DNA from: an uncultured Chthoniobacter sp.
GTDB lineage: Bacteria; Verrucomicrobiota; Verrucomicrobiia; Chthoniobacterales; Chthoniobacteraceae
NCBI GenBank assembly: GCA_903874975.1
Contig: CAIQUL010000323.1
Location: 1-64,000, forward strand
DNA: 64,000 nucleotides
Reading direction: 5' to 3'
Shown: piece after piece, positions 1 through 64,000 of the stretch
How positions within the stretch are numbered: the first letter of the stretch is position 1
How the letters are laid out: each line of letters begins with the position of its first letter
Translations under genes and position numbers: made by a program
The notes under the pieces: generated by a model
The model's database searches: none
What the model saw: the letters and a program-made list of their open reading frames with translations, nothing else
What the model was told of the DNA's origin: nothing

Positions 1-2
1 CC

Positions 3-143
3 GGTGCCGGCGGACGCGTGCTCTCCACCACCCTGTCCACCCTGAGCCTCGAAGTCTATTACCGCCTCCTCCCGATGTACGGCTTCGGCAACAAAAACCT
101 CCCCCCGCCAAAGCAAAAGGAGGAGATACCAAAGAAGCCGTGA
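3..143 (+). CDS. C-terminal fragment of a terpene-cyclase/prenyltransferase-like (alpha-alpha toroid) protein, truncated by window start
   Basis: Frame 3 reads GAGGRVLSTTLSTLSLEVYYRLLPMYGFGNKNLPPPKQKEEIPKKP*; the LSTLSLEVYYRxLPMY tail resembles this family. Confidence 0.5.
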   Translation, partial: GAGGRVLSTTLSTLSLEVYYRLLPMYGFGNKNLPPPKQKEEIPKKP

Positions 144-496
144 CAGCCTGTTGAACGGCGTTTGGGTACCAGTTTCCGAACCTTCATCTCCTTCTTGTTC
201 TCTGGAAAGTGGAAGGAGAAGAAGATGAAGATGAAGCAGGAAAAAAGACTACCAGCACGCTGATCATGCAGGTGGGAATCGTGGCGGTGTTCTTCCGCGC
301 CAAGCCTGCGCTCGCGTAGTAGCGCAGGCGTCCCACCTGCCGTAGCGCAGTGCTTCCAGCCTATCTCCCGCGCCGCTGCGGTGCGCAGTCCGCACTTCAC
401 TGCCGGTTTCGCAGCGACCGCAGAGGCAGGCGGGACGCACTGCGCTACGGCAAACCGGAGGCTTGCGCTACCGGGCTCGGGGCGTAGCGTCGCCGC

Positions 497-1771
497 ATGT
501 CGGCCCGCATTTTCGTTTCCTCCGCCATCCTGCTCACCCTCACCACCGCCGCTCTGGCGGGAAATTGGCCGGGCTGGCGCGGGCCGGACGGCACGGGCGT
601 CACCACCGAGACGGAGCTGCCGCTGACCTGGAGCGCCACGGAAAACGTGCGCTGGAAGATCGCGCTGCCCGAGGCGGGGAACTCGACGCCCATCGTCTGG
701 GGCGAACGCGTATTCCTCACGCAAAGCGTAGGCAACCGGCGCACACTGATGTGCGTGGACCGCAAGGACGGCAAGGTGCTCTGGCAGGCCGGACCCGAAG
801 GGACGGCAGCGGAGCAGACGCACAAGGGGAACACGTATTGTGCGGCGTCGCCAGCGACTGACGGCGAGCGGGTGGTGGCGTGGTTTGGCTCGGCGGGACT
901 GTATGCGTGGGATCTCGCGGGCAAGGAACTGTGGCGCGTCGATCTCGGAAAGCAGGACCACATCTGGGGCTACGCGGGTGCCCCGGTGTTTGCCGGCGAC
1001 TTGTGCATCCTCTATTTCGGGCCGGGGCCGCGGTCGTTTCTCGTGGCGGTGGACAAGCGCACGGGCAAGGAAGCCTGGCGCGTGGATGCGCCGGAGACAC
1101 CGGCGGCGAAGGAACGCACCGACGGCTTCGCCGGACAGCCCGACGGCATGGTCGCCACGTGGAGCGTGCCGTTGCTCGTGAAAGCCGGCGGGCGCGATGA
1201 ACTGGTGATGACTTTCCCGGAGCGGATGCGCGCGTTCGACCCGCAGACGGGCAAGGAACTGTGGTCGTGCGGCGGGCTCAGCCCGCTGCTCTACACTTCG
1301 CCGATGTTTGGCGACGGCGTGCTCGTGGGCAGCGGCGGCTACGGCGGGAACACCATCGCGGTGAAGCCCGGCGGTTCGGGCGACGTGACCGCGCAGCGGC
1401 TCTGGCAGAAGATTCGCGACAAACAGCGCATTGGCTCGGGCGTCATCACCGGCGGTCATCTTTACATCCTGAACGTGCCCGGCACCGCGCATTGCATCGA
1501 CTTAAAAACGGGAGAGACGAAATGGGAGGAGCGTCTCGCCGGCAAGGGCGGAGGCTCGGCATCGTGGTCCTCAATGGTGCTCTCCGGCGAGCGCATCTAC
1601 GCGCTCAACCAGTCGGGCGCCACGTTTGTCCTCAAGGCCAGCCCGAAGTTTGAGCAGCTCGCCACGAACGCTGTCGGCGACGGCATGACCTGCGCCTCGC
1701 TCGCCGTGAGCGACGGCGAGTTTTTCATCCGCACGCACCAGCACCTGTGGTGCATCGGGGCGGGGAAGTAG
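497..1771 (+). CDS. PQQ-binding-like beta-propeller repeat protein (BamB-like), secreted
   Basis: Signal peptide followed by repeated W-x-x-x-L/G-K-x-x-W blades (GKVLWQAG, GKELWRVDLG, GKEAWRVDAP, GKELWSCGG). Confidence 0.8.
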   Translation: MSARIFVSSAILLTLTTAALAGNWPGWRGPDGTGVTTETELPLTWSATENVRWKIALPEAGNSTPIVWGERVFLTQSVGNRRTLMCVDRKDGKVLWQAGPEGTAAEQTHKGNTYCAASPATDGERVVAWFGSAGLYAWDLAGKELWRVDLGKQDHIWGYAGAPVFAGDLCILYFGPGPRSFLVAVDKRTGKEAWRVDAPETPAAKERTDGFAGQPDGMVATWSVPLLVKAGGRDELVMTFPERMRAFDPQTGKELWSCGGLSPLLYTSPMFGDGVLVGSGGYGGNTIAVKPGGSGDVTAQRLWQKIRDKQRIGSGVITGGHLYILNVPGTAHCIDLKTGETKWEERLAGKGGGSASWSSMVLSGERIYALNQSGATFVLKASPKFEQLATNAVGDGMTCASLAVSDGEFFIRTHQHLWCIGAGK

Positions 1772-1818
1772 CCGTCGATTCCATTCGCGCCCAGGCCACC
1801 GGCGGGCTACAACGCCGG

Positions 1819-3576
1819 ATGCAGAAGAAACTTTTCACCGAACTCGGGCTCTCGCCGGAGATCCTCAAGGCCGTCGCCAAAATGGGCTTCGAGGAGGCGT
1901 CGCCGATCCAATCCGAGACCATTCCCAAGCTCCTCACCGGCTCCGACATCGTCGGGCTTTCGCAAACCGGCTCGGGCAAGACCGCGGCATTTGCCATCCC
2001 GGCGATCGAGCGCGTAGACGTAACCATTCGCGGGCCGCAGGTGCTGATCCTCTGCCCGACGCGGGAGCTGGCCATGCAGGTCGCGGAGGAGGTGGCGAAG
2101 CTCGCGATGTTCAAGAAGGGCGTGCGCGAACTGCCGATTTACGGCGGACAAAGCTACGACCGCCAGCTCCGCGGTTTGCGCGAAGGCGCGCAGATCATCA
2201 TCGGCACGCCAGGGCGCGTGATGGACCATCTGGAGCGCAAGACGCTGAAGCTGGAGCACGTCGGGATGGTCATCCTCGACGAGGCCGACCGGATGCTCGA
2301 CATGGGTTTCCGCGAGGACATCGAGACCATCCTCAAGCAGGCGCCCCCCGATCGGCAGACGGTTTTCTTTTCGGCCACGATGCCGCCGATGATCCGCACG
2401 CTGATCAAAAACTACACGCGGGAGCCGGTGAACGTGCGCATCGAGGCGCAGGAGATGGTCGTGCCGGCGATTGATCAGGTTTATTACGAGATCGACCGCC
2501 GCTCGAAGCTGGAGGTGCTCTGCCGGCTGATCGACATCCAGGACATCAAATACGGGATCATTTTTTGCGGGACGAAAATGATGTGCGACGAACTGGCGGA
2601 TCACCTCAAAGCGCGCGGTTACAGCTCCGACAAACTGCACGGCGACATCTCGCAGCAGATGCGCGAGCGCGTGGTCGCGAAGTTTCGCAAACGCGGTTTC
2701 GAGTTCCTCGTGGCGACCGACGTGGCGGCGCGCGGCCTGGACGTGGACGACATCGAAGTGGTCTTCAACTACGACCTGCCGCAGGACGCCGAGGACTACG
2801 TGCATCGCATCGGGCGTACCGGGCGCGCGGGCAAAACGGGGCGCGCGATCACCTTCGTGGCCGGGCGGGAGATTTGGAAAATGCAGCAGATCATCCGCTT
2901 CACAAAGGGGAACATCCGGCGGGAGAAAGTGCCGTCGGCGGAGGAGGTGGAGCAGAAGCGGACGAGCGCGTTTGTGGAGACGCTGCGCGAGACGCTGGAG
3001 AAGGGTGAATACAAAAAGCAGGACGACCTGATCGACCAGTTGCTCGGGGCCGGCCACTCGGCCACGGACATCGCCAGCGCGCTGCTCCACCTGCTCGGTG
3101 GGGACAAGCCCGCGCCGCAGCCGATCGTCGAGGAGCAGGCGCCGCGGCGGGAATTCCGCGAGCCGCGCGGCGGGCGCGACTTTGAGCCGCGCCCCACGCG
3201 TGAGTATCCGAAGTACGAGCCGGGATCGCGGAAGCGCGCCCCGGCGGAGCCACCGCGACGCGAGGGTTCGTTTGCCGAATCCCGACCGGCAAAGCCGTTC
3301 CGGGCCAAGCGCGACGAGCCGTCGCCCGTCTCACACGAACCCGGCATGGTGCGGCTGCGTTTCAATCTCGGCCACGACGAACAGGTCGCGCCCGGCGATT
3401 TCGTCGGCGTCATCGCCGGCACCACGCGGCTGCCGAAAGAAGTCGTGGGCCGGATCGACATCGGCGAGCGGCAGACCTTCGTGGACGTCAGCGACGAGAG
3501 CGCGACGTTCATTTTGAAAAAGCTCAACGGGATCAAATTCAAGGGGCACAAGCTCGCGGTCACGGTCGCGCAGTGA
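1819..3576 (+). CDS. DEAD/DEAH box RNA helicase with C-terminal DbpA RNA-binding domain
   Basis: Motifs TGSGKT, PTRELA, TPGR, DEAD, SAT, HRIGRTGR; C-terminus MVRLRFNLGHDEQVAPGDFVGVIAG is DbpA-RBD-like; start chosen at MQKKLFTELGL. Confidence 0.93.
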   Translation: MQKKLFTELGLSPEILKAVAKMGFEEASPIQSETIPKLLTGSDIVGLSQTGSGKTAAFAIPAIERVDVTIRGPQVLILCPTRELAMQVAEEVAKLAMFKKGVRELPIYGGQSYDRQLRGLREGAQIIIGTPGRVMDHLERKTLKLEHVGMVILDEADRMLDMGFREDIETILKQAPPDRQTVFFSATMPPMIRTLIKNYTREPVNVRIEAQEMVVPAIDQVYYEIDRRSKLEVLCRLIDIQDIKYGIIFCGTKMMCDELADHLKARGYSSDKLHGDISQQMRERVVAKFRKRGFEFLVATDVAARGLDVDDIEVVFNYDLPQDAEDYVHRIGRTGRAGKTGRAITFVAGREIWKMQQIIRFTKGNIRREKVPSAEEVEQKRTSAFVETLRETLEKGEYKKQDDLIDQLLGAGHSATDIASALLHLLGGDKPAPQPIVEEQAPRREFREPRGGRDFEPRPTREYPKYEPGSRKRAPAEPPRREGSFAESRPAKPFRAKRDEPSPVSHEPGMVRLRFNLGHDEQVAPGDFVGVIAGTTRLPKEVVGRIDIGERQTFVDVSDESATFILKKLNGIKFKGHKLAVTVAQ

Positions 3577-3796
3577 ATCGAACCATCCAAACGCGTGTCA
3601 TCCTGAGCGGAAGGTAGCGAAACCCTCTGGGTTTTGTCGGCAAGTGGGGCCCAATGCCGGAGGCTTTCGCTGCCATCCCTCCTGACTTCGATCGCCCGAC
3701 ATTGCGTTCGGAATGAAGGCGTGGTTTGCAGGGATTTTTTCCGCGCGAAACCAAACGGCCTTCCGCTAGGTTTCACGCCTTGATCAAACCGCAGCC

Positions 3797-5158
3797 ATGA
3801 CGTCTCCGAAACTGACCGCCATCCTTGGCCTCGCGGCGTGGCTGTTCGTGGCCGCGCTTTATCCGCGAACCGCACCCGCCGCGGAAGCAGGCCGCCTCAT
3901 CACGCTGGAGCAGGCTTACGACCTCGCGCTGGCGACCGATCAATCCATCCGCATCGCCTTTTACGAAGTGCGCAAGGCCGACCTCCTGCCGTGGAGCGCG
4001 CTCACGCGGATCGGCCCGCGCCTGACCGGCCGCGCCAATTACGGCCGCAGCGAGCGCTCGACGACGGGGACGGTGCAGCAGTTCGGCACGACCAGCGTGG
4101 ACCGCACTTCGCGCTCGCGCACCGGTGCCGGCGCGATCGGCATCGCTCTCGCACAACCGCTCATCGACTTCACGGTTTTCCCCGCCCACCGCTTCGGCAA
4201 GCTCTCCGCCGCCGCCGCACACTTGCAGCGGCAGTTCACGATTCGCGAGACGCTCTTCGGCGTGGCCACCGCCTACTACGACGTGCTCAAGCAGGAGCGG
4301 CTCGTAGCCGTCAATCGCGAGTCGCTGCGCCTCGCCGGCCAGCAGCTCGAGTTTGCGCAAAAGCGCGCCAACGTGGGCGAGGTCACGCGCGCCGACGTGC
4401 TCCGCGCGCAGGTCGCCGTGGAGACCGCGCGGCGCACCTTGGTGGAAAGCGAGAACGTCCTCGAATTCAACCGCAACACCCTCGGCAACATCCTCAACCT
4501 CGCGCCGAACGCGCCGTTCCGCGTCGCCGAGCCGCCCGACTACCCGACCACGCTCCCGCCTTTCGACGACCTGCTCGCGCGGGCCTACGCGCATCGCGAG
4601 GACTTGCGGGTGAAAGAGATCGCCATCGAGCAGGACATCGCGCTGCGCGGTCAGGTCATTGGCGAGTACGCGCCGCGCGTCACGGCACAGTTCGACAGCG
4701 AGCGCTCGCACACCTCGGGCACCTCGGCGCAGAGCAATTACGACTGGCAGGCGACGGTCGCGGTGAGCGTCCCATTTTTCACCGGAGGCCAGCGCGAGAT
4801 CGATCTGCGCACGGCGAACGAGCAGATCGCGCAGACGAAGCTCGCGCGCGAGCAGGCGGCGAAAAGCGTGGAGTCCGAGGTGAAGCAGGCCTGGCTCGCC
4901 GTGCGCTCGCTCCAGCAGACGCTGAAGGCTTTACACGCCCAGGTCGTGGCGGCGGAGCAGGGCTACCATGATTTGGAAATCCAGTACCGCGAAGGCACGG
5001 CGACGAGCGTGGACGTGCTCAGCGCACTGAACGATCTCAACACCGCGCGCAAGGATCTCGCCGTCGAAACCTACGGCTACCAGATCGCGCTGCGAAACCT
5101 CGAACAGGTCGCTGGCGTCTTTCAGCAGGCCCGCGTGCAACGGAGCAAAACGAAATGA
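3797..5158 (+). CDS. TolC family outer membrane efflux protein
   Basis: Signal peptide, long coiled-coil TolC-like sequence; overlaps the downstream adaptor gene. Confidence 0.88.
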   Translation: MTSPKLTAILGLAAWLFVAALYPRTAPAAEAGRLITLEQAYDLALATDQSIRIAFYEVRKADLLPWSALTRIGPRLTGRANYGRSERSTTGTVQQFGTTSVDRTSRSRTGAGAIGIALAQPLIDFTVFPAHRFGKLSAAAAHLQRQFTIRETLFGVATAYYDVLKQERLVAVNRESLRLAGQQLEFAQKRANVGEVTRADVLRAQVAVETARRTLVESENVLEFNRNTLGNILNLAPNAPFRVAEPPDYPTTLPPFDDLLARAYAHREDLRVKEIAIEQDIALRGQVIGEYAPRVTAQFDSERSHTSGTSAQSNYDWQATVAVSVPFFTGGQREIDLRTANEQIAQTKLAREQAAKSVESEVKQAWLAVRSLQQTLKALHAQVVAAEQGYHDLEIQYREGTATSVDVLSALNDLNTARKDLAVETYGYQIALRNLEQVAGVFQQARVQRSKTK

Positions 5159-6348
5159 AAAAATGGATCGTCCTTTTTCTCCTCGCCGCCGCCGCGGGCG
5201 GTGGCTGGTGGTGGCTGCACCGCGGGAACACTGACGCCCCGGAGTATCAGACGACCACCGTGGCCAGCGGCCCGATGACGCAGATCGTCACCGCCAGCGG
5301 CGCGCTCAATCCGGTGATTAACGTCACCGTGGGTAGCCAGATTTCGGGCATCATTCAGAAACTTTTCGCCGACTTTAATTCGCCGGTGAAAGCCGGGCAG
5401 GTCGTCGCGCAGCTCGATCCGGCGACCTACCGGGCGATCGTCCACCAGATGGAAGGCGAACTCGCCAACGCCAAGGCCGCGCTCGAACTCGCGCAGCTCA
5501 CCGCCGCCCGGAAAAAGGAACTCGTGGCCCAAAACGCCTCGACCAAGGCCGACCTCGACACCGCCGTCGCCACGCTGCATCAGGCCGAGGCGACTGTGCT
5601 GGTGCGGCAGGCCAACCTGGAAAAGGCCAACGTCGATCTCAGCCGCTGCACTATCCTTTCGCCGATCGATGGCATCGTCATCTCGCGGAGTGTCGATGTC
5701 GGCCAAACGGTGGCGGCGACGATGAACGCGCCGGTGCTTTTCACCATCGCGAACGACCTCGCCAAAATGCAGATCGACGCGGATGTCGCCGAGGCCGACG
5801 TGGGCACTGTGGAGGTGGATCAGGCCGTCGCTTTCACCGTCGATGCATTTCCCTACCGCACCTTTCACGGCAAGGTCGTGCAGGTCCGCAACGCCGCGAA
5901 GACCGTGCAGAACGTCGTCACGTACGACGTCGTCATTTCCGTCAGCAATGAGGATCTGAAACTCAAGCCCGGCATGACTGCGAACGTCTCGATCATCGTC
6001 GCGCAGCGCGAAAAATCGCTGATGATCAGCAACGCCTCGCTCCGCTTCCGCCCGCCGGACGAGCAGGCCAAGGCGACTCCCGCTACTCCGGCGGGCGGCC
6101 CCGGCGGACGACGTGGACGCCCGGGCGGCAAGGCCTCGCGCGAGCGCACCGTTTACGTGCTGTCGCCCGCCGGCAAGCCCGCGCCCGCGCCGGTGAAGCT
6201 CGGTATCAACGACGGCATCGCCACCGAAGTCCTCGAAGGCCTGAAGGAAGGCGACACCGTGATCACCGGGATGACTTCCACCGCGACCAAACCCGGTGGG
6301 CCACCCGCGCCGAATCCGCTCAGCGGCGGCGGCATGAGGCGCTTCTGA
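5155..6348 (+). CDS. Efflux periplasmic adaptor subunit (MacA/HlyD-like)
   Basis: N-terminal TM, VGSQISGIIQKLFADFNSPVKAGQVVAQLDP lipoyl half-motif, coiled coil, ILSPIDGIVISRSVDVGQTV. Confidence 0.9.
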   Translation: MKKWIVLFLLAAAAGGGWWWLHRGNTDAPEYQTTTVASGPMTQIVTASGALNPVINVTVGSQISGIIQKLFADFNSPVKAGQVVAQLDPATYRAIVHQMEGELANAKAALELAQLTAARKKELVAQNASTKADLDTAVATLHQAEATVLVRQANLEKANVDLSRCTILSPIDGIVISRSVDVGQTVAATMNAPVLFTIANDLAKMQIDADVAEADVGTVEVDQAVAFTVDAFPYRTFHGKVVQVRNAAKTVQNVVTYDVVISVSNEDLKLKPGMTANVSIIVAQREKSLMISNASLRFRPPDEQAKATPATPAGGPGGRRGRPGGKASRERTVYVLSPAGKPAPAPVKLGINDGIATEVLEGLKEGDTVITGMTSTATKPGGPPAPNPLSGGGMRRF

Positions 6349-6358
6349 TTCCGCAAAA

Positions 6359-7120
<762 letters not shown>

Positions 7121-7134
7121 AAGCCCACCTGCGG

Positions 7135-7410
7135 CTATTTTTTGGAACGCGTTTTCCGTGCGCCGGGTATGACGCGCGTGATATTTCGCGTCGCGATGAT
7201 TTCGCGATCGGACTCCGTGGAGTACACGTAGATCGTCTCCTTCCCCGGTGTGATAAAGCAGTAGTCGGGATGTTTCACGTAAAGTGCCGTTCCGTCGGAA
7301 GTTTGAATCGTGTACGGCTCCCACGGTTGGGCGCGTTGCAGTTCGCGGATTTCGTCGGCAATTATTTGGAAGGCTTCTACCGCATCCGCTGCGCAATGGC
7401 AACTTCCCAC
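7135..7410 (-). CDS. Uncharacterised small protein (PF-x-I / DG / V-x-HP type)
   Basis: ORF between two co-oriented ABC genes: ELQRAQPWEPYTIQTSDGTALYVKHPDYCFITPGKETIYVYSTESDREIIATRNITRV; start uncertain. Confidence 0.6.
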   Translation of the reverse strand: MGSCHCAADAVEAFQIIADEIRELQRAQPWEPYTIQTSDGTALYVKHPDYCFITPGKETIYVYSTESDREIIATRNITRVIPGARKTRSKK

Positions 7411-7415
7411 GTCCG

Positions 7416-8633
7416 ATGAAACTCGCCGCGACCTTCCGCATCGCGCTGCGCGCGCTGCGCCGTAACAAAATGCGCAGCGTGCTGACGATGCTCGGCATCA
7501 TCATCGGCGTCGGCGCGGTCATCGCCATGGTCGGCATCGGCAACGGCGCGCGCGCGCAGGTCGAGACGCAGATCGCCAGCCTCGGCAAAAACATGATTCT
7601 CATTTTCTCCGGGAGCACCACGAGCAGCGGCGTGCGCACCGGGTGGGGGAGCGCGGGCACTTTGAAAATCGAGGACGCCGAGGCGATCGCGCGCGAAATC
7701 CCGACCGTCGCCTCCGTCAGCCCCGAAATTCGCTCGACCGCGCAGGTCGCCGCAGGCAACCAGAACTGGCTCACGCAATTGCTCGGCGAGGGGCCGGACT
7801 ATTTCGAGATGCGCCAGTGGGAGATCGCCGCCGGTGCGACCTTCACCGAGCAGGAGGTCCGCGCCGCCAGCAAAGTCGCCGTGATCGGCCGCACCACAGC
7901 CACGCAACTTTTCGGCAGCGCCGACCCCGTGGGGCAGGTCATTCGCGTGAAAAACGTCCCGTTTCTCATCACCGGCCTGCTCAAGCCCAAAGGCATGTCG
8001 CTCATGGGCAGCGATCAGGACGACGTGGTCATCGTCCCCTACACCACCGCCATGAAGCGCCTCACCGGCGACGTAAAACTGCGCAGTATCAACGTGCAGG
8101 CCGTCAGCGCCAAGTCCCTGCCGCAGACCCAGCAGCAGATCACCGCGCTGCTTCGCCAGCGCCACCGCATCGCGTCCGGGATGGACGACGACTTCACCGT
8201 GCGCGGGCAGCAGGAGATCGCGGAAATGGCCACCGCCACCTCGAAAATCCTGACCTATCTGCTCGGGGCCATCGCCTTCGTTTCGCTACTCGTCGGCGGC
8301 ATCGGCATCATGAATATCATGCTCGTCAGCGTCACCGAGCGGACCCGCGAGATCGGCATCCGCATGGCCGTCGGCGCGCACGGGCGCGACATCCTCCTCC
8401 AGTTTCTTGTGGAAGCCGTGACCCTCGGCTGCCTCGGCGGCGTCCTCGGCATCGGCCTCGGCTACGCGGCCTCAGAGATCATTTCGAGACTCACCGACTG
8501 GCCCACCACCATCCCGCTTTTCATGGTCTTCCTGTCGTTCACCTTCAGCGCCGTTATCGGCATCGCCTTCGGTCTCTACCCGGCGTGGAAAGCCGCCGCG
8601 CTGAATCCCATCGACGCACTCCGCTACGAGTAG
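7416..8633 (+). CDS. ABC transporter permease (MacB/FtsX family)
   Basis: MKLAATFRIALRALRRNKMRSVLTMLGIIIGVGAVIAMVGIGNGA; C-terminal GGIGIMNIMLVSVTERTREIGIRMAVGA. Confidence 0.94.
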   Translation: MKLAATFRIALRALRRNKMRSVLTMLGIIIGVGAVIAMVGIGNGARAQVETQIASLGKNMILIFSGSTTSSGVRTGWGSAGTLKIEDAEAIAREIPTVASVSPEIRSTAQVAAGNQNWLTQLLGEGPDYFEMRQWEIAAGATFTEQEVRAASKVAVIGRTTATQLFGSADPVGQVIRVKNVPFLITGLLKPKGMSLMGSDQDDVVIVPYTTAMKRLTGDVKLRSINVQAVSAKSLPQTQQQITALLRQRHRIASGMDDDFTVRGQQEIAEMATATSKILTYLLGAIAFVSLLVGGIGIMNIMLVSVTERTREIGIRMAVGAHGRDILLQFLVEAVTLGCLGGVLGIGLGYAASEIISRLTDWPTTIPLFMVFLSFTFSAVIGIAFGLYPAWKAAALNPIDALRYE

Positions 8634-8636
8634 CGC

Positions 8637-8690
8637 AGCGCCGTAGCGCAAGCCGGAGGCTCGCCTTCCCGGCTATTCGGCAAATACTCC
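8637..8690. repeat. Dispersed GTAGCGCAAGCCGGAGGCT-type intergenic repeat
   Basis: agcgcagcgccgtagcgcaagccggaggctcgcc resembles rc of ccggaggcttgcgctacc at ~456-473. Confidence 0.5.
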
Positions 8691-8695
8691 GACCG

Positions 8696-9778
8696 ATGAA
8701 ACTCGTTCCCCTCCTCGCCGCGCTCCTTTTCACCCAACGCATCCACGCCGCCGAGCCCGCCGAAAAGCATCTCCTCTACATGGCCACGCCCGATGGAGCC
8801 CAACCCGGCGGTTCCGGCGCGGGCGTGCTCATCTTCGACATCGACGACGGCCACAAATTCGTCCGCCGCATCGACCTGCCCATTTTCAAGGAAGGCGTCC
8901 GCGGTTTCTGCCCGAACGCCAAAACCCACCGCGCCTTCTACACCACCACCAACCACACCCTCGGCTGCCTCGATCTCGAAACCGACAAGATTGTCTGGGA
9001 AAAGAAATACCCCGCCGGCTGCGACCGCGCCGCCGTCACGCCCGACGGGCGGAAGCTCTACGTGCCAACCGGCTGGTGGATCAAAGGCGAGGCCAGCGGG
9101 TGGTTCGTCGTGGATGCGGAAAATGGCGAGGTCATCAAGCATCTGCCGGTGCGCAACCAGTCGCACAACACGGTCATGGGGCTAGACGGCCGGTTCGTCT
9201 ATGGCGGCTACGAGACCACGCTCATGGTCGTCCGCACCAGCGACGACACGGTCGTCAAAGAGATCGCACCCATCGGCGAAAGCGGCGTGTTTCCCTTCAC
9301 CGTGAACAGCGCGCAGACGCTCGCTTTCGTCTGTCTCGGCAAACACGTGGGCTTCGATGTCGCCGACCTCACCACCGGCAAAGTCCTCCACCGCGTTTTC
9401 GCGGGCGACGGTAGCCTCACGCGCCGCACCCACGGTGTCGGGCTCACGCCCGACGAAAAGGAGATCTGGGTCAGCGACCAGGACGGCAAGCGGCTCTACA
9501 TCTTCGACGCCACGCAGATGCCGCCGAAGGAAACCGGCCACGTCGATCTCTCCGCCGGCGGCCATGGCTGGATCACCTTTTCCCTCGATGGCCGCCACGC
9601 CTGGTCCCACACGCCGGACGTGATCGACACAAAGACGCGGAAGATCATCGGCACCTTCAAGGACGAGCAGGGCAAACCCGTGGGCAGCTCGAAATTCTTT
9701 GAGGCCGTCTTCCGTGACGGCAAAGTCACCGCCGTCGGCGACCAGTTCGGCGTCGGACGCGCGCCGCTGGCGAAGTAG
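8696..9778 (+). CDS. Secreted beta-propeller (YncE/PQQ-like) protein
   Basis: Signal peptide MKLVPLLAALLFTQRIHA; repeated propeller-like strands (KTHRAFYTTTNHTLGCLDLETDKIVWEKKYPAG). Confidence 0.7.
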   Translation: MKLVPLLAALLFTQRIHAAEPAEKHLLYMATPDGAQPGGSGAGVLIFDIDDGHKFVRRIDLPIFKEGVRGFCPNAKTHRAFYTTTNHTLGCLDLETDKIVWEKKYPAGCDRAAVTPDGRKLYVPTGWWIKGEASGWFVVDAENGEVIKHLPVRNQSHNTVMGLDGRFVYGGYETTLMVVRTSDDTVVKEIAPIGESGVFPFTVNSAQTLAFVCLGKHVGFDVADLTTGKVLHRVFAGDGSLTRRTHGVGLTPDEKEIWVSDQDGKRLYIFDATQMPPKETGHVDLSAGGHGWITFSLDGRHAWSHTPDVIDTKTRKIIGTFKDEQGKPVGSSKFFEAVFRDGKVTAVGDQFGVGRAPLAK

Positions 9779-9827
9779 AAAGCGACGGCGGCGGAACCGG
9801 TTGTCCGCCACGCTCATCCACCGCGCC

Positions 9828-10007
9828 TTACGGCAAATCCGTCGCGCCCATGAGGTAGCGGTCGCACTCGCGGGCGGCACCGCGGCCTTCATTGAAGGCC
9901 CAGACAACGAGGCTCTGGCCGCGGCGGCAGTCGCCGGCGGCGAAGATGCCGGGGAGGCTCGTGGTGTATTTCTCGTGCTCGGCTTGGACGTTGCTGCGGG
10001 CGTCGCG
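9828..10007 (-). pseudogene. Duplicated 3' tail (59 codons) of gltD
   Basis: [59 protein letters not shown] matches the GltD C-terminus at 58 of 59 residues. Confidence 0.9.
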
Positions 10008-10029
10008 CTTTCCACTCACATCCGTGAGC
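10008..10029. repeat. 22 bp direct repeat copy 1 flanking TA cassette
   Basis: ctttccactcacatccgtgagc, one mismatch to 10563-10584. Confidence 0.8.
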
Positions 10030-10056
10030 CGGACATCGCCTGTCGAGCGTCTCCGG

Positions 10057-10317
10057 TCATGGCGAATTGGCGAGTCGATCATAAGTCGAATGATGCCCGA
10101 TCCAGAACCATTGGAAACCATCGCGGCGCTCTCTCGCGAGAGCGCGGTAGTGAAGGCCAATCCTCGCCGAGTAAAGAACTCCAATCTTTTTGAACCGGAG
10201 GGAGGAGTGCCGGGGATCAGTCTTGAGAAGGACAAAGTTTTTGTCGGCGAGTGCCCGGATGCCTTCTGGAAGCTGCCGGTAATGAAACCAGAAGTCCGGG
10301 TCGGCAAAGTGATTCAA
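10057..10317 (-). CDS. RelE/ParE-like toxin
   Basis: 86 aa with [36 protein letters not shown]...[10 protein letters not shown]...[16 protein letters not shown] overlap with upstream small gene. Confidence 0.75.
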
Positions 10318-10511
10318 AGCGGCGTGCAGCGGCCTGCCTCGTAGTGGTCATCGGCGCGTTTGAGCGCGGCATCGAGACGGCCCGAGAGCGCATCCTGCTC
10401 GATCTGGCGGTCCCATTGATCGGCCATGAACTCCTCAAACCAATGGGAAAACCGGGCCAGTTCGGCAGCCGGAAGGTTGGAAACAACGGATTCAATTTCT
10501 TCAATGCTCAT
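10314..10511 (-). CDS. Putative antitoxin partner of the RelE-like toxin
   Basis: 65 aa acidic helical protein ([52 protein letters not shown]) directly upstream and overlapping. Confidence 0.7.
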
Positions 10512-10562
10512 GCGCGGAGACTAACTCAACGTAGCATCTCCCGCAGCACCTTTCCGACACAC

Positions 10563-10584
10563 CTTTCCGCTCACATCCGTGAGC
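10563..10584. repeat. 22 bp direct repeat copy 2 flanking TA cassette
   Basis: ctttccgctcacatccgtgagc. Confidence 0.8.
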
Positions 10585-10767
10585 TGAAAGCCCATCCGCG
10601 GATGCCGCCGGCGAGCTACAGTCTGAAGCCGATGGGATGGTGATCGCGCCGTGGCCTTCTTTGATTTTGCGGTGCTGCTCCCACGGGTTCGGCGCATTGC
10701 CCGCGCCGATGCGTTCGCTGGCCTTGAGGGCGAAGGTTAGATGGCGGTGGTGTTTTCGGTTTTCTCT

Positions 10768-10860
10768 CGTTCCGCAGTTCATCTGCGGAACGCAGCTGAG
10801 GGCGAAGCTTGGCTTCGCAGCGGTGGGCATTCCGAAGTGGAACTTCGGAACGAGTCTCCG
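10768..10860. repeat. Cluster of short perfect hairpins
   Basis: gttccgcag-ttcat-ctgcggaac and ttccgaagt-gga-acttcggaa. Confidence 0.75.
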
Positions 10861-10869
10861 TGAGTTGCG

Positions 10870-12354
10870 CTACGGCAGATCCGTGCTGCCCATCAAGTAG
10901 CGGTCGCACTCGCGGGCGGCACCGCGGCCTTCATTGAAGGCCCAGACGACGAGGCTCTGGCCCCGGCGGCAGTCGCCGGCGGCGAAGATGCCGGGGAGGC
11001 TCGTGGTGTACTTCTCGTGCTCGGCTTGGACGTTGCTGCGCGCGTCGCGCTCGACGCCGAGGGCTTCGAGGAGCGGTTGCTCGGGGCCGAGGAAGCCCAT
11101 GGCGAGGAGGACGAGTTGCGCGGGCAGAACCTTCTCAGTGCCGGGGACGTTTTTGGGAAAGAACTGACCCTTGTCGTTCTTGGACCACTCGACTTGCACG
11201 GTGTGGACAGCTTTGACGTGGCCATTTTCGTCGCCCTCGAACTTCGTGGCGGTGGTGACGTAAACGCGGGGGTCGTCGCCGAACTTCGCCGCGGCTTCCT
11301 CCTGGCCGTAGTCCATTTTGTAAACCTTCGGCCACTCGGGCCACGGGTTGTCCTTCGCGCGATCCATCGGTGGCTTGGGCAAAATTTCGACCTGCACGAG
11401 CGCGCGGCAGCCGTGCCGGATGGAGGTGCCGACGCAGTCCGTGCCGGTGTCGCCGCCGCCGATGATGACGACGTCCTTGCCTTCGGCAGTGATGAAGTTG
11501 CCGTTCTTGTGCTGATCCAAAACGGCGCGCGTATTGGCGGTGAGGAAGTCCATCGCGAAGTGGATGCCTTTGAGCGCGCGGCCCTCGATCGGGAGATCGC
11601 GCGGCTTGGTCGCACCGGTGCAGATGACGGTCGCGTCGAACTCGGCACGCAGCTTTTCCGCCGGGTAGTTTTGCCCGACCTCGGTGTTGCAGAGAAAGGT
11701 CACGCCCTCGTCTTCGAGCAGCTTGATGCGGCGGAGGACGACCTCGTTCTTATCGAGCTTCATGTTCGGGATGCCATACATGAGCAGTCCGCCCGGACGA
11801 TCGGCACGTTCAAAAACCGTGACGGTGTGGCCGGCTTTGTTGAGCTGCGCGGCGGCGCTCAGGCCAGCGGGGCCGGAGCCGATGACGGCGACCTTTTTGT
11901 CGGTGCGAATTTTCGGCGGCTGCGGCGTGACCCAGCCCTCGTCCCAGCCTTTGTCGATGATCGAAACCTCGATGTTCTTGATCGTGACCGGCGGCGCGTT
12001 GATGCCGAGCACGCACGAGCCCTCGCACGGCGCGGGACAGACGCGGCCCGTGAACTCGGGGAAGTTGTTCGTCTTATGCAGCCGCTCCAGCGCTTCCTTC
12101 CACAGGCCGCGATAGACGAGGTCATTCCATTCCGGGATGAGGTTGTTGACCGGGCAGCCGCTGGCCATGCCGCTGATCAGCGTGCCGGTGTGGCAAAACG
12201 GGATGCCGCAATCCATGCAGCGCGCGCCTTGCGTGCGGAGTTTGTCCTCCGGGAGGTGCAAGTGAAACTCCTGCCAGTCGCGCGCGCGCTCCAGCGGCGC
12301 GCGGTCAGCGGGGATTTCGCGGAGATATTCGATGAAGCCGGTTGGTTTTCCCAT
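10870..12354 (-). CDS. gltD: Glutamate synthase small (beta) subunit
   Basis: [12 protein letters not shown] start, [60 protein letters not shown]. Confidence 0.96.
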
Positions 12355-12372
12355 GGATGTGTCTTTGAAAAA

Positions 12373-12591
12373 TTACTGACCGAGCTTTTCCCAGTCGTCC
12401 TTGTTGATGCCGACTTGACTTAAAATCCGCTTCACCAGCGTCCAGTCGAGGTCGCCGCCGTGAGGGTTCGGAATGGGAATCGGACGACCGCCTTTGATCA
12501 TGATCTGGTGCTTGCCGCCGGAATCCGGTCCTTGCCAGCCAAGAGCGCGCATTCGTCGAATGAACTCACGCCGCTTGATTGGCTTCGGCAT
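12373..12591 (-). CDS. hicA: HicA-like toxin
   Basis: 72 aa: KRREFIRRMRALGWQGPDSGGKHQIMIKGGRPIPIPNPHGGDLDWTLVKRILSQVGI. Confidence 0.88.
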   Translation of the reverse strand: MPKPIKRREFIRRMRALGWQGPDSGGKHQIMIKGGRPIPIPNPHGGDLDWTLVKRILSQVGINKDDWEKLGQ

Positions 12592-12835
12592 GTTCTTCCG
12601 GCATCGGCCTGATGTTGATGTCCCAGCCGTCCACCACCGGAATGTTTAAACCATGCCGATAACTGACGATCAGCCAATCCTCCAGAACCTCCCGCAAGGT
12701 TTCGCGTGTGGCCTCCACCGTGTCGCCATCGGCCCAAACCCCCTGACACGGAGGGATGGTGCCGAAATAGCGGCCTTCCTCCATCTGCTCAAACGCGGCG
12801 TGGGTCATCGCGGCTTGGATGTATTCGATCAGCAT
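12566..12835 (-). CDS. hicB: HicB-like antitoxin
   Basis: 89 aa: GRYFGTIPPCQGVWADGDTVEATRETLREVLEDWLIVSYRHGLNIPVVDG; overlaps hicA. Confidence 0.85.
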   Translation of the reverse strand: MLIEYIQAAMTHAAFEQMEEGRYFGTIPPCQGVWADGDTVEATRETLREVLEDWLIVSYRHGLNIPVVDGWDINIRPMPEEHAEANQAA

Positions 12836-12876
12836 GGATTGAAGATAGGAAGCGTTGCCGGCATCTGCACGTTTTT

Positions 12877-15800
12877 TTAGCCTCCCCCGATGCGCGCGAC
12901 GTCGCGGGCGTTGGCCTCGAAGGCGGCGTTGAGGGCGGCGTCGCCGCTGAGGCCGTCGGCCTGGGCTTTGGCGAGCGCCTGGAGCACGCGCTTGTAGTCC
13001 TTGGGCATGACCTTCACGAACTTCGGCACCATTTCTTCCCAGAGCGCGAGGACCTTGAAAGCCTTCTGGCTCTTGGTGAGATCGGCGTGTCGCTTGATGA
13101 GCTGGCGCAGTTCCTCGGCCTCGGCGGCTTCGACTTTTTCGAGCCCGACCATCTGCTGGTTGCAGCGCGTGGCGAAGTCGCCCGCTTCGTCGAGGACGTA
13201 GGCCACGCCCCCGCTCATGCCGGCGGCGAAGTTCCGTCCGGTCGCCCCGAGCACGACGACTCGGCCGCCGGTCATGTATTCGCAACCGTGATCGCCGACG
13301 CCTTCGACGACGGTGTCCACGCCAGAGTTCCGGACCGCGAAACGCTCGCCCGCCATGCCTCGAATGAACACTTCCCCCATCGTCGCGCCATAGAGCGCGA
13401 CGTTGCCGATGATGATGTTGTCCTCCGCGACAAACGTGGATGCCGCGGGCGGGTAGATGATGATCCGTCCGCCGCTGAGGCCCTTGCCGACGTAGTCGTT
13501 GGCGTCGCCTTCGAGTTCGATGGTCACGCCCTTCGGGACGAAAGCGCCGAGGCTCTGGCCGGCACTGCCTTCAAACCGCAGATGCACGGTTCCGTCGGGC
13601 AGACCCTGCGGATGGCGCTTGGTGATCTCGTTGCCGAGAATGGTGCCGACGACGCGGTTGGTGTTTTTGATCGGCAGGTTCACGCTGACTTTTTCGCCGC
13701 GCTCGAGGGCGGGCTGGCAAAGGCCGAGCAGGTCCGTGATGTCGAGCGCCTTGTCGAGGCCGTGGTCCTGGATGTCGGTGCAGTAGCGGCCGACTTCGGG
13801 GCCGACGTCCGGCGAGTGGAGGAGCTTCGAGAGGTCGATGCCTTTGGCTTTCCAATGCCCGACGGCGTGCTTTGGCTCGAGGGCGTCGGTGCGGCCGACC
13901 ATTTCATTGATCGTGCGGAAACCAAGCTGGGCCATGATCTCGCGGACTTCCTGCGCGATGAACTTCATGAAGTTCACGGTGTGCTCGGGATCGCCGGTGA
14001 AGTTTTTGCGCAGCACCGGGTCCTGCGTGGCGACGCCGACCGGGCAGGTGTTGAGATGGCAGACGCGCATCATGATGCAGCCGAGCGTGACGAGCGGCGC
14101 GGTGGCGAAACCAAACTCTTCGGCACCGAGCAGCGCGGCGATGACCACGTCGCGGCCGGTTTTGAGCTGGCCGTCCGTCTCGACCACGATGCGGGAGCGG
14201 AGGTTGTTCAGCACGAGCGTCTGGTGCGTCTCGGCGAGGCCGAGTTCCCACGGCAGGCCGGCGTGCTTGATCGAAGTCTGCGGCGAGGCGCCGGTGCCGC
14301 CGTCGAAGCCCGCGATCAGCACCACGTCGGCGTGCGCTTTGGCCACGCCGGCGGCAATCGTGCCGACGCCAACCTCGCTGACCAGCTTCACGCTGATGCG
14401 CGCGGCGCGGTTCGCGTTTTTCAAATCGTGGATCAGCTCGGAGAGATCCTCGATCGAGTAGATGTCGTGGTGCGGCGGCGGCGAAATGAGGCCGACGCCG
14501 GGCGTCGAGTAGCGCACTTTCGCGATCCACGGATACACCTTCGCGCCGGGAAGCTGGCCGCCTTCGCCGGGCTTCGCGCCTTGCGCCATCTTGATTTGCA
14601 GCTCGCGGGCCTGCGTGAGGTAGAGGCTGGTCACACCGAACCGTCCGGACGCGACCTGCTTGATCGCACTGTTCTTCGAGTCACCGCGGTCGTTCGTCCA
14701 AGTGTAGCGCGCGGGGTCTTCGCCGCCTTCACCGGTGTTCGATTTTCCGCCGATGCGGTTCATGGCAATGGCCAGCGCCTCGTGGGCTTCGCTGGAGATC
14801 GAGCCGTAGCTCATCGCGCCGGTTTTGAAGCGCCCGAGAATCGCCTCCACCGAATCGACTTCCTCGATCGGCACGGGCGTGCGCTTTTTGAAATCGAGCA
14901 GACCGCGCAGAGTGAAATGCGTTTTCCCCTGCTCGTTCACCAGCGCGGAGTATTGCTTGAAGGTCTCAAAATTCCCGGTGCGCACCGCTTTTTGCAGCGT
15001 GTGGATGACCTGCGGGCTGAAGAGGTGCCCCTCGCCTTCCTTGCGCCACTGGTAGTCGCCGCCGGCATCGAGCGTCTGGCCGTTCACTTGCCGGTCCGGG
15101 AAAGCGTGGCTGTGGCGGACTAGCACTTCGCTCACGATGGCCGCGAGGTCCGCGCCTTCGATCCGCGTCGCGGTGCCCGTGAAGTAACGGTCCACGACCA
15201 TCTGGTTCAGCCCCACGCACTCGAAAATCTGCGCGCCGCGATAACTCTGGATCGTCGAGATGCCGATCTTCGACGCGACCTTCACGATGCCTTTGGTCGC
15301 CGCCTTCACGAAGTTTTTGCACGCGGCTTTGTGATCCACGCCCACGAGCAGCCCCTGGCGGATCATGTCGTCGAGCGTCTCGAAGGCGAGATACGGATTG
15401 ATCGCCCCGCAGCCGTAGCCGATGAGCGTGGAAAAGTGGTGCACCTCGCGCGGCTCGCCGGATTCCAGCACGAGGCCGACGCAGGTGCGTTTGCCCTCGC
15501 GGATCAGGTGGTGATGCAGCCCGGCCACCGCGAGCAGCGGAGGAATGGCCGCGCTCTCCTTGTTCACGCCGCGGTCACTAAGGATGAGGATGTTCACGCC
15601 CGCGGCGATCGAGCGGTCGGCCTGCGCGCAGATTTCCGCCATCGCCTTTTCCAGACCGGCCGCGCCGAGCTTCGGGTCGAAAAGCGTCGGGATCGTCACC
15701 GCCTTGAACGCGCCCTCGGCCACATGCTTGAGCTTCGCCAGTTCCTCGTTCGTGAGGATCGGGGATTTCAGCTCGATGAGGTGGCAGCTCTCCGGCGTGG

Positions 15801-17463
15801 GCTGAAGCAGGTTGCCCTCGCTGCCGATGGTCGTCTCGGCGGAGGTCACGATCTCCTCGCGGATGCAGTCAATGGGCGGGTTCGTGACCTGCGCGAAGAG
15901 TTGCTTGAAGTAGTCGTAGAGCAGCTTCGATTTGTTCGAGAGCACCGCGAGCGGGATGTCTGTGCCCATCGAGCCGGTCGCCTCCACGCCGTCCTTCGCC
16001 ATCGGCATCAGCAGCATGCGCTGGTCTTCAAAAGTGTAGCCAAAGGCCTGCTGCTGCTGGAGTACGTTCGCGTGCGGCGGCAGCGGAATCTCCGGCGCGT
16101 CCTTGACCTTCGCGAGATCGACCATCTGCTCGTTGATCCACTGGCGATACGGCTGTTCGCCGGCGATGCGATTTTTGATCTCGTCGTCCGCGATGATCCG
16201 CCCGGCGACCATGTCCACGAGGAACATGCGGCCCGGCTGGAGGCGGCCCTTGATCGCGATCCGCTCCGGCGCGATCGGCAACACGCCGGCCTCCGAGCCC
16301 ATGATCACGAGGTCATCCTTCGTCACGTAGTAGCGCGAGGGGCGCAGGCCGTTGCGGTCGAGCGTCGCGCCGATCATCGTGCCATCGGTGAAAACGACCG
16401 ACGCCGGGCCGTCCCACGGCTCCATGAGGCAGGAGTGGTATTCGTAGAACGCCTTCTTTTCGTCGCTCATCGACTCGTGTCCCGCCCACGGCTCCGGGAT
16501 CATCATCATCATCGCGTGCGGCAGTGAGCGGCCGCCCATGACGAGCAGCTCAAACACATTGTCGAACATCGCCGAGTCCGAGCCGTTCGTGTTCACGACC
16601 GGCAGGATTTTCGGCAGATCGTCGCCAAAAAGCTCGCTCGCCAGCAGCCCCTGCCGCGCCTTCATCCAGTTCACATTGCCCCGCAGCGTGTTGATCTCGC
16701 CGTTGTGCGCGATGTAGCGGTACGGGTGCGACCGCTCCCAGCTCGGGAAGGTATTCGTCGAAAACCGCGAGTGCACCAGTGCCAGCGCCGTGTCGAGATC
16801 GGGATCGGCCAGATCTTTGAAATAAGGCCCGAGCTGCATCGTATTCAGCATCCCTTTGTAAATGACCGTGCGGCACGAGAGGCTCGCCGCGTACCAAAAA
16901 TCGTCCGCCTTCGCCGTGCGGATTTCCCCGTGGGCACGTTTGCGGATGATGTAGAGCTGGCGCTCGAATGCCTGCTCGTCCGCGCAGTTCGCGCCGCGGG
17001 CGACGAACACCTGCCGCATGAACGGCTCGGCCCGCAGCGCCGTCGCCCCGAGCGAGGAATTGTCCGTCGGCAGATCCCGCCAGCCCAGCACCCTCTGCCC
17101 CTGCTCGGTCACGATTTTTTCAAAAAGTCGCGCGCTTTCCGCCCGCTCCGCCGCATCCGGCGACGAGAAAAACATCCCCACGCCATACTGCCCCGCCTCC
17201 GGCAGCGCGATGCCCTCGACCCCCGCGACCTTTCGCAAAAACTTGTGCGGCACCTGAATCAAAATGCCCGCGCCGTCACCCGTGTTCACCTCGCACCCGC
17301 ACGCCCCGCGATGATCGAGATTCACCAGGATCGTCAGTGCCTGCTCCACGATCTCGTGCGAACGCTTTCCTTTCATCTGGCAAACAAACCCGACGCCGCA
17401 CGCGTCATGTTCAAACTGCGGATCGTAAAGTCCCTGCTTTTCGGGAAAACCTTGGTTGGTCAT
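12877..17463 (-). CDS. gltB: Glutamate synthase large (alpha) subunit
   Basis: [25 protein letters not shown]-terminal Cys amidotransferase, FMN/Fe-S domains ([24 protein letters not shown]), C-terminal GXGXG domain. Confidence 0.97.
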
Positions 17464-17654
17464 TGTGTGGTGTGGCGTCTTGGAAAAAGTGCGCGTGTTA
17501 GATGGTGGAGAGCGAGCCGCAGGTCAAGCGAATCGCCCACCGGAAAGCACAGGAATTTTCCACGTCCGCGCGAGGCGCACCGAGGCACCGGTTGGTGCGC
17601 TCCCGAGAATTCCGTAAACCCTGCCGGCAATCGCTCTCCCTGAAGCGGAGACGC

Positions 17655-18638
17655 CTACAGTTTCCCCGCGATGAACTGCTCCAGCTTCACGATGTCGGCG
17701 GCGAATTTACGGATGCCCTCGGCGGTCTTTTCCGTAGCCATGGCGTCGTCATTCAGTAGATAGCGGAAGGCCTTTTCGTTGATTTCGAGGCGCGGGACGT
17801 TTGTGGCCTGCGCGGCGGCGGCGTCGAGTTTCCGGGTGAGCGGCTCGTCGCTGGCGGCGAGTTTGGCAAGGAGGTCGGGGCTGATCGTCAGGAGGTCACA
17901 GCCCGCCAGTTCCACGATCTGCGAGACATTGCGGAAACTGGCTCCCATGACCTCGGTCCCGTGGCCGAACTTCTTGTAGTAGTTAAAGATCGTCGTCACG
18001 GACTGCACGCCGGGGTCCTCCGCACCGGTGTAATCGCGCTTCATCGCCGCCTTGAACCAATCGTAAATCCGCCCGACGAACGGCGAGACCAGTTGCGCGC
18101 CGGCCTCGGCGCAAGCCACCGCCTGGACGAGCGAAAAAAGGAGCGTGAGGTTGCAGTGGATGCCTTCCTTTTCCAGCACCTCGGCGGCCCGGATCCCCTC
18201 CCAGGTGGACGCGATCTTGATCAGGATGCGATCCCGCGAAATCCCCTGCGCCTCGTAGAGCGCGATGAGCTGGCGGCCCTTTGCGATCGTCCCCGCAGTG
18301 TCAAACGACAGGCGTGCGTCGGTTTCGGTGGAGACGCGGCCGGGGACGATTTTGAGAATCTCCATGCCGAACGCAACGAGCAGGTGGTCGATCACATCCT
18401 CGACCTGCGCCGCGCCGGAGAGCCCGCTGCCTTTGCGCTCCGCGAGCACCTTGTCCAAAATGTAGGCATAGGCCGGCTTCGTCGCCGCCTGGAGAATGAG
18501 CGAGGGATTCGTGGTCGCGTCCTGCGGCTGAAACTCGCGCATCGACTCGAAGTCGCCGGTGTCGGCAACGACGGTGGTGAACTTCTTGAGCTGGTCGAGT
18601 TGGCTCGGTTGCGTGGCGGAAGAGGTGGTGGTGCTCAT
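17655..18638 (-). CDS. tal: Transaldolase
   Basis: [68 protein letters not shown]. Confidence 0.96.
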
Positions 18639-18730
18639 GGTGTGGATCGGTTGGGCGATTAAAAAGCCGCGCAGGGTAGCGGCGGGCGCGGGGTGGGGCA
18701 AAAGGATATTTCGCCAGCCGCAAACACCAA

Positions 18731-20740
18731 TCAGGATGCTGCGGTTTTTTCCACGCCGCCGAAAAAGAGCAGGCGCAAACTGTTCAGCACGACGACCAAC
18801 GTGCTGCCTTCGTGGCCGAGGACGCCCAGGGTGAGCGGGATTTTTTGGAAGAGCGCGAGGGTGACGAGGACGACGATCACGCCGAGCGAGATGGTGAGAT
18901 TCTGCCGGATGATCGCCCGCGCGCGCCGGCTCAGCTCATAGGCCGCGACGAAATTTTCCAGCCGGTCGTGCATGAGGACGACGGCGGCCTGCTCGAGCGC
19001 GGCGTCGCTCCCGCGCGCGCCCATGGCCACGCCGACATGCGCGGCGGCGAGGCTCGGCGCATCGTTCACGCCGTCGCCGATCATCGCGGTGAGGTCGCCG
19101 CTTTTCGCCAATCCCTCAATGATCGCGAGCTTTTGGTCGGGCTTGAGTTCGGCGCGCACATCGTCGAGGCCGAGTTGGGTTTTGAGAAAATCCGCCGCGC
19201 TTTGTTTGTCGCCCGTCAGTACCATGCAGCGCAGTCCGCGCCGGTGGAGTTGCTCGATGAGCCCGCGCGATTCCGGGCGCAGATCGTCACGCAGCAGCAG
19301 GCGTCCGACGGTTGCGCCTTTCGCCACCCAGACTTCGGACACACCAAACGCCGTCTCCGGCACTGCGGCGAGTGCGGCGTCCTCGCGTCCGGCAATGACC
19401 CACTTGCGCCGTCCGATCTGCACGGCGTCGCCGGCGAGGCACGCGCGGCTCCCCATCCCGGTCACGGCCTCGAAGTCCGTGACCTCCAGCACCGCGAGTT
19501 GTTCGCGTTTGCCGTAGCGCGTGACCGCGCGGGCGAGCGGATGATTCGAGTGGAGATCGAGCGCGTAGGCCAGTTGCGCCACCTCGCGCTCACGGCCGGG
19601 GGGAAAACTTTCCACGTTCTCCACGCGCAGATCGCCGGTGGTGAGTGTGCCGGTCTTGTCCATCGCCACCACCTTCACCTCGGCGAGTTGCTCCACCGCG
19701 GCCCCGCCGCGAAAGAGCACGCCGCGCCGCGCGCCCCACGCGATCGCCGCGAGGATCGCCGACGGGATCGAAAGCACCAGCGCGCACGGCGACGCCACCA
19801 CGAGCAGCGTCATCGCGTGGTAAAACGCGCTCACATTTCCCTCCACCGAGAGAAACGGGCGATGCCCCAAGCCGAGCCACCAAACGAAGAACATCACGAA
19901 GGTCAGCGCGAGGATGGCGTAGGTGTAGCGCGTGCCGAATTTGTCCGTGAACCGCTGCGCCGGCGCCTTGTTGCGCTGCGCGTTCTGGATGAGGTGGATG
20001 ATCTTTTGCAGCGCGCTCTCCTGCGCCGGACGCGTGACCACGGCCTCGACTACGCCCCACAAATTGATGGTGCCTGAGAGCAGCGCATCACCCACGCGTT
20101 TCTCCACCGGCGCAGCCTCGCCGGTGAGGTTCGACTCGTCCGCCGCCGTCTCGCCCTTCGCGATCTCGGCGTCCACGGGGAACTGCTCGCCCGGCTTGAT
20201 CCGCAGCCGCATCCCCGCGGCCAATTCCGCCACCGGCACCACCCGCTCCACACCCGCGGGATCGAGCACCGTGGCCGATTTCGGGGCGGAGTCGAAAAGC
20301 GAACGGATCTCCCGCTGCGTGCGTTCCATGGCGAAATGCTCCAGCGCTCCGGAGAGCGAAAACAGGAAGAGCAGCCCCGCGCCTTCCGCCCATTCGCCAA
20401 TCGCCGCTGCACCCGCCGCCACCGCCAACATGAGGAAGTGCACGTCCACTTCTCCCACCCGCAATTTCTCCCACACCTCGCCGACCGTGAACCACGCGCC
20501 CGCCAGATACGCCGCGGCGAAAAGCCCCAGCGACAGCCCCGGGTGCGTGTTTTCCGTCCCCCAGCCCGCGAGGCCAAAGACCAGGCAGGCCAAGCTGGCC
20601 GCGAGCTGCACCCTCCACTCGCCCTCGTGATCGTGATCGTGCCCCGGCGCGTGAACCTCGACCGACCGCGTGCCCATCCGCGGCAGCCAGCGGCGGCGCG
20701 GCGCGTGGTCGTGGGCTTCGGCTCCGTGGTGAGAGTGCAT
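18731..20740 (-). CDS. Heavy-metal translocating P-type ATPase (P1B), His-rich N-terminus
   Basis: [49 protein letters not shown]-terminal [11 protein letters not shown] and HDHDHE. Confidence 0.93.
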
Positions 20741-20868
20741 GCGCGGAAGCTGTGTCGCATCGCTGCCGCGCTTTGTCAGCCCGCGAAGTGCGTTCGCACA
20801 ATTTGTGCGTCGCCTTGGGCAACCGGCGTGTGGTTCCTTCGCGAATCGCAGTCGAGCATCTTTGCGCC

Positions 20869-21906
20869 GTGATTATTTACTTTGTCGAAACGGAACCCGG
20901 GGATGAGGAGATCTACGCCCGCGGCCTGCCGGGGCACGACGTGCGCTTTGTCCCGTCGCTCGCCGAGGTCGGCGACGACGCGGAAATCCTCGCGCCGTTC
21001 ATCGGCGGGAAAGTCACCGGCGAATTTCTCACCGCGCATCCGCGGCTCCGCTTCATCGCCACGCGCTCCACGGCCACCGATCACCTCGACCTGCCCGCGT
21101 GCCGGGAACGCGGCGTGACCGTCGCGCACGTCCCGTTTCACGCCGAGACGACCGTCGCCGAGCACACCTTTGCGCTGCTGCTCGCGCTTTCCCGCCGGCT
21201 GCGGGAAGTCATGCTCGCGCCGAAAGGCGGGCGCTTTTCCTACGAGGCCACGCGGGGCTTCGAACTGGCAGGCAAGACCCTCGGGATCATCGGCATGGGG
21301 CACATCGGCCAGCGCGTGGCCCGGCTCGCGCAGGCTTTTGAAATGCACGTCCTCGCGCACGATGTGGAGCAACCGGCGGAAGTCGCCGCGGCCCTCGGCT
21401 TCACCTTCGTCCCGCTCGACGAACTCCTCGCCCACGCCGAGATCATCTCCCTGCACGCGCCGCTCACGCCCGGCACCTACCACCTCCTGAACCGCGACAC
21501 CCTCGCGAAATGCCAGCCCGGCGTGCTCATCATCAACACTGCCCGCGGCTCCCTCATCGACACCGCCGCGCTGCGCGAGGCGCTCGATTCCGGGCAGGTC
21601 GGCGGCGCCGGACTCGACGTGCTGGAAGACGAGCGCCTCATGCGCGCCCCCGCCGCGAAAATCATCGCCGCCGACATCGTCGCGCACCTCCGTTCCGACG
21701 CCCTCGCCGGCGAGGCACGCGACGCCGACCGCGTGCGCCAACTCGAAGACCTCATGCTCGGCGACGCCATCCTCGCGCGGTCCAACGTGGTCTGCACCCC
21801 GCACGTCGCCTTCAACAGCCTCGAAGCCGTCGAGCGCCTCCAGCAGATGACCGTGGAAAACATCGCCGCCTTCGCCGCCGGACGGCGTCCGCACCTGGTG
21901 GGCTAG
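20869..21906 (+). CDS. D-isomer specific 2-hydroxyacid dehydrogenase
   Basis: GKTLGIIGMGHIGQRVARLAQAFEMHVLAHD; LLNRDTLAKCQPGVLIINTARGSLIDTAAL; GTG start likely. Confidence 0.9.
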   Translation: MIIYFVETEPGDEEIYARGLPGHDVRFVPSLAEVGDDAEILAPFIGGKVTGEFLTAHPRLRFIATRSTATDHLDLPACRERGVTVAHVPFHAETTVAEHTFALLLALSRRLREVMLAPKGGRFSYEATRGFELAGKTLGIIGMGHIGQRVARLAQAFEMHVLAHDVEQPAEVAAALGFTFVPLDELLAHAEIISLHAPLTPGTYHLLNRDTLAKCQPGVLIINTARGSLIDTAALREALDSGQVGGAGLDVLEDERLMRAPAAKIIAADIVAHLRSDALAGEARDADRVRQLEDLMLGDAILARSNVVCTPHVAFNSLEAVERLQQMTVENIAAFAAGRRPHLVG

Positions 21907-22052
21907 CGCGGGAATCGCGCCCGCCCGCCGCCCGCCCGCCCGCCGTCTTTCGCGAAAAAATTCGCCGGGAGATTCCGGTCGCGCGAGGGGCGTCATGACC
22001 GTCGTGCCGGCCCGATCTCGACGCCGGACCGATCTTTGCTCATCATCCTCCC

Positions 22053-23567
22053 GTGCCCGACTTCACCGGAAAACGCATCCTCATCTTCATCGTCGCCTAC
22101 AACGCCGAGAAGACGATCAACAGCGTGCTCGACCGCATTCCGCCCGAACTGCGGACGCGCAACGTCGAGGTGCTCATCATCGACGACTCGTCGAAGGACG
22201 CGACCTTTCAGACCGGGCTGAAGCGCGAGGATGCGACGAGCGATTTCAAGGTCACGATCCTTCGCAATCCCGAGAACCAGGGCTACGGAGGCAACCAAAA
22301 ACTCGGCTACCGCTACGCGATTGATCACGGCTTCGATGTCGTCGCGCTGCTCCACGGCGACGGCCAGTACGCGCCGGAAAAACTCCCCGCGCTGCTGGCA
22401 CCTTTTTTTCAGGACGACGCCGACGCCGTCTTCGGCTCGCGGATGATCCACAAACAGGACGCGCTGCAAGGCGGGATGCCGCTCTACAAATGGGTCGGCA
22501 ACCAGGTGCTCACAAAGTTTCAAAATGCGCTCCTCGGCACGCAGCTCAGCGAATTCCACAGCGGATACCGGCTCTACGCGACGAAAGCGCTGAAGCGCAT
22601 CCCGTTCGAGCGCAACTCGAACGATTTCCATTTCGACACGGACATCATCGTGCAACTCCACTTCGCGGGCATCAACATCCGCGAGATTCCGATCCCCACT
22701 TTTTACGGCGACGAAATCTGCCATGTGAACGGGCTGAAATACGCGTGGGACATTTTCAAGACGATGCTCCGCGCGAAGTTTCACGAGATGAACCTGCTCT
22801 TCGATCGCAAGTTCGATGTCGGGCAGGTCGAGCTGACCTACGACCTCAAGATGGGCTTCGCGTCTTCGCACACCTACGCCATCGCAGCGACGCAGCCCGG
22901 CGCGCGCGTCCTCGACATCGGCTGCGGGCAGGGCTACGTGGCCGAGCATCTGGCGGAAAAGGCCGCCCATGTCACCGGTGTGGATCAGTACATCCGGGGA
23001 AAATCGGACAACCCGAAGATCGAATTCAAGCACTGGGACATGGACGGCCAGGAGTTCCCGATCAACGTCTCGGACTACGATCAGGTCTTCATGCTCGACG
23101 TCATCGAACACCTCAAGGACCCCGAGGTTTTCATGGAAAAGCTGCGCAGCGCCGCGGCCAACAAGCGCCCCGAGATCGTGCTCACCACGGCGAATATCGG
23201 CTTCGCCGTGACGCGCCTCATGCTCCTGCTCGGCTACTTCAACTACGGCCGCAAAGGCATCCTCGACCGCACCCACACGCGGCTCTTCACGTTCAACTCG
23301 ATGCGCGAGCTGTTCGCCCAGACCGGCTACAAAGTGCTCGAAGTCCGCGGCATCCCCGCGCCCTTCCCGAAGGCCGTGGGCAACAACGCGCTCGGCCGCC
23401 TGCTCGTTTCGATCAACCGGCTCCTCATCGGCCTCAGTAAAGGACTTTTCAGCTACCAGATTTTCATCCGCGCCCGCGCCCTGCCCACGGTTCCGACTCT
23501 GCTCACGCAGACCATCGAGCGCAGCGCGGAGCTGCGGAAAGCGCTGGCCGGAAACACACCGGGGTAG
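22053..23567 (+). CDS. Fusion: family 2 glycosyltransferase + class I SAM methyltransferase
   Basis: N-term ILIFIVAYNAEKTINSVLDRIP..VLIIDDSSKDAT..NQGYGGNQKLGYRYAI; C-term ARVLDIGCGQGYVAEHLAEKAAHVTGVD. Confidence 0.88.
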   Translation: MPDFTGKRILIFIVAYNAEKTINSVLDRIPPELRTRNVEVLIIDDSSKDATFQTGLKREDATSDFKVTILRNPENQGYGGNQKLGYRYAIDHGFDVVALLHGDGQYAPEKLPALLAPFFQDDADAVFGSRMIHKQDALQGGMPLYKWVGNQVLTKFQNALLGTQLSEFHSGYRLYATKALKRIPFERNSNDFHFDTDIIVQLHFAGINIREIPIPTFYGDEICHVNGLKYAWDIFKTMLRAKFHEMNLLFDRKFDVGQVELTYDLKMGFASSHTYAIAATQPGARVLDIGCGQGYVAEHLAEKAAHVTGVDQYIRGKSDNPKIEFKHWDMDGQEFPINVSDYDQVFMLDVIEHLKDPEVFMEKLRSAAANKRPEIVLTTANIGFAVTRLMLLLGYFNYGRKGILDRTHTRLFTFNSMRELFAQTGYKVLEVRGIPAPFPKAVGNNALGRLLVSINRLLIGLSKGLFSYQIFIRARALPTVPTLLTQTIERSAELRKALAGNTPG

Positions 23568-23598
23568 GGCCGGCAAGCGCGGAGCGCGAAAAAACTGC

Positions 23599-23648
23599 CG
23601 TCCTCCTGAGCGGAGCGGAGGCTTTGCGCAGCGCAGTCGAAGGACCTT
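23599..23648. repeat. Dispersed [21 protein letters not shown]...GCGCAGTCGAAGGACCT repeat, single copy
   Basis: Near identical to rc of 26903-26952. Confidence 0.85.
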
Positions 23649-23715
23649 TCACTCCCGGCGGGAGCGAAGGCGGTGGTTGGCGGTGAAATGCCGAAGGCCG
23701 GCTTCACCGCCCGAT

Positions 23716-24960
23716 TTACGCACGGTCTTCGGGCTCGGGTTGGCCGCGGTAGCTGAAGGCGAAAAGCGCGAAGACCGCCACCATCACCAGCGTGAGTCCG
23801 AGCCAGAAGCGCGGCCACGCCGTCACGCCCGCCACGGTGTTCGCGCTCTTCCACCAGCCATTGCCGAGGAAACCCGCGAGGCTGCCGAACCCGCCGAGCA
23901 TCACGCCGAGCAACGCCTGCGCGCGCGCCCGCAGGCGGGCCGGCACGCGCTGTTCCAGATAGATCTGCGCGGTGATGAAATAGAGCGTGAAGGCGAACCC
24001 GTGCAGCGCGACGCCGACGAGCAGCCATGTCCGGTCATTCAGCGCGCAGAGCGCGTAACGCAAAATGCCAAACCCGATCCCGGCGAGGAATACCCACTTC
24101 AACCGCACTCGCGCCGACAACGCGCCCAGCCCGAACATCGCCACCAGCTCCGTGATCTGGCCGAGCGACATCGCCGCTGCCGCGTGCCCCACGCCGAGGT
24201 CGCGCAGTTGCATCGGTGCATACGGGTAAAACGCCGCCATCGGGATGGTGAAAAGCGCCGCCGTGAGGAAGACCACGCGGTGATCGCGATGCGCGAAAAG
24301 TTCCAGCGCCTCCAGGCCGAAAACATCGCGCCAAGTCCGGCGCAGCTTTTTCTCCAGAGGCGGTACCTCCGGCAGCAGCAGCGTGGACGCCGCGCTCACC
24401 AGCCACGTCGCCGCCGCGGCGTAACCGCACCGCACCGACGTATCCGCCACCAGCACCCAGCTCACCAGCCCGCCCGCCGCCATCCACCCGAGCGAACCCC
24501 ACGCCCGCACCGGCCCGAATTCCCGCGCCGGGTCGCGCAGCCGCGCCATGACGATCGCCGTCGTCAGCCCGAAGATCGGCGCCGCGCTCACCGAATGCAC
24601 CTGCAGCGCCGCCAGCACCCAACGCGCCGGCCAGTGCTGCCCGATGCCGTAAAACGTCAGCGCCAGAAATCCCGCCGTCAGCACCGCCAGCCAGCGCACC
24701 AGCCGCGTCGGCGAGATGCGTTGATCCGCCAGCGCGCCAAAGATCATCGGCGAGACGAACGCCGACACCCCGCTGCACGCGTAGGCCAGCGGCACGACCG
24801 CCTCGTAGCCGTGCGCCTTGAGCACATTGCCCAGCGGCACATTCCACATCCCGATCGCCGCCGCGTTCAGGAAAAATAGCGCCGCCAACTCGGCGTGCTC
24901 AAAACGTCGCCGTTGGATTTGCACGCGCGGAGCAAAGCCGTACCGGCAAGTCAAACGCAA
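23716..24960 (-). CDS. MFS transporter (nucleoside/phenylpropionate-permease-like)
   Basis: ~12 hydrophobic segments, FFLNAAAIGMWNVPLGNVLKAHG...ISPTRLVRWLAVLTAG. Confidence 0.82.
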   Translation of the reverse strand: MRLTCRYGFAPRVQIQRRRFEHAELAALFFLNAAAIGMWNVPLGNVLKAHGYEAVVPLAYACSGVSAFVSPMIFGALADQRISPTRLVRWLAVLTAGFLALTFYGIGQHWPARWVLAALQVHSVSAAPIFGLTTAIVMARLRDPAREFGPVRAWGSLGWMAAGGLVSWVLVADTSVRCGYAAAATWLVSAASTLLLPEVPPLEKKLRRTWRDVFGLEALELFAHRDHRVVFLTAALFTIPMAAFYPYAPMQLRDLGVGHAAAAMSLGQITELVAMFGLGALSARVRLKWVFLAGIGFGILRYALCALNDRTWLLVGVALHGFAFTLYFITAQIYLEQRVPARLRARAQALLGVMLGGFGSLAGFLGNGWWKSANTVAGVTAWPRFWLGLTLVMVAVFALFAFSYRGQPEPEDRA

Positions 24961-25036
24961 GCGACTCGCGGCTCAGACGGAGCGGTCCGGGTCGAGTCGA
25001 AGACGCGGCCGCACCGCCGGCTCGGAACTTCACTGC

Positions 25037-25426
25037 TCACACCCATAAGCGGGAGACGCCGTAATCGTCCCACGCCTCGTCGGGGGTCACCGCGTGGAGA
25101 CCGAGACGCATCGCCTGGACGATGAGCAACCGGTCGAAAGGGTCGCCATGATGCCGCGGTAGCATCTCGACGCGTCCGATGTCCTCCCACGTCACCGGCA
25201 GCACCTCGATGCCATTGGACATCAGCGCGAGCCGCAGACCGGGCTCCACACGGTAGCCGATGGAGAGTTTGCCGATGGCCGCTTTGATCGCGATTTCCCA
25301 AGCTGAAGCGATGCTCACGAAGCACTGGTGATCCGCGCTCTGGATGGTCGCTTTGATCGAGGCCGGCAGACGCTTCGAGTCCTCCAGAAAAAGGAGGACC
25401 GCACTTGTATCCAACAGCAAATCCAT
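25037..25426 (-). CDS. vapC: PIN-domain ribonuclease toxin (VapC family)
   Basis: LLLDTSAVLLFLED, VSIASAWEIAIKAAIGKLSI, PRHHGDPFDRLLIVQAMRLGLHAVTPDEAWDDYGV. Confidence 0.92.
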   Translation of the reverse strand: MDLLLDTSAVLLFLEDSKRLPASIKATIQSADHQCFVSIASAWEIAIKAAIGKLSIGYRVEPGLRLALMSNGIEVLPVTWEDIGRVEMLPRHHGDPFDRLLIVQAMRLGLHAVTPDEAWDDYGVSRLWV

Positions 25427-25734
25427 CAGCGTTTGCGCTTCACGGATTTCTTGGGAAGCGCTTCCGCGACGCGGGCAGTTTCTTCCTGCGCTGTCTCCAT
25501 GTACTCCGCGAATTCGGGCAGCGGCGCGTCAAAATCTTCCGCCATGTAGAAGTTGGGCGACTTCAGCGAACCCGCGCGTGGGCGGGGACGCTCGGCGGCG
25601 AGGCCACGCAGCTCCGCGACCGCTTTCCCATGGCGGGTGATCGTGATCACGGCCCCGCCTTCCACCTCGCGAAGCAGCGTCGAGAGCTGCGTCTTGGCTT
25701 CATAAAGTGAGACCGAGTTCTTCACACCCTCCAT
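25426..25734 (-). CDS. Phd/YefM-type antitoxin
   Basis: NSVSLYEAKTQLSTLLREVEGGAVITITRHGKAVAEL; stop/start overlap with vapC. Confidence 0.9.
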   Translation of the reverse strand: MEGVKNSVSLYEAKTQLSTLLREVEGGAVITITRHGKAVAELRGLAAERPRPRAGSLKSPNFYMAEDFDAPLPEFAEYMETAQEETARVAEALPKKSVKRKR

Positions 25735-25763
25735 TTTGACCAGTTTGACCAAAACGGCAAACG

Positions 25764-26675
25764 CTATTTTTTCTTCGGGATTTTCGGACGGGCGGCGATG
25801 CCGTCGTGAATGATCTTGAGCACAGCTTTGCGCTCCGCGCCGGCGAGCGGGAGCCGCGGGGCGCGCGTCCATTCGGCGCCGAGGCCGCACTCCTGCACGG
25901 CGAGCTTGATGTACTGCACGAATTTCACATGCACATCGAGGTGCAGCAGCGGCGTGAACCAGCGGTAGATGGCGCGCGCCTTTTCCCACTCGCCGCGCTG
26001 CATCAGCTCCCAGAGGTACTGGTTCTCGGCGGGGAAGGCGATGCCGGTCCCGGCAACCCAGCCGTCGATGCCGAGGATGGCGCTTTCGAGCGCGAGGTTA
26101 TCCACGCCGGTGAAGATGGCGTAGCGGCCGCCGACGGCGTTGTGCAGGTCGGTGATGCGGCGCGTGTCGCCACTGGATTCCTTGAGCGCGACGAAATTCT
26201 TCACGTCGGCGAGCTGCGCGAACATCTCCGCGGTGATGTCGTTCCCGTAGCTGATCGGGTTGTTGTAAATCATGATCGGCAGGCCGGTGGCGCGCGCCAC
26301 CGAGCGGAAATGCGCCATCGTCTCGCGCGGGTCGGGCGTCTTGTAAATCATCGCGGGCATGAGCATGAAGCCGTCGAGCCCGAGGCGCTCGCCGTCGCGC
26401 ACGTAGCGGATGGCGGCGGCGGTGCTGGTCTCGGCCACGCCGCTGAGCACGGGCACGCGGCCCTTGATCACGCGCACGGCGAGTTCGATGACGAGGCGTT
26501 TTTCCTCCGGGTCGAGCTGCTGGTTCTCGCCCAGCGAGCCGAGCATGACCATGCCGGTCACGCCGGAACGGAGGAGGGCTTCGATGTGGCGGGCGGTCCC
26601 GTCGAGATCGAGGGAGCCGTCGCGGTTGAGTTGGGTGGTGATGGCGGGGAAGACTCCGCTCCAGTGAGGTTTCAT
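25764..26675 (-). CDS. Dihydrodipicolinate synthase/N-acetylneuraminate lyase family protein
   Basis: SGVFPAITTQLNRDGSLDLDGTARHIEALLRSGVTGMVMLGSLGE; GLPIMIYNNPISYGNDI; NFVALKESSGD. Confidence 0.92.
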   Translation of the reverse strand: MKPHWSGVFPAITTQLNRDGSLDLDGTARHIEALLRSGVTGMVMLGSLGENQQLDPEEKRLVIELAVRVIKGRVPVLSGVAETSTAAAIRYVRDGERLGLDGFMLMPAMIYKTPDPRETMAHFRSVARATGLPIMIYNNPISYGNDITAEMFAQLADVKNFVALKESSGDTRRITDLHNAVGGRYAIFTGVDNLALESAILGIDGWVAGTGIAFPAENQYLWELMQRGEWEKARAIYRWFTPLLHLDVHVKFVQYIKLAVQECGLGAEWTRAPRLPLAGAERKAVLKIIHDGIAARPKIPKKK

Positions 26676-26751
26676 AAGGGCGGAAGGGATAGTGGGCGGC
26701 GGGGAATTTGTCGCGTGGGAATTTTGCGAAAGGCCGCGCCAGTGGAGAAAA

Positions 26752-26952
26752 CCGTCATCCTGAGCGGAGTTCCCGGCGGGCGAAGGAGGGCGGGAACGGA
26801 GTCGAAGGACCTCTGACTTTTCGTGGCCGGAGGCGGGGGAGGGAAATGCGGAATGACGAGCGGTTGGTCGCTTGAGGGCGCGTTCATGGGCGGAAATAGT
26901 TGGAGGTCCTTCGACTGCGCTGCGCAAAGCCTCCGCTCCGCTCAGGATGACC
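26752..26952. repeat. Inverted pair of the CATCCTGAG...GTCGAAGGACCT repeat
   Basis: Left arm cgtcatcctgagcggag..gtcgaaggacct; right arm aggtccttcgactgcgctgcgc..ctcaggatgacc. Confidence 0.85.
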
Positions 26953-26996
26953 GAGATTTTTCCACCCGCCTCGCCGCCCCTGCTGGACGCGAAGCG

Positions 26997-28253
26997 CTAA
27001 AAAATCACCGGCCGTTTTGGCCGTCCTGCGGAGTCCGGGGTGACGAGGCGCAGGATGACAAAGACCAGCACCGCGCCGAGCGGCACGGTGGCGGGCAGCC
27101 AGACCAGCCAGCGACTGAATACGGCCATCGCGAGCATCACGTAGATGACCAGAGCCAGGAAGCCGACGATCACTGCGAGCCACTTTTTCTGCCGCGGGAC
27201 GCGGAAGCTCACCAGCATGAGCAGGGCGACCACGACGCCCTCGGCCCAGAGCGGGGCGCGCCGGATGAAGGACTCGTTCTGGATGGTGGCGATGGCAGCG
27301 GCGAAAAGCTCCCCACGCGAACCGGTGCGCCGCGCGGCGAGGGGCACGGTGCGCGCGTCGGCGTCGGTGCGCGCGAGAAGCACGATACCGCCTTTCATTT
27401 GGTCGAGCGGCACTTGCATCCGGGTGCCGGCGGCGGCTTGCTCGCTGGCGAGAATCAGCTCGTCGAAGGTGCACTCGTGGCGCGGCGCGCCAAAGTCCAC
27501 GCGCATCCGGCCAGTGACGTTGATCGGCACGCGCCGGTTTTTCCCAAGTTGGATGTGCGAGCCGAGTTCCACCGCGATCTCGTCGGGCGTGAGCTTCAGC
27601 CAGAGCATCACGGCCTGGAGGGCAAAGGCCGGCACCACCTGGCCGCGGTAGCGCAAGACCAGAGGCACGGAATTGGCGCGCTCATAGACCGGCGGGAGAT
27701 TCACGAAGCCGACGGTCGAGGACAGGCGGAAGTTTTCCGTGGCCTGCCGCTCGATCACCGTGAATTCCGGGATGCGGTCCACGGCTCCCCGCACCTGGCG
27801 CAGCGCCGGCACCTCCTGGAGCGCGGGGATGACGCTCTGGTCCTCGGGAAAGCCCAGTTCGGAGCCGAGTAGGTTTTTGGGCGCGCTCAGGATCAGGTCA
27901 CGCAGGATACTCTCGTACTGCGGCAACCGGCGCAGTTGCTCGTCGGAAAGGCCCAAGCGGTTCCAGTCCAGCACTTCATTAAGCGCGCAGACCTCGGGAT
28001 TGAAGGGGAGGACGGCCTGGTAAAACTTGGCAAATTCCAACGGCGTCCACGGCCAGGGCTGCGTGGCAAGGCTGGTGTCATCAATCGCCACGAGGGTGAC
28101 CGGCGCGGGCTGCGCGGCGCGCGGGCTGTGCATCGCGAGGAAGTCGGCGAAGGCATTGTCCCACGCCGCGAGCGGCTCCTGCCGCGACTCGTACATCAGG
28201 GCGAGACCAGCGAGGAGCACGAGGAACATGAACTGCGCTCCGGTGCGAAACAT
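26997..28253 (-). CDS. CHASE2-domain membrane protein
   Basis: RQEPLAAWDNAFADFLAMHSPRAAQPAPVTLVAIDDTSLATQPWPWTPLEFAKFYQAVLPFNPEVCALNEVL; C-terminal TM segments. Confidence 0.8.
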   Translation of the reverse strand: MFRTGAQFMFLVLLAGLALMYESRQEPLAAWDNAFADFLAMHSPRAAQPAPVTLVAIDDTSLATQPWPWTPLEFAKFYQAVLPFNPEVCALNEVLDWNRLGLSDEQLRRLPQYESILRDLILSAPKNLLGSELGFPEDQSVIPALQEVPALRQVRGAVDRIPEFTVIERQATENFRLSSTVGFVNLPPVYERANSVPLVLRYRGQVVPAFALQAVMLWLKLTPDEIAVELGSHIQLGKNRRVPINVTGRMRVDFGAPRHECTFDELILASEQAAAGTRMQVPLDQMKGGIVLLARTDADARTVPLAARRTGSRGELFAAAIATIQNESFIRRAPLWAEGVVVALLMLVSFRVPRQKKWLAVIVGFLALVIYVMLAMAVFSRWLVWLPATVPLGAVLVFVILRLVTPDSAGRPKRPVIF

Positions 28254-28332
28254 GGCGCGCAATGAGCGGGATTTCCGGGGCGACTCCAAGCACAAAAAGC
28301 CCGGAGATTTCACCATTCCGCGGCACAAAAAA

Positions 28333-28430
28333 GCCGCCAGAGAGCTACGACAAAGCAAGTCGGACGACCGTTGCTGCCTTCCGGCCCTGGCGGGGTTGGT
28401 CTGCCTGCTATCCGTAGTCCCTGACGGGAC
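28333..28430 (-). ncRNA. ffs: Bacterial small signal recognition particle RNA (4.5S)
   Basis: Minus strand has GCCAGGGCCGGAAGGCAGCAACGG apical core; flanks GTCAGGGACTACG / CGTAGCTCTCTGGC pair; T-run follows. Confidence 0.88.
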
Positions 28431-28604
28431 CGGGACTATGCGGAGCCTCGCGCCGGAAACAAACGAATTTTCGGAAAACTCGGGGAAAGCGCTTGCGCTG
28501 CCAAAAAATCACAGCTTTAAGGAGCGCCGTTGATTTCGTGGCGCTCACGTTGCGTCGCGAACTTCCCCCGCCCTCAACTTTAACCCCGCCCAAACCAGTA
28601 TATT

Positions 28605-29468
28605 ATGGCCAAAATTCTTCTCGGCATCGCACTTGCTGCCTTGCTCGCCACCGCCACGCTCGCCTTTCTCGCGAAAGGGAACGCGGAAAAGCTGCAGTCG
28701 GTCCTGGCCACGACGAAGCAAGATCTCGCCACCACGAAAAACACACTGGCGCGGACCAAGGACGAACTGAAAACCCGGACAGAAGAACTCGCGGCCGCAA
28801 ATGTGAAGATCGAGGAGAAGGACAAGGAGATCGCCAACCTCAAAGGGCAGATGGATGCTTTGAACACGAAGATCGCGGAGGCGGCGACGGCCATGGAGGC
28901 GAAGACGGTGGCCATGGACACGCTGCAAAAGGAATTTGATGCCTACAAATTGCTCAAGGAGAAGGGCACATTGCCCGGTCAACCAGAAGGGGAGTCGCCC
29001 ATCGTCACCGCGCTCAAGGGCGACCTCACCAGAGCCCAAGCCGAGGTCGCGGAGTCCAAGGCGCTGGTCGATACACTCAACGCGAATAAGAAGGCCCTCG
29101 AAGACAAGATGCTCGTCCTCGAGCAATACAAGAAGCGGAAGGAGACGGAGCAAATGCGGATCGGCGTCAGCGGGCGCGTTCTCGCGATCAATGGGGGTTG
29201 GAATTTTGCGGTGATCAGTATCGGCGACAAACAAGGAGCCGCGATGAACAACACGATGCTCGTGGTGCGCGACGGCACCCCGATCGGGAAGGTCCGCATC
29301 ACGACCGTCGAGGCGAACACTTCCATCGCCGACATCCTGCCGGGAAGCCTGGCCCGAGGCGTGACCATCCAGCCGGGCGACAAAGTGATTTACGAAGGCC
29401 GCACCCCGGCCACCGGCATGGCACCCGCCGGACCGCGCGCCATCGCGCCCGGTCTGCTGGAGCGCTAG
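28605..29468 (+). CDS. Coiled-coil protein with N-terminal membrane anchor
   Basis: MAKILLGIALAALLATATLAFL then long heptad-rich helix; C-terminal beta domain VSGRVLAINGGWNFAVISIGDKQGAAMNNTMLVVRDG. Confidence 0.75.
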   Translation: MAKILLGIALAALLATATLAFLAKGNAEKLQSVLATTKQDLATTKNTLARTKDELKTRTEELAAANVKIEEKDKEIANLKGQMDALNTKIAEAATAMEAKTVAMDTLQKEFDAYKLLKEKGTLPGQPEGESPIVTALKGDLTRAQAEVAESKALVDTLNANKKALEDKMLVLEQYKKRKETEQMRIGVSGRVLAINGGWNFAVISIGDKQGAAMNNTMLVVRDGTPIGKVRITTVEANTSIADILPGSLARGVTIQPGDKVIYEGRTPATGMAPAGPRAIAPGLLER

Positions 29469-29486
29469 CGGTCACCTTCTTCGGAG

Positions 29487-29657
29487 ATGTCGCGCATCAT
29501 TCTTTTGCTCGCCCTCGGAGGCCTGTCGGTCTTTCTCACCGCCTGCGCCGGGCCCCAGCCGCAGAATCCCGACCGCGTGAGCACCATTCCGTGGAATCGG
29601 CCGGAGAAGTGGGAAGGTCAGGGCGCGCTCGGCGGCTTCTCCCCGAACAGCCAGTAG
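29487..29657 (+). CDS. Small lipoprotein (56 aa)
   Basis: MSRIILLLALGGLSVFLTACAGPQPQNPDRVSTIPWNRPEKWEGQGALGGFSPNSQ*; lipobox LTAC. Confidence 0.75.
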   Translation: MSRIILLLALGGLSVFLTACAGPQPQNPDRVSTIPWNRPEKWEGQGALGGFSPNSQ

Positions 29658-29694
29658 CCGGAGCCGCGCCGCCGCAACTCCGCCGGCTCAGTCC

Positions 29695-30636
29695 ATGCCC
29701 GCGAAGCCGCGCATCCTCGTCATTCGCGGCGGGGCCATTGGCGATTTCATCCTCACGCTCCCGGCGATCCGGCTGCTGCGGGAAAACTTCCCCGCCGCGC
29801 ATCTGGAAATCCTCGGCTACCGCCACATCGTCGCGCTCGCGGAAGGCCGCGTCTATGCGGACGCCGCGCGCTCGATCGAATATGGCCCGATGGCCGGGTT
29901 CTTCGTCCCGCGCTCCGAGCTGGCTCCCGACCTCGCGGAATACTTCGCCAGTTTCCAGCAGGTCGTCAGCTATCTCTTCGATCCCGACGGTTTTTTCGCG
30001 GCCAACCTCCGTCGCGCGGGCGTAAAAAACCTGCTCCCCGCGTACGCGAAACTCGACGACTCCGCGCACGCCGCCCACCAGCTCGCCCGGCCCCTGCAAA
30101 GCCTCGCGCTTTACCTCGAAGACCACGCCGCCACCGTCCACCCCAGCCCCGAAGATCGTGCCTTTGCCGACGCGTTTCTCGGCTCGGACGACGCGCCGCT
30201 GATCGCGCTCCATCCCGGCAGCGGGAGTCCGCGCAAAAACTGGCCGCTCGAGAATTGGCGCGCCCTCGGTGGCTGGATGCTCGCCCGCCAGTCCCCGCCC
30301 CGCCTGCTGCTCGTCGGTGGCGAAGCCGACCACGCGCAACTCGAGGCTCTCGCCATCGCCTGGCGCGGCCAACCGGTGATCCTCGCGCGCGATCTCCCGC
30401 TGCCGCACCTCGCCGCGCTGCTCGCGCGTTGCCGGCTGTATCTCGGCCACGACACTGGCATCTCGCATCTCGCCGCCGCTGCCGGCGCCCCCAGCCTGCT
30501 CCTTTTCGGCCCCACCGACCCCGCCATCTGGGCCCCGGCCAACCCGCACGTCACCGTCCTCACCGCGCCCGGCGGCGACCTCGCGCTGCTCACGCCGGAG
30601 ATCGTGCAGGCTGGGATCACCGCGCTTTTGGCGTGA
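29695..30636 (+). CDS. Glycosyltransferase family 9 (heptosyltransferase-like)
   Basis: ILVIRGGAIGDFILTLPAIRLLRENFPAAHLEILGY; LIALHPGSGSPRKNWPLENW; GHDTGISHLAAAAGAPSLLLFGPTDP. Confidence 0.92.
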   Translation: MPAKPRILVIRGGAIGDFILTLPAIRLLRENFPAAHLEILGYRHIVALAEGRVYADAARSIEYGPMAGFFVPRSELAPDLAEYFASFQQVVSYLFDPDGFFAANLRRAGVKNLLPAYAKLDDSAHAAHQLARPLQSLALYLEDHAATVHPSPEDRAFADAFLGSDDAPLIALHPGSGSPRKNWPLENWRALGGWMLARQSPPRLLLVGGEADHAQLEALAIAWRGQPVILARDLPLPHLAALLARCRLYLGHDTGISHLAAAAGAPSLLLFGPTDPAIWAPANPHVTVLTAPGGDLALLTPEIVQAGITALLA

Positions 30637-30690
30637 AGGCGCCGCGGCGGCGCATTGACAGCCCGCCGCCAACTCCTACCCTGCCGCACC

Positions 30691-31806
30691 GTGTCCGCCA
30701 CATCTGCACTCAAACAAACGCCACTCCACGCCGAGCACGTCCGACTCGGGGCGAAAATGGTGGATTTCGGCGGGTGGTCGATGCCGGTGCAATACAGCGG
30801 GATCATCGCCGAGCACCACGCGGTGCGCGGCAATCTCGGGGTGTTCGACATCTCGCACATGGGCCAGTTTTTTGCCGAAGGTGCGGGCGCGGCGGCATGG
30901 CTGAACCGGCTGCTGACGAACAACCTCGACCGGCTCTCCGTGGGCGAGTGCCAATACACCTTTCTGCTCAACAACGACGGCGGCGTGATCGACGACCTGA
31001 TCGTCTATCGCATCGCCGACGCGCGCTACCTCCTGGTGGTCAATGCGTCGAAAATCGACGAGGACTTCGCCTGGATGCAGGCGCACCTCGATCCCGGCGT
31101 GCAGTTTGAAAACCACAGCGAACACTACGCCGGGTTCGCCGTGCAGGGGCCGAAGTCGGCGCAGCTTTTCGACGCTTTTTTCAGCGGTCAGTATTCGCGC
31201 CCCGCGCGCAATGAAATCCTCGCGATCGAGATCGACGGGGAGAACTACTACATCGCCCGCACCGGCTACACCGGCGAGGATGGCTTCGAGGTCTTCTGCC
31301 CGGCCGGGCGCGCGGTGAAATCGTGGAACGACATCCTCGGCAAAGGCGCGGCGTTTGCCATCAAGCCCTGCGGCCTCGGCGCGCGCGACACGCTCCGCCT
31401 GGAAATGTGCTACCCGCTGAACGGCTCGGACCTTGGAGCCGACACCACGCCGATCGAGGCCGGGCTCGGCATCTTTGTGGACCTGCAAAAGACCGACTTC
31501 ATCGGACGCCAGAAGCTCGCCGACCAAAAGGAGCAGGGCGTGAAGCGGCGGCTCGTCCCTTTCAAAATGACCGGCGCCAGCCCGCCGCCGCGCTCGCACT
31601 ATGCGGTCTTCAAAGGCGGCGAAAAGATCGCCGAGACCACCAGCGGCTCGCTTTCGCCCACGCTGAAGGCCGGCATCGGCATGGCCTACATCCCCACGGA
31701 ATTCGCGCGCATCAACGAGCAGATCGAGATCGAAATCCGCGGCCAGCGCTTCCCCGCGACCATCGAGAAAAAGCCGCTCCATCGTCCCAACACCGCAACC
31801 AACTAA
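30691..31806 (+). CDS. gcvT: Aminomethyltransferase (glycine cleavage T protein)
   Basis: KMVDFGGWSMPVQYSGIIAEHHAVRGNLGVFDISHMGQ; GYTGEDGFEVF; GTG start likely. Confidence 0.95.
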   Translation: MSATSALKQTPLHAEHVRLGAKMVDFGGWSMPVQYSGIIAEHHAVRGNLGVFDISHMGQFFAEGAGAAAWLNRLLTNNLDRLSVGECQYTFLLNNDGGVIDDLIVYRIADARYLLVVNASKIDEDFAWMQAHLDPGVQFENHSEHYAGFAVQGPKSAQLFDAFFSGQYSRPARNEILAIEIDGENYYIARTGYTGEDGFEVFCPAGRAVKSWNDILGKGAAFAIKPCGLGARDTLRLEMCYPLNGSDLGADTTPIEAGLGIFVDLQKTDFIGRQKLADQKEQGVKRRLVPFKMTGASPPPRSHYAVFKGGEKIAETTSGSLSPTLKAGIGMAYIPTEFARINEQIEIEIRGQRFPATIEKKPLHRPNTATN

Positions 31807-31830
31807 CCGCCTGCACTTTCGCACCCGCTC

Positions 31831-32232
31831 ATGAATGTCCCTGACGAACTCCAATACGCCGCCACCCACGAATGGCTCCGCCTCGACGGCGCGACCGGAA
31901 CCGTGGGCATCACCGACCACGCGCAAGCCGAGTTGACCGACGTGGTCTATGTGGAGCTGCCGAAAGTCGGCGCGCAGGTGAACGCCGGGCAGCAGATTTG
32001 CGTGGTCGAGTCCGTGAAAGCGGCGAGCGACATCTACTCGCCCGTCTCCGGCACCGTCACGGCCGTCAACGACGCGCTCACCGCGAGCCCCGCGTTGCTC
32101 AACACCGATCCGTTCGGCGAGGGCTGGATTTTTCAGATCAAGATCGAGGCCGGTGAGGACATCGAGCACCTCAAGAGCGCCGCGCAATACCGCGAGCAAA
32201 TCGGCGGGGCCGACGCGGGCGGCGAGGTCTAG
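31831..32232 (+). CDS. gcvH: Glycine cleavage H protein
   Basis: ATHEWLRLDGATGTVGITDHAQAELTDVVYVELPKVG; lipoyl motif VVESVKAASDIYSPVSGTV. Confidence 0.97.
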   Translation: MNVPDELQYAATHEWLRLDGATGTVGITDHAQAELTDVVYVELPKVGAQVNAGQQICVVESVKAASDIYSPVSGTVTAVNDALTASPALLNTDPFGEGWIFQIKIEAGEDIEHLKSAAQYREQIGGADAGGEV

Positions 32233-32243
32233 GAACCGCGCGC

Positions 32244-32903
32244 ATGAAAACGCTGCTCGTCGCGCTGCTCGGCGTCGGCGCGCTGGCCCGCGCGGATCTG
32301 GTCATCGTGCAGAAAGTGGAGGGCGGCGGGCAGTCGGGCGAGCAGACGATCCGGATCAAAGGCGACCGGGCGCGCACCGATCTCGCGCGCGAGATCAGCG
32401 TGGTGTCCGACGCCGCGACCGGGGAAAGCGTCACCCTCATGCACGCGCCCAAGACCTTCATGCGGATCACCGCAGCGCGGAACCAGGCGCTGGTGGAAAA
32501 GATGCAGCAACGCCGCCCCGCCGGTGATCCCCCGAAGCTCACCACCACCGGACGGAAGGAGAAGCTCGGCACCTACGACTGCGAAATTTTCACGACGAGC
32601 TTCGGCGGAGTCAGCGTGACCTACTGGATCGCCTCCGCCTTTCCCAACTACCCCGCCATCCTCGCGCAACTCGGGAAGCTGCAGGCCGGCAGCATCTCGG
32701 CAATGGGCCGCGATTTGATGCCGGAGCTGAAAGATTTCCCCGGTTTTCCGATCAAAACCGAAATGGAAAGGGGCACCGAAAAAGTCAGTTCCGTGGTGCT
32801 CTCGGTGAAGGAAGAGCCGGTCGATCCCGCGAGCTTCGAGACCCCGAAGAACTACACAGAAGTCAGCGCACCCGCGCCGCCGGTTTCACCGCAGCAGCCT
32901 TAG
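32244..32903 (+). CDS. Secreted DUF4412-like protein
   Basis: Signal peptide; DLVIVQKVEGGGQSGEQTIRIKGDRARTDL; LGTYDCEIFTTSFGGVSVTYWIA. Confidence 0.6.
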   Translation: MKTLLVALLGVGALARADLVIVQKVEGGGQSGEQTIRIKGDRARTDLAREISVVSDAATGESVTLMHAPKTFMRITAARNQALVEKMQQRRPAGDPPKLTTTGRKEKLGTYDCEIFTTSFGGVSVTYWIASAFPNYPAILAQLGKLQAGSISAMGRDLMPELKDFPGFPIKTEMERGTEKVSSVVLSVKEEPVDPASFETPKNYTEVSAPAPPVSPQQP

Positions 32904-32998
32904 ATTTCGGGCGCAGATTCGCCCCAAATCCCGCTTGTCATCAAAACCGCCCCGGCTACGCTCACCGCACTTTTCCGCAGGATCACTTTCACTCTCGA

Positions 32999-33451
32999 AT
33001 GACGCTCGGCAATCTCCTCACCGTCCCCCAAATCCTCCCCGCCATGCAGGCGACCGAGCGCTGGGGCGTGATCACCGAGTTGGTCGATCTCCTCGTCGCG
33101 GAAAAGCAGATCAAAACCGAGGACCGCGACGTCATCCTCAACGCCCTGCGCCAGCGCGAGGAGACCATGAGCACGGGCATCGGCTTTGGCATTGCCATCC
33201 CGCACGCCTCCTCGGATCGGGTGGAAAAAGTCGTCGCCGCCTTTGGTCGCTCACCCGCCGGGATCGAGTTTGAATCACTCGACAACGCCCCCGTGAAATT
33301 CGTCGTCCTCTTCGTCGTGCCGAAAGACCAGTTTCAAACCCACCTGCGCACCCTCGCCGGCATCGCGAAATTCCTCAACGACCGCGCCGTCCGGGATCGC
33401 CTCGGCACGGCGGGGACGGCGGAGGAGATTCTGGAAATTTTTCGCAGCTAG
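32999..33451 (+). CDS. PTS EIIA / PtsN-like protein
   Basis: EERRE-type region QREETMSTGIGFGIAIPHASSDRVEKVVAAFGRSPAGIEF; LRTLAGIAKFLND. Confidence 0.88.
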   Translation: MTLGNLLTVPQILPAMQATERWGVITELVDLLVAEKQIKTEDRDVILNALRQREETMSTGIGFGIAIPHASSDRVEKVVAAFGRSPAGIEFESLDNAPVKFVVLFVVPKDQFQTHLRTLAGIAKFLNDRAVRDRLGTAGTAEEILEIFRS

Positions 33452-33480
33452 CAGCCGAACATCCAGCAGGAATCGGGTGG

Positions 33481-33572
33481 GTGAATGGTGATCGGTGAAG
33501 CGTGAATGGATCCGAGGGCACGTGCACCCGCAGGCCGATTTACAATTCACCGATCACCGATCACCAATCACC
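33481..33572. repeat. Inverted pair of heptamer arrays upstream of argS
   Basis: GTGAATG GTGATCG GTGAAGC GTGAATG (33481-33508) and ATTCACC GATCACC GATCACC AATCACC (33545-33572). Confidence 0.85.
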
Positions 33573-33593
33573 TTCTTTTCGCTTCCCACCCAC

Positions 33594-35342
33594 ATGACCC
33601 TCGCCGCCCAACTCGAAGCCCGCCTCCGCCCCGCCCTCGCCCACTTCGGCTTTGCCGATGCCCGCGTCCAGCCCGCCACCGACGCCCGCTTTGGCGACTA
33701 CCAGACCAATGCCGCCATGATCCTCGCCAAGCAGCAGCGCGCCAACCCGCGCCAGCTCGCCGCCCAGATCATCGAGCGCCTCGACGTGGCCGACCTCTGC
33801 GCCCCGCCCGAAATCGCCGGCGCCGGCTTCATCAATTTCCGCCTCCTCCCCACCGCCCTCGAAAGCCAGCTCCCCGCCCTCGCCGCCGACCCGCGCCTCG
33901 GCGTCCCCGCCCCGGAGCAGCCGCAGACCATCCTCATCGACTTCAGCTCGCCCAACGTCGCCAAGCCGATGCACATCGGCCACATCCGCTCCACCATCCT
34001 CGGCGACGCCCTCGCCCGCAGCGCCGCCTTCCTCGGCCACCGCGTCGTGCGCGACAACCACATCGGCGACTGGGGCACCCAGTTCGGCATGCTCCTCCAC
34101 GCGTGGAAAACCGAGCGCGACCCCGCCGCGCTCGCCACCGATCCGCTCGGCGAAATGGAGCGTCTCTACAAACTCATCTCCGCCCGCTCGAAAGAAGACC
34201 CCGCCACCCTCGACGCCGTCCACCAGGAACTCGTGAAGCTCCAGGCCGGCGACGAGGAAAACCTCGGCATCTGGCGCGAAATGCAGCGCCTCTCCCAGGC
34301 CCAGTTCGACGCCATCTACGCGCGCCTCGGCATCACCTTCGACATCACCCTCGGCGAAAGTTTCTACAACCCCTGGCTCAAGGACACCGCCCAGCAGCTC
34401 CGCACCGTCGGCATCGCCCGCGAGAGCGAAGGCGCCCTCTGCGTCTTCTCCGACGCCACCCTCCCGGAAAAAGACGACCCCTTTCTCATCTCGCGCGACG
34501 GCCAGTGGATTCCCCTCCCCGCCCTCGTGCAAAAAGCCGACGGCGCCGCCAACTACACCACCACCGACCTCGCCACCCTCGACTACCGCCAGCGCACCTA
34601 CGCGCCCCACGCCATCCTCTACGTCACCGACGGCCGCCAGCAGCACCACTTCCGCCAGCTCTTCGCCATCTTCCGCCGCTGGCAACCCGCCGCCGCCGCC
34701 CGGCTCGACCACGTCTGGTTCGGCACCATCCTCGGCCCCGATGGACGCCCCTTCAAAACCCGCAGCGGCGAAACCATCCGCCTCGCCGACCTCCTCGACG
34801 AAGCCGAAGAGCGCGCCTTTGCCATCGTCACCGAGAAAAACCCCACCCTCCCCGAAGCCGAGCGCCGCGAGATCGCCCGCGTCATCGGCCTCGGCGCCGT
34901 CAAATACGCCGACCTCCTCCCCAACCGCCAGAGCGACTACACCTTTTCCTGGGACAAAATGCTCGCCCTCACCGGCAACACCGCGCCCTACCTGCAATAC
35001 AGCCACGTCCGCATCCAGAGCATCTTTCGCAAAGCCGACGCCGACCCCGCCGCCCAGCAGGCCCCCGTCTCCGTCGCCGACCCCGCCGAGCGCGCCCTTG
35101 CCATGAAGCTCTTCCAGTTCGGCGAACTCCTCCCCCAGATCCTCGCCGACCACCGCCCCAACCTCCTCTGCAACTACCTCTACGAGCTGGCCAGCCTCTT
35201 CCACAGCTTCTTTGAAGCCTGCCCCGTCCTCAAAGCCGAACCCGACCTCCGCGCCAGCCGCCTCACCCTCTGCGCCCTCACTGCCCGGACGCTGAAGGAA
35301 GGGTTGGCGCTGTTAGGTATAGGTGTGCCGGAGAGGATGTAG
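33594..35342 (+). CDS. argS: Arginyl-tRNA synthetase
   Basis: DFSSPNVAKPMHIGHIRSTILGDALARSAAFLGHRVVRDNHIGDWGTQFGML; C-terminal anticodon-binding YELASLFHSFFEACPVL. Confidence 0.97.
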   Translation: MTLAAQLEARLRPALAHFGFADARVQPATDARFGDYQTNAAMILAKQQRANPRQLAAQIIERLDVADLCAPPEIAGAGFINFRLLPTALESQLPALAADPRLGVPAPEQPQTILIDFSSPNVAKPMHIGHIRSTILGDALARSAAFLGHRVVRDNHIGDWGTQFGMLLHAWKTERDPAALATDPLGEMERLYKLISARSKEDPATLDAVHQELVKLQAGDEENLGIWREMQRLSQAQFDAIYARLGITFDITLGESFYNPWLKDTAQQLRTVGIARESEGALCVFSDATLPEKDDPFLISRDGQWIPLPALVQKADGAANYTTTDLATLDYRQRTYAPHAILYVTDGRQQHHFRQLFAIFRRWQPAAAARLDHVWFGTILGPDGRPFKTRSGETIRLADLLDEAEERAFAIVTEKNPTLPEAERREIARVIGLGAVKYADLLPNRQSDYTFSWDKMLALTGNTAPYLQYSHVRIQSIFRKADADPAAQQAPVSVADPAERALAMKLFQFGELLPQILADHRPNLLCNYLYELASLFHSFFEACPVLKAEPDLRASRLTLCALTARTLKEGLALLGIGVPERM

Positions 35343-35440
35343 AGCAGTTAGTGCTTTTGTGAAAGCACACCCGCCATCTTGATCCGCTTAATCTCTTCAA
35401 TCACCACCCGGAGTGCCCGGCGACGCGTGCGCATGTAGCT

Positions 35441-35456
35441 TGGACTTCAGTCCAAA
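35441..35456. repeat. Short hairpin ttggact-tc-agtccaa
   Basis: Perfect 7 bp arms. Confidence 0.6.
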
Positions 35457-35523
35457 GTGCCGGACCTCCGCGCTGAAGCGCATGCGCCTTTCTCTCCCCA
35501 CGAATGCTCGCAAAACCGCGTGC

Positions 35524-36129
35524 CTACTTGATCGAGTCGGCGGGGACGATCTTGATGCTCTCGACGCCGACGCGCTCCTTGGGCTTGCTGGGCTCGCCAC
35601 TGGCGCTGGCGGCCACGGCGGAGTCGCCGAGTTTTTTCAGCACGTCCTCGCCTTTGATGAGCTTGCCAAAGCAGGTGTACTTGCCGTTGAGCGCCTGCGC
35701 GCCTTCGAGGCAGATGAAGAACTGGCAACTCGCTGAATCCGGGTTGGCCGAGCGGGCCATCGAGATCACGCCGAGGTCATGTTTGCGTTCGCTGAACTCT
35801 GCCTTGAGCTTTTCGTCCGCACTCCCCGTGCCCCACATCATTTCCTTGCTCAGGTCTTTGGAAAGCGGGTCGCCGCCCTGAATCATGAAGCCTTTGATGA
35901 TGCGGTGAAACGCCGTGCCATCATAGAAGCCGCTCTTCGCGAGCTTGATGAAATTCGCGACGGTCTTCGGCGCGGTTTCCGGCCAGAACTCGATCACCAT
36001 TTCGCCGGCCGAGGTCTTGATGACCGCGACTTCTTTGGTGGATTTTTCCTCCGCCGCACGCGCGGCGGGCGCGAGGGCGAGGGCCAGGGCGGTGGTCGTG
36101 AGGAGGAAGGAATGTAGGAGATTTTTCAT
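35524..36129 (-). CDS. Periplasmic cyclophilin-type peptidyl-prolyl isomerase
   Basis: Signal peptide; GEMVIEFWPETAPKTVANFIKLAKSGFYDGTAFHRIIKGFMIQGGDP. Confidence 0.93.
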   Translation of the reverse strand: MKNLLHSFLLTTTALALALAPAARAAEEKSTKEVAVIKTSAGEMVIEFWPETAPKTVANFIKLAKSGFYDGTAFHRIIKGFMIQGGDPLSKDLSKEMMWGTGSADEKLKAEFSERKHDLGVISMARSANPDSASCQFFICLEGAQALNGKYTCFGKLIKGEDVLKKLGDSAVAASASGEPSKPKERVGVESIKIVPADSIK

Positions 36130-36253
36130 AAGCTGGCGGGAGAATTGCCACGCCCCCGCGGCGCTGTCACGCAGAGAAACTGCGCCCCGCAAATCCCGTC
36201 GCGGCGTCTCAAGGGAAGGTTGCAAGGCGATTTTCGGACGCTAGTATGCGGCT

Positions 36254-37231
36254 TTGTCATTCATGAAATTCCACGCACTTTTCCTGGCGGTAATGTTCGG
36301 GGCAGCGACGCTCCAGGCGCAGACAGGAGCCCCTCCCGAATCGAATTCACCCGTCCTTCTCGCCCAGGCGGCCGCGCCTTTAAAAAAGGACAGCGCCGTG
36401 ACGGCGATCAATGACCGCGGGGCGAAAGACGCCAAGGAAGCCAAGGACGCAGCCATCGCAGCCGCAGCGGCGGCGGAGGACACCTTGACCATCCCGGCGA
36501 ACCGCGCGAGCGCGGGTGCGCCGTCCCCAGCCAGCATGACGGGCGACGTGACTCCGGTGACGCTGTGGAAGCTGATCCTCGACGGCGGATATGCGATGAT
36601 CCCGCTCGGCGCGCTTTCGGTCATCACGGTGATGCTCGTGCTCGTCTATCTTTTCACCCTCCGGCGCAGCTCCATCCTCTCGCCGCAGTATATGAATACG
36701 GCGGACGTGCTTTTGAAAAAGCGCGACTACCTCGGGTTGCTGGCGATCTCCAACCGGCACAGCGAGGCCGTGGCGCTGGTGGTCCGGCGCACTTTGGATT
36801 TCGCCACGAAAAACCCCACGGCTCCCTATGACGTGGTGCGAGAGATCGCGGAAACCGAGGCCGGCAGCCAGGCCGCATCGCTCCAGCACCGCACCGTGTA
36901 TCTCGCGGACATCGGCATGCTTTCACCCATGATCGGCCTGCTCGGGACGGTCATCGGCATCATTCGTTCCTTCGGCCTGCTCGGCAGCGGGCAGACGGCG
37001 ACCTCGCGCGACCTGCTGCTGGCGAACGGCGTCTCCGAGGCGCTCATCGCCACCGCGGCTGGCCTCGTGCTCGGCATCCTGGCCATGTTTTTCTACTCCG
37101 TCTTTCGCAACCGCGTCCAAAGCCTGATCTCCGATTTGGAAATCGCCACGGCCCACATTATCGGCCTCGTGGCGCTGAACTACGGCAAGAAGCGCGAAGG
37201 CTTGCGCGTGGCCGTGGACGACGAGTATTGA
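36254..37231 (+). CDS. MotA/TolQ/ExbB proton channel family protein
   Basis: LYLADIGMLSPMIGLLGTVIGIIRSFGLLGSGQ..LLLANGVSEALIATAAGLVLGILAMFFYSVFRNRV. Confidence 0.92.
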   Translation: MSFMKFHALFLAVMFGAATLQAQTGAPPESNSPVLLAQAAAPLKKDSAVTAINDRGAKDAKEAKDAAIAAAAAAEDTLTIPANRASAGAPSPASMTGDVTPVTLWKLILDGGYAMIPLGALSVITVMLVLVYLFTLRRSSILSPQYMNTADVLLKKRDYLGLLAISNRHSEAVALVVRRTLDFATKNPTAPYDVVREIAETEAGSQAASLQHRTVYLADIGMLSPMIGLLGTVIGIIRSFGLLGSGQTATSRDLLLANGVSEALIATAAGLVLGILAMFFYSVFRNRVQSLISDLEIATAHIIGLVALNYGKKREGLRVAVDDEY

Positions 37232-37240
37232 TCCGACCGC

Positions 37241-37654
37241 ATGAATCTCCGCAAACGGACTGAGCCTCACATCATCGGCTTTCAGATCGCGCCGATGGTG
37301 GACATCCTCCTCGTGCTGCTCTGCTTCTTCATCGTCACGTGGAGCTTTGCGAAAAAGGAACTCGATCTGAAAGTGCGCGTGCCCTCCGCGCAAAACGCGG
37401 CGGAGTCCGCCTCGGTGGTCAATCAAACCGTGCTCAACGTCCGCCCCGACGGCACGGTGATCTGGAACAACAAGCCCGTCCCGCGCGCCGAATTGCTCAC
37501 GCGGTTGAAGGAACTCTCGGGGCTTTTCCCCGACTACTCGATCATCGTGCGCGGGCATGAGAACGCCGAATGGCGGCGCATCTCCGACGTGCTCGACACC
37601 TGCCGCGAGGCCAACATCTGGAACGTCGCGTTTGCCACGCGGAAAGCCGAATGA
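37241..37654 (+). CDS. ExbD/TolR biopolymer transport protein
   Basis: IGFQIAPMVDILLVLLCFFIVTWSF; periplasmic domain with VLNVRPDGTVIWNNKPVPRAELLTRLKEL. Confidence 0.92.
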   Translation: MNLRKRTEPHIIGFQIAPMVDILLVLLCFFIVTWSFAKKELDLKVRVPSAQNAAESASVVNQTVLNVRPDGTVIWNNKPVPRAELLTRLKELSGLFPDYSIIVRGHENAEWRRISDVLDTCREANIWNVAFATRKAE

Positions 37655-40167
37655 GGACGCTGGTCGGCGCAAGTCTGGCCGCGCTACTCCTCGCGCTGCC
37701 CCCGGCGGAAGGCCAGGATACCAAGCCGCCGGTCCTGAAACCCTTCGCCCTCGACGACGACGGCAAGCCGATCCCGCGCGCCGAACCCATCGTCCCGGCC
37801 GCCCCGCCGAAGCCCGCGCCGGTGGCCGCCGCGACGCCCAAGCCCGCCGGCGTCGTGGCCCCGCCCAAGCCGATGACCGTGCCCGAGGTCGCCGATCCGG
37901 GGACGATCCGCGTGACTCCGAGCGGCACGCCGCGTTCCGCCGAGCAGCTCCAGATCGACCTGGCCAATGGCTACTATGCCAAGAAGATGTTCGATCTGGC
38001 CGCGCCGGAGTACGAGAAATTTCTCACCGTTTTCCCGAACTCCGCGCAGCGGCCCGAGGCCCTCTTTCGCCTCGGCGAATCCTACCGCCGCAACGGCACC
38101 ACCAACGCCGCCCGCAACGCCTACGAAACCCTCCTCTCCCAATTCCAGACCGGCGAATTCATCGGCCCCGCCGCCTACCGTCTGGCGGAAATGTGCTACG
38201 CCGAGAAGCAATTTCGCGAGGCCCTCAACCTCTACCGCAAGGCCGCGGTGCGGTTGAAAGATCCCGCCGTCGCCAACTCCGCGAAGTTTTTTACCGCCCG
38301 CTCGCTCGAGGCGCTGGGCCAGAAACTCGACGCCCGCACGGCCTACGAAGACCTCGCCTCGACCGTCGAGGCCAACCCCTTTCAGGATGCCAGCCGCCTC
38401 TCCGCCGCACTCCTGCTCCGCGAGGGTGGCCGCACGGCCGACGCCGTCAAACAGATGCAGGTCCTCTCCGTCAAAGCGGAGAACCCGGAACTGAAACTCG
38501 AAGCCACCGTCCGCCTCGGCCTCTGGTCGCTCGAAACCGAACCGCCGCAACCCGCGCAGGCCGAAACCGCCTTTAAGAAAGCCCTGACCATGCCCGGCCC
38601 GGCCCGCTGGAAAGAGATCGCCCAAGTCGGGGTGCTGCGGATCGCGTTCGACGGCGGCAAATACCAGCAGGTTATTGATAGCTACAATCAGCCCGGCGCA
38701 CAGTTCTCCGCGGACGTCCGCCCTGAGTTGACCTTGCTCGTGGCCGACTCCATGCGCCAGCTCGGCAAGACCGCCGAGGCCATGCGCTTCTACGATTCCG
38801 TTATCCGGGATTACTCCAGCTCCGTGTATGCCAAGGAGGCGCAATACCAGCGGCTAAAGATGCTCTACAACGGCGGCGACGACCAACTGGTGCCCGCCAT
38901 CGACCAATACCTCGCCGCCAATCCCGAGGCCGAAAAGCGCGACCAGATCATGCTCATGAAGGCCGAGCTTTTTTTCAAAAAGAAGGACTACGCCAACGCC
39001 GCGCCGATCTACTCCTCGGTCGAGCTTTCGCGCCAGCTTTCCGGCACCCTCAAGGCGGAGGCACTCTTCAAGCTCGGCTGGTGCCAGATGGAAATGAAAG
39101 CCTTCGAACAGGGCACGAAAGCCTTCACTGCATTCATCGAAGGCTACCCCACGCACAAGCTCATCCCGGCCGCCATGACCCAGCGCGCCATCGGCTGGCA
39201 GTCGCAGAAAAATCTCGGCGCCGCCCTCGCCGACTACAACGACCTCATCAAGAAATTCCCGCAGGCCAAGGAACGCGAAATGGCCCTGCACCAAAAGGGC
39301 CTCATCCTCGGCATGCAGGGCGACAACGCGGCCATGGCCGAGACCTTCAAGCTCCTCCTCACCGACTACCCGAAATCCGCCGCCCGCGGGCAGGCCGTTT
39401 ACTGGCTCGGCTGGGCGGCCTTTGAGGCCAAGAACTACAAGGACGCCGTGCCCTATCTCGACGAAGCCCGGAAATCCGACAAAGAGCAGTGGGGCGAGAA
39501 AGCCAGCATTCGGCTCCTGCTCTCGCACTATTACCTTGAGGACAAAGTCGCGGCCGCGCGCGAGGTCGATTTTTACGCCAAAGAAGGCAAGACCACGGTG
39601 CCCGCGGACATCCTGCGCTGGCTCGGCACCGAATTGAGCAAAGGCGGGGCGTTTGAGTCCGCCGAGAAATACCTCCTGCTGCTGACGCCCCGCGACGAGG
39701 TCACGCCCGCCGATTTTCTCCTCCTCGGCCGCAGCCAGCACTCGCTGGAGAAATACAAGGAGGCGGGCGCATCCATCGGAGCGTATCTTCAGGCCGTGAA
39801 GCTCCCGAAGCAGCGCGCCGAGGGTCTGCTCGCGCTCACCAAATCGCAAATTGCACTCAAGGAGTTCGCCGCCGCCCAGCAATCCGTGGATGAGATCACC
39901 CGGCTCCAACCCGAAGGCGACCTCAACGCCGAGGCCCGCATCAGCGCTGGCGACATCCAGATGGCGCGCGGCAAAACGGAGGAAGCGGCAAAACTCTACG
40001 AAGCCGTGCATCTCGTCGGCGTCGATCATCAGGAAATCACTCCGCGCTCCCTCGCCAAAGCCATCCAGGCCTACCGCGCCGCCGGCAACGAGGAGAAGGT
40101 CAAGAAACTCACCAACATCCTCCAAAGCCGCTACCCTGAATACGTGCAGGCCAACAAGCCATCGTAG
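37651..40167 (+). CDS. Large secreted tetratricopeptide-repeat protein
   Basis: Signal peptide, Pro/Ala linker, many TPR-like helices (YYAKKMFDLAAPEYEKFLTVFPNSAQRPEALFRLGESY); ATGA overlap with exbD-like gene. Confidence 0.88.
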   Translation: MRTLVGASLAALLLALPPAEGQDTKPPVLKPFALDDDGKPIPRAEPIVPAAPPKPAPVAAATPKPAGVVAPPKPMTVPEVADPGTIRVTPSGTPRSAEQLQIDLANGYYAKKMFDLAAPEYEKFLTVFPNSAQRPEALFRLGESYRRNGTTNAARNAYETLLSQFQTGEFIGPAAYRLAEMCYAEKQFREALNLYRKAAVRLKDPAVANSAKFFTARSLEALGQKLDARTAYEDLASTVEANPFQDASRLSAALLLREGGRTADAVKQMQVLSVKAENPELKLEATVRLGLWSLETEPPQPAQAETAFKKALTMPGPARWKEIAQVGVLRIAFDGGKYQQVIDSYNQPGAQFSADVRPELTLLVADSMRQLGKTAEAMRFYDSVIRDYSSSVYAKEAQYQRLKMLYNGGDDQLVPAIDQYLAANPEAEKRDQIMLMKAELFFKKKDYANAAPIYSSVELSRQLSGTLKAEALFKLGWCQMEMKAFEQGTKAFTAFIEGYPTHKLIPAAMTQRAIGWQSQKNLGAALADYNDLIKKFPQAKEREMALHQKGLILGMQGDNAAMAETFKLLLTDYPKSAARGQAVYWLGWAAFEAKNYKDAVPYLDEARKSDKEQWGEKASIRLLLSHYYLEDKVAAAREVDFYAKEGKTTVPADILRWLGTELSKGGAFESAEKYLLLLTPRDEVTPADFLLLGRSQHSLEKYKEAGASIGAYLQAVKLPKQRAEGLLALTKSQIALKEFAAAQQSVDEITRLQPEGDLNAEARISAGDIQMARGKTEEAAKLYEAVHLVGVDHQEITPRSLAKAIQAYRAAGNEEKVKKLTNILQSRYPEYVQANKPS

Positions 40168-40239
40168 GCGGTGCCAGCGGGTGCTGGTGAAAATCTTCGG
40201 AGAGTGACAGGCGGCGGGTGCCGGGTAAAAAGTGCCGCC

Positions 40240-41289
40240 GTGAACGCTGTCTTCGCCGCCTACCGCGAGTTGGAAACGCGCATCCTCGCCGCACTGCGCG
40301 AGGATTTGCGCGAGGCGGAATTCGATGCGCTGGCGCTGGCGGCGCACGCTTTCCAAAAGCGCTGGAACACGCCCTACGCGAATTTTTGCGCGCCGCGCCC
40401 GACCGCCATGCACTGGCGGGAGATTCCCGCCGTGCCGCAGAGCGCGTTCAAAACCGCGCGGCTCTCGGTCGCGCCGCCGGGGATGATCTCGCGGACGTTT
40501 CGCACGAGCGGGACGACGGGTGAGGGTTTCGGCGAGCATCATTTCATCGACCCGCGGCTCTACGATGCGGCGATGCTGGCAGGGTGGGATTGGCTGGATC
40601 GCCGCAGCGCGGAGGCGGTGATTTTGCTCACGCAGGAAAGCGCGGACGCGCCGCAGTCCTCGCTCGCGCAGATGTTCAGCACGCTGGCGCGCGAGCGCTT
40701 CGGCGAGTTTGTCTTCGCGGTGGTGAACGGAGGCGGGGCGCTGGATGTGGAGCGCTTTCGCGCGGCGATGAAGACCTGCTTTTCCGCGAAACGCCCGGTC
40801 GCGTTGCTCGGCACGGCGCTGGCGTTTCTTCATCTAAGCGAACAGGTCGGCGGGGAATGTTTTGACCGGCTACCCGGCACGCTGGTGCTTGAAACCGGCG
40901 GCTACAAAGGCAGCGGGCGGGAGGTGCCGAAAGTTGAGCTCTACCGCCGAATCGGCGGGCTCTTTGACCTGGAGCCGGAAGACATCCTCAACGAATACGG
41001 CATGACGGAACTCAGCTCGCAGTTTTACACCCGCGGGCTCGGCCGGCCGCACGAGGGGCCGCCGTGGGTGCGCGCGGTGGTCATCGATCCCGAGACGGGC
41101 GGCGAGACGGCGGTGGGCGAAACGGGCGTGCTGCGCATTTTCGATCTCGCGAATCTCGGCTCGGTGCTGGCCGTGGAAACGCAGGATCTCGCGGTGCGGC
41201 GCGAGCGCGGTTTCGAATTGCTCGGGCGCGCTCCCGCGGCGCTCCCGCGCGGCTGCTCGCGCGCGGCGGATGAAAGGCTGCGCGCGTGA
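40240..41289 (+). CDS. LuxE-like acyl-protein synthetase
   Basis: AYRELETRILAAL..AFQKRWNTPYANFC, FRTSGTTGEGFGEHHFIDPRLYDAAM, GLFDLEPEDILNEYGMTELSSQFYTRGLGRPHEGPPWVRAVVIDPETGGE; GTG start likely. Confidence 0.82.
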   Translation: MNAVFAAYRELETRILAALREDLREAEFDALALAAHAFQKRWNTPYANFCAPRPTAMHWREIPAVPQSAFKTARLSVAPPGMISRTFRTSGTTGEGFGEHHFIDPRLYDAAMLAGWDWLDRRSAEAVILLTQESADAPQSSLAQMFSTLARERFGEFVFAVVNGGGALDVERFRAAMKTCFSAKRPVALLGTALAFLHLSEQVGGECFDRLPGTLVLETGGYKGSGREVPKVELYRRIGGLFDLEPEDILNEYGMTELSSQFYTRGLGRPHEGPPWVRAVVIDPETGGETAVGETGVLRIFDLANLGSVLAVETQDLAVRRERGFELLGRAPAALPRGCSRAADERLRA

Positions 41290-41294
41290 ATGCG

Positions 41295-41450
41295 CCGGGT
41301 GGAGCACGCGACTCGCGTGCTGTTTGCGGCGACCCGCCGCGAACATCGGGAGAGCGCGCCGCAATGCGTGGCCCGCGCTGCGTGACGATGCGCTCCCGGT
41401 GTATTCGGCGGGTCGCCGAACACCGCACGCGGGTCGCGTGCTCCACCCGG
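41295..41450. repeat. ~156 bp imperfect palindrome (MITE/REPIN-like)
   Basis: ccgggtggagcacgcgactcgcgtgc ... gcacgcgggtcgcgtgctccacccgg; inner cggcgacccgccg / cggcgggtcgccg arms. Confidence 0.88.
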
Positions 41451-41476
41451 AACCGCAAGCGCCGGGCTTGCTTTCC

Positions 41477-42553
41477 ATGAACACCGCCGAACGCGCCCAC
41501 CACCTCGCTGCCGCCGCGGCACGCTTCCCATTTCTCGGCCGCACGACCGCGGACGAGCTGCTCGCGCTGGTGCGCGCGGAGTTCAGCCATGCGGAGGCGC
41601 TGGATGATTTCGTCCCGTACGGCGGACACTTCGCAAAAGTGCTGGCGGTGGAGACGATCCTCCACGTGGTCAGCGCCAACACTCCGGCAGCCGGACTGCA
41701 AAGTCTGATCCGCGGACTGCTGCTGGGCGCGCACAACCTTTGCAAAACTCCCTCCGCGGGCCTGCCGGAGATCGGTGAGTTTCGTGCCGCGCTGCCGGCG
41801 GAACTGACGGCGCGCGTGGAAATCGCCGGCGAACTCCCCGCCGACTGGCTCGCCCGCGCCGACGCGCTGATCGTCTTCGGCCACGACGCCACGATCGCGC
41901 ATTTCCGCACCCTTGCGCGACCTGAGCAGCGCTTCATCGCGCACGGCCACCGGCTGAGCTTCGGCGTGGTCTTCGACGACCCGGCGCACGCATCCGCGCC
42001 GCTCGCCGCGCGCGATGCCTCGCTTTTCGATCAGCAAGGCTGCCTTTCACCGCATGTTTTCTACGTGGCTGGAGACGCCCGCGGCTATGCGGCCCGGTTG
42101 GCGGAAGAGATGCGCGCGTTTCAAGAGCGGGAGCCGCGCGGAAAGATCGCCCTCGCCGAGGCCAACGCGATTCGCACGCGCCGCGAGGATCTCGCCTTCC
42201 GCGCCGCCCAGGGCGAGCCGATCACGCTGTGGCAGAGCGAGGCCTCGACGGCGTGGACGGTGGTGTGCGACGCGCGCCCCGGCTTTCCGCGCTCGCCGCT
42301 GAACCGCTTCGTCTTCGTCAAGCCGCTGCCCACAGATTTCGGTGCGGAGTTGCGCGAGGTCCGCGCACACTTGAGTTGCGCCGGGTTCTGGCCCGCCACG
42401 CTCGCGCACGCCCGCACGCTCGCGCCGCTCGGCGTCTCCCGCCTTTGCCCGCTCGGGCAGATGCAGGAGCCGCCGTGGACGTGGCTCCAGGACGGCGCGC
42501 CCGCGCTCGCGCCTCTGGTGCGCTGGGTCGGCACGGAAGGCGCGCGCGAGTAG
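41477..42553 (+). CDS. LuxC-like acyl-CoA/acyl-protein reductase
   Basis: [99 protein letters not shown]. Confidence 0.85.
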
Positions 42554-42593
42554 AGAGTTGCAATTCGCCCGGGCGCTTCGCATTTTTCCCGGC

Positions 42594-42812
42594 ATGTCGA
42601 AAGAAGACGCGATCAAGACGGAAGGCGTCGTCCAGGAAGTTCTCCCCGGAACCATGTTCCGCGTGAAGCTGCCGAACGGCACGCTGGTTCTCGCCCACAT
42701 TTCGGGCAAAATGCGCAACCACTTCATCCGCATCGTGCCGGGTGACAAAGTCGAGATCGAGTTGTCGGCTTACGATCTGTCCAAGGCGCGCATCATTTTC
42801 CGCGAGCAATAA
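42594..42812 (+). CDS. infA: Translation initiation factor IF-1
   Basis: [69 protein letters not shown]. Confidence 0.97.
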
Positions 42813-42881
42813 GCGCAACGCCGGGACGCCAGCCGATTTCATTTCCAGAAACCTAAACAACGCAGCAACCATCCACGCATT

Positions 42882-43250
42882 ATGTCCGACGAAACGAATT
42901 CCAAACCCGAGGCGAACAATCTCGAAAACGCCAAGGCCCACGCCAAAGAGGCGATGGACTCCACCAAGGCCCACCTGAAGGAGGCGGTCGATAGCTCGAA
43001 AGAGCACCTCAAACACGCGGCGGACGACCTCCGTGCGGCGGCCGAAGCCAAGGCGCGCGAACTGCGCGAGTCCGCGACCGCGAAGACGGCGGAATTCCGC
43101 GGGCGTGCCGAGCAAACCTACGGCGAGACCCGGGAGCGGGTGCGCACGCTGCAGGAGGATGGCGAGGCCTACGTCCGCGAGAATCCGACGAAAGCGGTGC
43201 TGACCGCCGTGGCTGCGGGCTTCGTGCTCGGGCTGATCTTCCGGCGCTAA
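42882..43250 (+). CDS. DUF883/ElaB/YqjD-like membrane-anchored protein
   Basis: Amphipathic helix-rich then YVRENPTKAVLTAVAAGFVLGLIFRR. Confidence 0.8.
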   Translation: MSDETNSKPEANNLENAKAHAKEAMDSTKAHLKEAVDSSKEHLKHAADDLRAAAEAKARELRESATAKTAEFRGRAEQTYGETRERVRTLQEDGEAYVRENPTKAVLTAVAAGFVLGLIFRR

Positions 43251-43260
43251 GCCCGGCGCA

Positions 43261-43686
43261 ATGCCCGACCCCACGACCGAAGATTTCCGCGCGACGGAAG
43301 CCGCCGGAATCTTCGGCCACCTCACCGCGCTCCTCTCCGCGAAGCTCGCGTATCTGCGGGCGCGCCTGGAACTCGTGGGCCTGGAAGGCCGGGAGGCCGC
43401 CGTGCATTACGGCGTCATCCTGGCCCTCGCGCTCGGCGGGTTGATCGTGCTGGTCTTCGGCTACTTCTTCCTCGTCATCGCGCTCGTGTTTCTCGTCGCG
43501 CATCTCCTCGGCGGGGCGACCGCGTGGATCTGGGTGACGCTCGGCGCGGCGTTGCTGCACTTCCTCGCGGCGGCAGTGCTGCTGGTCGTGGCGAAAGCAC
43601 GGCTCGGTGCGCCGATGTTTGCCGACTCACTCCATGAACTCAAACAAGACCAGGAATGGCTAAAGACCAACGCAAAGCCGAACTGA
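43261..43686 (+). CDS. YqjE/holin-X-like membrane protein
   Basis: LTALLSAKLAYLRARLELVGLEGREAAVHYGVILALALGGLIVLVFGYFFLVIALVFLVAHL; follows DUF883-like gene. Confidence 0.75.
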   Translation: MPDPTTEDFRATEAAGIFGHLTALLSAKLAYLRARLELVGLEGREAAVHYGVILALALGGLIVLVFGYFFLVIALVFLVAHLLGGATAWIWVTLGAALLHFLAAAVLLVVAKARLGAPMFADSLHELKQDQEWLKTNAKPN

Positions 43687-44042
43687 CCGCCGAACTCGCC
43701 CTCGCCCGTGGCCGCCTCTCGGCGAACCTCGACGCGCTCCGGCGCGACCTGGATTTTTCCACCCGCGTGAAAGGCGCAGTGATGAGAAATCCGGCCACGT
43801 GGGTGGGTGGCGCGACACTCTTCGGCATGCTCCTCGCCAAGCTCCCCGCGCGGCGCAAGAAGATCGTCGTCACGACCGACGGAAACCCGGCCAAGCTCGG
43901 TACGGCCGGCAAGACCGGTCTGCTCCTCGGCGCGCTGAAAATCGCCTTCGACCTCTCCCGTCCCGCGCTCGCGAAGTGGGCCGGACAGCGGGTGGCCGAC
44001 TACATGGACGGTGCGAAACCGAGCGGGCGGGCGCGGTCATGA
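43656..44042 (+). CDS. Small protein of the YqjD/YqjE cluster
   Basis: Overlaps preceding gene; MAKDQRKAELTAELALARGRLSANLDALRRDLDFSTRVKGAVMRNPATWVGGATLFGMLLAKLPARRKK. Confidence 0.7.
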   Translation: MAKDQRKAELTAELALARGRLSANLDALRRDLDFSTRVKGAVMRNPATWVGGATLFGMLLAKLPARRKKIVVTTDGNPAKLGTAGKTGLLLGALKIAFDLSRPALAKWAGQRVADYMDGAKPSGRARS

Positions 44043-44106
44043 TTCGCCCGCAGATCCAGCACCCATCAGCTTTGCTGGCCGGTGAACGAAGTTTCGTTTA
44101 CAATTC

Positions 44107-45378
44107 ATGCGCGCGCCGATAGCTGTCTCGCCGCTTTTCATGGACGATCCCAATCCCCCGCAAACTGCCCGCGTTGCCGTGCCCCGCGCTGTCCCGGTTC
44201 CGCGAGCCGTCCCCCGGGTCGATCCGGAGGAACCCACCGAGCCGGAGGCGATTCCTGTCCCCGAGGCGGAACCGGTCGCCGTCGTGGAGGTGGTGGCGGA
44301 GGAGCCCGTCCACACTCTTACGCACGTGGACGAGTATCTCCGCGTCGCCCAGGAAGCCGGGGCCTCGGACCTGCATCTCGGCATCAACGCCCAACCCATC
44401 TGGCGGCGGCACGGCCTGCTCGCACCCATCTGGTCGCAGGCGGATACCCTCACGGCAGAAGACACGAAGACCCTGGCTTGGAACTTCCTGAGCGACGCCC
44501 AGAAAGAACTCCTGGCCGCGCGGGGCGATGTCGATTTTGCCTACGCGACGGATTTCGGACGCTTTCGCGCCAGCGTGGTGCGCCAGCGCCTGGGAATCGA
44601 CATCGTCTTCCGGGTCATCAGCACAAATCTCCGCTCGATGGACGATCTCGGGCTCCCGGAATCGCTCAAGCTGCTCACCCAGTACCACAATGGCCTCGTG
44701 CTCGTGACTGGGTCCGTGGGTTCGGGTAAATCCACCACGCTCGCGGCCCTCGTGGACGAGGTGAACAAGACGCGGCACGACCACATCATCACGCTCGAAG
44801 ATCCGATCGAATACATCATCGAGTCCAAGGGCTGCCACGTGACCCAACGCGAAGTCCACACCCACACCAAATCCTTCGGCGCGGCCTTGCGCGGCGCACT
44901 GCGCGAAGATCCCGACGTCATCATGGTGGGAGAAATGCGCGACCTCGAAACCATCTCGCTGGCGATCACCGCGTCGGAAACCGGCCACCTCGTGCTCGGC
45001 ACGCTGCATACCGGCAGCGCGGCACGCACTCTCGACCGCGTGCTCGATGTCTTTCCCATCGATCAGCGCGAGCAGATTCGCATCATGGTCAGCGAGTCTC
45101 TGCGCGGCATCGTTTCCCAGCAGCTCATCCCGCGAAAAGACGGGGATGGGCGCGTTCTCGCCATGGAAATCCTCACCAACACCCCGGCCGTCGGAAACCT
45201 CATCCGTGAAGCCAAGACCTACATGCTGCCCGGCGTGATGCAGACTGGGAAGAAGCAGGGCATGAAGCTCATGGACGACAGCCTGATGGAACTCTACGAC
45301 AACGGTCTGATCTCGCAGGAGGAAGCTTACGTTCGCGCGGAGCAAAAGGCGCTCATGAGGCAACACTTTGCGCATTAA
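44107..45378 (+). CDS. pilT: PilT-like type IV pilus retraction ATPase with Pro/Glu-rich N-terminus
   Basis: EAGASDLHLGINAQPIWRRHG, Walker A GSVGSGKST, GEMRDLETISLAITASETGHLVLGTLHT; start uncertain. Confidence 0.92.
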   Translation: MRAPIAVSPLFMDDPNPPQTARVAVPRAVPVPRAVPRVDPEEPTEPEAIPVPEAEPVAVVEVVAEEPVHTLTHVDEYLRVAQEAGASDLHLGINAQPIWRRHGLLAPIWSQADTLTAEDTKTLAWNFLSDAQKELLAARGDVDFAYATDFGRFRASVVRQRLGIDIVFRVISTNLRSMDDLGLPESLKLLTQYHNGLVLVTGSVGSGKSTTLAALVDEVNKTRHDHIITLEDPIEYIIESKGCHVTQREVHTHTKSFGAALRGALREDPDVIMVGEMRDLETISLAITASETGHLVLGTLHTGSAARTLDRVLDVFPIDQREQIRIMVSESLRGIVSQQLIPRKDGDGRVLAMEILTNTPAVGNLIREAKTYMLPGVMQTGKKQGMKLMDDSLMELYDNGLISQEEAYVRAEQKALMRQHFAH

Positions 45379-45380
45379 AA

Positions 45381-45443
45381 GCATGAAGGTTGAAAAACCC
45401 GCCGGTTGGCAGTGCTTCATCCTTCATCCCTCAGCCCTCAGCC
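45381..45443. repeat. Inverted heptamer arrays upstream of second pilT
   Basis: GCATGAA GGTTGAA (45381-45394) and TTCATCC TTCATCC CTCAGCC CTCAGCC (45416-45443). Confidence 0.75.
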
Positions 45444-45453
45444 TTTTCTTCCC

Positions 45454-46533
45454 ATGGCCTACATCGACCAATTTTTCGAAGTCCTGATCGCCGAGGGTGC
45501 TTCCGATCTGCACCTCGGGCAAGGTCAGTCGCCAAAAATCCGCCGCCACGGCGAGGTCGTGGCCATTCGGGAAGAGGTGCTTTCTCATGATGAGATGGCT
45601 TTCATGATGAGCGAAATCAGCGGGGCGGATCGCTGGGAAAAGTATCTTGCAGGCGGGGATTTGGACTTCGCTTACGAGATGGACGAACACTCCCGGTTTC
45701 GCTGCAACTTTCTGAAACAGACGCACGGCTTCGGTTGTGTCTTCCGTCTGATTCCCACGAAAATCATGACGCTGGAACAGCTCGGCATCCCCGCCGTGGT
45801 CAAGGAGTTTGGCCATCTCCGCGGCGGTCTGGTGCTCGTCACCGGGCCGACCGGTTCCGGAAAATCGACCACGCTTGCCGCCCTCATCGACTACATCAAT
45901 GAGAACTTCACGCGCCACATCATCACCGTCGAAGAACCCATCGAGTTCGTGCACAATAACAAGCGCTCGATCATCACGCAACGCGAGGTGCCGGAGAACT
46001 CGATCTCCTTTCCCCAGGGGCTGAAGGCCGCGCTGCGCGAGGATTCCGACATCGTGCTGGTCGGAGAGATGCGCGATCTCGAAACCATCCAGCTTGCCCT
46101 TACGGCGGCGGAGACGGGTCTGCTGGTCTTCGGAACCCTGCACACCAATAACGCGCGCAAAACCGTGGACCGCATGATCGACGTTTTCCCCAGCGACCAG
46201 CAGAGCCAGGTCCGCACCATGCTGGCGAGCTCGCTGCGCGGCGTGGTTGCGCAGTTGCTTTTGAAGAAAACGCCCGAGGCCGGCGGGGGTCGGATCGCAG
46301 TGAACGAAATTCTCGTCGTGAACAGCGCGGCATCCGCCATCATCCGCGAGGGGGCCACGCAGAAGCTGCAGGATGTCATCGTCGGCGGAAAAGGGCAGGG
46401 GATGCAATTCATGGACGACGCCATCTGGAGCGTCATGCAGCAGGGCATCGTCACTCCGCACGAAGCCTACATGAAGGCGATCGACAAGAATCGGTTCCGC
46501 GTCTTCCTCCCGCCGGAGGACAGCGGGCTGTAG
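45454..46533 (+). CDS. pilT: PilT/PilU-like type IV pilus ATPase (second copy)
   Basis: AEGASDLHLGQGQSPKIRRHGE, GPTGSGKSTTLAALIDYINE, GEMRDLETIQLALTAAETGLLVFGTLHTNNA. Confidence 0.94.
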   Translation: MAYIDQFFEVLIAEGASDLHLGQGQSPKIRRHGEVVAIREEVLSHDEMAFMMSEISGADRWEKYLAGGDLDFAYEMDEHSRFRCNFLKQTHGFGCVFRLIPTKIMTLEQLGIPAVVKEFGHLRGGLVLVTGPTGSGKSTTLAALIDYINENFTRHIITVEEPIEFVHNNKRSIITQREVPENSISFPQGLKAALREDSDIVLVGEMRDLETIQLALTAAETGLLVFGTLHTNNARKTVDRMIDVFPSDQQSQVRTMLASSLRGVVAQLLLKKTPEAGGGRIAVNEILVVNSAASAIIREGATQKLQDVIVGGKGQGMQFMDDAIWSVMQQGIVTPHEAYMKAIDKNRFRVFLPPEDSGL

Positions 46534-46790
46534 CCTGCAAAGCTCCCAAAACCGGGCGTCCCGGAAGGGGGTTTCCAGCTTTCTCCGGCCAGTGCAGCAG
46601 CCAGCCGGGACCAAGTTTTCCCAAGGCCAGATGGCTGCGACGGTTGCTGCGCTCACCCACCGGGTGAGTCAGAAAAATTTCGTCAGCCGTTCCTTTCGTG
46701 TCGTTTTGTGTTTTTCGTGGACACTCCATCGCCGCTTTTAGGCTGACAGACTTGCTTCGCCCTTCCCTATTCTGTGATTCCGTTCCCTCC

Positions 46791-49268
46791 GTGACCGACC
46801 TCCTGCTCCGCATCTTCGGTGTGAAAATCGAGAACGCCGCGAACATTTCCGGCGTGCAGGTGGTGCTGCGCAATACCGGGTCGGTCGGTTGGATCATCCT
46901 GCTCGCCCTGCTGCTCGGCGCGATGACTTGGTGGAGCTACTGGCGCGATACGCGGGAGTGGGTCTCGCCCGCGCGCCGGCGGGTGCTGACCACCCTGCGG
47001 GTGCTGCTCTTCACGCTGCTGCTCCTCGTCCTTTTGCGGCCGGTGCTGGCTTTCACCATCGAGGGCACGATCCGGCGCACCCTGATCAATCTCATCGACA
47101 ACAGCGCGAGTATGAAGATTGCCGACCCGCGCTTCGACGCGGCGGACTTGAAGCGCGCCGCGCTCGCGCAGGGCGTGCTCGATATTCGCAAAGGGCTCGA
47201 CCAGTCGCTCGACGCGGGCAAAGCGGTGGCGTTGAAAACCGTGCCGCGCGTGGACCTGCTGCGTGGCGTGCTGCGCAATGACGACCTCGGACTGCTGGAA
47301 AAGTTCGCCAAGGCGTACGACGTGGACACCTTCACCTTCGGTGCCACCCTCGCGGAAGTGACCACAGCGGGCGGGTCGCCCGCGGAGACTGGAACAGGCG
47401 GGTCGCCTGCCCCACTAGCCCCGCCCGACCCGCGCGCGTGGGTGGACAAGCTCGATCCGAAAAGCCAGACCACGGCCATCGGCGACGCCCTCCGCGAACT
47501 GCTCGAGCGCAAGCGCGGCCAGCCGCTCGCGGGCATCTTCCTCGCCACCGACGGCGCGAGCAATCTCGGCACCCAGCCGCTCGAAGCCGCTCGCCTCGCC
47601 CGCTCGGACGGCGTGCCGCTTTTCATCTACGGCGTCGGCATCACCTCGCCGCGCGACATCATCGTGGCGAACATGTTTGCGCAGGAAGTGGCCTTTGTGA
47701 AAGACGAGCTGCCCGTGACCGTGCGCGTGCGCGGCCAGGGGATGCGCGGCGAGACGGCGAAGATCACCCTGCGCCTCGGCACCGAGGTCGTGGCGAGCAA
47801 AGACCTCACCTTTACCGACGACGAAGAGCAGACCGTGCCGCTGCCGTTCACGCCGAAAAATGTGGGCGAGTTCGAGTTGAGCGCGTCCATCACGCCGCGC
47901 GACGATGAAGCGGCGAAGGACAACAACGCGGTGACGCAGCGGCTCAAGGTCATCGACAGCAAAGTGAAGGTGCTGATGGTCGAGGAGTCGCCGCGTTGGG
48001 AGTTCCGCTACCTGCAGGCCGTGCTCCTACGCGACCGCCGGCTCGAAGTGAAATGCTGGCTGCAGGAGGGCGAGCCGGCCATCACCGAAGGCGAGGGCTC
48101 GCCCTACGTGAAGGCCTTCCCGTCGACCAAGGATGAGCTTTTCAAATACGACCTCGTGGTCCTCGGCGACGTGGCCCCCAAGGCGCTCGGCGAGGAAGCC
48201 ATCGGGTGGCTCGGGGAGTTCGTCTCGAAGTTCGGCGGCTCGGTCCTTTTCATCGCGGGCAACAAGCACAACCCCGCCGCGTATCGTGGCACGGTGCTGG
48301 AGAAAATGCTGCCCGTGGAACTGGGCGAACTCGCCGCGAAACCGGCCGGCCCCGAGCGCCCGACCACACTCGAACTCACTGCGCAGGGCCGCACCAGCCC
48401 GATGCTGAAACTCTCGCCAAAGGACGACGAGAACATGGCCATCTGGAAACGCTTCACGAAAGTCTATTGGGTCGCCCGCGTGACCCGCGCGAAGCCTGCC
48501 GCGCAAGTCCTGCTCCAGGATGCCGACGCCACGAAAGCCACGCGCTTTGGCAAGATGCCCGTGGTCGCACAGCAGCAATACGGCCTCGGTCAGGTGCTCT
48601 ACTTCGGCACGGACAACACCTGGCGCTGGCGCAAAAATGCCGACGAGCGCTTTTACCCGATCCTGTGGGGCCAGGTGACGCAGAAGCTCGGCCTCGCGCA
48701 CCTGCTCGGCGGATCGAAACGCACGCAACTCAGCGTGGACAAAAAGAGCTACAACACCGGCGACCGCGTGGCCGTCTATGCGCGGCTCTACACCGCCGAC
48801 TTCAACCCCGTGAAGGACGCCACCTTCGAGGGCGGTTACAGCGTGAAGGCTGCGGCCGCCGGACCCGACGTGCCGGCTGGTCCGCGGCAGGAGGTCACGC
48901 TCCGCGCCGTGCCCGAGCAGCCCGGCATGTATCGCGGCGACTTCACCGCGCTCGCGCCGGGCATACATCGGTTTGCGGTGAAAGGCGACGACGTCACGTT
49001 CATCGAGTTTACCGTCGCCGAGCCGGCCTTCGAGCTGGGCGAGACGGCGATGAACGAAGCCCTGCTCAAGCAGATGGCGGAGATCAGCGGCGGCGGATTT
49101 TTCCGCGAGGAAACGCTGGTGAAACTCCCCGAACTCATCGCCACAAAAACCGAGCGCGTCACCAGCATCGTGGATGCCGAGCTGTGGTCCTCGCCGCTCT
49201 ACTTTGCGCTGCTCCTGATCGTCGCGGCCCTGGAGTGGTATCTGCGGAAGAAGGCGCAGTTGAAGTGA
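46791..49268 (+). CDS. Membrane protein with VWA/glutamine-amidotransferase-like domain (BatA-like)
   Basis: NTGSVGWIILLALLLGAMTWWSYWRDTREWVSPARRRVLTTLRVLLFTLLLLVLLRPVL; LINLIDNSASMKI; AGIFLATDGASNLG; C-terminal TM; GTG start likely. Confidence 0.82.
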   Translation: MTDLLLRIFGVKIENAANISGVQVVLRNTGSVGWIILLALLLGAMTWWSYWRDTREWVSPARRRVLTTLRVLLFTLLLLVLLRPVLAFTIEGTIRRTLINLIDNSASMKIADPRFDAADLKRAALAQGVLDIRKGLDQSLDAGKAVALKTVPRVDLLRGVLRNDDLGLLEKFAKAYDVDTFTFGATLAEVTTAGGSPAETGTGGSPAPLAPPDPRAWVDKLDPKSQTTAIGDALRELLERKRGQPLAGIFLATDGASNLGTQPLEAARLARSDGVPLFIYGVGITSPRDIIVANMFAQEVAFVKDELPVTVRVRGQGMRGETAKITLRLGTEVVASKDLTFTDDEEQTVPLPFTPKNVGEFELSASITPRDDEAAKDNNAVTQRLKVIDSKVKVLMVEESPRWEFRYLQAVLLRDRRLEVKCWLQEGEPAITEGEGSPYVKAFPSTKDELFKYDLVVLGDVAPKALGEEAIGWLGEFVSKFGGSVLFIAGNKHNPAAYRGTVLEKMLPVELGELAAKPAGPERPTTLELTAQGRTSPMLKLSPKDDENMAIWKRFTKVYWVARVTRAKPAAQVLLQDADATKATRFGKMPVVAQQQYGLGQVLYFGTDNTWRWRKNADERFYPILWGQVTQKLGLAHLLGGSKRTQLSVDKKSYNTGDRVAVYARLYTADFNPVKDATFEGGYSVKAAAAGPDVPAGPRQEVTLRAVPEQPGMYRGDFTALAPGIHRFAVKGDDVTFIEFTVAEPAFELGETAMNEALLKQMAEISGGGFFREETLVKLPELIATKTERVTSIVDAELWSSPLYFALLLIVAALEWYLRKKAQLK
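47367..47409. repeat. Two palindromes inside a coding sequence
   Basis: gcgggcg-ggt-cgcccgc (47367-47383) and caggcg-ggt-cgcctg (47395-47409), encoding GGSPAETGTGGSPAP. Confidence 0.75.
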
Positions 49269-49306
49269 GCGGACTGATTGCTGGAGCAGGTTGAACCTTC
49301 CATACG

Positions 49307-49466
49307 CGTGGCATCCTGAGCGGAGCAGAGGGGCGAAAAGACGGGCGTAGCGCAGTCGAAGGACCTCGTGAAATCTCCAGCGACGTCGCCCGTGACTCCA
49401 CGGGGTCCTTCGACTGCGTTCCGTCCCGCCTTCGCCCGCACGGAACCCCCCTCAGGATGACACGCA
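49307..49466. repeat. Inverted pair of the CATCCTGAG...GTCGAAGGACC repeat
   Basis: gcgtggcatcctgagcgg..cgcagtcgaaggacct and ggtccttcgactgcg..cctcaggatgacacgc. Confidence 0.85.
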
Positions 49467-49476
49467 ATTTCCCCCC

Positions 49477-49513
49477 TCGTTCCCAAAGTTAGCGCAGCGC
49501 TTTGGGAACGAGA
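49477..49513. repeat. Hairpin ctcgttcccaaag-ttagcgcagcg-ctttgggaacgag
   Basis: Perfect 13 bp arms; related copies at 50173-50207 and 50307-50347. Confidence 0.88.
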
Positions 49514-49530
49514 GAAACGTGAGTGAAAAC

Positions 49531-49828
49531 TCACAACTTCCGCAGAGCCGCGCGAGTCTTTCCGGGATCTTGCCGGCAATCCAGCACCCGATACACGACC
49601 ACAGCGCCTGCGGCGTCGAAGCGGTAATAAACGGCCCACGGAAAACGCCGGGAAAGCATCCGGTGAAACCCGAGAACCTGTCGATGAATGCCCGCGTAGA
49701 GCATCAGCGAATCAATGTCGGAGAAGAGAATTGAGGAAATACCCGCCCAATTCCTCGCCCTGTTGCCCGTAGAAATCCCGCCCATCCGCCAGGTCCTGGC
49801 GGGCGGCGATGAGGATGTGGATTTTCAC
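49531..49828 (-). pseudogene. RelE/ParE-like toxin, frameshifted
   Basis: Frame A: VKIHILIAARQDLADGRDFYGQQGEELGGYFLNSLLRH*; frame B continues FSDIDSLMLYAGIHRQVLGFHRMLSRRFPWAVYYRFDAAGAVVVYRVLDCRQDPGKTRAALRKL*. Confidence 0.8.
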
Positions 49829-50058
49829 ACGGTCTTCTGGCGCAACTCCGCTTTCACCCGCTGCCAGTCGAGCACTTCTTCCCGTCCATCCGACAAACGC
49901 CGCTCCGTCTCCGCCAGAGCCTCCGCATGCCATGCGGGAGAAGCCAGTTCCGCCCCGCCGCCGCCGCTCAACTCATCCCACAAAGTTTCCATCAAACGCA
50001 ATTTCTCTGCGTGCGGCAATTGATCGGCGGCGGCTTCGATTTCGGTCAGCGTGCTCAT
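49825..50058 (-). CDS. Addiction-module antitoxin (RelB-like)
   Basis: 77 aa MSTLTEIEAAADQLPHAEKLRLMETLWDELSGGGGAELASPAWHAEALAETERRLSDGREEVLDWQRVKAELRQKTV; GTGTGA overlap with toxin. Confidence 0.82.
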   Translation of the reverse strand: MSTLTEIEAAADQLPHAEKLRLMETLWDELSGGGGAELASPAWHAEALAETERRLSDGREEVLDWQRVKAELRQKTV

Positions 50059-50172
50059 GGCTTCGAGAGTAGCCGCTCCGCTGCCCGGCTCAAGCCGCGA
50101 GTGCCGAAGTGTGGCCGATCAACGAACGCCGGGCCGCGCTCGGGGCAGGCCGGCGCGACAGCGATTTCTTCC

Positions 50173-50207
50173 CTCGTTCCCAAAGTCAGCGCAGCGCTTT
50201 GGAAACG
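50173..50207. repeat. Hairpin copy 2 (ctcgttcccaaagtcagcgcagcgctttggaaacg)
   Basis: Matches 49477-49513 with few differences. Confidence 0.8.
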
Positions 50208-50306
50208 GATACCGGAGGCGAAACTCTGTTTCGGCGGCAGGCATGTGAGCGTGGGGACCGAGTTCGCGATCAGCGTGCGCCCGGGGGAGACAGAGTCTTG
50301 CCGGGA

Positions 50307-50347
50307 CGAGCGTCTCCCAAGCGCTGCGCTGAACTTTGGGAACGAGA
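50307..50347. repeat. Hairpin copy 3, inverted orientation
   Basis: cgagcgtctcccaagcgctgcgctgaactttgggaacgag is rc-related to the other two. Confidence 0.75.
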
Positions 50348-50418
50348 GTGACAACTGCGCCGCGGCGGAACGGATTCCAAAGTTGCCGCTCGGGCAGGCG
50401 TCGCCCATTCTCCCGACC

Positions 50419-52176
50419 GTGAGCAGCGCCCCGCAATCCCCACCCGCAGCCGACCCGCCCGCGCCTCCGCCGGAGCCAGTCCGGCGCGAGCAACCGCAGC
50501 GCCTCCCGGACACCGCGCGCGAGATCGCGGGGCGGATCCGGCAGGTGCGGTGGAAACATGGACGCACCGTTTTGTGGCGCGGGGTGGGGATGGCGGTGAC
50601 CGCACTGTGCGGGTGGCTGGTGATCGAGACGGTGACGGACTTTCTCACGAATCTCCCGTGGCTCTCGCGGCTGGCGTTCTTCCTCGTCGGCGTCGGCGGA
50701 GCGTCCGCATTGTGGTGGCAGTTTGGCCTGCGCGTGTGGTGGCGGCAGATGTCGGATGAAGCGGTGGCGCTGATGGTCGAGCGGGCGCTGCCGGAGTTCC
50801 GATCGCGGTTCATCGCGGCCGTGCAACTCGGGAAAACCGCGGAAGGTTCGGCCTCGCCCGCGCTGGTGCGTGCGCTCGTGGCGGAGACCACGGCGATGGC
50901 GGCGCAGATGAAATTCGACAACGTGGTACCGACGGGACCGACGAACACCTGGCTGCGCGCCGCGCTGCTCGCGCTCGTCGTGACGGGCGGGCTGGCGGCG
51001 TACGGCGGACATCGCACCGTCCCGCTGGTCCTGCGCGCGTGCCTCTTCACCATCCCCGTGCCGCGCCAGACGCAAATCGTGGAGGTCTCCGGCGATCGCA
51101 TCATCGCCATCGGCGACGACCTGCGCCTCGAGGCCGGGGCGCGCGGGATCGTGCCGACGAAGGGCAAATTGCGCGTGAAAACCGCGAAGGGAAAACCGCA
51201 GGAATTCGACCTCGCCGCGAACGTGGATAAGCCCGGCTCCTTCGCCCGCGTGCTGCAGAGCGTGCAGGAGCCGTTCGACTACGTCATCGCGCTCGGCGAC
51301 GCGGAAAGCCCGAGCTATCGCGTGCAGGTGAAACCGCGCCCGTCCGTGGCCAGCGTGGAGTGCCGCCAGGTCTGGCCCGCCTACACGCAGCTCCCGCCGC
51401 AGCGCCGTGCGCTCGGTGATTTGAAAATCCTCGCGGGCAGCAAACTCACGCTCAAAGTGAAGGCCAGCACCGCCGTGAAAGTGGGCGAAATCCGGCTCGT
51501 GGGCGCCGACCGCGACAAGCCCGCAAAGACTGCGCCGATGAAGCCCGCCGGGGAGGACAAGACCCTGCTCACCGGCGAAATTCCGATTCCCGCCGAAGGC
51601 GTGACGGGCATGACGCTCCAGCTCGTGGACAAGGACGGCGTCGAGTCGCGCGGCGCGGCCGTTTACCACATCGACGTGGTGAAGGACGCCCCGCCCACCG
51701 TCAAAGTCCTCTGGCCCGACCGTCGCGAAATCCTGCTCACCCGCGGAGCCACCGCGCTGATTTCCTTTGAGGCGAAGGACGACTTCGGCGTGGCCAAAGT
51801 GCGGCTGCATTACGCCGTCGATTGGGTGGAAAAAGGACCACACAAAACCATCGACCTCGAACTCGGCGACGCGCTGCCCAAGGCGGTCACGCGGCGCTTC
51901 GACTGGAAAGTCGGGGCCATCGTCCCGCGCGTCGAGGAGGGCAGCGTGATTGACTATTGGTTCGAGGTCATCGACGCCAACGACGTCACCGGCCCCGGCG
52001 TCGGGACCGTCGAGCACTACCAGGCCCGCATCGTCAGCGAAGCGGAGAAACGCGCGGACCTCGCCAACCGCCTCAGCGACGCGATGGAGGGTCTGAACGG
52101 CGTGCGGCAGGGCCAGGAGGAACTCAACAACAAGCTTGGCGAGATCATCTTCGAGAAACCGCCCGACGCGAAGTAG
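50419..52176 (+). CDS. DUF4175-like membrane protein
   Basis: Two N-terminal TM segments then extended beta-rich region; follows a BatA-like gene; GTG start inferred. Confidence 0.7.
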   Translation: MSSAPQSPPAADPPAPPPEPVRREQPQRLPDTAREIAGRIRQVRWKHGRTVLWRGVGMAVTALCGWLVIETVTDFLTNLPWLSRLAFFLVGVGGASALWWQFGLRVWWRQMSDEAVALMVERALPEFRSRFIAAVQLGKTAEGSASPALVRALVAETTAMAAQMKFDNVVPTGPTNTWLRAALLALVVTGGLAAYGGHRTVPLVLRACLFTIPVPRQTQIVEVSGDRIIAIGDDLRLEAGARGIVPTKGKLRVKTAKGKPQEFDLAANVDKPGSFARVLQSVQEPFDYVIALGDAESPSYRVQVKPRPSVASVECRQVWPAYTQLPPQRRALGDLKILAGSKLTLKVKASTAVKVGEIRLVGADRDKPAKTAPMKPAGEDKTLLTGEIPIPAEGVTGMTLQLVDKDGVESRGAAVYHIDVVKDAPPTVKVLWPDRREILLTRGATALISFEAKDDFGVAKVRLHYAVDWVEKGPHKTIDLELGDALPKAVTRRFDWKVGAIVPRVEEGSVIDYWFEVIDANDVTGPGVGTVEHYQARIVSEAEKRADLANRLSDAMEGLNGVRQGQEELNNKLGEIIFEKPPDAK

Positions 52177-52251
52177 AGCGAGGATTGTTCCCGGCGAATG
52201 GGCTCCGCCCGCTCGGCTGTCTCGCAAAGCCTCGGCTCCGCTCCGCTCCGC

Positions 52252-53628
52252 TCAGAGCGAAATGCCGAAGCGCTTGAGCTTCGCGTAGAGCGTGGGGCGG
52301 TGAATGCCGAGCAGCTCGGCGGCGCGCTTCTTGTTGCCGCCCGCGCGGCGGAGCGCGTCGAGCAGCGCCTCGCGCTCCATGCCGCCGAGGGTCAGCGGCG
52401 TGCTGCCGGTCGCGGCGGGCGCACGCATGAGATCGGGGCGCTGGATTTCGCGCGGGAGAAACTGTGGGCCGAGCACCGGGCCGTCGCACAGCACCAGCGC
52501 GTGCTCGATGGCGTTTTGCAATTCGCGCACGTTGCCCGGCCACGGGTAGGCGCGCAAAAGTTCCAGGGTCTCGGGTGCGAGCTGCGGCACGGGGCGGTCG
52601 AGTTGCCGGGCGAAGCGGCGGAGAAAGGTGTCGGTCAGTTTGGGCAGATCCTCGCGCCTTTCGCGCAGCGGCGGGACCTCGATCTCAAAGGTCTTCAGCC
52701 GGAAATAAAGGTCCTGCCGCAGCCGCCCATCCTGCACGGCCTGCGCGGGCGGACGATTGCACGCGGCGATGAGCCGGAAATTCGCGGGCAGATTTTTCAC
52801 CGAGCCGAGCGGACGAAACTCGCGCTCCTGGAGCACCCGGAGAAAGCGCGTCTGCAGCTCCACCGGCATCTCGGTGATCTCGTCGAGAAAGAGCGTGCCG
52901 CCGTGCGCCTCGGCCAGCATCCCGGGAAAGGCCGCGACCGCGCCGGTGAACGCGCCTTTCACGTAACCGAACAGCTCCGACTCGATCATGTTCGCGGGGA
53001 ACGCGCCGCAATCCAGCTTCACGATCGGCCCCGCGGCGCGCGCGCTTTGCCGATGCAGGGCGTTTGCAAAAACCTCCTTGCCCACGCCGCTCTCGCCGGT
53101 CAACAGCACGTTCGCCTCGCTCGGCGCGACGCGCGTGATGAGCTGTTCGACCTCGCGCATCCGCCGGCTGATCGCCACCGGCCCGAGCTGCGCCTCGGCC
53201 TCGCGGAGCTGCTTTTGCAGCGCCTCTTTTTCCCCGCGCAGCTTCGCCGTCTCGCGGGCCAGGGTCTGATGATCCAGCGCGCGGGTACAGAGGCTCACGA
53301 GCTCCTCCACGACATACGGTTTCGAGAGAAAATGAAACGCCCCCAGCTTGATCGACTCGATGGCGTTCGCGAGCGAGTCGTGCGCGCTCAGGACGATCAC
53401 CGGCAGCTCCGGGTACGCCGCCTTCAGCTCCCGCAGCACATCTAGCCCATCGGCATCCGGCAGCCCGAGATCGAGCAGCAGGAGATCGGGTTTGGCCTCG
53501 GCTACGCGCTTCCGCCCTTGCGCCGCGTTCTGCCCCACACGCACGGCGTAACCATGGCGGGTCAGGACCGCACTCAGCGTCGCCTGGATGGTGCGGTCGT
53601 CGTCAATGACGACGATGGTCTTCGACAT
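52252..53628 (-). CDS. NtrC-family sigma-54-dependent response regulator
   Basis: Receiver VVIDDDRTIQ..LLLLDLGLPDADGL, GESGVGKE, GAFTGA, Fis-type HTH NKKRAAELLGIHRPTLYAKLKRFGISL. Confidence 0.95.
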   Translation of the reverse strand: MSKTIVVIDDDRTIQATLSAVLTRHGYAVRVGQNAAQGRKRVAEAKPDLLLLDLGLPDADGLDVLRELKAAYPELPVIVLSAHDSLANAIESIKLGAFHFLSKPYVVEELVSLCTRALDHQTLARETAKLRGEKEALQKQLREAEAQLGPVAISRRMREVEQLITRVAPSEANVLLTGESGVGKEVFANALHRQSARAAGPIVKLDCGAFPANMIESELFGYVKGAFTGAVAAFPGMLAEAHGGTLFLDEITEMPVELQTRFLRVLQEREFRPLGSVKNLPANFRLIAACNRPPAQAVQDGRLRQDLYFRLKTFEIEVPPLRERREDLPKLTDTFLRRFARQLDRPVPQLAPETLELLRAYPWPGNVRELQNAIEHALVLCDGPVLGPQFLPREIQRPDLMRAPAATGSTPLTLGGMEREALLDALRRAGGNKKRAAELLGIHRPTLYAKLKRFGISL

Positions 53629-53638
53629 GCCAGCGAGA

Positions 53639-55504
53639 CTACCAGCGGCGGGTGAGCGTGGCGATCTTTTGTAGCAGCGCGGCGGTGTCCACCGGCTTGG
53701 CGAGGTGGTCGCTGAAGCCCGCCTCGGCGGCGAGATCGCGGTCGCTGTCGCGGGCAAACGCGGTCAGCGCCACCGCCGGCACGGTGCGCACCGGCGGAGC
53801 GAGCGCGCGCACGGCGCGGATGAAAGTGAAGCCGTCTTCGCCCGGCATCCCGATGTCCGAGATGATGCAGCCGGGCTCCCAGTCGCGCAGCACCGAGAGC
53901 GCTTCGGACACGCTGAGCGCGGTCCGCACCTCGGCCCCGGCGCGGGTCAGCACGCGATCCACGACGGCCAGCGTGTCGGGTTGGTCGTCCACGGCCAGCA
54001 CGCGCAGGCCATCGAGGCGGGCGTGGACGGTGGCCCCGTTCGTCGTGGCCGGCAGCGGGGCTCGTCCGGTCGGTCGGTTGGCGAGCTGCTCCGTGAGTTC
54101 GCGCACCGCGATCATCGGGATTTCCACGTGGAAAGTCGCGCCCTGGCCTTCGCCGGGGCTGTGCGCGGTGATGGTGCCGCCGTGGAGTTCCACCAGATGC
54201 CGCGTGATGGAAAGCCCCAGCCCGAGCCCGCTCTGGGCGCGCGACGTGCTGGCGTCCTGCTGCGCGAAGCGGTCGAAAATGCGCGGAAGAAATTCCGGGC
54301 GGATGCCCTGTCCTGTGTCGCTGACCTCCAGCGCCACCGCCGACCCGGTGCGCGTCACCGAGAGCGTGACCGTGCCGCCGCGCGGCGTGAACTTGATCGC
54401 GTTGCTCACCAGATTCCACACCACCTGCTGCAGCCGGTCGGGATCACCGAGCACTTCCATCGCCTCGTCGCCCGCGCGCAGTCCGGTCTTCACGCCGCGC
54501 GCATCGGCCGTGGGTTGCAAGCCCTCCACCACGCTCGCGGCGAGCGTCCGCACATCCACCTCGCTGATCCGCAGCCGCACTTTGCCGGAGATGATTCGCG
54601 AGACGTCGAGCAGGTCGTCGATGAGCCGCGCTTGCGCGTGGGCATTGCGATCGATGGTTTCGAGCCCCTCGCGCAATTCCTGCGGATTCTCCGGGCCCTC
54701 GCGCAGCAGACTGGTCCAGCCGACGATGGCGTTGAGCGGCGTGCGCAACTCGTGCGAGACCACGTCGAGAAACTCGTCCTTCAGCTTGTTGGCCTGCGCG
54801 GCCTCGCGGTGTGCGGATCGTTCCGAGGCGAGCAGCACCTCCACGCGATCCCGGGACGCGCGCTCCACCGCCGCCAGCTTTTCCCTTTCGCCAAAGTGCC
54901 GGCGGGTGAGAAAAAACAGGCCGATCAGCGCACCGGCGATCACGAGATGGGTAAAGAGCGTGACCGCTTTGGTGAAGGCCAGCCGCTCTTCCGCGGACGT
55001 GAGCAATCCGGTCAACGTGGTCTCCAGTTCCGCATCGAGCTGCGCCGCGAGCTGGCGGATGTTGTCCATCAATTCCTTGCCCGGTCCCCGCCGGAACATC
55101 TCTGCGGTGTCGTCGAGGCTGTGCTCCCGGCGCGCGGCGATGGCCGCTTCGAGGGCGGCCATCCTTTGCAGACCCAGCGCCTCGATTCGTTCCCGCAGCG
55201 CCGCCAAGCGCGTTTCCGTTGTGACCAGCGATTTTATCCGGAGATTCGCCCGGGCGATCGCCGCGCGGGACGCGCGATACGGCTCCAGATACCTTTCCTC
55301 CCCGGTGAGCAAAAAGCCCCGGGTTCCCGTATCCGCATCCACGTAGGCGGCGAGCAGCTCCCGCAGTTCGATGCGGATGCCGGCCACCTCCGCGATCCGC
55401 CGCTGCCCGGCACGCAGGTGCGCCGCGGTGCGCAGTGTCATGACCGCGTCGAAGACCAGCAGCAGCAGCAAAAGCGCGAACCCGCAGTGGAGGGATTTTT
55501 TCAT
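53639..55504 (-). CDS. Hybrid histidine kinase (CHASE3-like sensor, HisKA/HATPase, receiver)
   Basis: VDADTGTRGFLLTGEERYLEPYR, DVVSHELRTPLNAIVGW, VWNLVSNAIKFTPRGG, receiver CIISDIGMPGEDGFTF. Confidence 0.94.
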   Translation of the reverse strand: MKKSLHCGFALLLLLLVFDAVMTLRTAAHLRAGQRRIAEVAGIRIELRELLAAYVDADTGTRGFLLTGEERYLEPYRASRAAIARANLRIKSLVTTETRLAALRERIEALGLQRMAALEAAIAARREHSLDDTAEMFRRGPGKELMDNIRQLAAQLDAELETTLTGLLTSAEERLAFTKAVTLFTHLVIAGALIGLFFLTRRHFGEREKLAAVERASRDRVEVLLASERSAHREAAQANKLKDEFLDVVSHELRTPLNAIVGWTSLLREGPENPQELREGLETIDRNAHAQARLIDDLLDVSRIISGKVRLRISEVDVRTLAASVVEGLQPTADARGVKTGLRAGDEAMEVLGDPDRLQQVVWNLVSNAIKFTPRGGTVTLSVTRTGSAVALEVSDTGQGIRPEFLPRIFDRFAQQDASTSRAQSGLGLGLSITRHLVELHGGTITAHSPGEGQGATFHVEIPMIAVRELTEQLANRPTGRAPLPATTNGATVHARLDGLRVLAVDDQPDTLAVVDRVLTRAGAEVRTALSVSEALSVLRDWEPGCIISDIGMPGEDGFTFIRAVRALAPPVRTVPAVALTAFARDSDRDLAAEAGFSDHLAKPVDTAALLQKIATLTRRW

Positions 55505-55608
55505 GGCAGAGGTTTCCGCGACGGGCGCGGCGCGCACCCTGCCACGCAAGCCAGCCGCGCAGGCGGATTTCTCCGCACCGCACGGCTGACCGGTGGTGGT
55601 TGTGGCAA

Positions 55609-55794
55609 TCAGAGCGCGGCGATCTCGGCGCGGACTGCCTCCTTGGTGCGACCGAGGGACTTCAGCAGGCGCCCGACGAGTTCATCATCCTTGCCTTCGA
55701 CAAAAAGGAGGCCGTCGTCGGTCAGGTGCGCATATTTCTGCTTCAGTTTGCCCTTCACTTCGTTCCAGAAACCTTTGATTTCGAGTTTAGTCAT
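55609..55794 (-). CDS. CsbD-like stress protein
   Basis: 61 aa MTKLEIKGFWNEVKGKLKQKYAHLTDDGLLFVEGKDDELVGRLLKSLGRTKEAVRAEIAAL. Confidence 0.8.
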   Translation of the reverse strand: MTKLEIKGFWNEVKGKLKQKYAHLTDDGLLFVEGKDDELVGRLLKSLGRTKEAVRAEIAAL

Positions 55795-55915
55795 AGTGCC
55801 CACTGAATCGCAGCCGCGGCGCGCATGGATGTGTCGTTTCGAAGGCGATGATGCTTCACGAAAAAAAATAGCCGGCGAATACATCCACCCCGCCACTGGA
55901 TGCGTTTAACTCCGT

Positions 55916-56476
55916 ATGAATGGTGCCCACACCGACTCCCCCGAACGTCCTTTCCTGGCGACCTCCTCCGCGCTCAAAGTCACGGTCCTCTACGAAGATT
56001 TCGCCAGCGGCACGCGGGCCAAACATTTCGCCGAAAACCTCGCCATGAGCCTCGGCTCGTCCTGCCCGCTGACCGAATGCATGTGGCGGTGCGACCTGCT
56101 CGAATACCCGGCCATCGCCGACGACGTGGCCCGCTCCGCCGCGACTTCCGACTATCTCATCATCGCGCTGCGGTGGGGGCGTGCGCTCCCGCTGGCGGCG
56201 CGGGCCTGGCTGGAGAAACAAATCGAAGTCACCGCGCGGTGGCCCACCTCGCTGGTCGTGCTTTTGCTCCAGCCCGAGGGAGAAAGCGGGCCGGGAGGGT
56301 GGCGGGCGTCCGGGGGCGCCTGCCACCACCTCCGCTCCCTGTGCGCCGAGAAACACGTTCTGTTTTTCGACTGTGCCGAAACGGCGCCGCCGGACGAAGT
56401 CGTCGGGTCCCTCCGCCAGTTCCGGCACTTGTCGGCGCATGCGGACTCCGCGCGCTCCCAAACTTCTCTGGCATGA
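55916..56476 (+). CDS. Uncharacterised protein coupled to a receiver-domain gene
   Basis: LKVTVLYEDFASGTRAKHFAENLAMSLGSSCPLTECMWRCDLLEYPAIADDVARSAATSDYLIIALRWGR; ATGA overlap with downstream gene. Confidence 0.75.
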   Translation: MNGAHTDSPERPFLATSSALKVTVLYEDFASGTRAKHFAENLAMSLGSSCPLTECMWRCDLLEYPAIADDVARSAATSDYLIIALRWGRALPLAARAWLEKQIEVTARWPTSLVVLLLQPEGESGPGGWRASGGACHHLRSLCAEKHVLFFDCAETAPPDEVVGSLRQFRHLSAHADSARSQTSLA

Positions 56477-56919
56477 TCCCTCCCACCCGCACCGAAACCG
56501 TCCTCGTGGTCGATGACTGCAAAGACATGGGCACCCTGGTCGAGATCCTCCTCTGCCGGTTCGGCTATCACGTCCTCGCCGCCACGAACGGCGACGACGC
56601 GATGGACCTCGCCCGCACCACCCCGGAGATCGGCCTGCTCCTGACCAACCTCGGCATGCCCGGCATGCGCGGCGACGAATTGGCTGGGCGGTTCTCCGAG
56701 ATTCATCCCGCCGCCGCAGTGGTCTTCGTCACGAGTTTCGAGCACGAAAGCGCCCCGAAGCCCTTCGCTACGCTGGCCAAGCCGTTCACCATCGCCGACC
56801 TCCGTGCCACGGTGCGCCGCGCACTCCGAAACCGCCGGGCCAGCGCGGACACTTGGGAGGTCACTCCCTCGGCCAAGGCCATGAGCGAACCGGTGCCGCT
56901 CGTCGCCCAGTCCGCCTGA
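56473..56919 (+). CDS. Single-domain receiver protein with Asn at the expected phospho-acceptor position
   Basis: VLVVDDCKDMGTLVEILL..IGLLLTNLGMPGMRGDELAGRF..LAKPFTIADLRATVRRAL. Confidence 0.88.
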   Translation: MIPPTRTETVLVVDDCKDMGTLVEILLCRFGYHVLAATNGDDAMDLARTTPEIGLLLTNLGMPGMRGDELAGRFSEIHPAAAVVFVTSFEHESAPKPFATLAKPFTIADLRATVRRALRNRRASADTWEVTPSAKAMSEPVPLVAQSA

Positions 56920-56942
56920 GGGCCCGAAACCACTCATCCCTG

Positions 56943-57092
56943 ATGCTCACAGCAATCCTCCCAACCATGTTGGCTGCCGCCGATTCTTTCCCGCTGTCCG
57001 CGCTCGCTGGCGGCGGCCTCGGACTCGCGGCTCTCATCTTCTACTTAGCTAAAAGACGTCCGCGGCAGCCCCCGTGGGGGAGGTTCGATTGA
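56943..57092 (+). CDS. Possible small membrane protein (49 aa)
   Basis: MLTAILPTMLAAADSFPLSALAGGGLGLAALIFYLAKRRPRQPPWGRFD*; short ORF only. Confidence 0.4.
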   Translation: MLTAILPTMLAAADSFPLSALAGGGLGLAALIFYLAKRRPRQPPWGRFD

Positions 57093-57194
57093 GTAACCGC
57101 CTGCGTGGCCTATCGTGCGCGGCGTCGGCGAGCAAACCGGCGCGCGACGACGGGTCAACAGGGTCTCGCATCGCTCAACCCCGCGGCCGACGCC

Positions 57195-59588
57195 ATGTCC
57201 ACGAAACCTTCCACTGACGATACCCTCCGCGCCGAAAACGCGAAGCTGCGCACGCGGCTGGAGGAGGCGGAAGAGATGCTTCGCGCGATCCGCGCCGGCG
57301 CGGTGGATGCGCGCGTGGTGGAATGCTCTGCCCGCCCGCAGGTCTCCACCCTCCAGGCCCCCGACGCCGAGCAGAGCCGCTTCCTCGGCGACATGCTCGC
57401 GCAGGTCAGCGATGCGGTCATCGCCACCGACCTCGAGGAGCGCGTCACTTTCCTCAACGCCGCCGCCGAGCGCCAATACGGCGTCCGCGCCCGCGAGGTG
57501 CTGGGTCGCGGCTTCGCCGACATTTGCACCCGGCAGTGGCCGAACCCCGACGCCGAAGCCGGCATGTGGACCGCCCTGCACGAGCGCGGCGAATGGCGCG
57601 GGGAACTGATCCACCACACCCCCGACGGCCACGCGCTGCACGTCGAGAAGGTCATCACCACACTGCGTGGCCCCGACGGCGCGCGCACCGGCTACATCGC
57701 CGCCATCCGCGACATCACCGCGCGCAAGGAAGCCGACCTCCGCACCGCGCTGGACGAGCACGCGATCGTCGCGGTGGCCGATCCGCAAGGGCACATCACT
57801 TTCGTGAACGACAATTTCTGCGCGATCTCGAAGTATTCGCGCGAAGAGTTGCTGGGACAGGATCTTCGCATCATCAATTCCGGCACTCATCCGAAGGAGT
57901 TCTTCCGCGACCTCTGGGCGACGATCGAGCGCGGGAAAGTGTGGCAGGGCGACATCCGCAATCGCGCGAAGGATGGCAGCTTTTATTGGTTCGCGACAAC
58001 CATCGTCCCCTTCCTCGATGAACACGGGAAGCCGTGGCAATACGTGACCGTCTGCACGGACATCACCGTGCGCAAGGAAGCCGAATCCGCGAGGCAGGAG
58101 CGCATGCACCTCGCCGCCGAAGCCACCGGCGTCGGCATCTGGGAACGGAACGTCATTACGAACGCGATCCACTGGGATGCGTTGATGTTCCGCATCTACG
58201 GCATCGAGCCCACGCCGGATGGGTTCGTGCATTACCAAGACTGGAGCGGTGCGGTGCTGCCCGAGGATCTGGCGGAGAATGAGGCCATCCTCCAGGACAC
58301 CGTCCGCCGTACCGGGCAGAGCAGCCGGGAATTTCGCATCCGGCGGCGCAGTGACGGCGAGTGCCGCTGGGTTCAGTCGGTGGAGACGGTCCGCAAAAAT
58401 GCCGCCGGGCAGACGGAATGGGTGGCGGGGACGAACCTGGACGTCACCGAACGGAAAGAGGCGGAACAGGCGATCCGCGAGGAAGCGGAGCGGAAGGACG
58501 AATTCCTCGCCATGCTCGGTCATGAGCTGCGCAACCCGCTCAACGCCATCCGGCACGCGGTGCAAATCGGCCACGAGAGGCCCTTGGACCTGGAAGGCAC
58601 CCGGTGGGCCGCGAACGTGATCGACCACCAGAGCGAGCAGCTTTCCCGGATGGTGGACGATCTCCTCGACGTGGCGCGCATCAATCGCGGGCGCATCGAG
58701 CTGCGCGTGGAATCGCTCGATCTCGTCCCCGTGCTGGAGCGCGCGATCGCCGTAGCGTGGCCGCTCCTCGTGCAGCGGGGGCACCGCTTCACGAGCACCA
58801 TCGGGAGCCAGCTCCGCGTCACCGGAGACGCCGCGCGGCTCGAGCAGGTCTTTGTGAATCTCCTGAGCAATGCCGCAAAATACACGCCGGACGACGGCCG
58901 CATTTCCGTCCGGGCGCAAAACGAAGACGGTGAAGTGGTGGTCGCCATCACGGACAACGGCGTGGGTATTTCCACCGACCTCCTGCCGCACGTCTTCGAC
59001 CTTTTCCGCCAGGCCGACAGCACCCTCGACCGCGCCCTGGGCGGCCTCGGCATTGGCCTCAGTGTGGTGAAATCTCTCGTCGAAATGCACCTCGGTCGCG
59101 TCGCGGTCGAAAGCGCCGGTGAGAATGCCGGCACGACCGTCACGGTGCGCCTGCCGCTCCTGATCGAGATGGAAACCGCCGCCCCATCCGCACCGCCTGC
59201 CCACGGCGCCGCCCTGCCGAAGCCCGTGCGCGTCCTCATCGTGGACGACCACAAAGACGCCGCCGAGGCGCTTGGACGCCTGCTGAAGCGGCGCAACTGC
59301 GAAGTGCGCTGCGCCCACACCGGCCCCGACGCCGTGACCGCCGCCCGCGAATTCCTCCCCGCCGCGCTGCTCCTCGACCTCGGCCTGCCCGGCTTCGACG
59401 GCTACGAAGTCGCCCGCATCCTCCGCGCCGAAGCGCCCTTCGCCGATGCCCTCTTCATCGCCATCTCCGGCTATGCCCAAGAAGGCGACCGCCAGTGCTG
59501 CCTCGCCGGTGGCTTCGCTGCGCACTTCGCCAAACCGCTCGACTTTCCCAAACTCGTGGATGCCATCCACGCCGGCTGCCTGGCGTAG
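57195..59588 (+). CDS. Multi-PAS hybrid histidine kinase with C-terminal receiver
   Basis: Repeated PAS/PAC blocks (DAVIATDLEERVTFLNAAAERQYG, AVADPQGHITFVNDNFCAISKYSREELLGQD), AMLGHELRNPLNAIRHA, receiver ALLLDLGLPGFDGYEVA. Confidence 0.94.
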   Translation: MSTKPSTDDTLRAENAKLRTRLEEAEEMLRAIRAGAVDARVVECSARPQVSTLQAPDAEQSRFLGDMLAQVSDAVIATDLEERVTFLNAAAERQYGVRAREVLGRGFADICTRQWPNPDAEAGMWTALHERGEWRGELIHHTPDGHALHVEKVITTLRGPDGARTGYIAAIRDITARKEADLRTALDEHAIVAVADPQGHITFVNDNFCAISKYSREELLGQDLRIINSGTHPKEFFRDLWATIERGKVWQGDIRNRAKDGSFYWFATTIVPFLDEHGKPWQYVTVCTDITVRKEAESARQERMHLAAEATGVGIWERNVITNAIHWDALMFRIYGIEPTPDGFVHYQDWSGAVLPEDLAENEAILQDTVRRTGQSSREFRIRRRSDGECRWVQSVETVRKNAAGQTEWVAGTNLDVTERKEAEQAIREEAERKDEFLAMLGHELRNPLNAIRHAVQIGHERPLDLEGTRWAANVIDHQSEQLSRMVDDLLDVARINRGRIELRVESLDLVPVLERAIAVAWPLLVQRGHRFTSTIGSQLRVTGDAARLEQVFVNLLSNAAKYTPDDGRISVRAQNEDGEVVVAITDNGVGISTDLLPHVFDLFRQADSTLDRALGGLGIGLSVVKSLVEMHLGRVAVESAGENAGTTVTVRLPLLIEMETAAPSAPPAHGAALPKPVRVLIVDDHKDAAEALGRLLKRRNCEVRCAHTGPDAVTAAREFLPAALLLDLGLPGFDGYEVARILRAEAPFADALFIAISGYAQEGDRQCCLAGGFAAHFAKPLDFPKLVDAIHAGCLA

Positions 59589-59769
59589 CGCCGGCATCGA
59601 AGGGAAGGGGAACCTCCGTCATGCGGACGCCAAGAAAGCGGCGCTCGGATCGCTGCGTCCGGCGACAGCGAGTCGGACGAATGTGGACGATGACTTTGCT
59701 GGAATTCGCCTGCGGCACGCTGGATCTTCCCATGGAAATTCCGAGGCTGCGAAGAAGCGGGGCCCACCC

Positions 59770-60789
59770 ATGACGCGCTCAATCGAAATCGTCGGCGGTG
59801 GCCTTGCCGGGCTGGGCCTGGGCCTCGGGCTGCGGCGCGCCGGCGCGGACGTGACGGTCTTTGAGGCGGGCAGCTACCCGCGGCACCGCGTGTGCGGGGA
59901 GTTCATCAGCGGCCTCGGCGAAACGACGATTGCGCGACTCGGTCTGCAACCGCTGCTCGCCGATGCGCAACGGCTCGATGAGGTGGAATGGTATTTTGGC
60001 GGGCGTCCCACGCGGCGGCAGCGGCTTCCGCGTCCGGCGCTGGCGGTGAGCCGGTATGTTTTGGATGCGCGGATGGCGGAGGCGTTCACCGCCGCCGGCG
60101 GGCGGCTGCGCACGGCGACTCGCGTGGAAATGGGGGAGACGCCCGAGGGGCGGGTCTTCGCCACGGGCCGCCGCCGCGCCAGCCCGGCATGGCTCGGGCT
60201 GAAATTGCATGCTCGCGGCCTGCCGCTGACTCGCGCTCTGGAGTTTCATCTCGGAGACGGTGCCTATGTGGGACTTTGCCCGGTGGAAGAGGGGCGCACC
60301 AATGTCTGCGGGCTTTTCCGTCAGCGGCCGGACCTCGCGGCACCGCGGGAAACGGTGCTCGCCGCCTATCTGCGCGCGGCGGGACTCGGGGCGCTCGCGG
60401 CGCGGCTGGACACGGCGGAGGTTTGCCCCGAATCCCGCTGCGCAGTGGCGGGAGTGGGCTTCGACCGCGGGGCGACGACCGGCGAGCGCATGAGTCTCGG
60501 CGACGCGTTTGCGCTGATTCCGCCATTCACCGGGAACGGTATGGCCATGGCCTTGCAGAGTGCCGAACTGGCGATCGACCCGCTGCTCGCTTGGGCGCGC
60601 GGGGAGTCGCGGTGGGCGGATACGCTGCGGCTGGTGCGCCGTCGGCTCCGGCGGCGCTTCGGGTGTCGCCTGGCCGCGGCGGAACTGCTGCATCCCTTTT
60701 TGCACGAGCCGCCGCGCCAGCGCTGGCTGGCAGCCACGGCCCGCGCGGGAATTCTTCCGCTGCAGCCGCTCTATCACCTTTTGCATTAG
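59770..60789 (+). CDS. NAD(P)/FAD-dependent oxidoreductase (geranylgeranyl-reductase-like)
   Basis: IEIVGGGLAGLGLGLGLRRAGADVTVFEAGSYPRHRVCGEFISG; GDAFALIPPFTGNGMAMALQSAELA. Confidence 0.88.
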   Translation: MTRSIEIVGGGLAGLGLGLGLRRAGADVTVFEAGSYPRHRVCGEFISGLGETTIARLGLQPLLADAQRLDEVEWYFGGRPTRRQRLPRPALAVSRYVLDARMAEAFTAAGGRLRTATRVEMGETPEGRVFATGRRRASPAWLGLKLHARGLPLTRALEFHLGDGAYVGLCPVEEGRTNVCGLFRQRPDLAAPRETVLAAYLRAAGLGALAARLDTAEVCPESRCAVAGVGFDRGATTGERMSLGDAFALIPPFTGNGMAMALQSAELAIDPLLAWARGESRWADTLRLVRRRLRRRFGCRLAAAELLHPFLHEPPRQRWLAATARAGILPLQPLYHLLH

Positions 60790-60791
60790 CC

Positions 60792-61841
60792 ATGACGATG
60801 TTCCTCCAGGCCCTCGCGACGGCGCTGCCGCCGGACGTTTTCACCCAGGCGGAATGTTGGGAGATCGTCCGAAACTCGCCTGTGCTCCAGCGGCTCAGCC
60901 GCCGCACCCAGCTCATCCTGCGGGCGATTTTGAAAGGCGACAGCGGGGTGCGCACGCGGCGGTTCGCGGTGCCGGAGATCGAGGGCGTATTTGATCTCAC
61001 GGCGGACCAACTCAACGCCGCCTTCCGGACCGCGGCTCCGCGGCTCGCGGGGCGGGCACTATCCTCCGCGCTGGCGCAGGCCGGGATCTCGGTGGATGAA
61101 ATCGACGCGCTGCTCGTCTGCACGTGTACGGGCTATCTCTGTCCTGGCGTGAGCAGCTATGTCGCCGAGCAACTCGGTCTGCGCACCGATGTGTTTTTGC
61201 AGGATCTCGTGGGTCTGGGATGCGGCGCGGCCATTCCGACCCTGCGCGCCGCGCAGGCCGTGCTGGCGGCAAACCCCGAGGCGGTGGTCGCCTGCATCGC
61301 GGTGGAGATTTGTTCGGCGGCCTTCTACCTCGACGACGATCCCGGCGTGATCATCAGCGCGTGCCTCTTCAGCGATGGCGCGGCGGCGACCATCTGGCGG
61401 GGCACGCCGGGCCCCGGCGGCTGGGGCTGCCACAGCTTCGACACGCTGCACCTCCCGGCCGACCGCGACCGGCTGCGCTTTGAGCAGCGCGATGGCAAAC
61501 TCCGCAACCTCCTCGACCCAGCCGTGCCGCAACTCGCCGCAGCCGCGGTTTCCCGGCTGCTCGCGGGCGCTCGGACGAAAGCCGCCCGCCCCATTCAGCA
61601 GATCATCGCGCATCCGGGGGGACGGGACGTAATCAATGCCCTCGAGGCCGCGTTGCCCGAGTATCCGCTCGGGGCGAGTCGGCGGATTCTGCGCGAATTC
61701 GGCAACATGAGCAGCCCGTCGGTGCTCTTCGCACTGGCGGAGGCCCTTGCGAATGGCCAGCCCGATGCGTCGGGCGACTGGTGGCTGGTGAGCTTCGGTG
61801 CCGGTTTCAGCGCGCACGCCTGCCGCTTCGGCGTCGCTTAG
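60792..61841 (+). CDS. Type III polyketide synthase (chalcone/stilbene synthase family)
   Basis: Cys LVGLGCGAAIPTLRAAQAV, His IAHPGGRDVINALE, Asn GNMSSPSVLFAL; starts 2 bp after the oxidoreductase. Confidence 0.92.
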   Translation: MTMFLQALATALPPDVFTQAECWEIVRNSPVLQRLSRRTQLILRAILKGDSGVRTRRFAVPEIEGVFDLTADQLNAAFRTAAPRLAGRALSSALAQAGISVDEIDALLVCTCTGYLCPGVSSYVAEQLGLRTDVFLQDLVGLGCGAAIPTLRAAQAVLAANPEAVVACIAVEICSAAFYLDDDPGVIISACLFSDGAAATIWRGTPGPGGWGCHSFDTLHLPADRDRLRFEQRDGKLRNLLDPAVPQLAAAAVSRLLAGARTKAARPIQQIIAHPGGRDVINALEAALPEYPLGASRRILREFGNMSSPSVLFALAEALANGQPDASGDWWLVSFGAGFSAHACRFGVA

Positions 61842-62233
61842 CGCATCGTCCCAACAGGAATCGGCGCGCGTGATTGGTGCAGGGTGACCAGTCTTCTGGC
61901 GTCACGTCACGACCGACAAACCACAACTTCGCTTTCGGATACATCCACCCGAACGGGCAGTGGCGATGAGTCAATGAAGCACGCGGCAAAACCGTCGGCG
62001 CGCGAGACGAATCAAAACATCAACTCCCAAGCACCGACGGTGAAACAAACCACCCTCACTCCCGCCTCGGTCGTTGCCCTCTCCATGTGGGCGCGGGCCG
62101 ATATCTGCTCGGCGGCGGAGGCATTGGGGTTGCCCGCATCATCTTCATCGCCGCGAAAATGCGGGGCCAGTGAAGGTCGTGTACGCTGGAGGGATTGGTT
62201 CCCGAGGGTCCGCGGAATGGAGGCACCTCCGTA

Positions 62234-62959
62234 ATGGTGATGGCGGGGGCCGCAACGCAGACTTCGCCCGTGAGTGACGGAACCAAGCCATCGGTGCGCA
62301 TCGTTCGCCCTGGATATGCCGCGCTGGACCACGTGCTCGTCGCGGAGGATCACCGGCCGACCCGCGAGGCTCTGCGCACTTTGCTGGAGCTGAAAGGCTT
62401 TCAGGTAACGGCGGTGGGCGACGGCAGCGACGCGATCGAGGGTCTGTCTGATCCAGACGGTCCCTCGATCGGGATCATCGACTGGATGATGCCGGGTGCC
62501 AGCGGCGTGGAGGTCTGTCGTGCGGTGCGCGCGGCGGTGCCGGCGCGCTACGTTTATCTCATCATGGTCACGGCGCGCGACCGGGAGGAGGATGTCGCCG
62601 AGGCGCTCGCGGTCGGGGCGGATGATTTCATCCGCAAGCCGTGCGGGCCCACGGAACTGATCGCGCGGGTCCGCTGCGGGCGGCGGACCATCGAACTCAA
62701 GCAAAGCCTCGCCGGGCGGGTGGCCGAACTCGAAGGATTGGTGGAGCGCATCCGCCAGCTCAAGCGGCTGCTGCCGATCTGCATGTATTGCAAAAAGGTC
62801 CGCAACGACTCCGATTACTGGCAGGAGATCGAAGCCTACCTGCACCAGGAAACCGGCACCGATTTTTCCCACGGCATCTGTCCGGACTGCATGCCAAATG
62901 CACTGCGCGGCCTGGACGAGCCAGCCCTCCCGGTGCGGCCCCCGGTCGAACCAAGCTGA
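62234..62959 (+). CDS. Response regulator with C-terminal Cys-pair (zinc-ribbon-like) domain
   Basis: VLVAEDHRPTREALRTLL..GIIDWMMPGASGVEV..FIRKPCGPTEL; C-term LLPICMYCKKVRNDSDYWQEIEAYLHQETGTDFSHGICPDCMP; start uncertain. Confidence 0.85.
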   Translation: MVMAGAATQTSPVSDGTKPSVRIVRPGYAALDHVLVAEDHRPTREALRTLLELKGFQVTAVGDGSDAIEGLSDPDGPSIGIIDWMMPGASGVEVCRAVRAAVPARYVYLIMVTARDREEDVAEALAVGADDFIRKPCGPTELIARVRCGRRTIELKQSLAGRVAELEGLVERIRQLKRLLPICMYCKKVRNDSDYWQEIEAYLHQETGTDFSHGICPDCMPNALRGLDEPALPVRPPVEPS

Positions 62960-63025
62960 CCTACTCCTAAGACGACGAAAGTAAACCTGGACGCCAGCCA
63001 GTCCCCCGACCGGTCGAAAGCTCCA

Positions 63026-63610
63026 GTGCGCACCGCCAGCAGCGAACGCCATCAGGCGGAAGAGGTGCTGCTCAAGGCGGGGGGCCTGCAGAGCGCGATT
63101 TTCAACAGCGCCAACTTCTCGAGCATCGCCACCGACGCGAAGGGCGTCTTTCAGATCTTCAACGGCGGAGCCGAGCGGATGCTGGGCTACACGGCCGGAG
63201 AGGTGATGAACAAGATCACGCCCGCCGACATTTCCGATCCGTAGGAATTGATCGCGCGCGCCGCCACGCTCAGCGTCGAGCTGGCGACGACGATTACGCC
63301 GGGCTTTGAGGCGCTGGTTTTCAAAGCCACGCGCGGCATCGAGGACATCTACGAGCTGACCTACATCCGCAAGGGATGGGAGCCGCTTCCCGGCCATCGT
63401 GTCCGTGACGGCGCTGCGCGATGCGCCGGGCGGGATCATCGGCTATCTGCACATCGGCACCGATCACACCGCGCGCCGCATGCTGGAGGAATCGCTGGCC
63501 GCACGGCCCGCCGAACTTCCGCCACCCGCTGCACCCGCCGCGCCGCCGACTTCGACGAATACCTGGTCAAGCCCGTGGATCTCGATCTCCTGCGCACCTG
63601 GCTGCGGAGC
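63026..63610 (+). pseudogene. Decayed PAS sensor/receiver (hybrid kinase remnant)
   Basis: PAS start ..GGAERMLGYTAGEVMNKITPADISDP* then ELIARAATL..IYELTYIRK (frameshift) RFPAIVSVTALRDAPGGIIGYLHIGTDHTARRMLEESL then, in another frame, DFDEYLVKPVDLDLLRTWL. Confidence 0.8.
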
Positions 63611-64000
63611 CGCGGGTGCGGTCGGATGGCTCCGGCACATTCCACGCCGGAGTGGCCGGGGAGGTGGATGGCCAGGCGCAGGTCCCCTCTCGCCGCGGTG
63701 GATGCTTCCCGAGAGCGCCAAAACCTACTTCACCTTGGAGCGCTCCTTCCGCAGGCCGAGCGCGAGGGCCTGCTGAATGAATTTGCCGCGGCCGAATTTT
63801 TTGTAAGCGGCACGAAGGACGGCATCAATTTTCCGGCACTTCGCGGTCTCCGTGCCCGCGGGCCTGGCAGCGGGATCGAATCCATCCTGACGCCGGTCAT
63901 CCCTGGCGACGAATTGCGGTGTGTTTTCCATCTCCCTGCAATCGGCGCGCAGCGAGAGGCTGGTCGTAATCCTTTTTGACTGGGCAAAGCACTCCGGGAG

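Follow-up and report, generated by a model that had tools for sequence, protein, structure and literature searches.

Two adjacent genes in a 64,000-nucleotide stretch of DNA from an uncultured Chthoniobacter sp. (the window) encode members of the LuxE and LuxC families. With a probability of about 0.7, the pair is a non-luminescent, ATP- and NADPH-dependent fatty-acid reductase that supplies aldehyde to lipid or envelope chemistry. LuxE and LuxC are familiar chiefly as light-production enzymes, which in luminous bacteria convert a fatty acid into the aldehyde used by luciferase. The present reading draws on family membership, residue conservation, co-inheritance, coupling, fusion in relatives and gene context, all observed here. 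An initial annotation had placed adjacent LuxE-like and LuxC-like genes at positions 40240–42553. Both open reading frames were confirmed, both proteins score above the cut-offs of their Pfam families, and their best relatives in the PDB are the two chains of one solved complex, 7XC6. Profile searches did not place the proteins in other ALDH or AMP-ligase families; the catalytic Cys and adenylation residues are retained, and two motifs picked out earlier, FRTSGTTGEG and QQGCLSP, are present in the window proteins and conserved in relatives.

The luxE-like gene (40240..41289, + strand) begins with a GTG start codon and encodes a predicted acyl-protein synthetase of 349 residues, as judged from PF04443, chain 7xc6_E, the family alignment and the predicted fold. 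In a protein-level scan, LuxE matched PF04443 with 30.4 bits (E 2.4e-7), exceeding the cut-off of 24.9 by little. The luxE gene was missed when the genome was searched in six frames with PF04443; as the protein-level scan and the alignment are both positive, this miss is read as a limit of the first-look filter. The best PDB relative by sequence is 7xc6_E, named 'LuxE' (1.9e-7). Structure comparison of the LuxE model (mean pLDDT 85.7) matched PaaK-type adenylate-forming ligases, so that the adenylation fold is common to LuxE and the PaaK-type acyl-CoA ligases of the ANL superfamily. However, a LuxE family profile built from relatives strongly favours the LuxE chain 7xc6_E (1.5e-26) over the best CoA ligase in the PDB (0.0057), and LuxE gives a weak score against PF00501. 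Across an alignment of 16 diverse sequences, nearly all retain the adenylation motifs TSGTTG (within FRTSGTTGEG), ETGGYKGSGR and NEYGMTEL, and Cys339 in the C-terminal RGCS motif is invariant. We take Cys339 to be equivalent to the C-terminal Cys that is acylated in LuxE of luminous bacteria (Vibrio); the PDB alignment of LuxE with 7xc6_E ends before this residue.

The luxC-like gene (41477..42553, + strand) begins with ATG and encodes a predicted acyl reductase of 358 residues, a short LuxC, identified from PF05893, chain 7xc6_A and the family alignment. A longer luxC reading frame starts at 41270 and extends back across the spacer between the genes. LuxC matched PF05893 with 146.6 bits (E 1.3e-42, cut-off 21), and its best PDB relative by sequence is 7xc6_A, a long-chain acyl-protein thioester reductase (2.4e-9); the family profile built from relatives found the same chain with 4.3e-29. 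The candidate catalytic residue is Cys191 in QQGCLSP (numbered from base 41471; Cys189 if counted from the ATG); 15 of the 16 diverse relatives aligned have this Cys. In the QQGCLS segment it aligns with the Cys of DQQACFS in 7xc6_A, within a shared Q-x-C-x-S context. The 477 residues of 7xc6_A exceed the length of the window protein by approximately 120.

Both protein families, the catalytic Cys, the adenylation motifs and the functional pairing are common to the window pair and the luminous LuxC–LuxE reductase (7XC6; PF05893, PF04443). The window pair is nevertheless distant from it in sequence, and scores against the curated NCBIfam luminescence models are far too low for lux genes: 49.8 bits against a cut-off of 750 for LuxC (NF052251) and 31.2 against 550 for LuxE (NF052244). 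On these scores, the window proteins are classed as relatives of the luminescence proteins and not as lux genes. Further differences from the luminous enzyme are the shorter LuxC, the fusion found in one related genus and the lack of a luciferase match in the window's genome. The absence of LuxAB reported in the initial annotation holds genome-wide, with no match to the luciferase family LuxA/LuxB (PF00296) in the whole genome (~96% complete), compared with matches in 10 of 14 control genomes. The LuxD acyltransferase/thioesterase family (PF02273) gave no match in the genome, nor in the controls. The initial annotation had also proposed a non-luminescent aldehyde route, which is favoured by the families, the residues, the pairing and the missing luciferase match; its suggestion of wax as a product found no support, as wax synthase PF03007 (WS/DGAT) had no match in 97 genomes (the window's own and relatives), in a search in which no positive control matched either.

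A mechanism can be proposed that takes its acyl substrate, its cofactor, its product and the order of transfer from the Lux system. LuxE would bind a carboxylic acid, for which a long-chain fatty acid is the likeliest candidate, together with ATP, and form an acyl-AMP. It would then shift the acyl group onto its own C-terminal Cys339, from which the group would be handed to the catalytic Cys191 of LuxC. LuxC would reduce the acyl group with NADPH and release an aldehyde. The aldehyde would presumably enter a pathway of lipid or envelope metabolism; a luciferase to consume it was not found.

The two genes are inherited together. Among the 97 genomes, strong matches to both LuxE and LuxC occur in 37, to LuxC only in five, to LuxE only in one and to neither in 54 (Fisher p 4e-20). 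Counted by genus, the corresponding numbers are 15, 2, 0 and 18 (p 4e-8); as genomes are not independent, both p-values are indicative only. In an even sample of the phylum, LuxE and LuxC were each found in the same seven of 115 genomes. The genes are unlinked in 11 of the 37 genomes that have both. Measurements at adjacent luxE–luxC loci gave 59 in which the genes overlap, in most cases by 4 bases, seven with the genes no more than 50 nt apart and 10 with both fused in one reading frame; some genomes are counted twice.

The LuxE–LuxC fusions, all from one genus, are single open reading frames of approximately 690–760 residues with no stop codon, in the order LuxE, linker, LuxC. One of them spans 8471–10621 of L034. 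The LuxE tree places the fusions in a single clade, a grouping less well supported in the LuxC tree. The predicted structure of the fusion was of too low quality to be used (mean pLDDT 58.9, seven sequences). A separate, very divergent LuxE–LuxC fusion of 848 residues lies directly after a FadD-type ligase in another genome (G026, locus L059).

LuxC was found without LuxE in genomes G004, G007, G017, G021 and G049. One of these few genomes (G004) is from the same genus as the window. LuxC may thus also accept acyl groups from CoA or ACP. A stronger form of this idea seems quite unlikely: acyl-CoA or acyl-ACP would be the main substrate of LuxC, aldehyde would be made independently of LuxE, and LuxE itself would be a helper or an acyl-transfer protein. 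It would account for the genomes with LuxC only, and also for the FadD-type acyl-CoA ligase, expected to make acyl-CoA, that is found next to luxC or luxE, or a few genes away, in several families (L041, L043, L045, L046, L063, L059, L060 and L080). It sits poorly, however, with the near-perfect co-occurrence of LuxE and LuxC, their coupling by overlap and their fusion, and some of the LuxC-only exceptions could stem from incomplete genomes. G004 itself is 92% complete; at its locus (L032), LuxC stands in the conserved infA–DUF883–pilT synteny, LuxE was not found in the genome, and the LuxC Cys motif reads DSHGCLSP in place of DQQGCLSP.

Overlap is the usual arrangement in relatives, whereas luxE and luxC in the window are separated by a spacer of 187 nt, most of which is an imperfect palindrome (41295..41450, no strand assigned). 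This MITE/REP-like repeat of approximately 155 bp consists of two 61-bp arms and a 34-nt loop, and shuffled versions of it fold far less well (z −9.8). It has 93 matches in the genome counting both strands, which corresponds to roughly 40 places (L163–L172). Full-length copies are mostly 70–80% identical to one another. The palindrome appears to be a small mobile element that inserted between luxE and luxC. It may weaken their co-expression, and is incidental to the enzymes. A role as a regulatory part specific to the pair was rejected because the element occurs in so many places in the genome. The insertion, together with the missing luciferase match, could be taken to mean that LuxE and LuxC are functionless, decaying remnants of a lux system. 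The chance of this is close to negligible given how well the pair is conserved: the catalytic motifs are intact, the LuxE and LuxC trees recover the same family clades, and relatives at 50–60% identity retain both genes.

A scan of species genomes returned 291 LuxE relatives. The best 80 of these come mainly from Chthoniobacterales (Spartobacteria, Chthoniobacter, Terrimicrobiaceae) and Verrucomicrobiales (Akkermansiaceae, Rubritalea, Persicirhabdus), and also include a few from Sumerlaeota, Gemmatimonadetes and others. Downstream of luxC in the window lies infA (42594..42812, + strand), presumed from recognition of its translation initiation factor IF-1 sequence and from synteny. The initial annotation had named infA as a neighbour, and conservation of the pair beside it is now apparent in both orders: luxE–luxC–infA recurs in Chthoniobacterales and Verrucomicrobiales, at some loci with two pilT genes after infA, which is also the order in the window. 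The gene is a conserved housekeeping neighbour outside the pathway. Similarly, the genes that we take, by sequence recognition, to be tyrA–aroA–cmk–plsC lie beside luxE in Verrucomicrobiales; they were considered as functional partners of luxE and are read instead as reflecting an inherited position.

Neighbours from fatty-acid metabolism vary by lineage. In addition to the FadD-type ligases, FabF adjoins the fusion at L033 and L034, and a fatty-acid desaturase adjoins luxE at L046 and L063; none of these adjoins the pair in the window. Such neighbours fit a fatty-acyl substrate, short of proof. A different gene order, PLP aminotransferase-like–LuxE–LuxC with a longer LuxC (444–449 residues), was seen at three loci (L145:2991-6795, L157:6083-10264 and L161:6752-10411), and suggests a route from acid to aldehyde to amine in those lineages.

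Non-luminous LuxE/LuxC pairs are already known. LuxE and LuxC occur outside a lux operon in the flagellin-glycosylation islands of Aeromonas (PMC7874193) and Enterobacteriaceae (PMC4875605), where they accompany ACP, FabG and an AMP-ligase. RfbN of Vibrio cholerae is a LuxE-domain protein proposed to act in tetronate formation (PMC4772473). In Riemerella anatipestifer, the LuxE homologue AS87_03730 was deleted, and the authors raised the question of the role of LuxE in non-luminescent bacteria (PMC4772473); like the window's luxE, this is a LuxE-family gene of a non-luminous species, although one from a different phylum, Bacteroidota. The island genes and RfbN, and the possibility of other products in lineages with the aminotransferase operon, lend some weight to the idea that the substrate of the window pair is not a long-chain fatty acid but another carboxylate, such as a sugar acid or a short hydroxy acid destined for a surface glycan; a reaction of this kind has been proposed for RfbN and is conceivable for the island genes. 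This alternative is considered unlikely: clusters of sugar or glycan genes were not seen to recur beside the Verrucomicrobiota pair, and of the metabolic genes that do recur there, those with a plausible link are FadD, FabF and the desaturase. The island genes lie in variable glycan islands, whereas the window pair, next to infA, is a unit conserved on the chromosome, and glycan genes were not seen with it. A search of open-licence papers found none on LuxE/LuxC in Verrucomicrobiota; the notable points here are the fusion and the deep conservation of the pair.

Upstream of luxE and on the same strand lie ExbB, ExbD and TPR genes (36254..40167, + strand; PF01618, PF02472 and TPR families). In at least four other families, a divergently oriented VWA–ExbD–ExbD–ExbB–TPR operon stands beside luxE, also where luxC is unlinked. 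The gene order in this operon is VWA protein, ExbD, ExbD, ExbB, an unknown protein and TPR protein (L048, L061, L073, L078, L080 and L118). It might be supposed from these positions, which extend to Verrucomicrobiales loci such as L118 and L128, that LuxE and LuxC work as part of an adjoining ExbB/ExbD/TPR envelope machine. That is very unlikely, as the set in the window is a different operon: its Exb proteins are only 24–30% identical to those of the divergent operon, no BLAST match was obtained for the TPR protein, and a closer match to that protein sits on another contig (C75). Many loci, moreover, carry the pair without Exb genes, and a shared ancestral position suffices to explain the adjacency. 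The Exb/TPR genes were accordingly not accepted as partners of the pair, and a functional link between them is doubtful.

The preferred reading, a fatty-acid reductase that feeds lipid or envelope chemistry, can be extended to the wider group. Tentatively, and at somewhat less than even odds, part of the Verrucomicrobiota may have long relied on a vertically inherited, non-luminous fatty-acid reductase for a lipid or envelope function. This would include a single-chain LuxE–LuxC enzyme in which activation, carriage and reduction of the acyl group all take place on one protein, and the aldehyde would serve a lipid class undescribed in these bacteria. The retention and coupling of the pair across two orders, together with the lack of a luciferase match in the genome examined, suggest that aldehyde formation is an older or wider use of LuxE and LuxC. 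The natural fusions are candidates for compact carboxylic-acid reductases, and could ease study of the acyl hand-over from LuxE to LuxC.

Elsewhere in the window, the sole Rfam match at gathering score is a bacterial small SRP RNA (RF00169) at 28332–28426 on the − strand.
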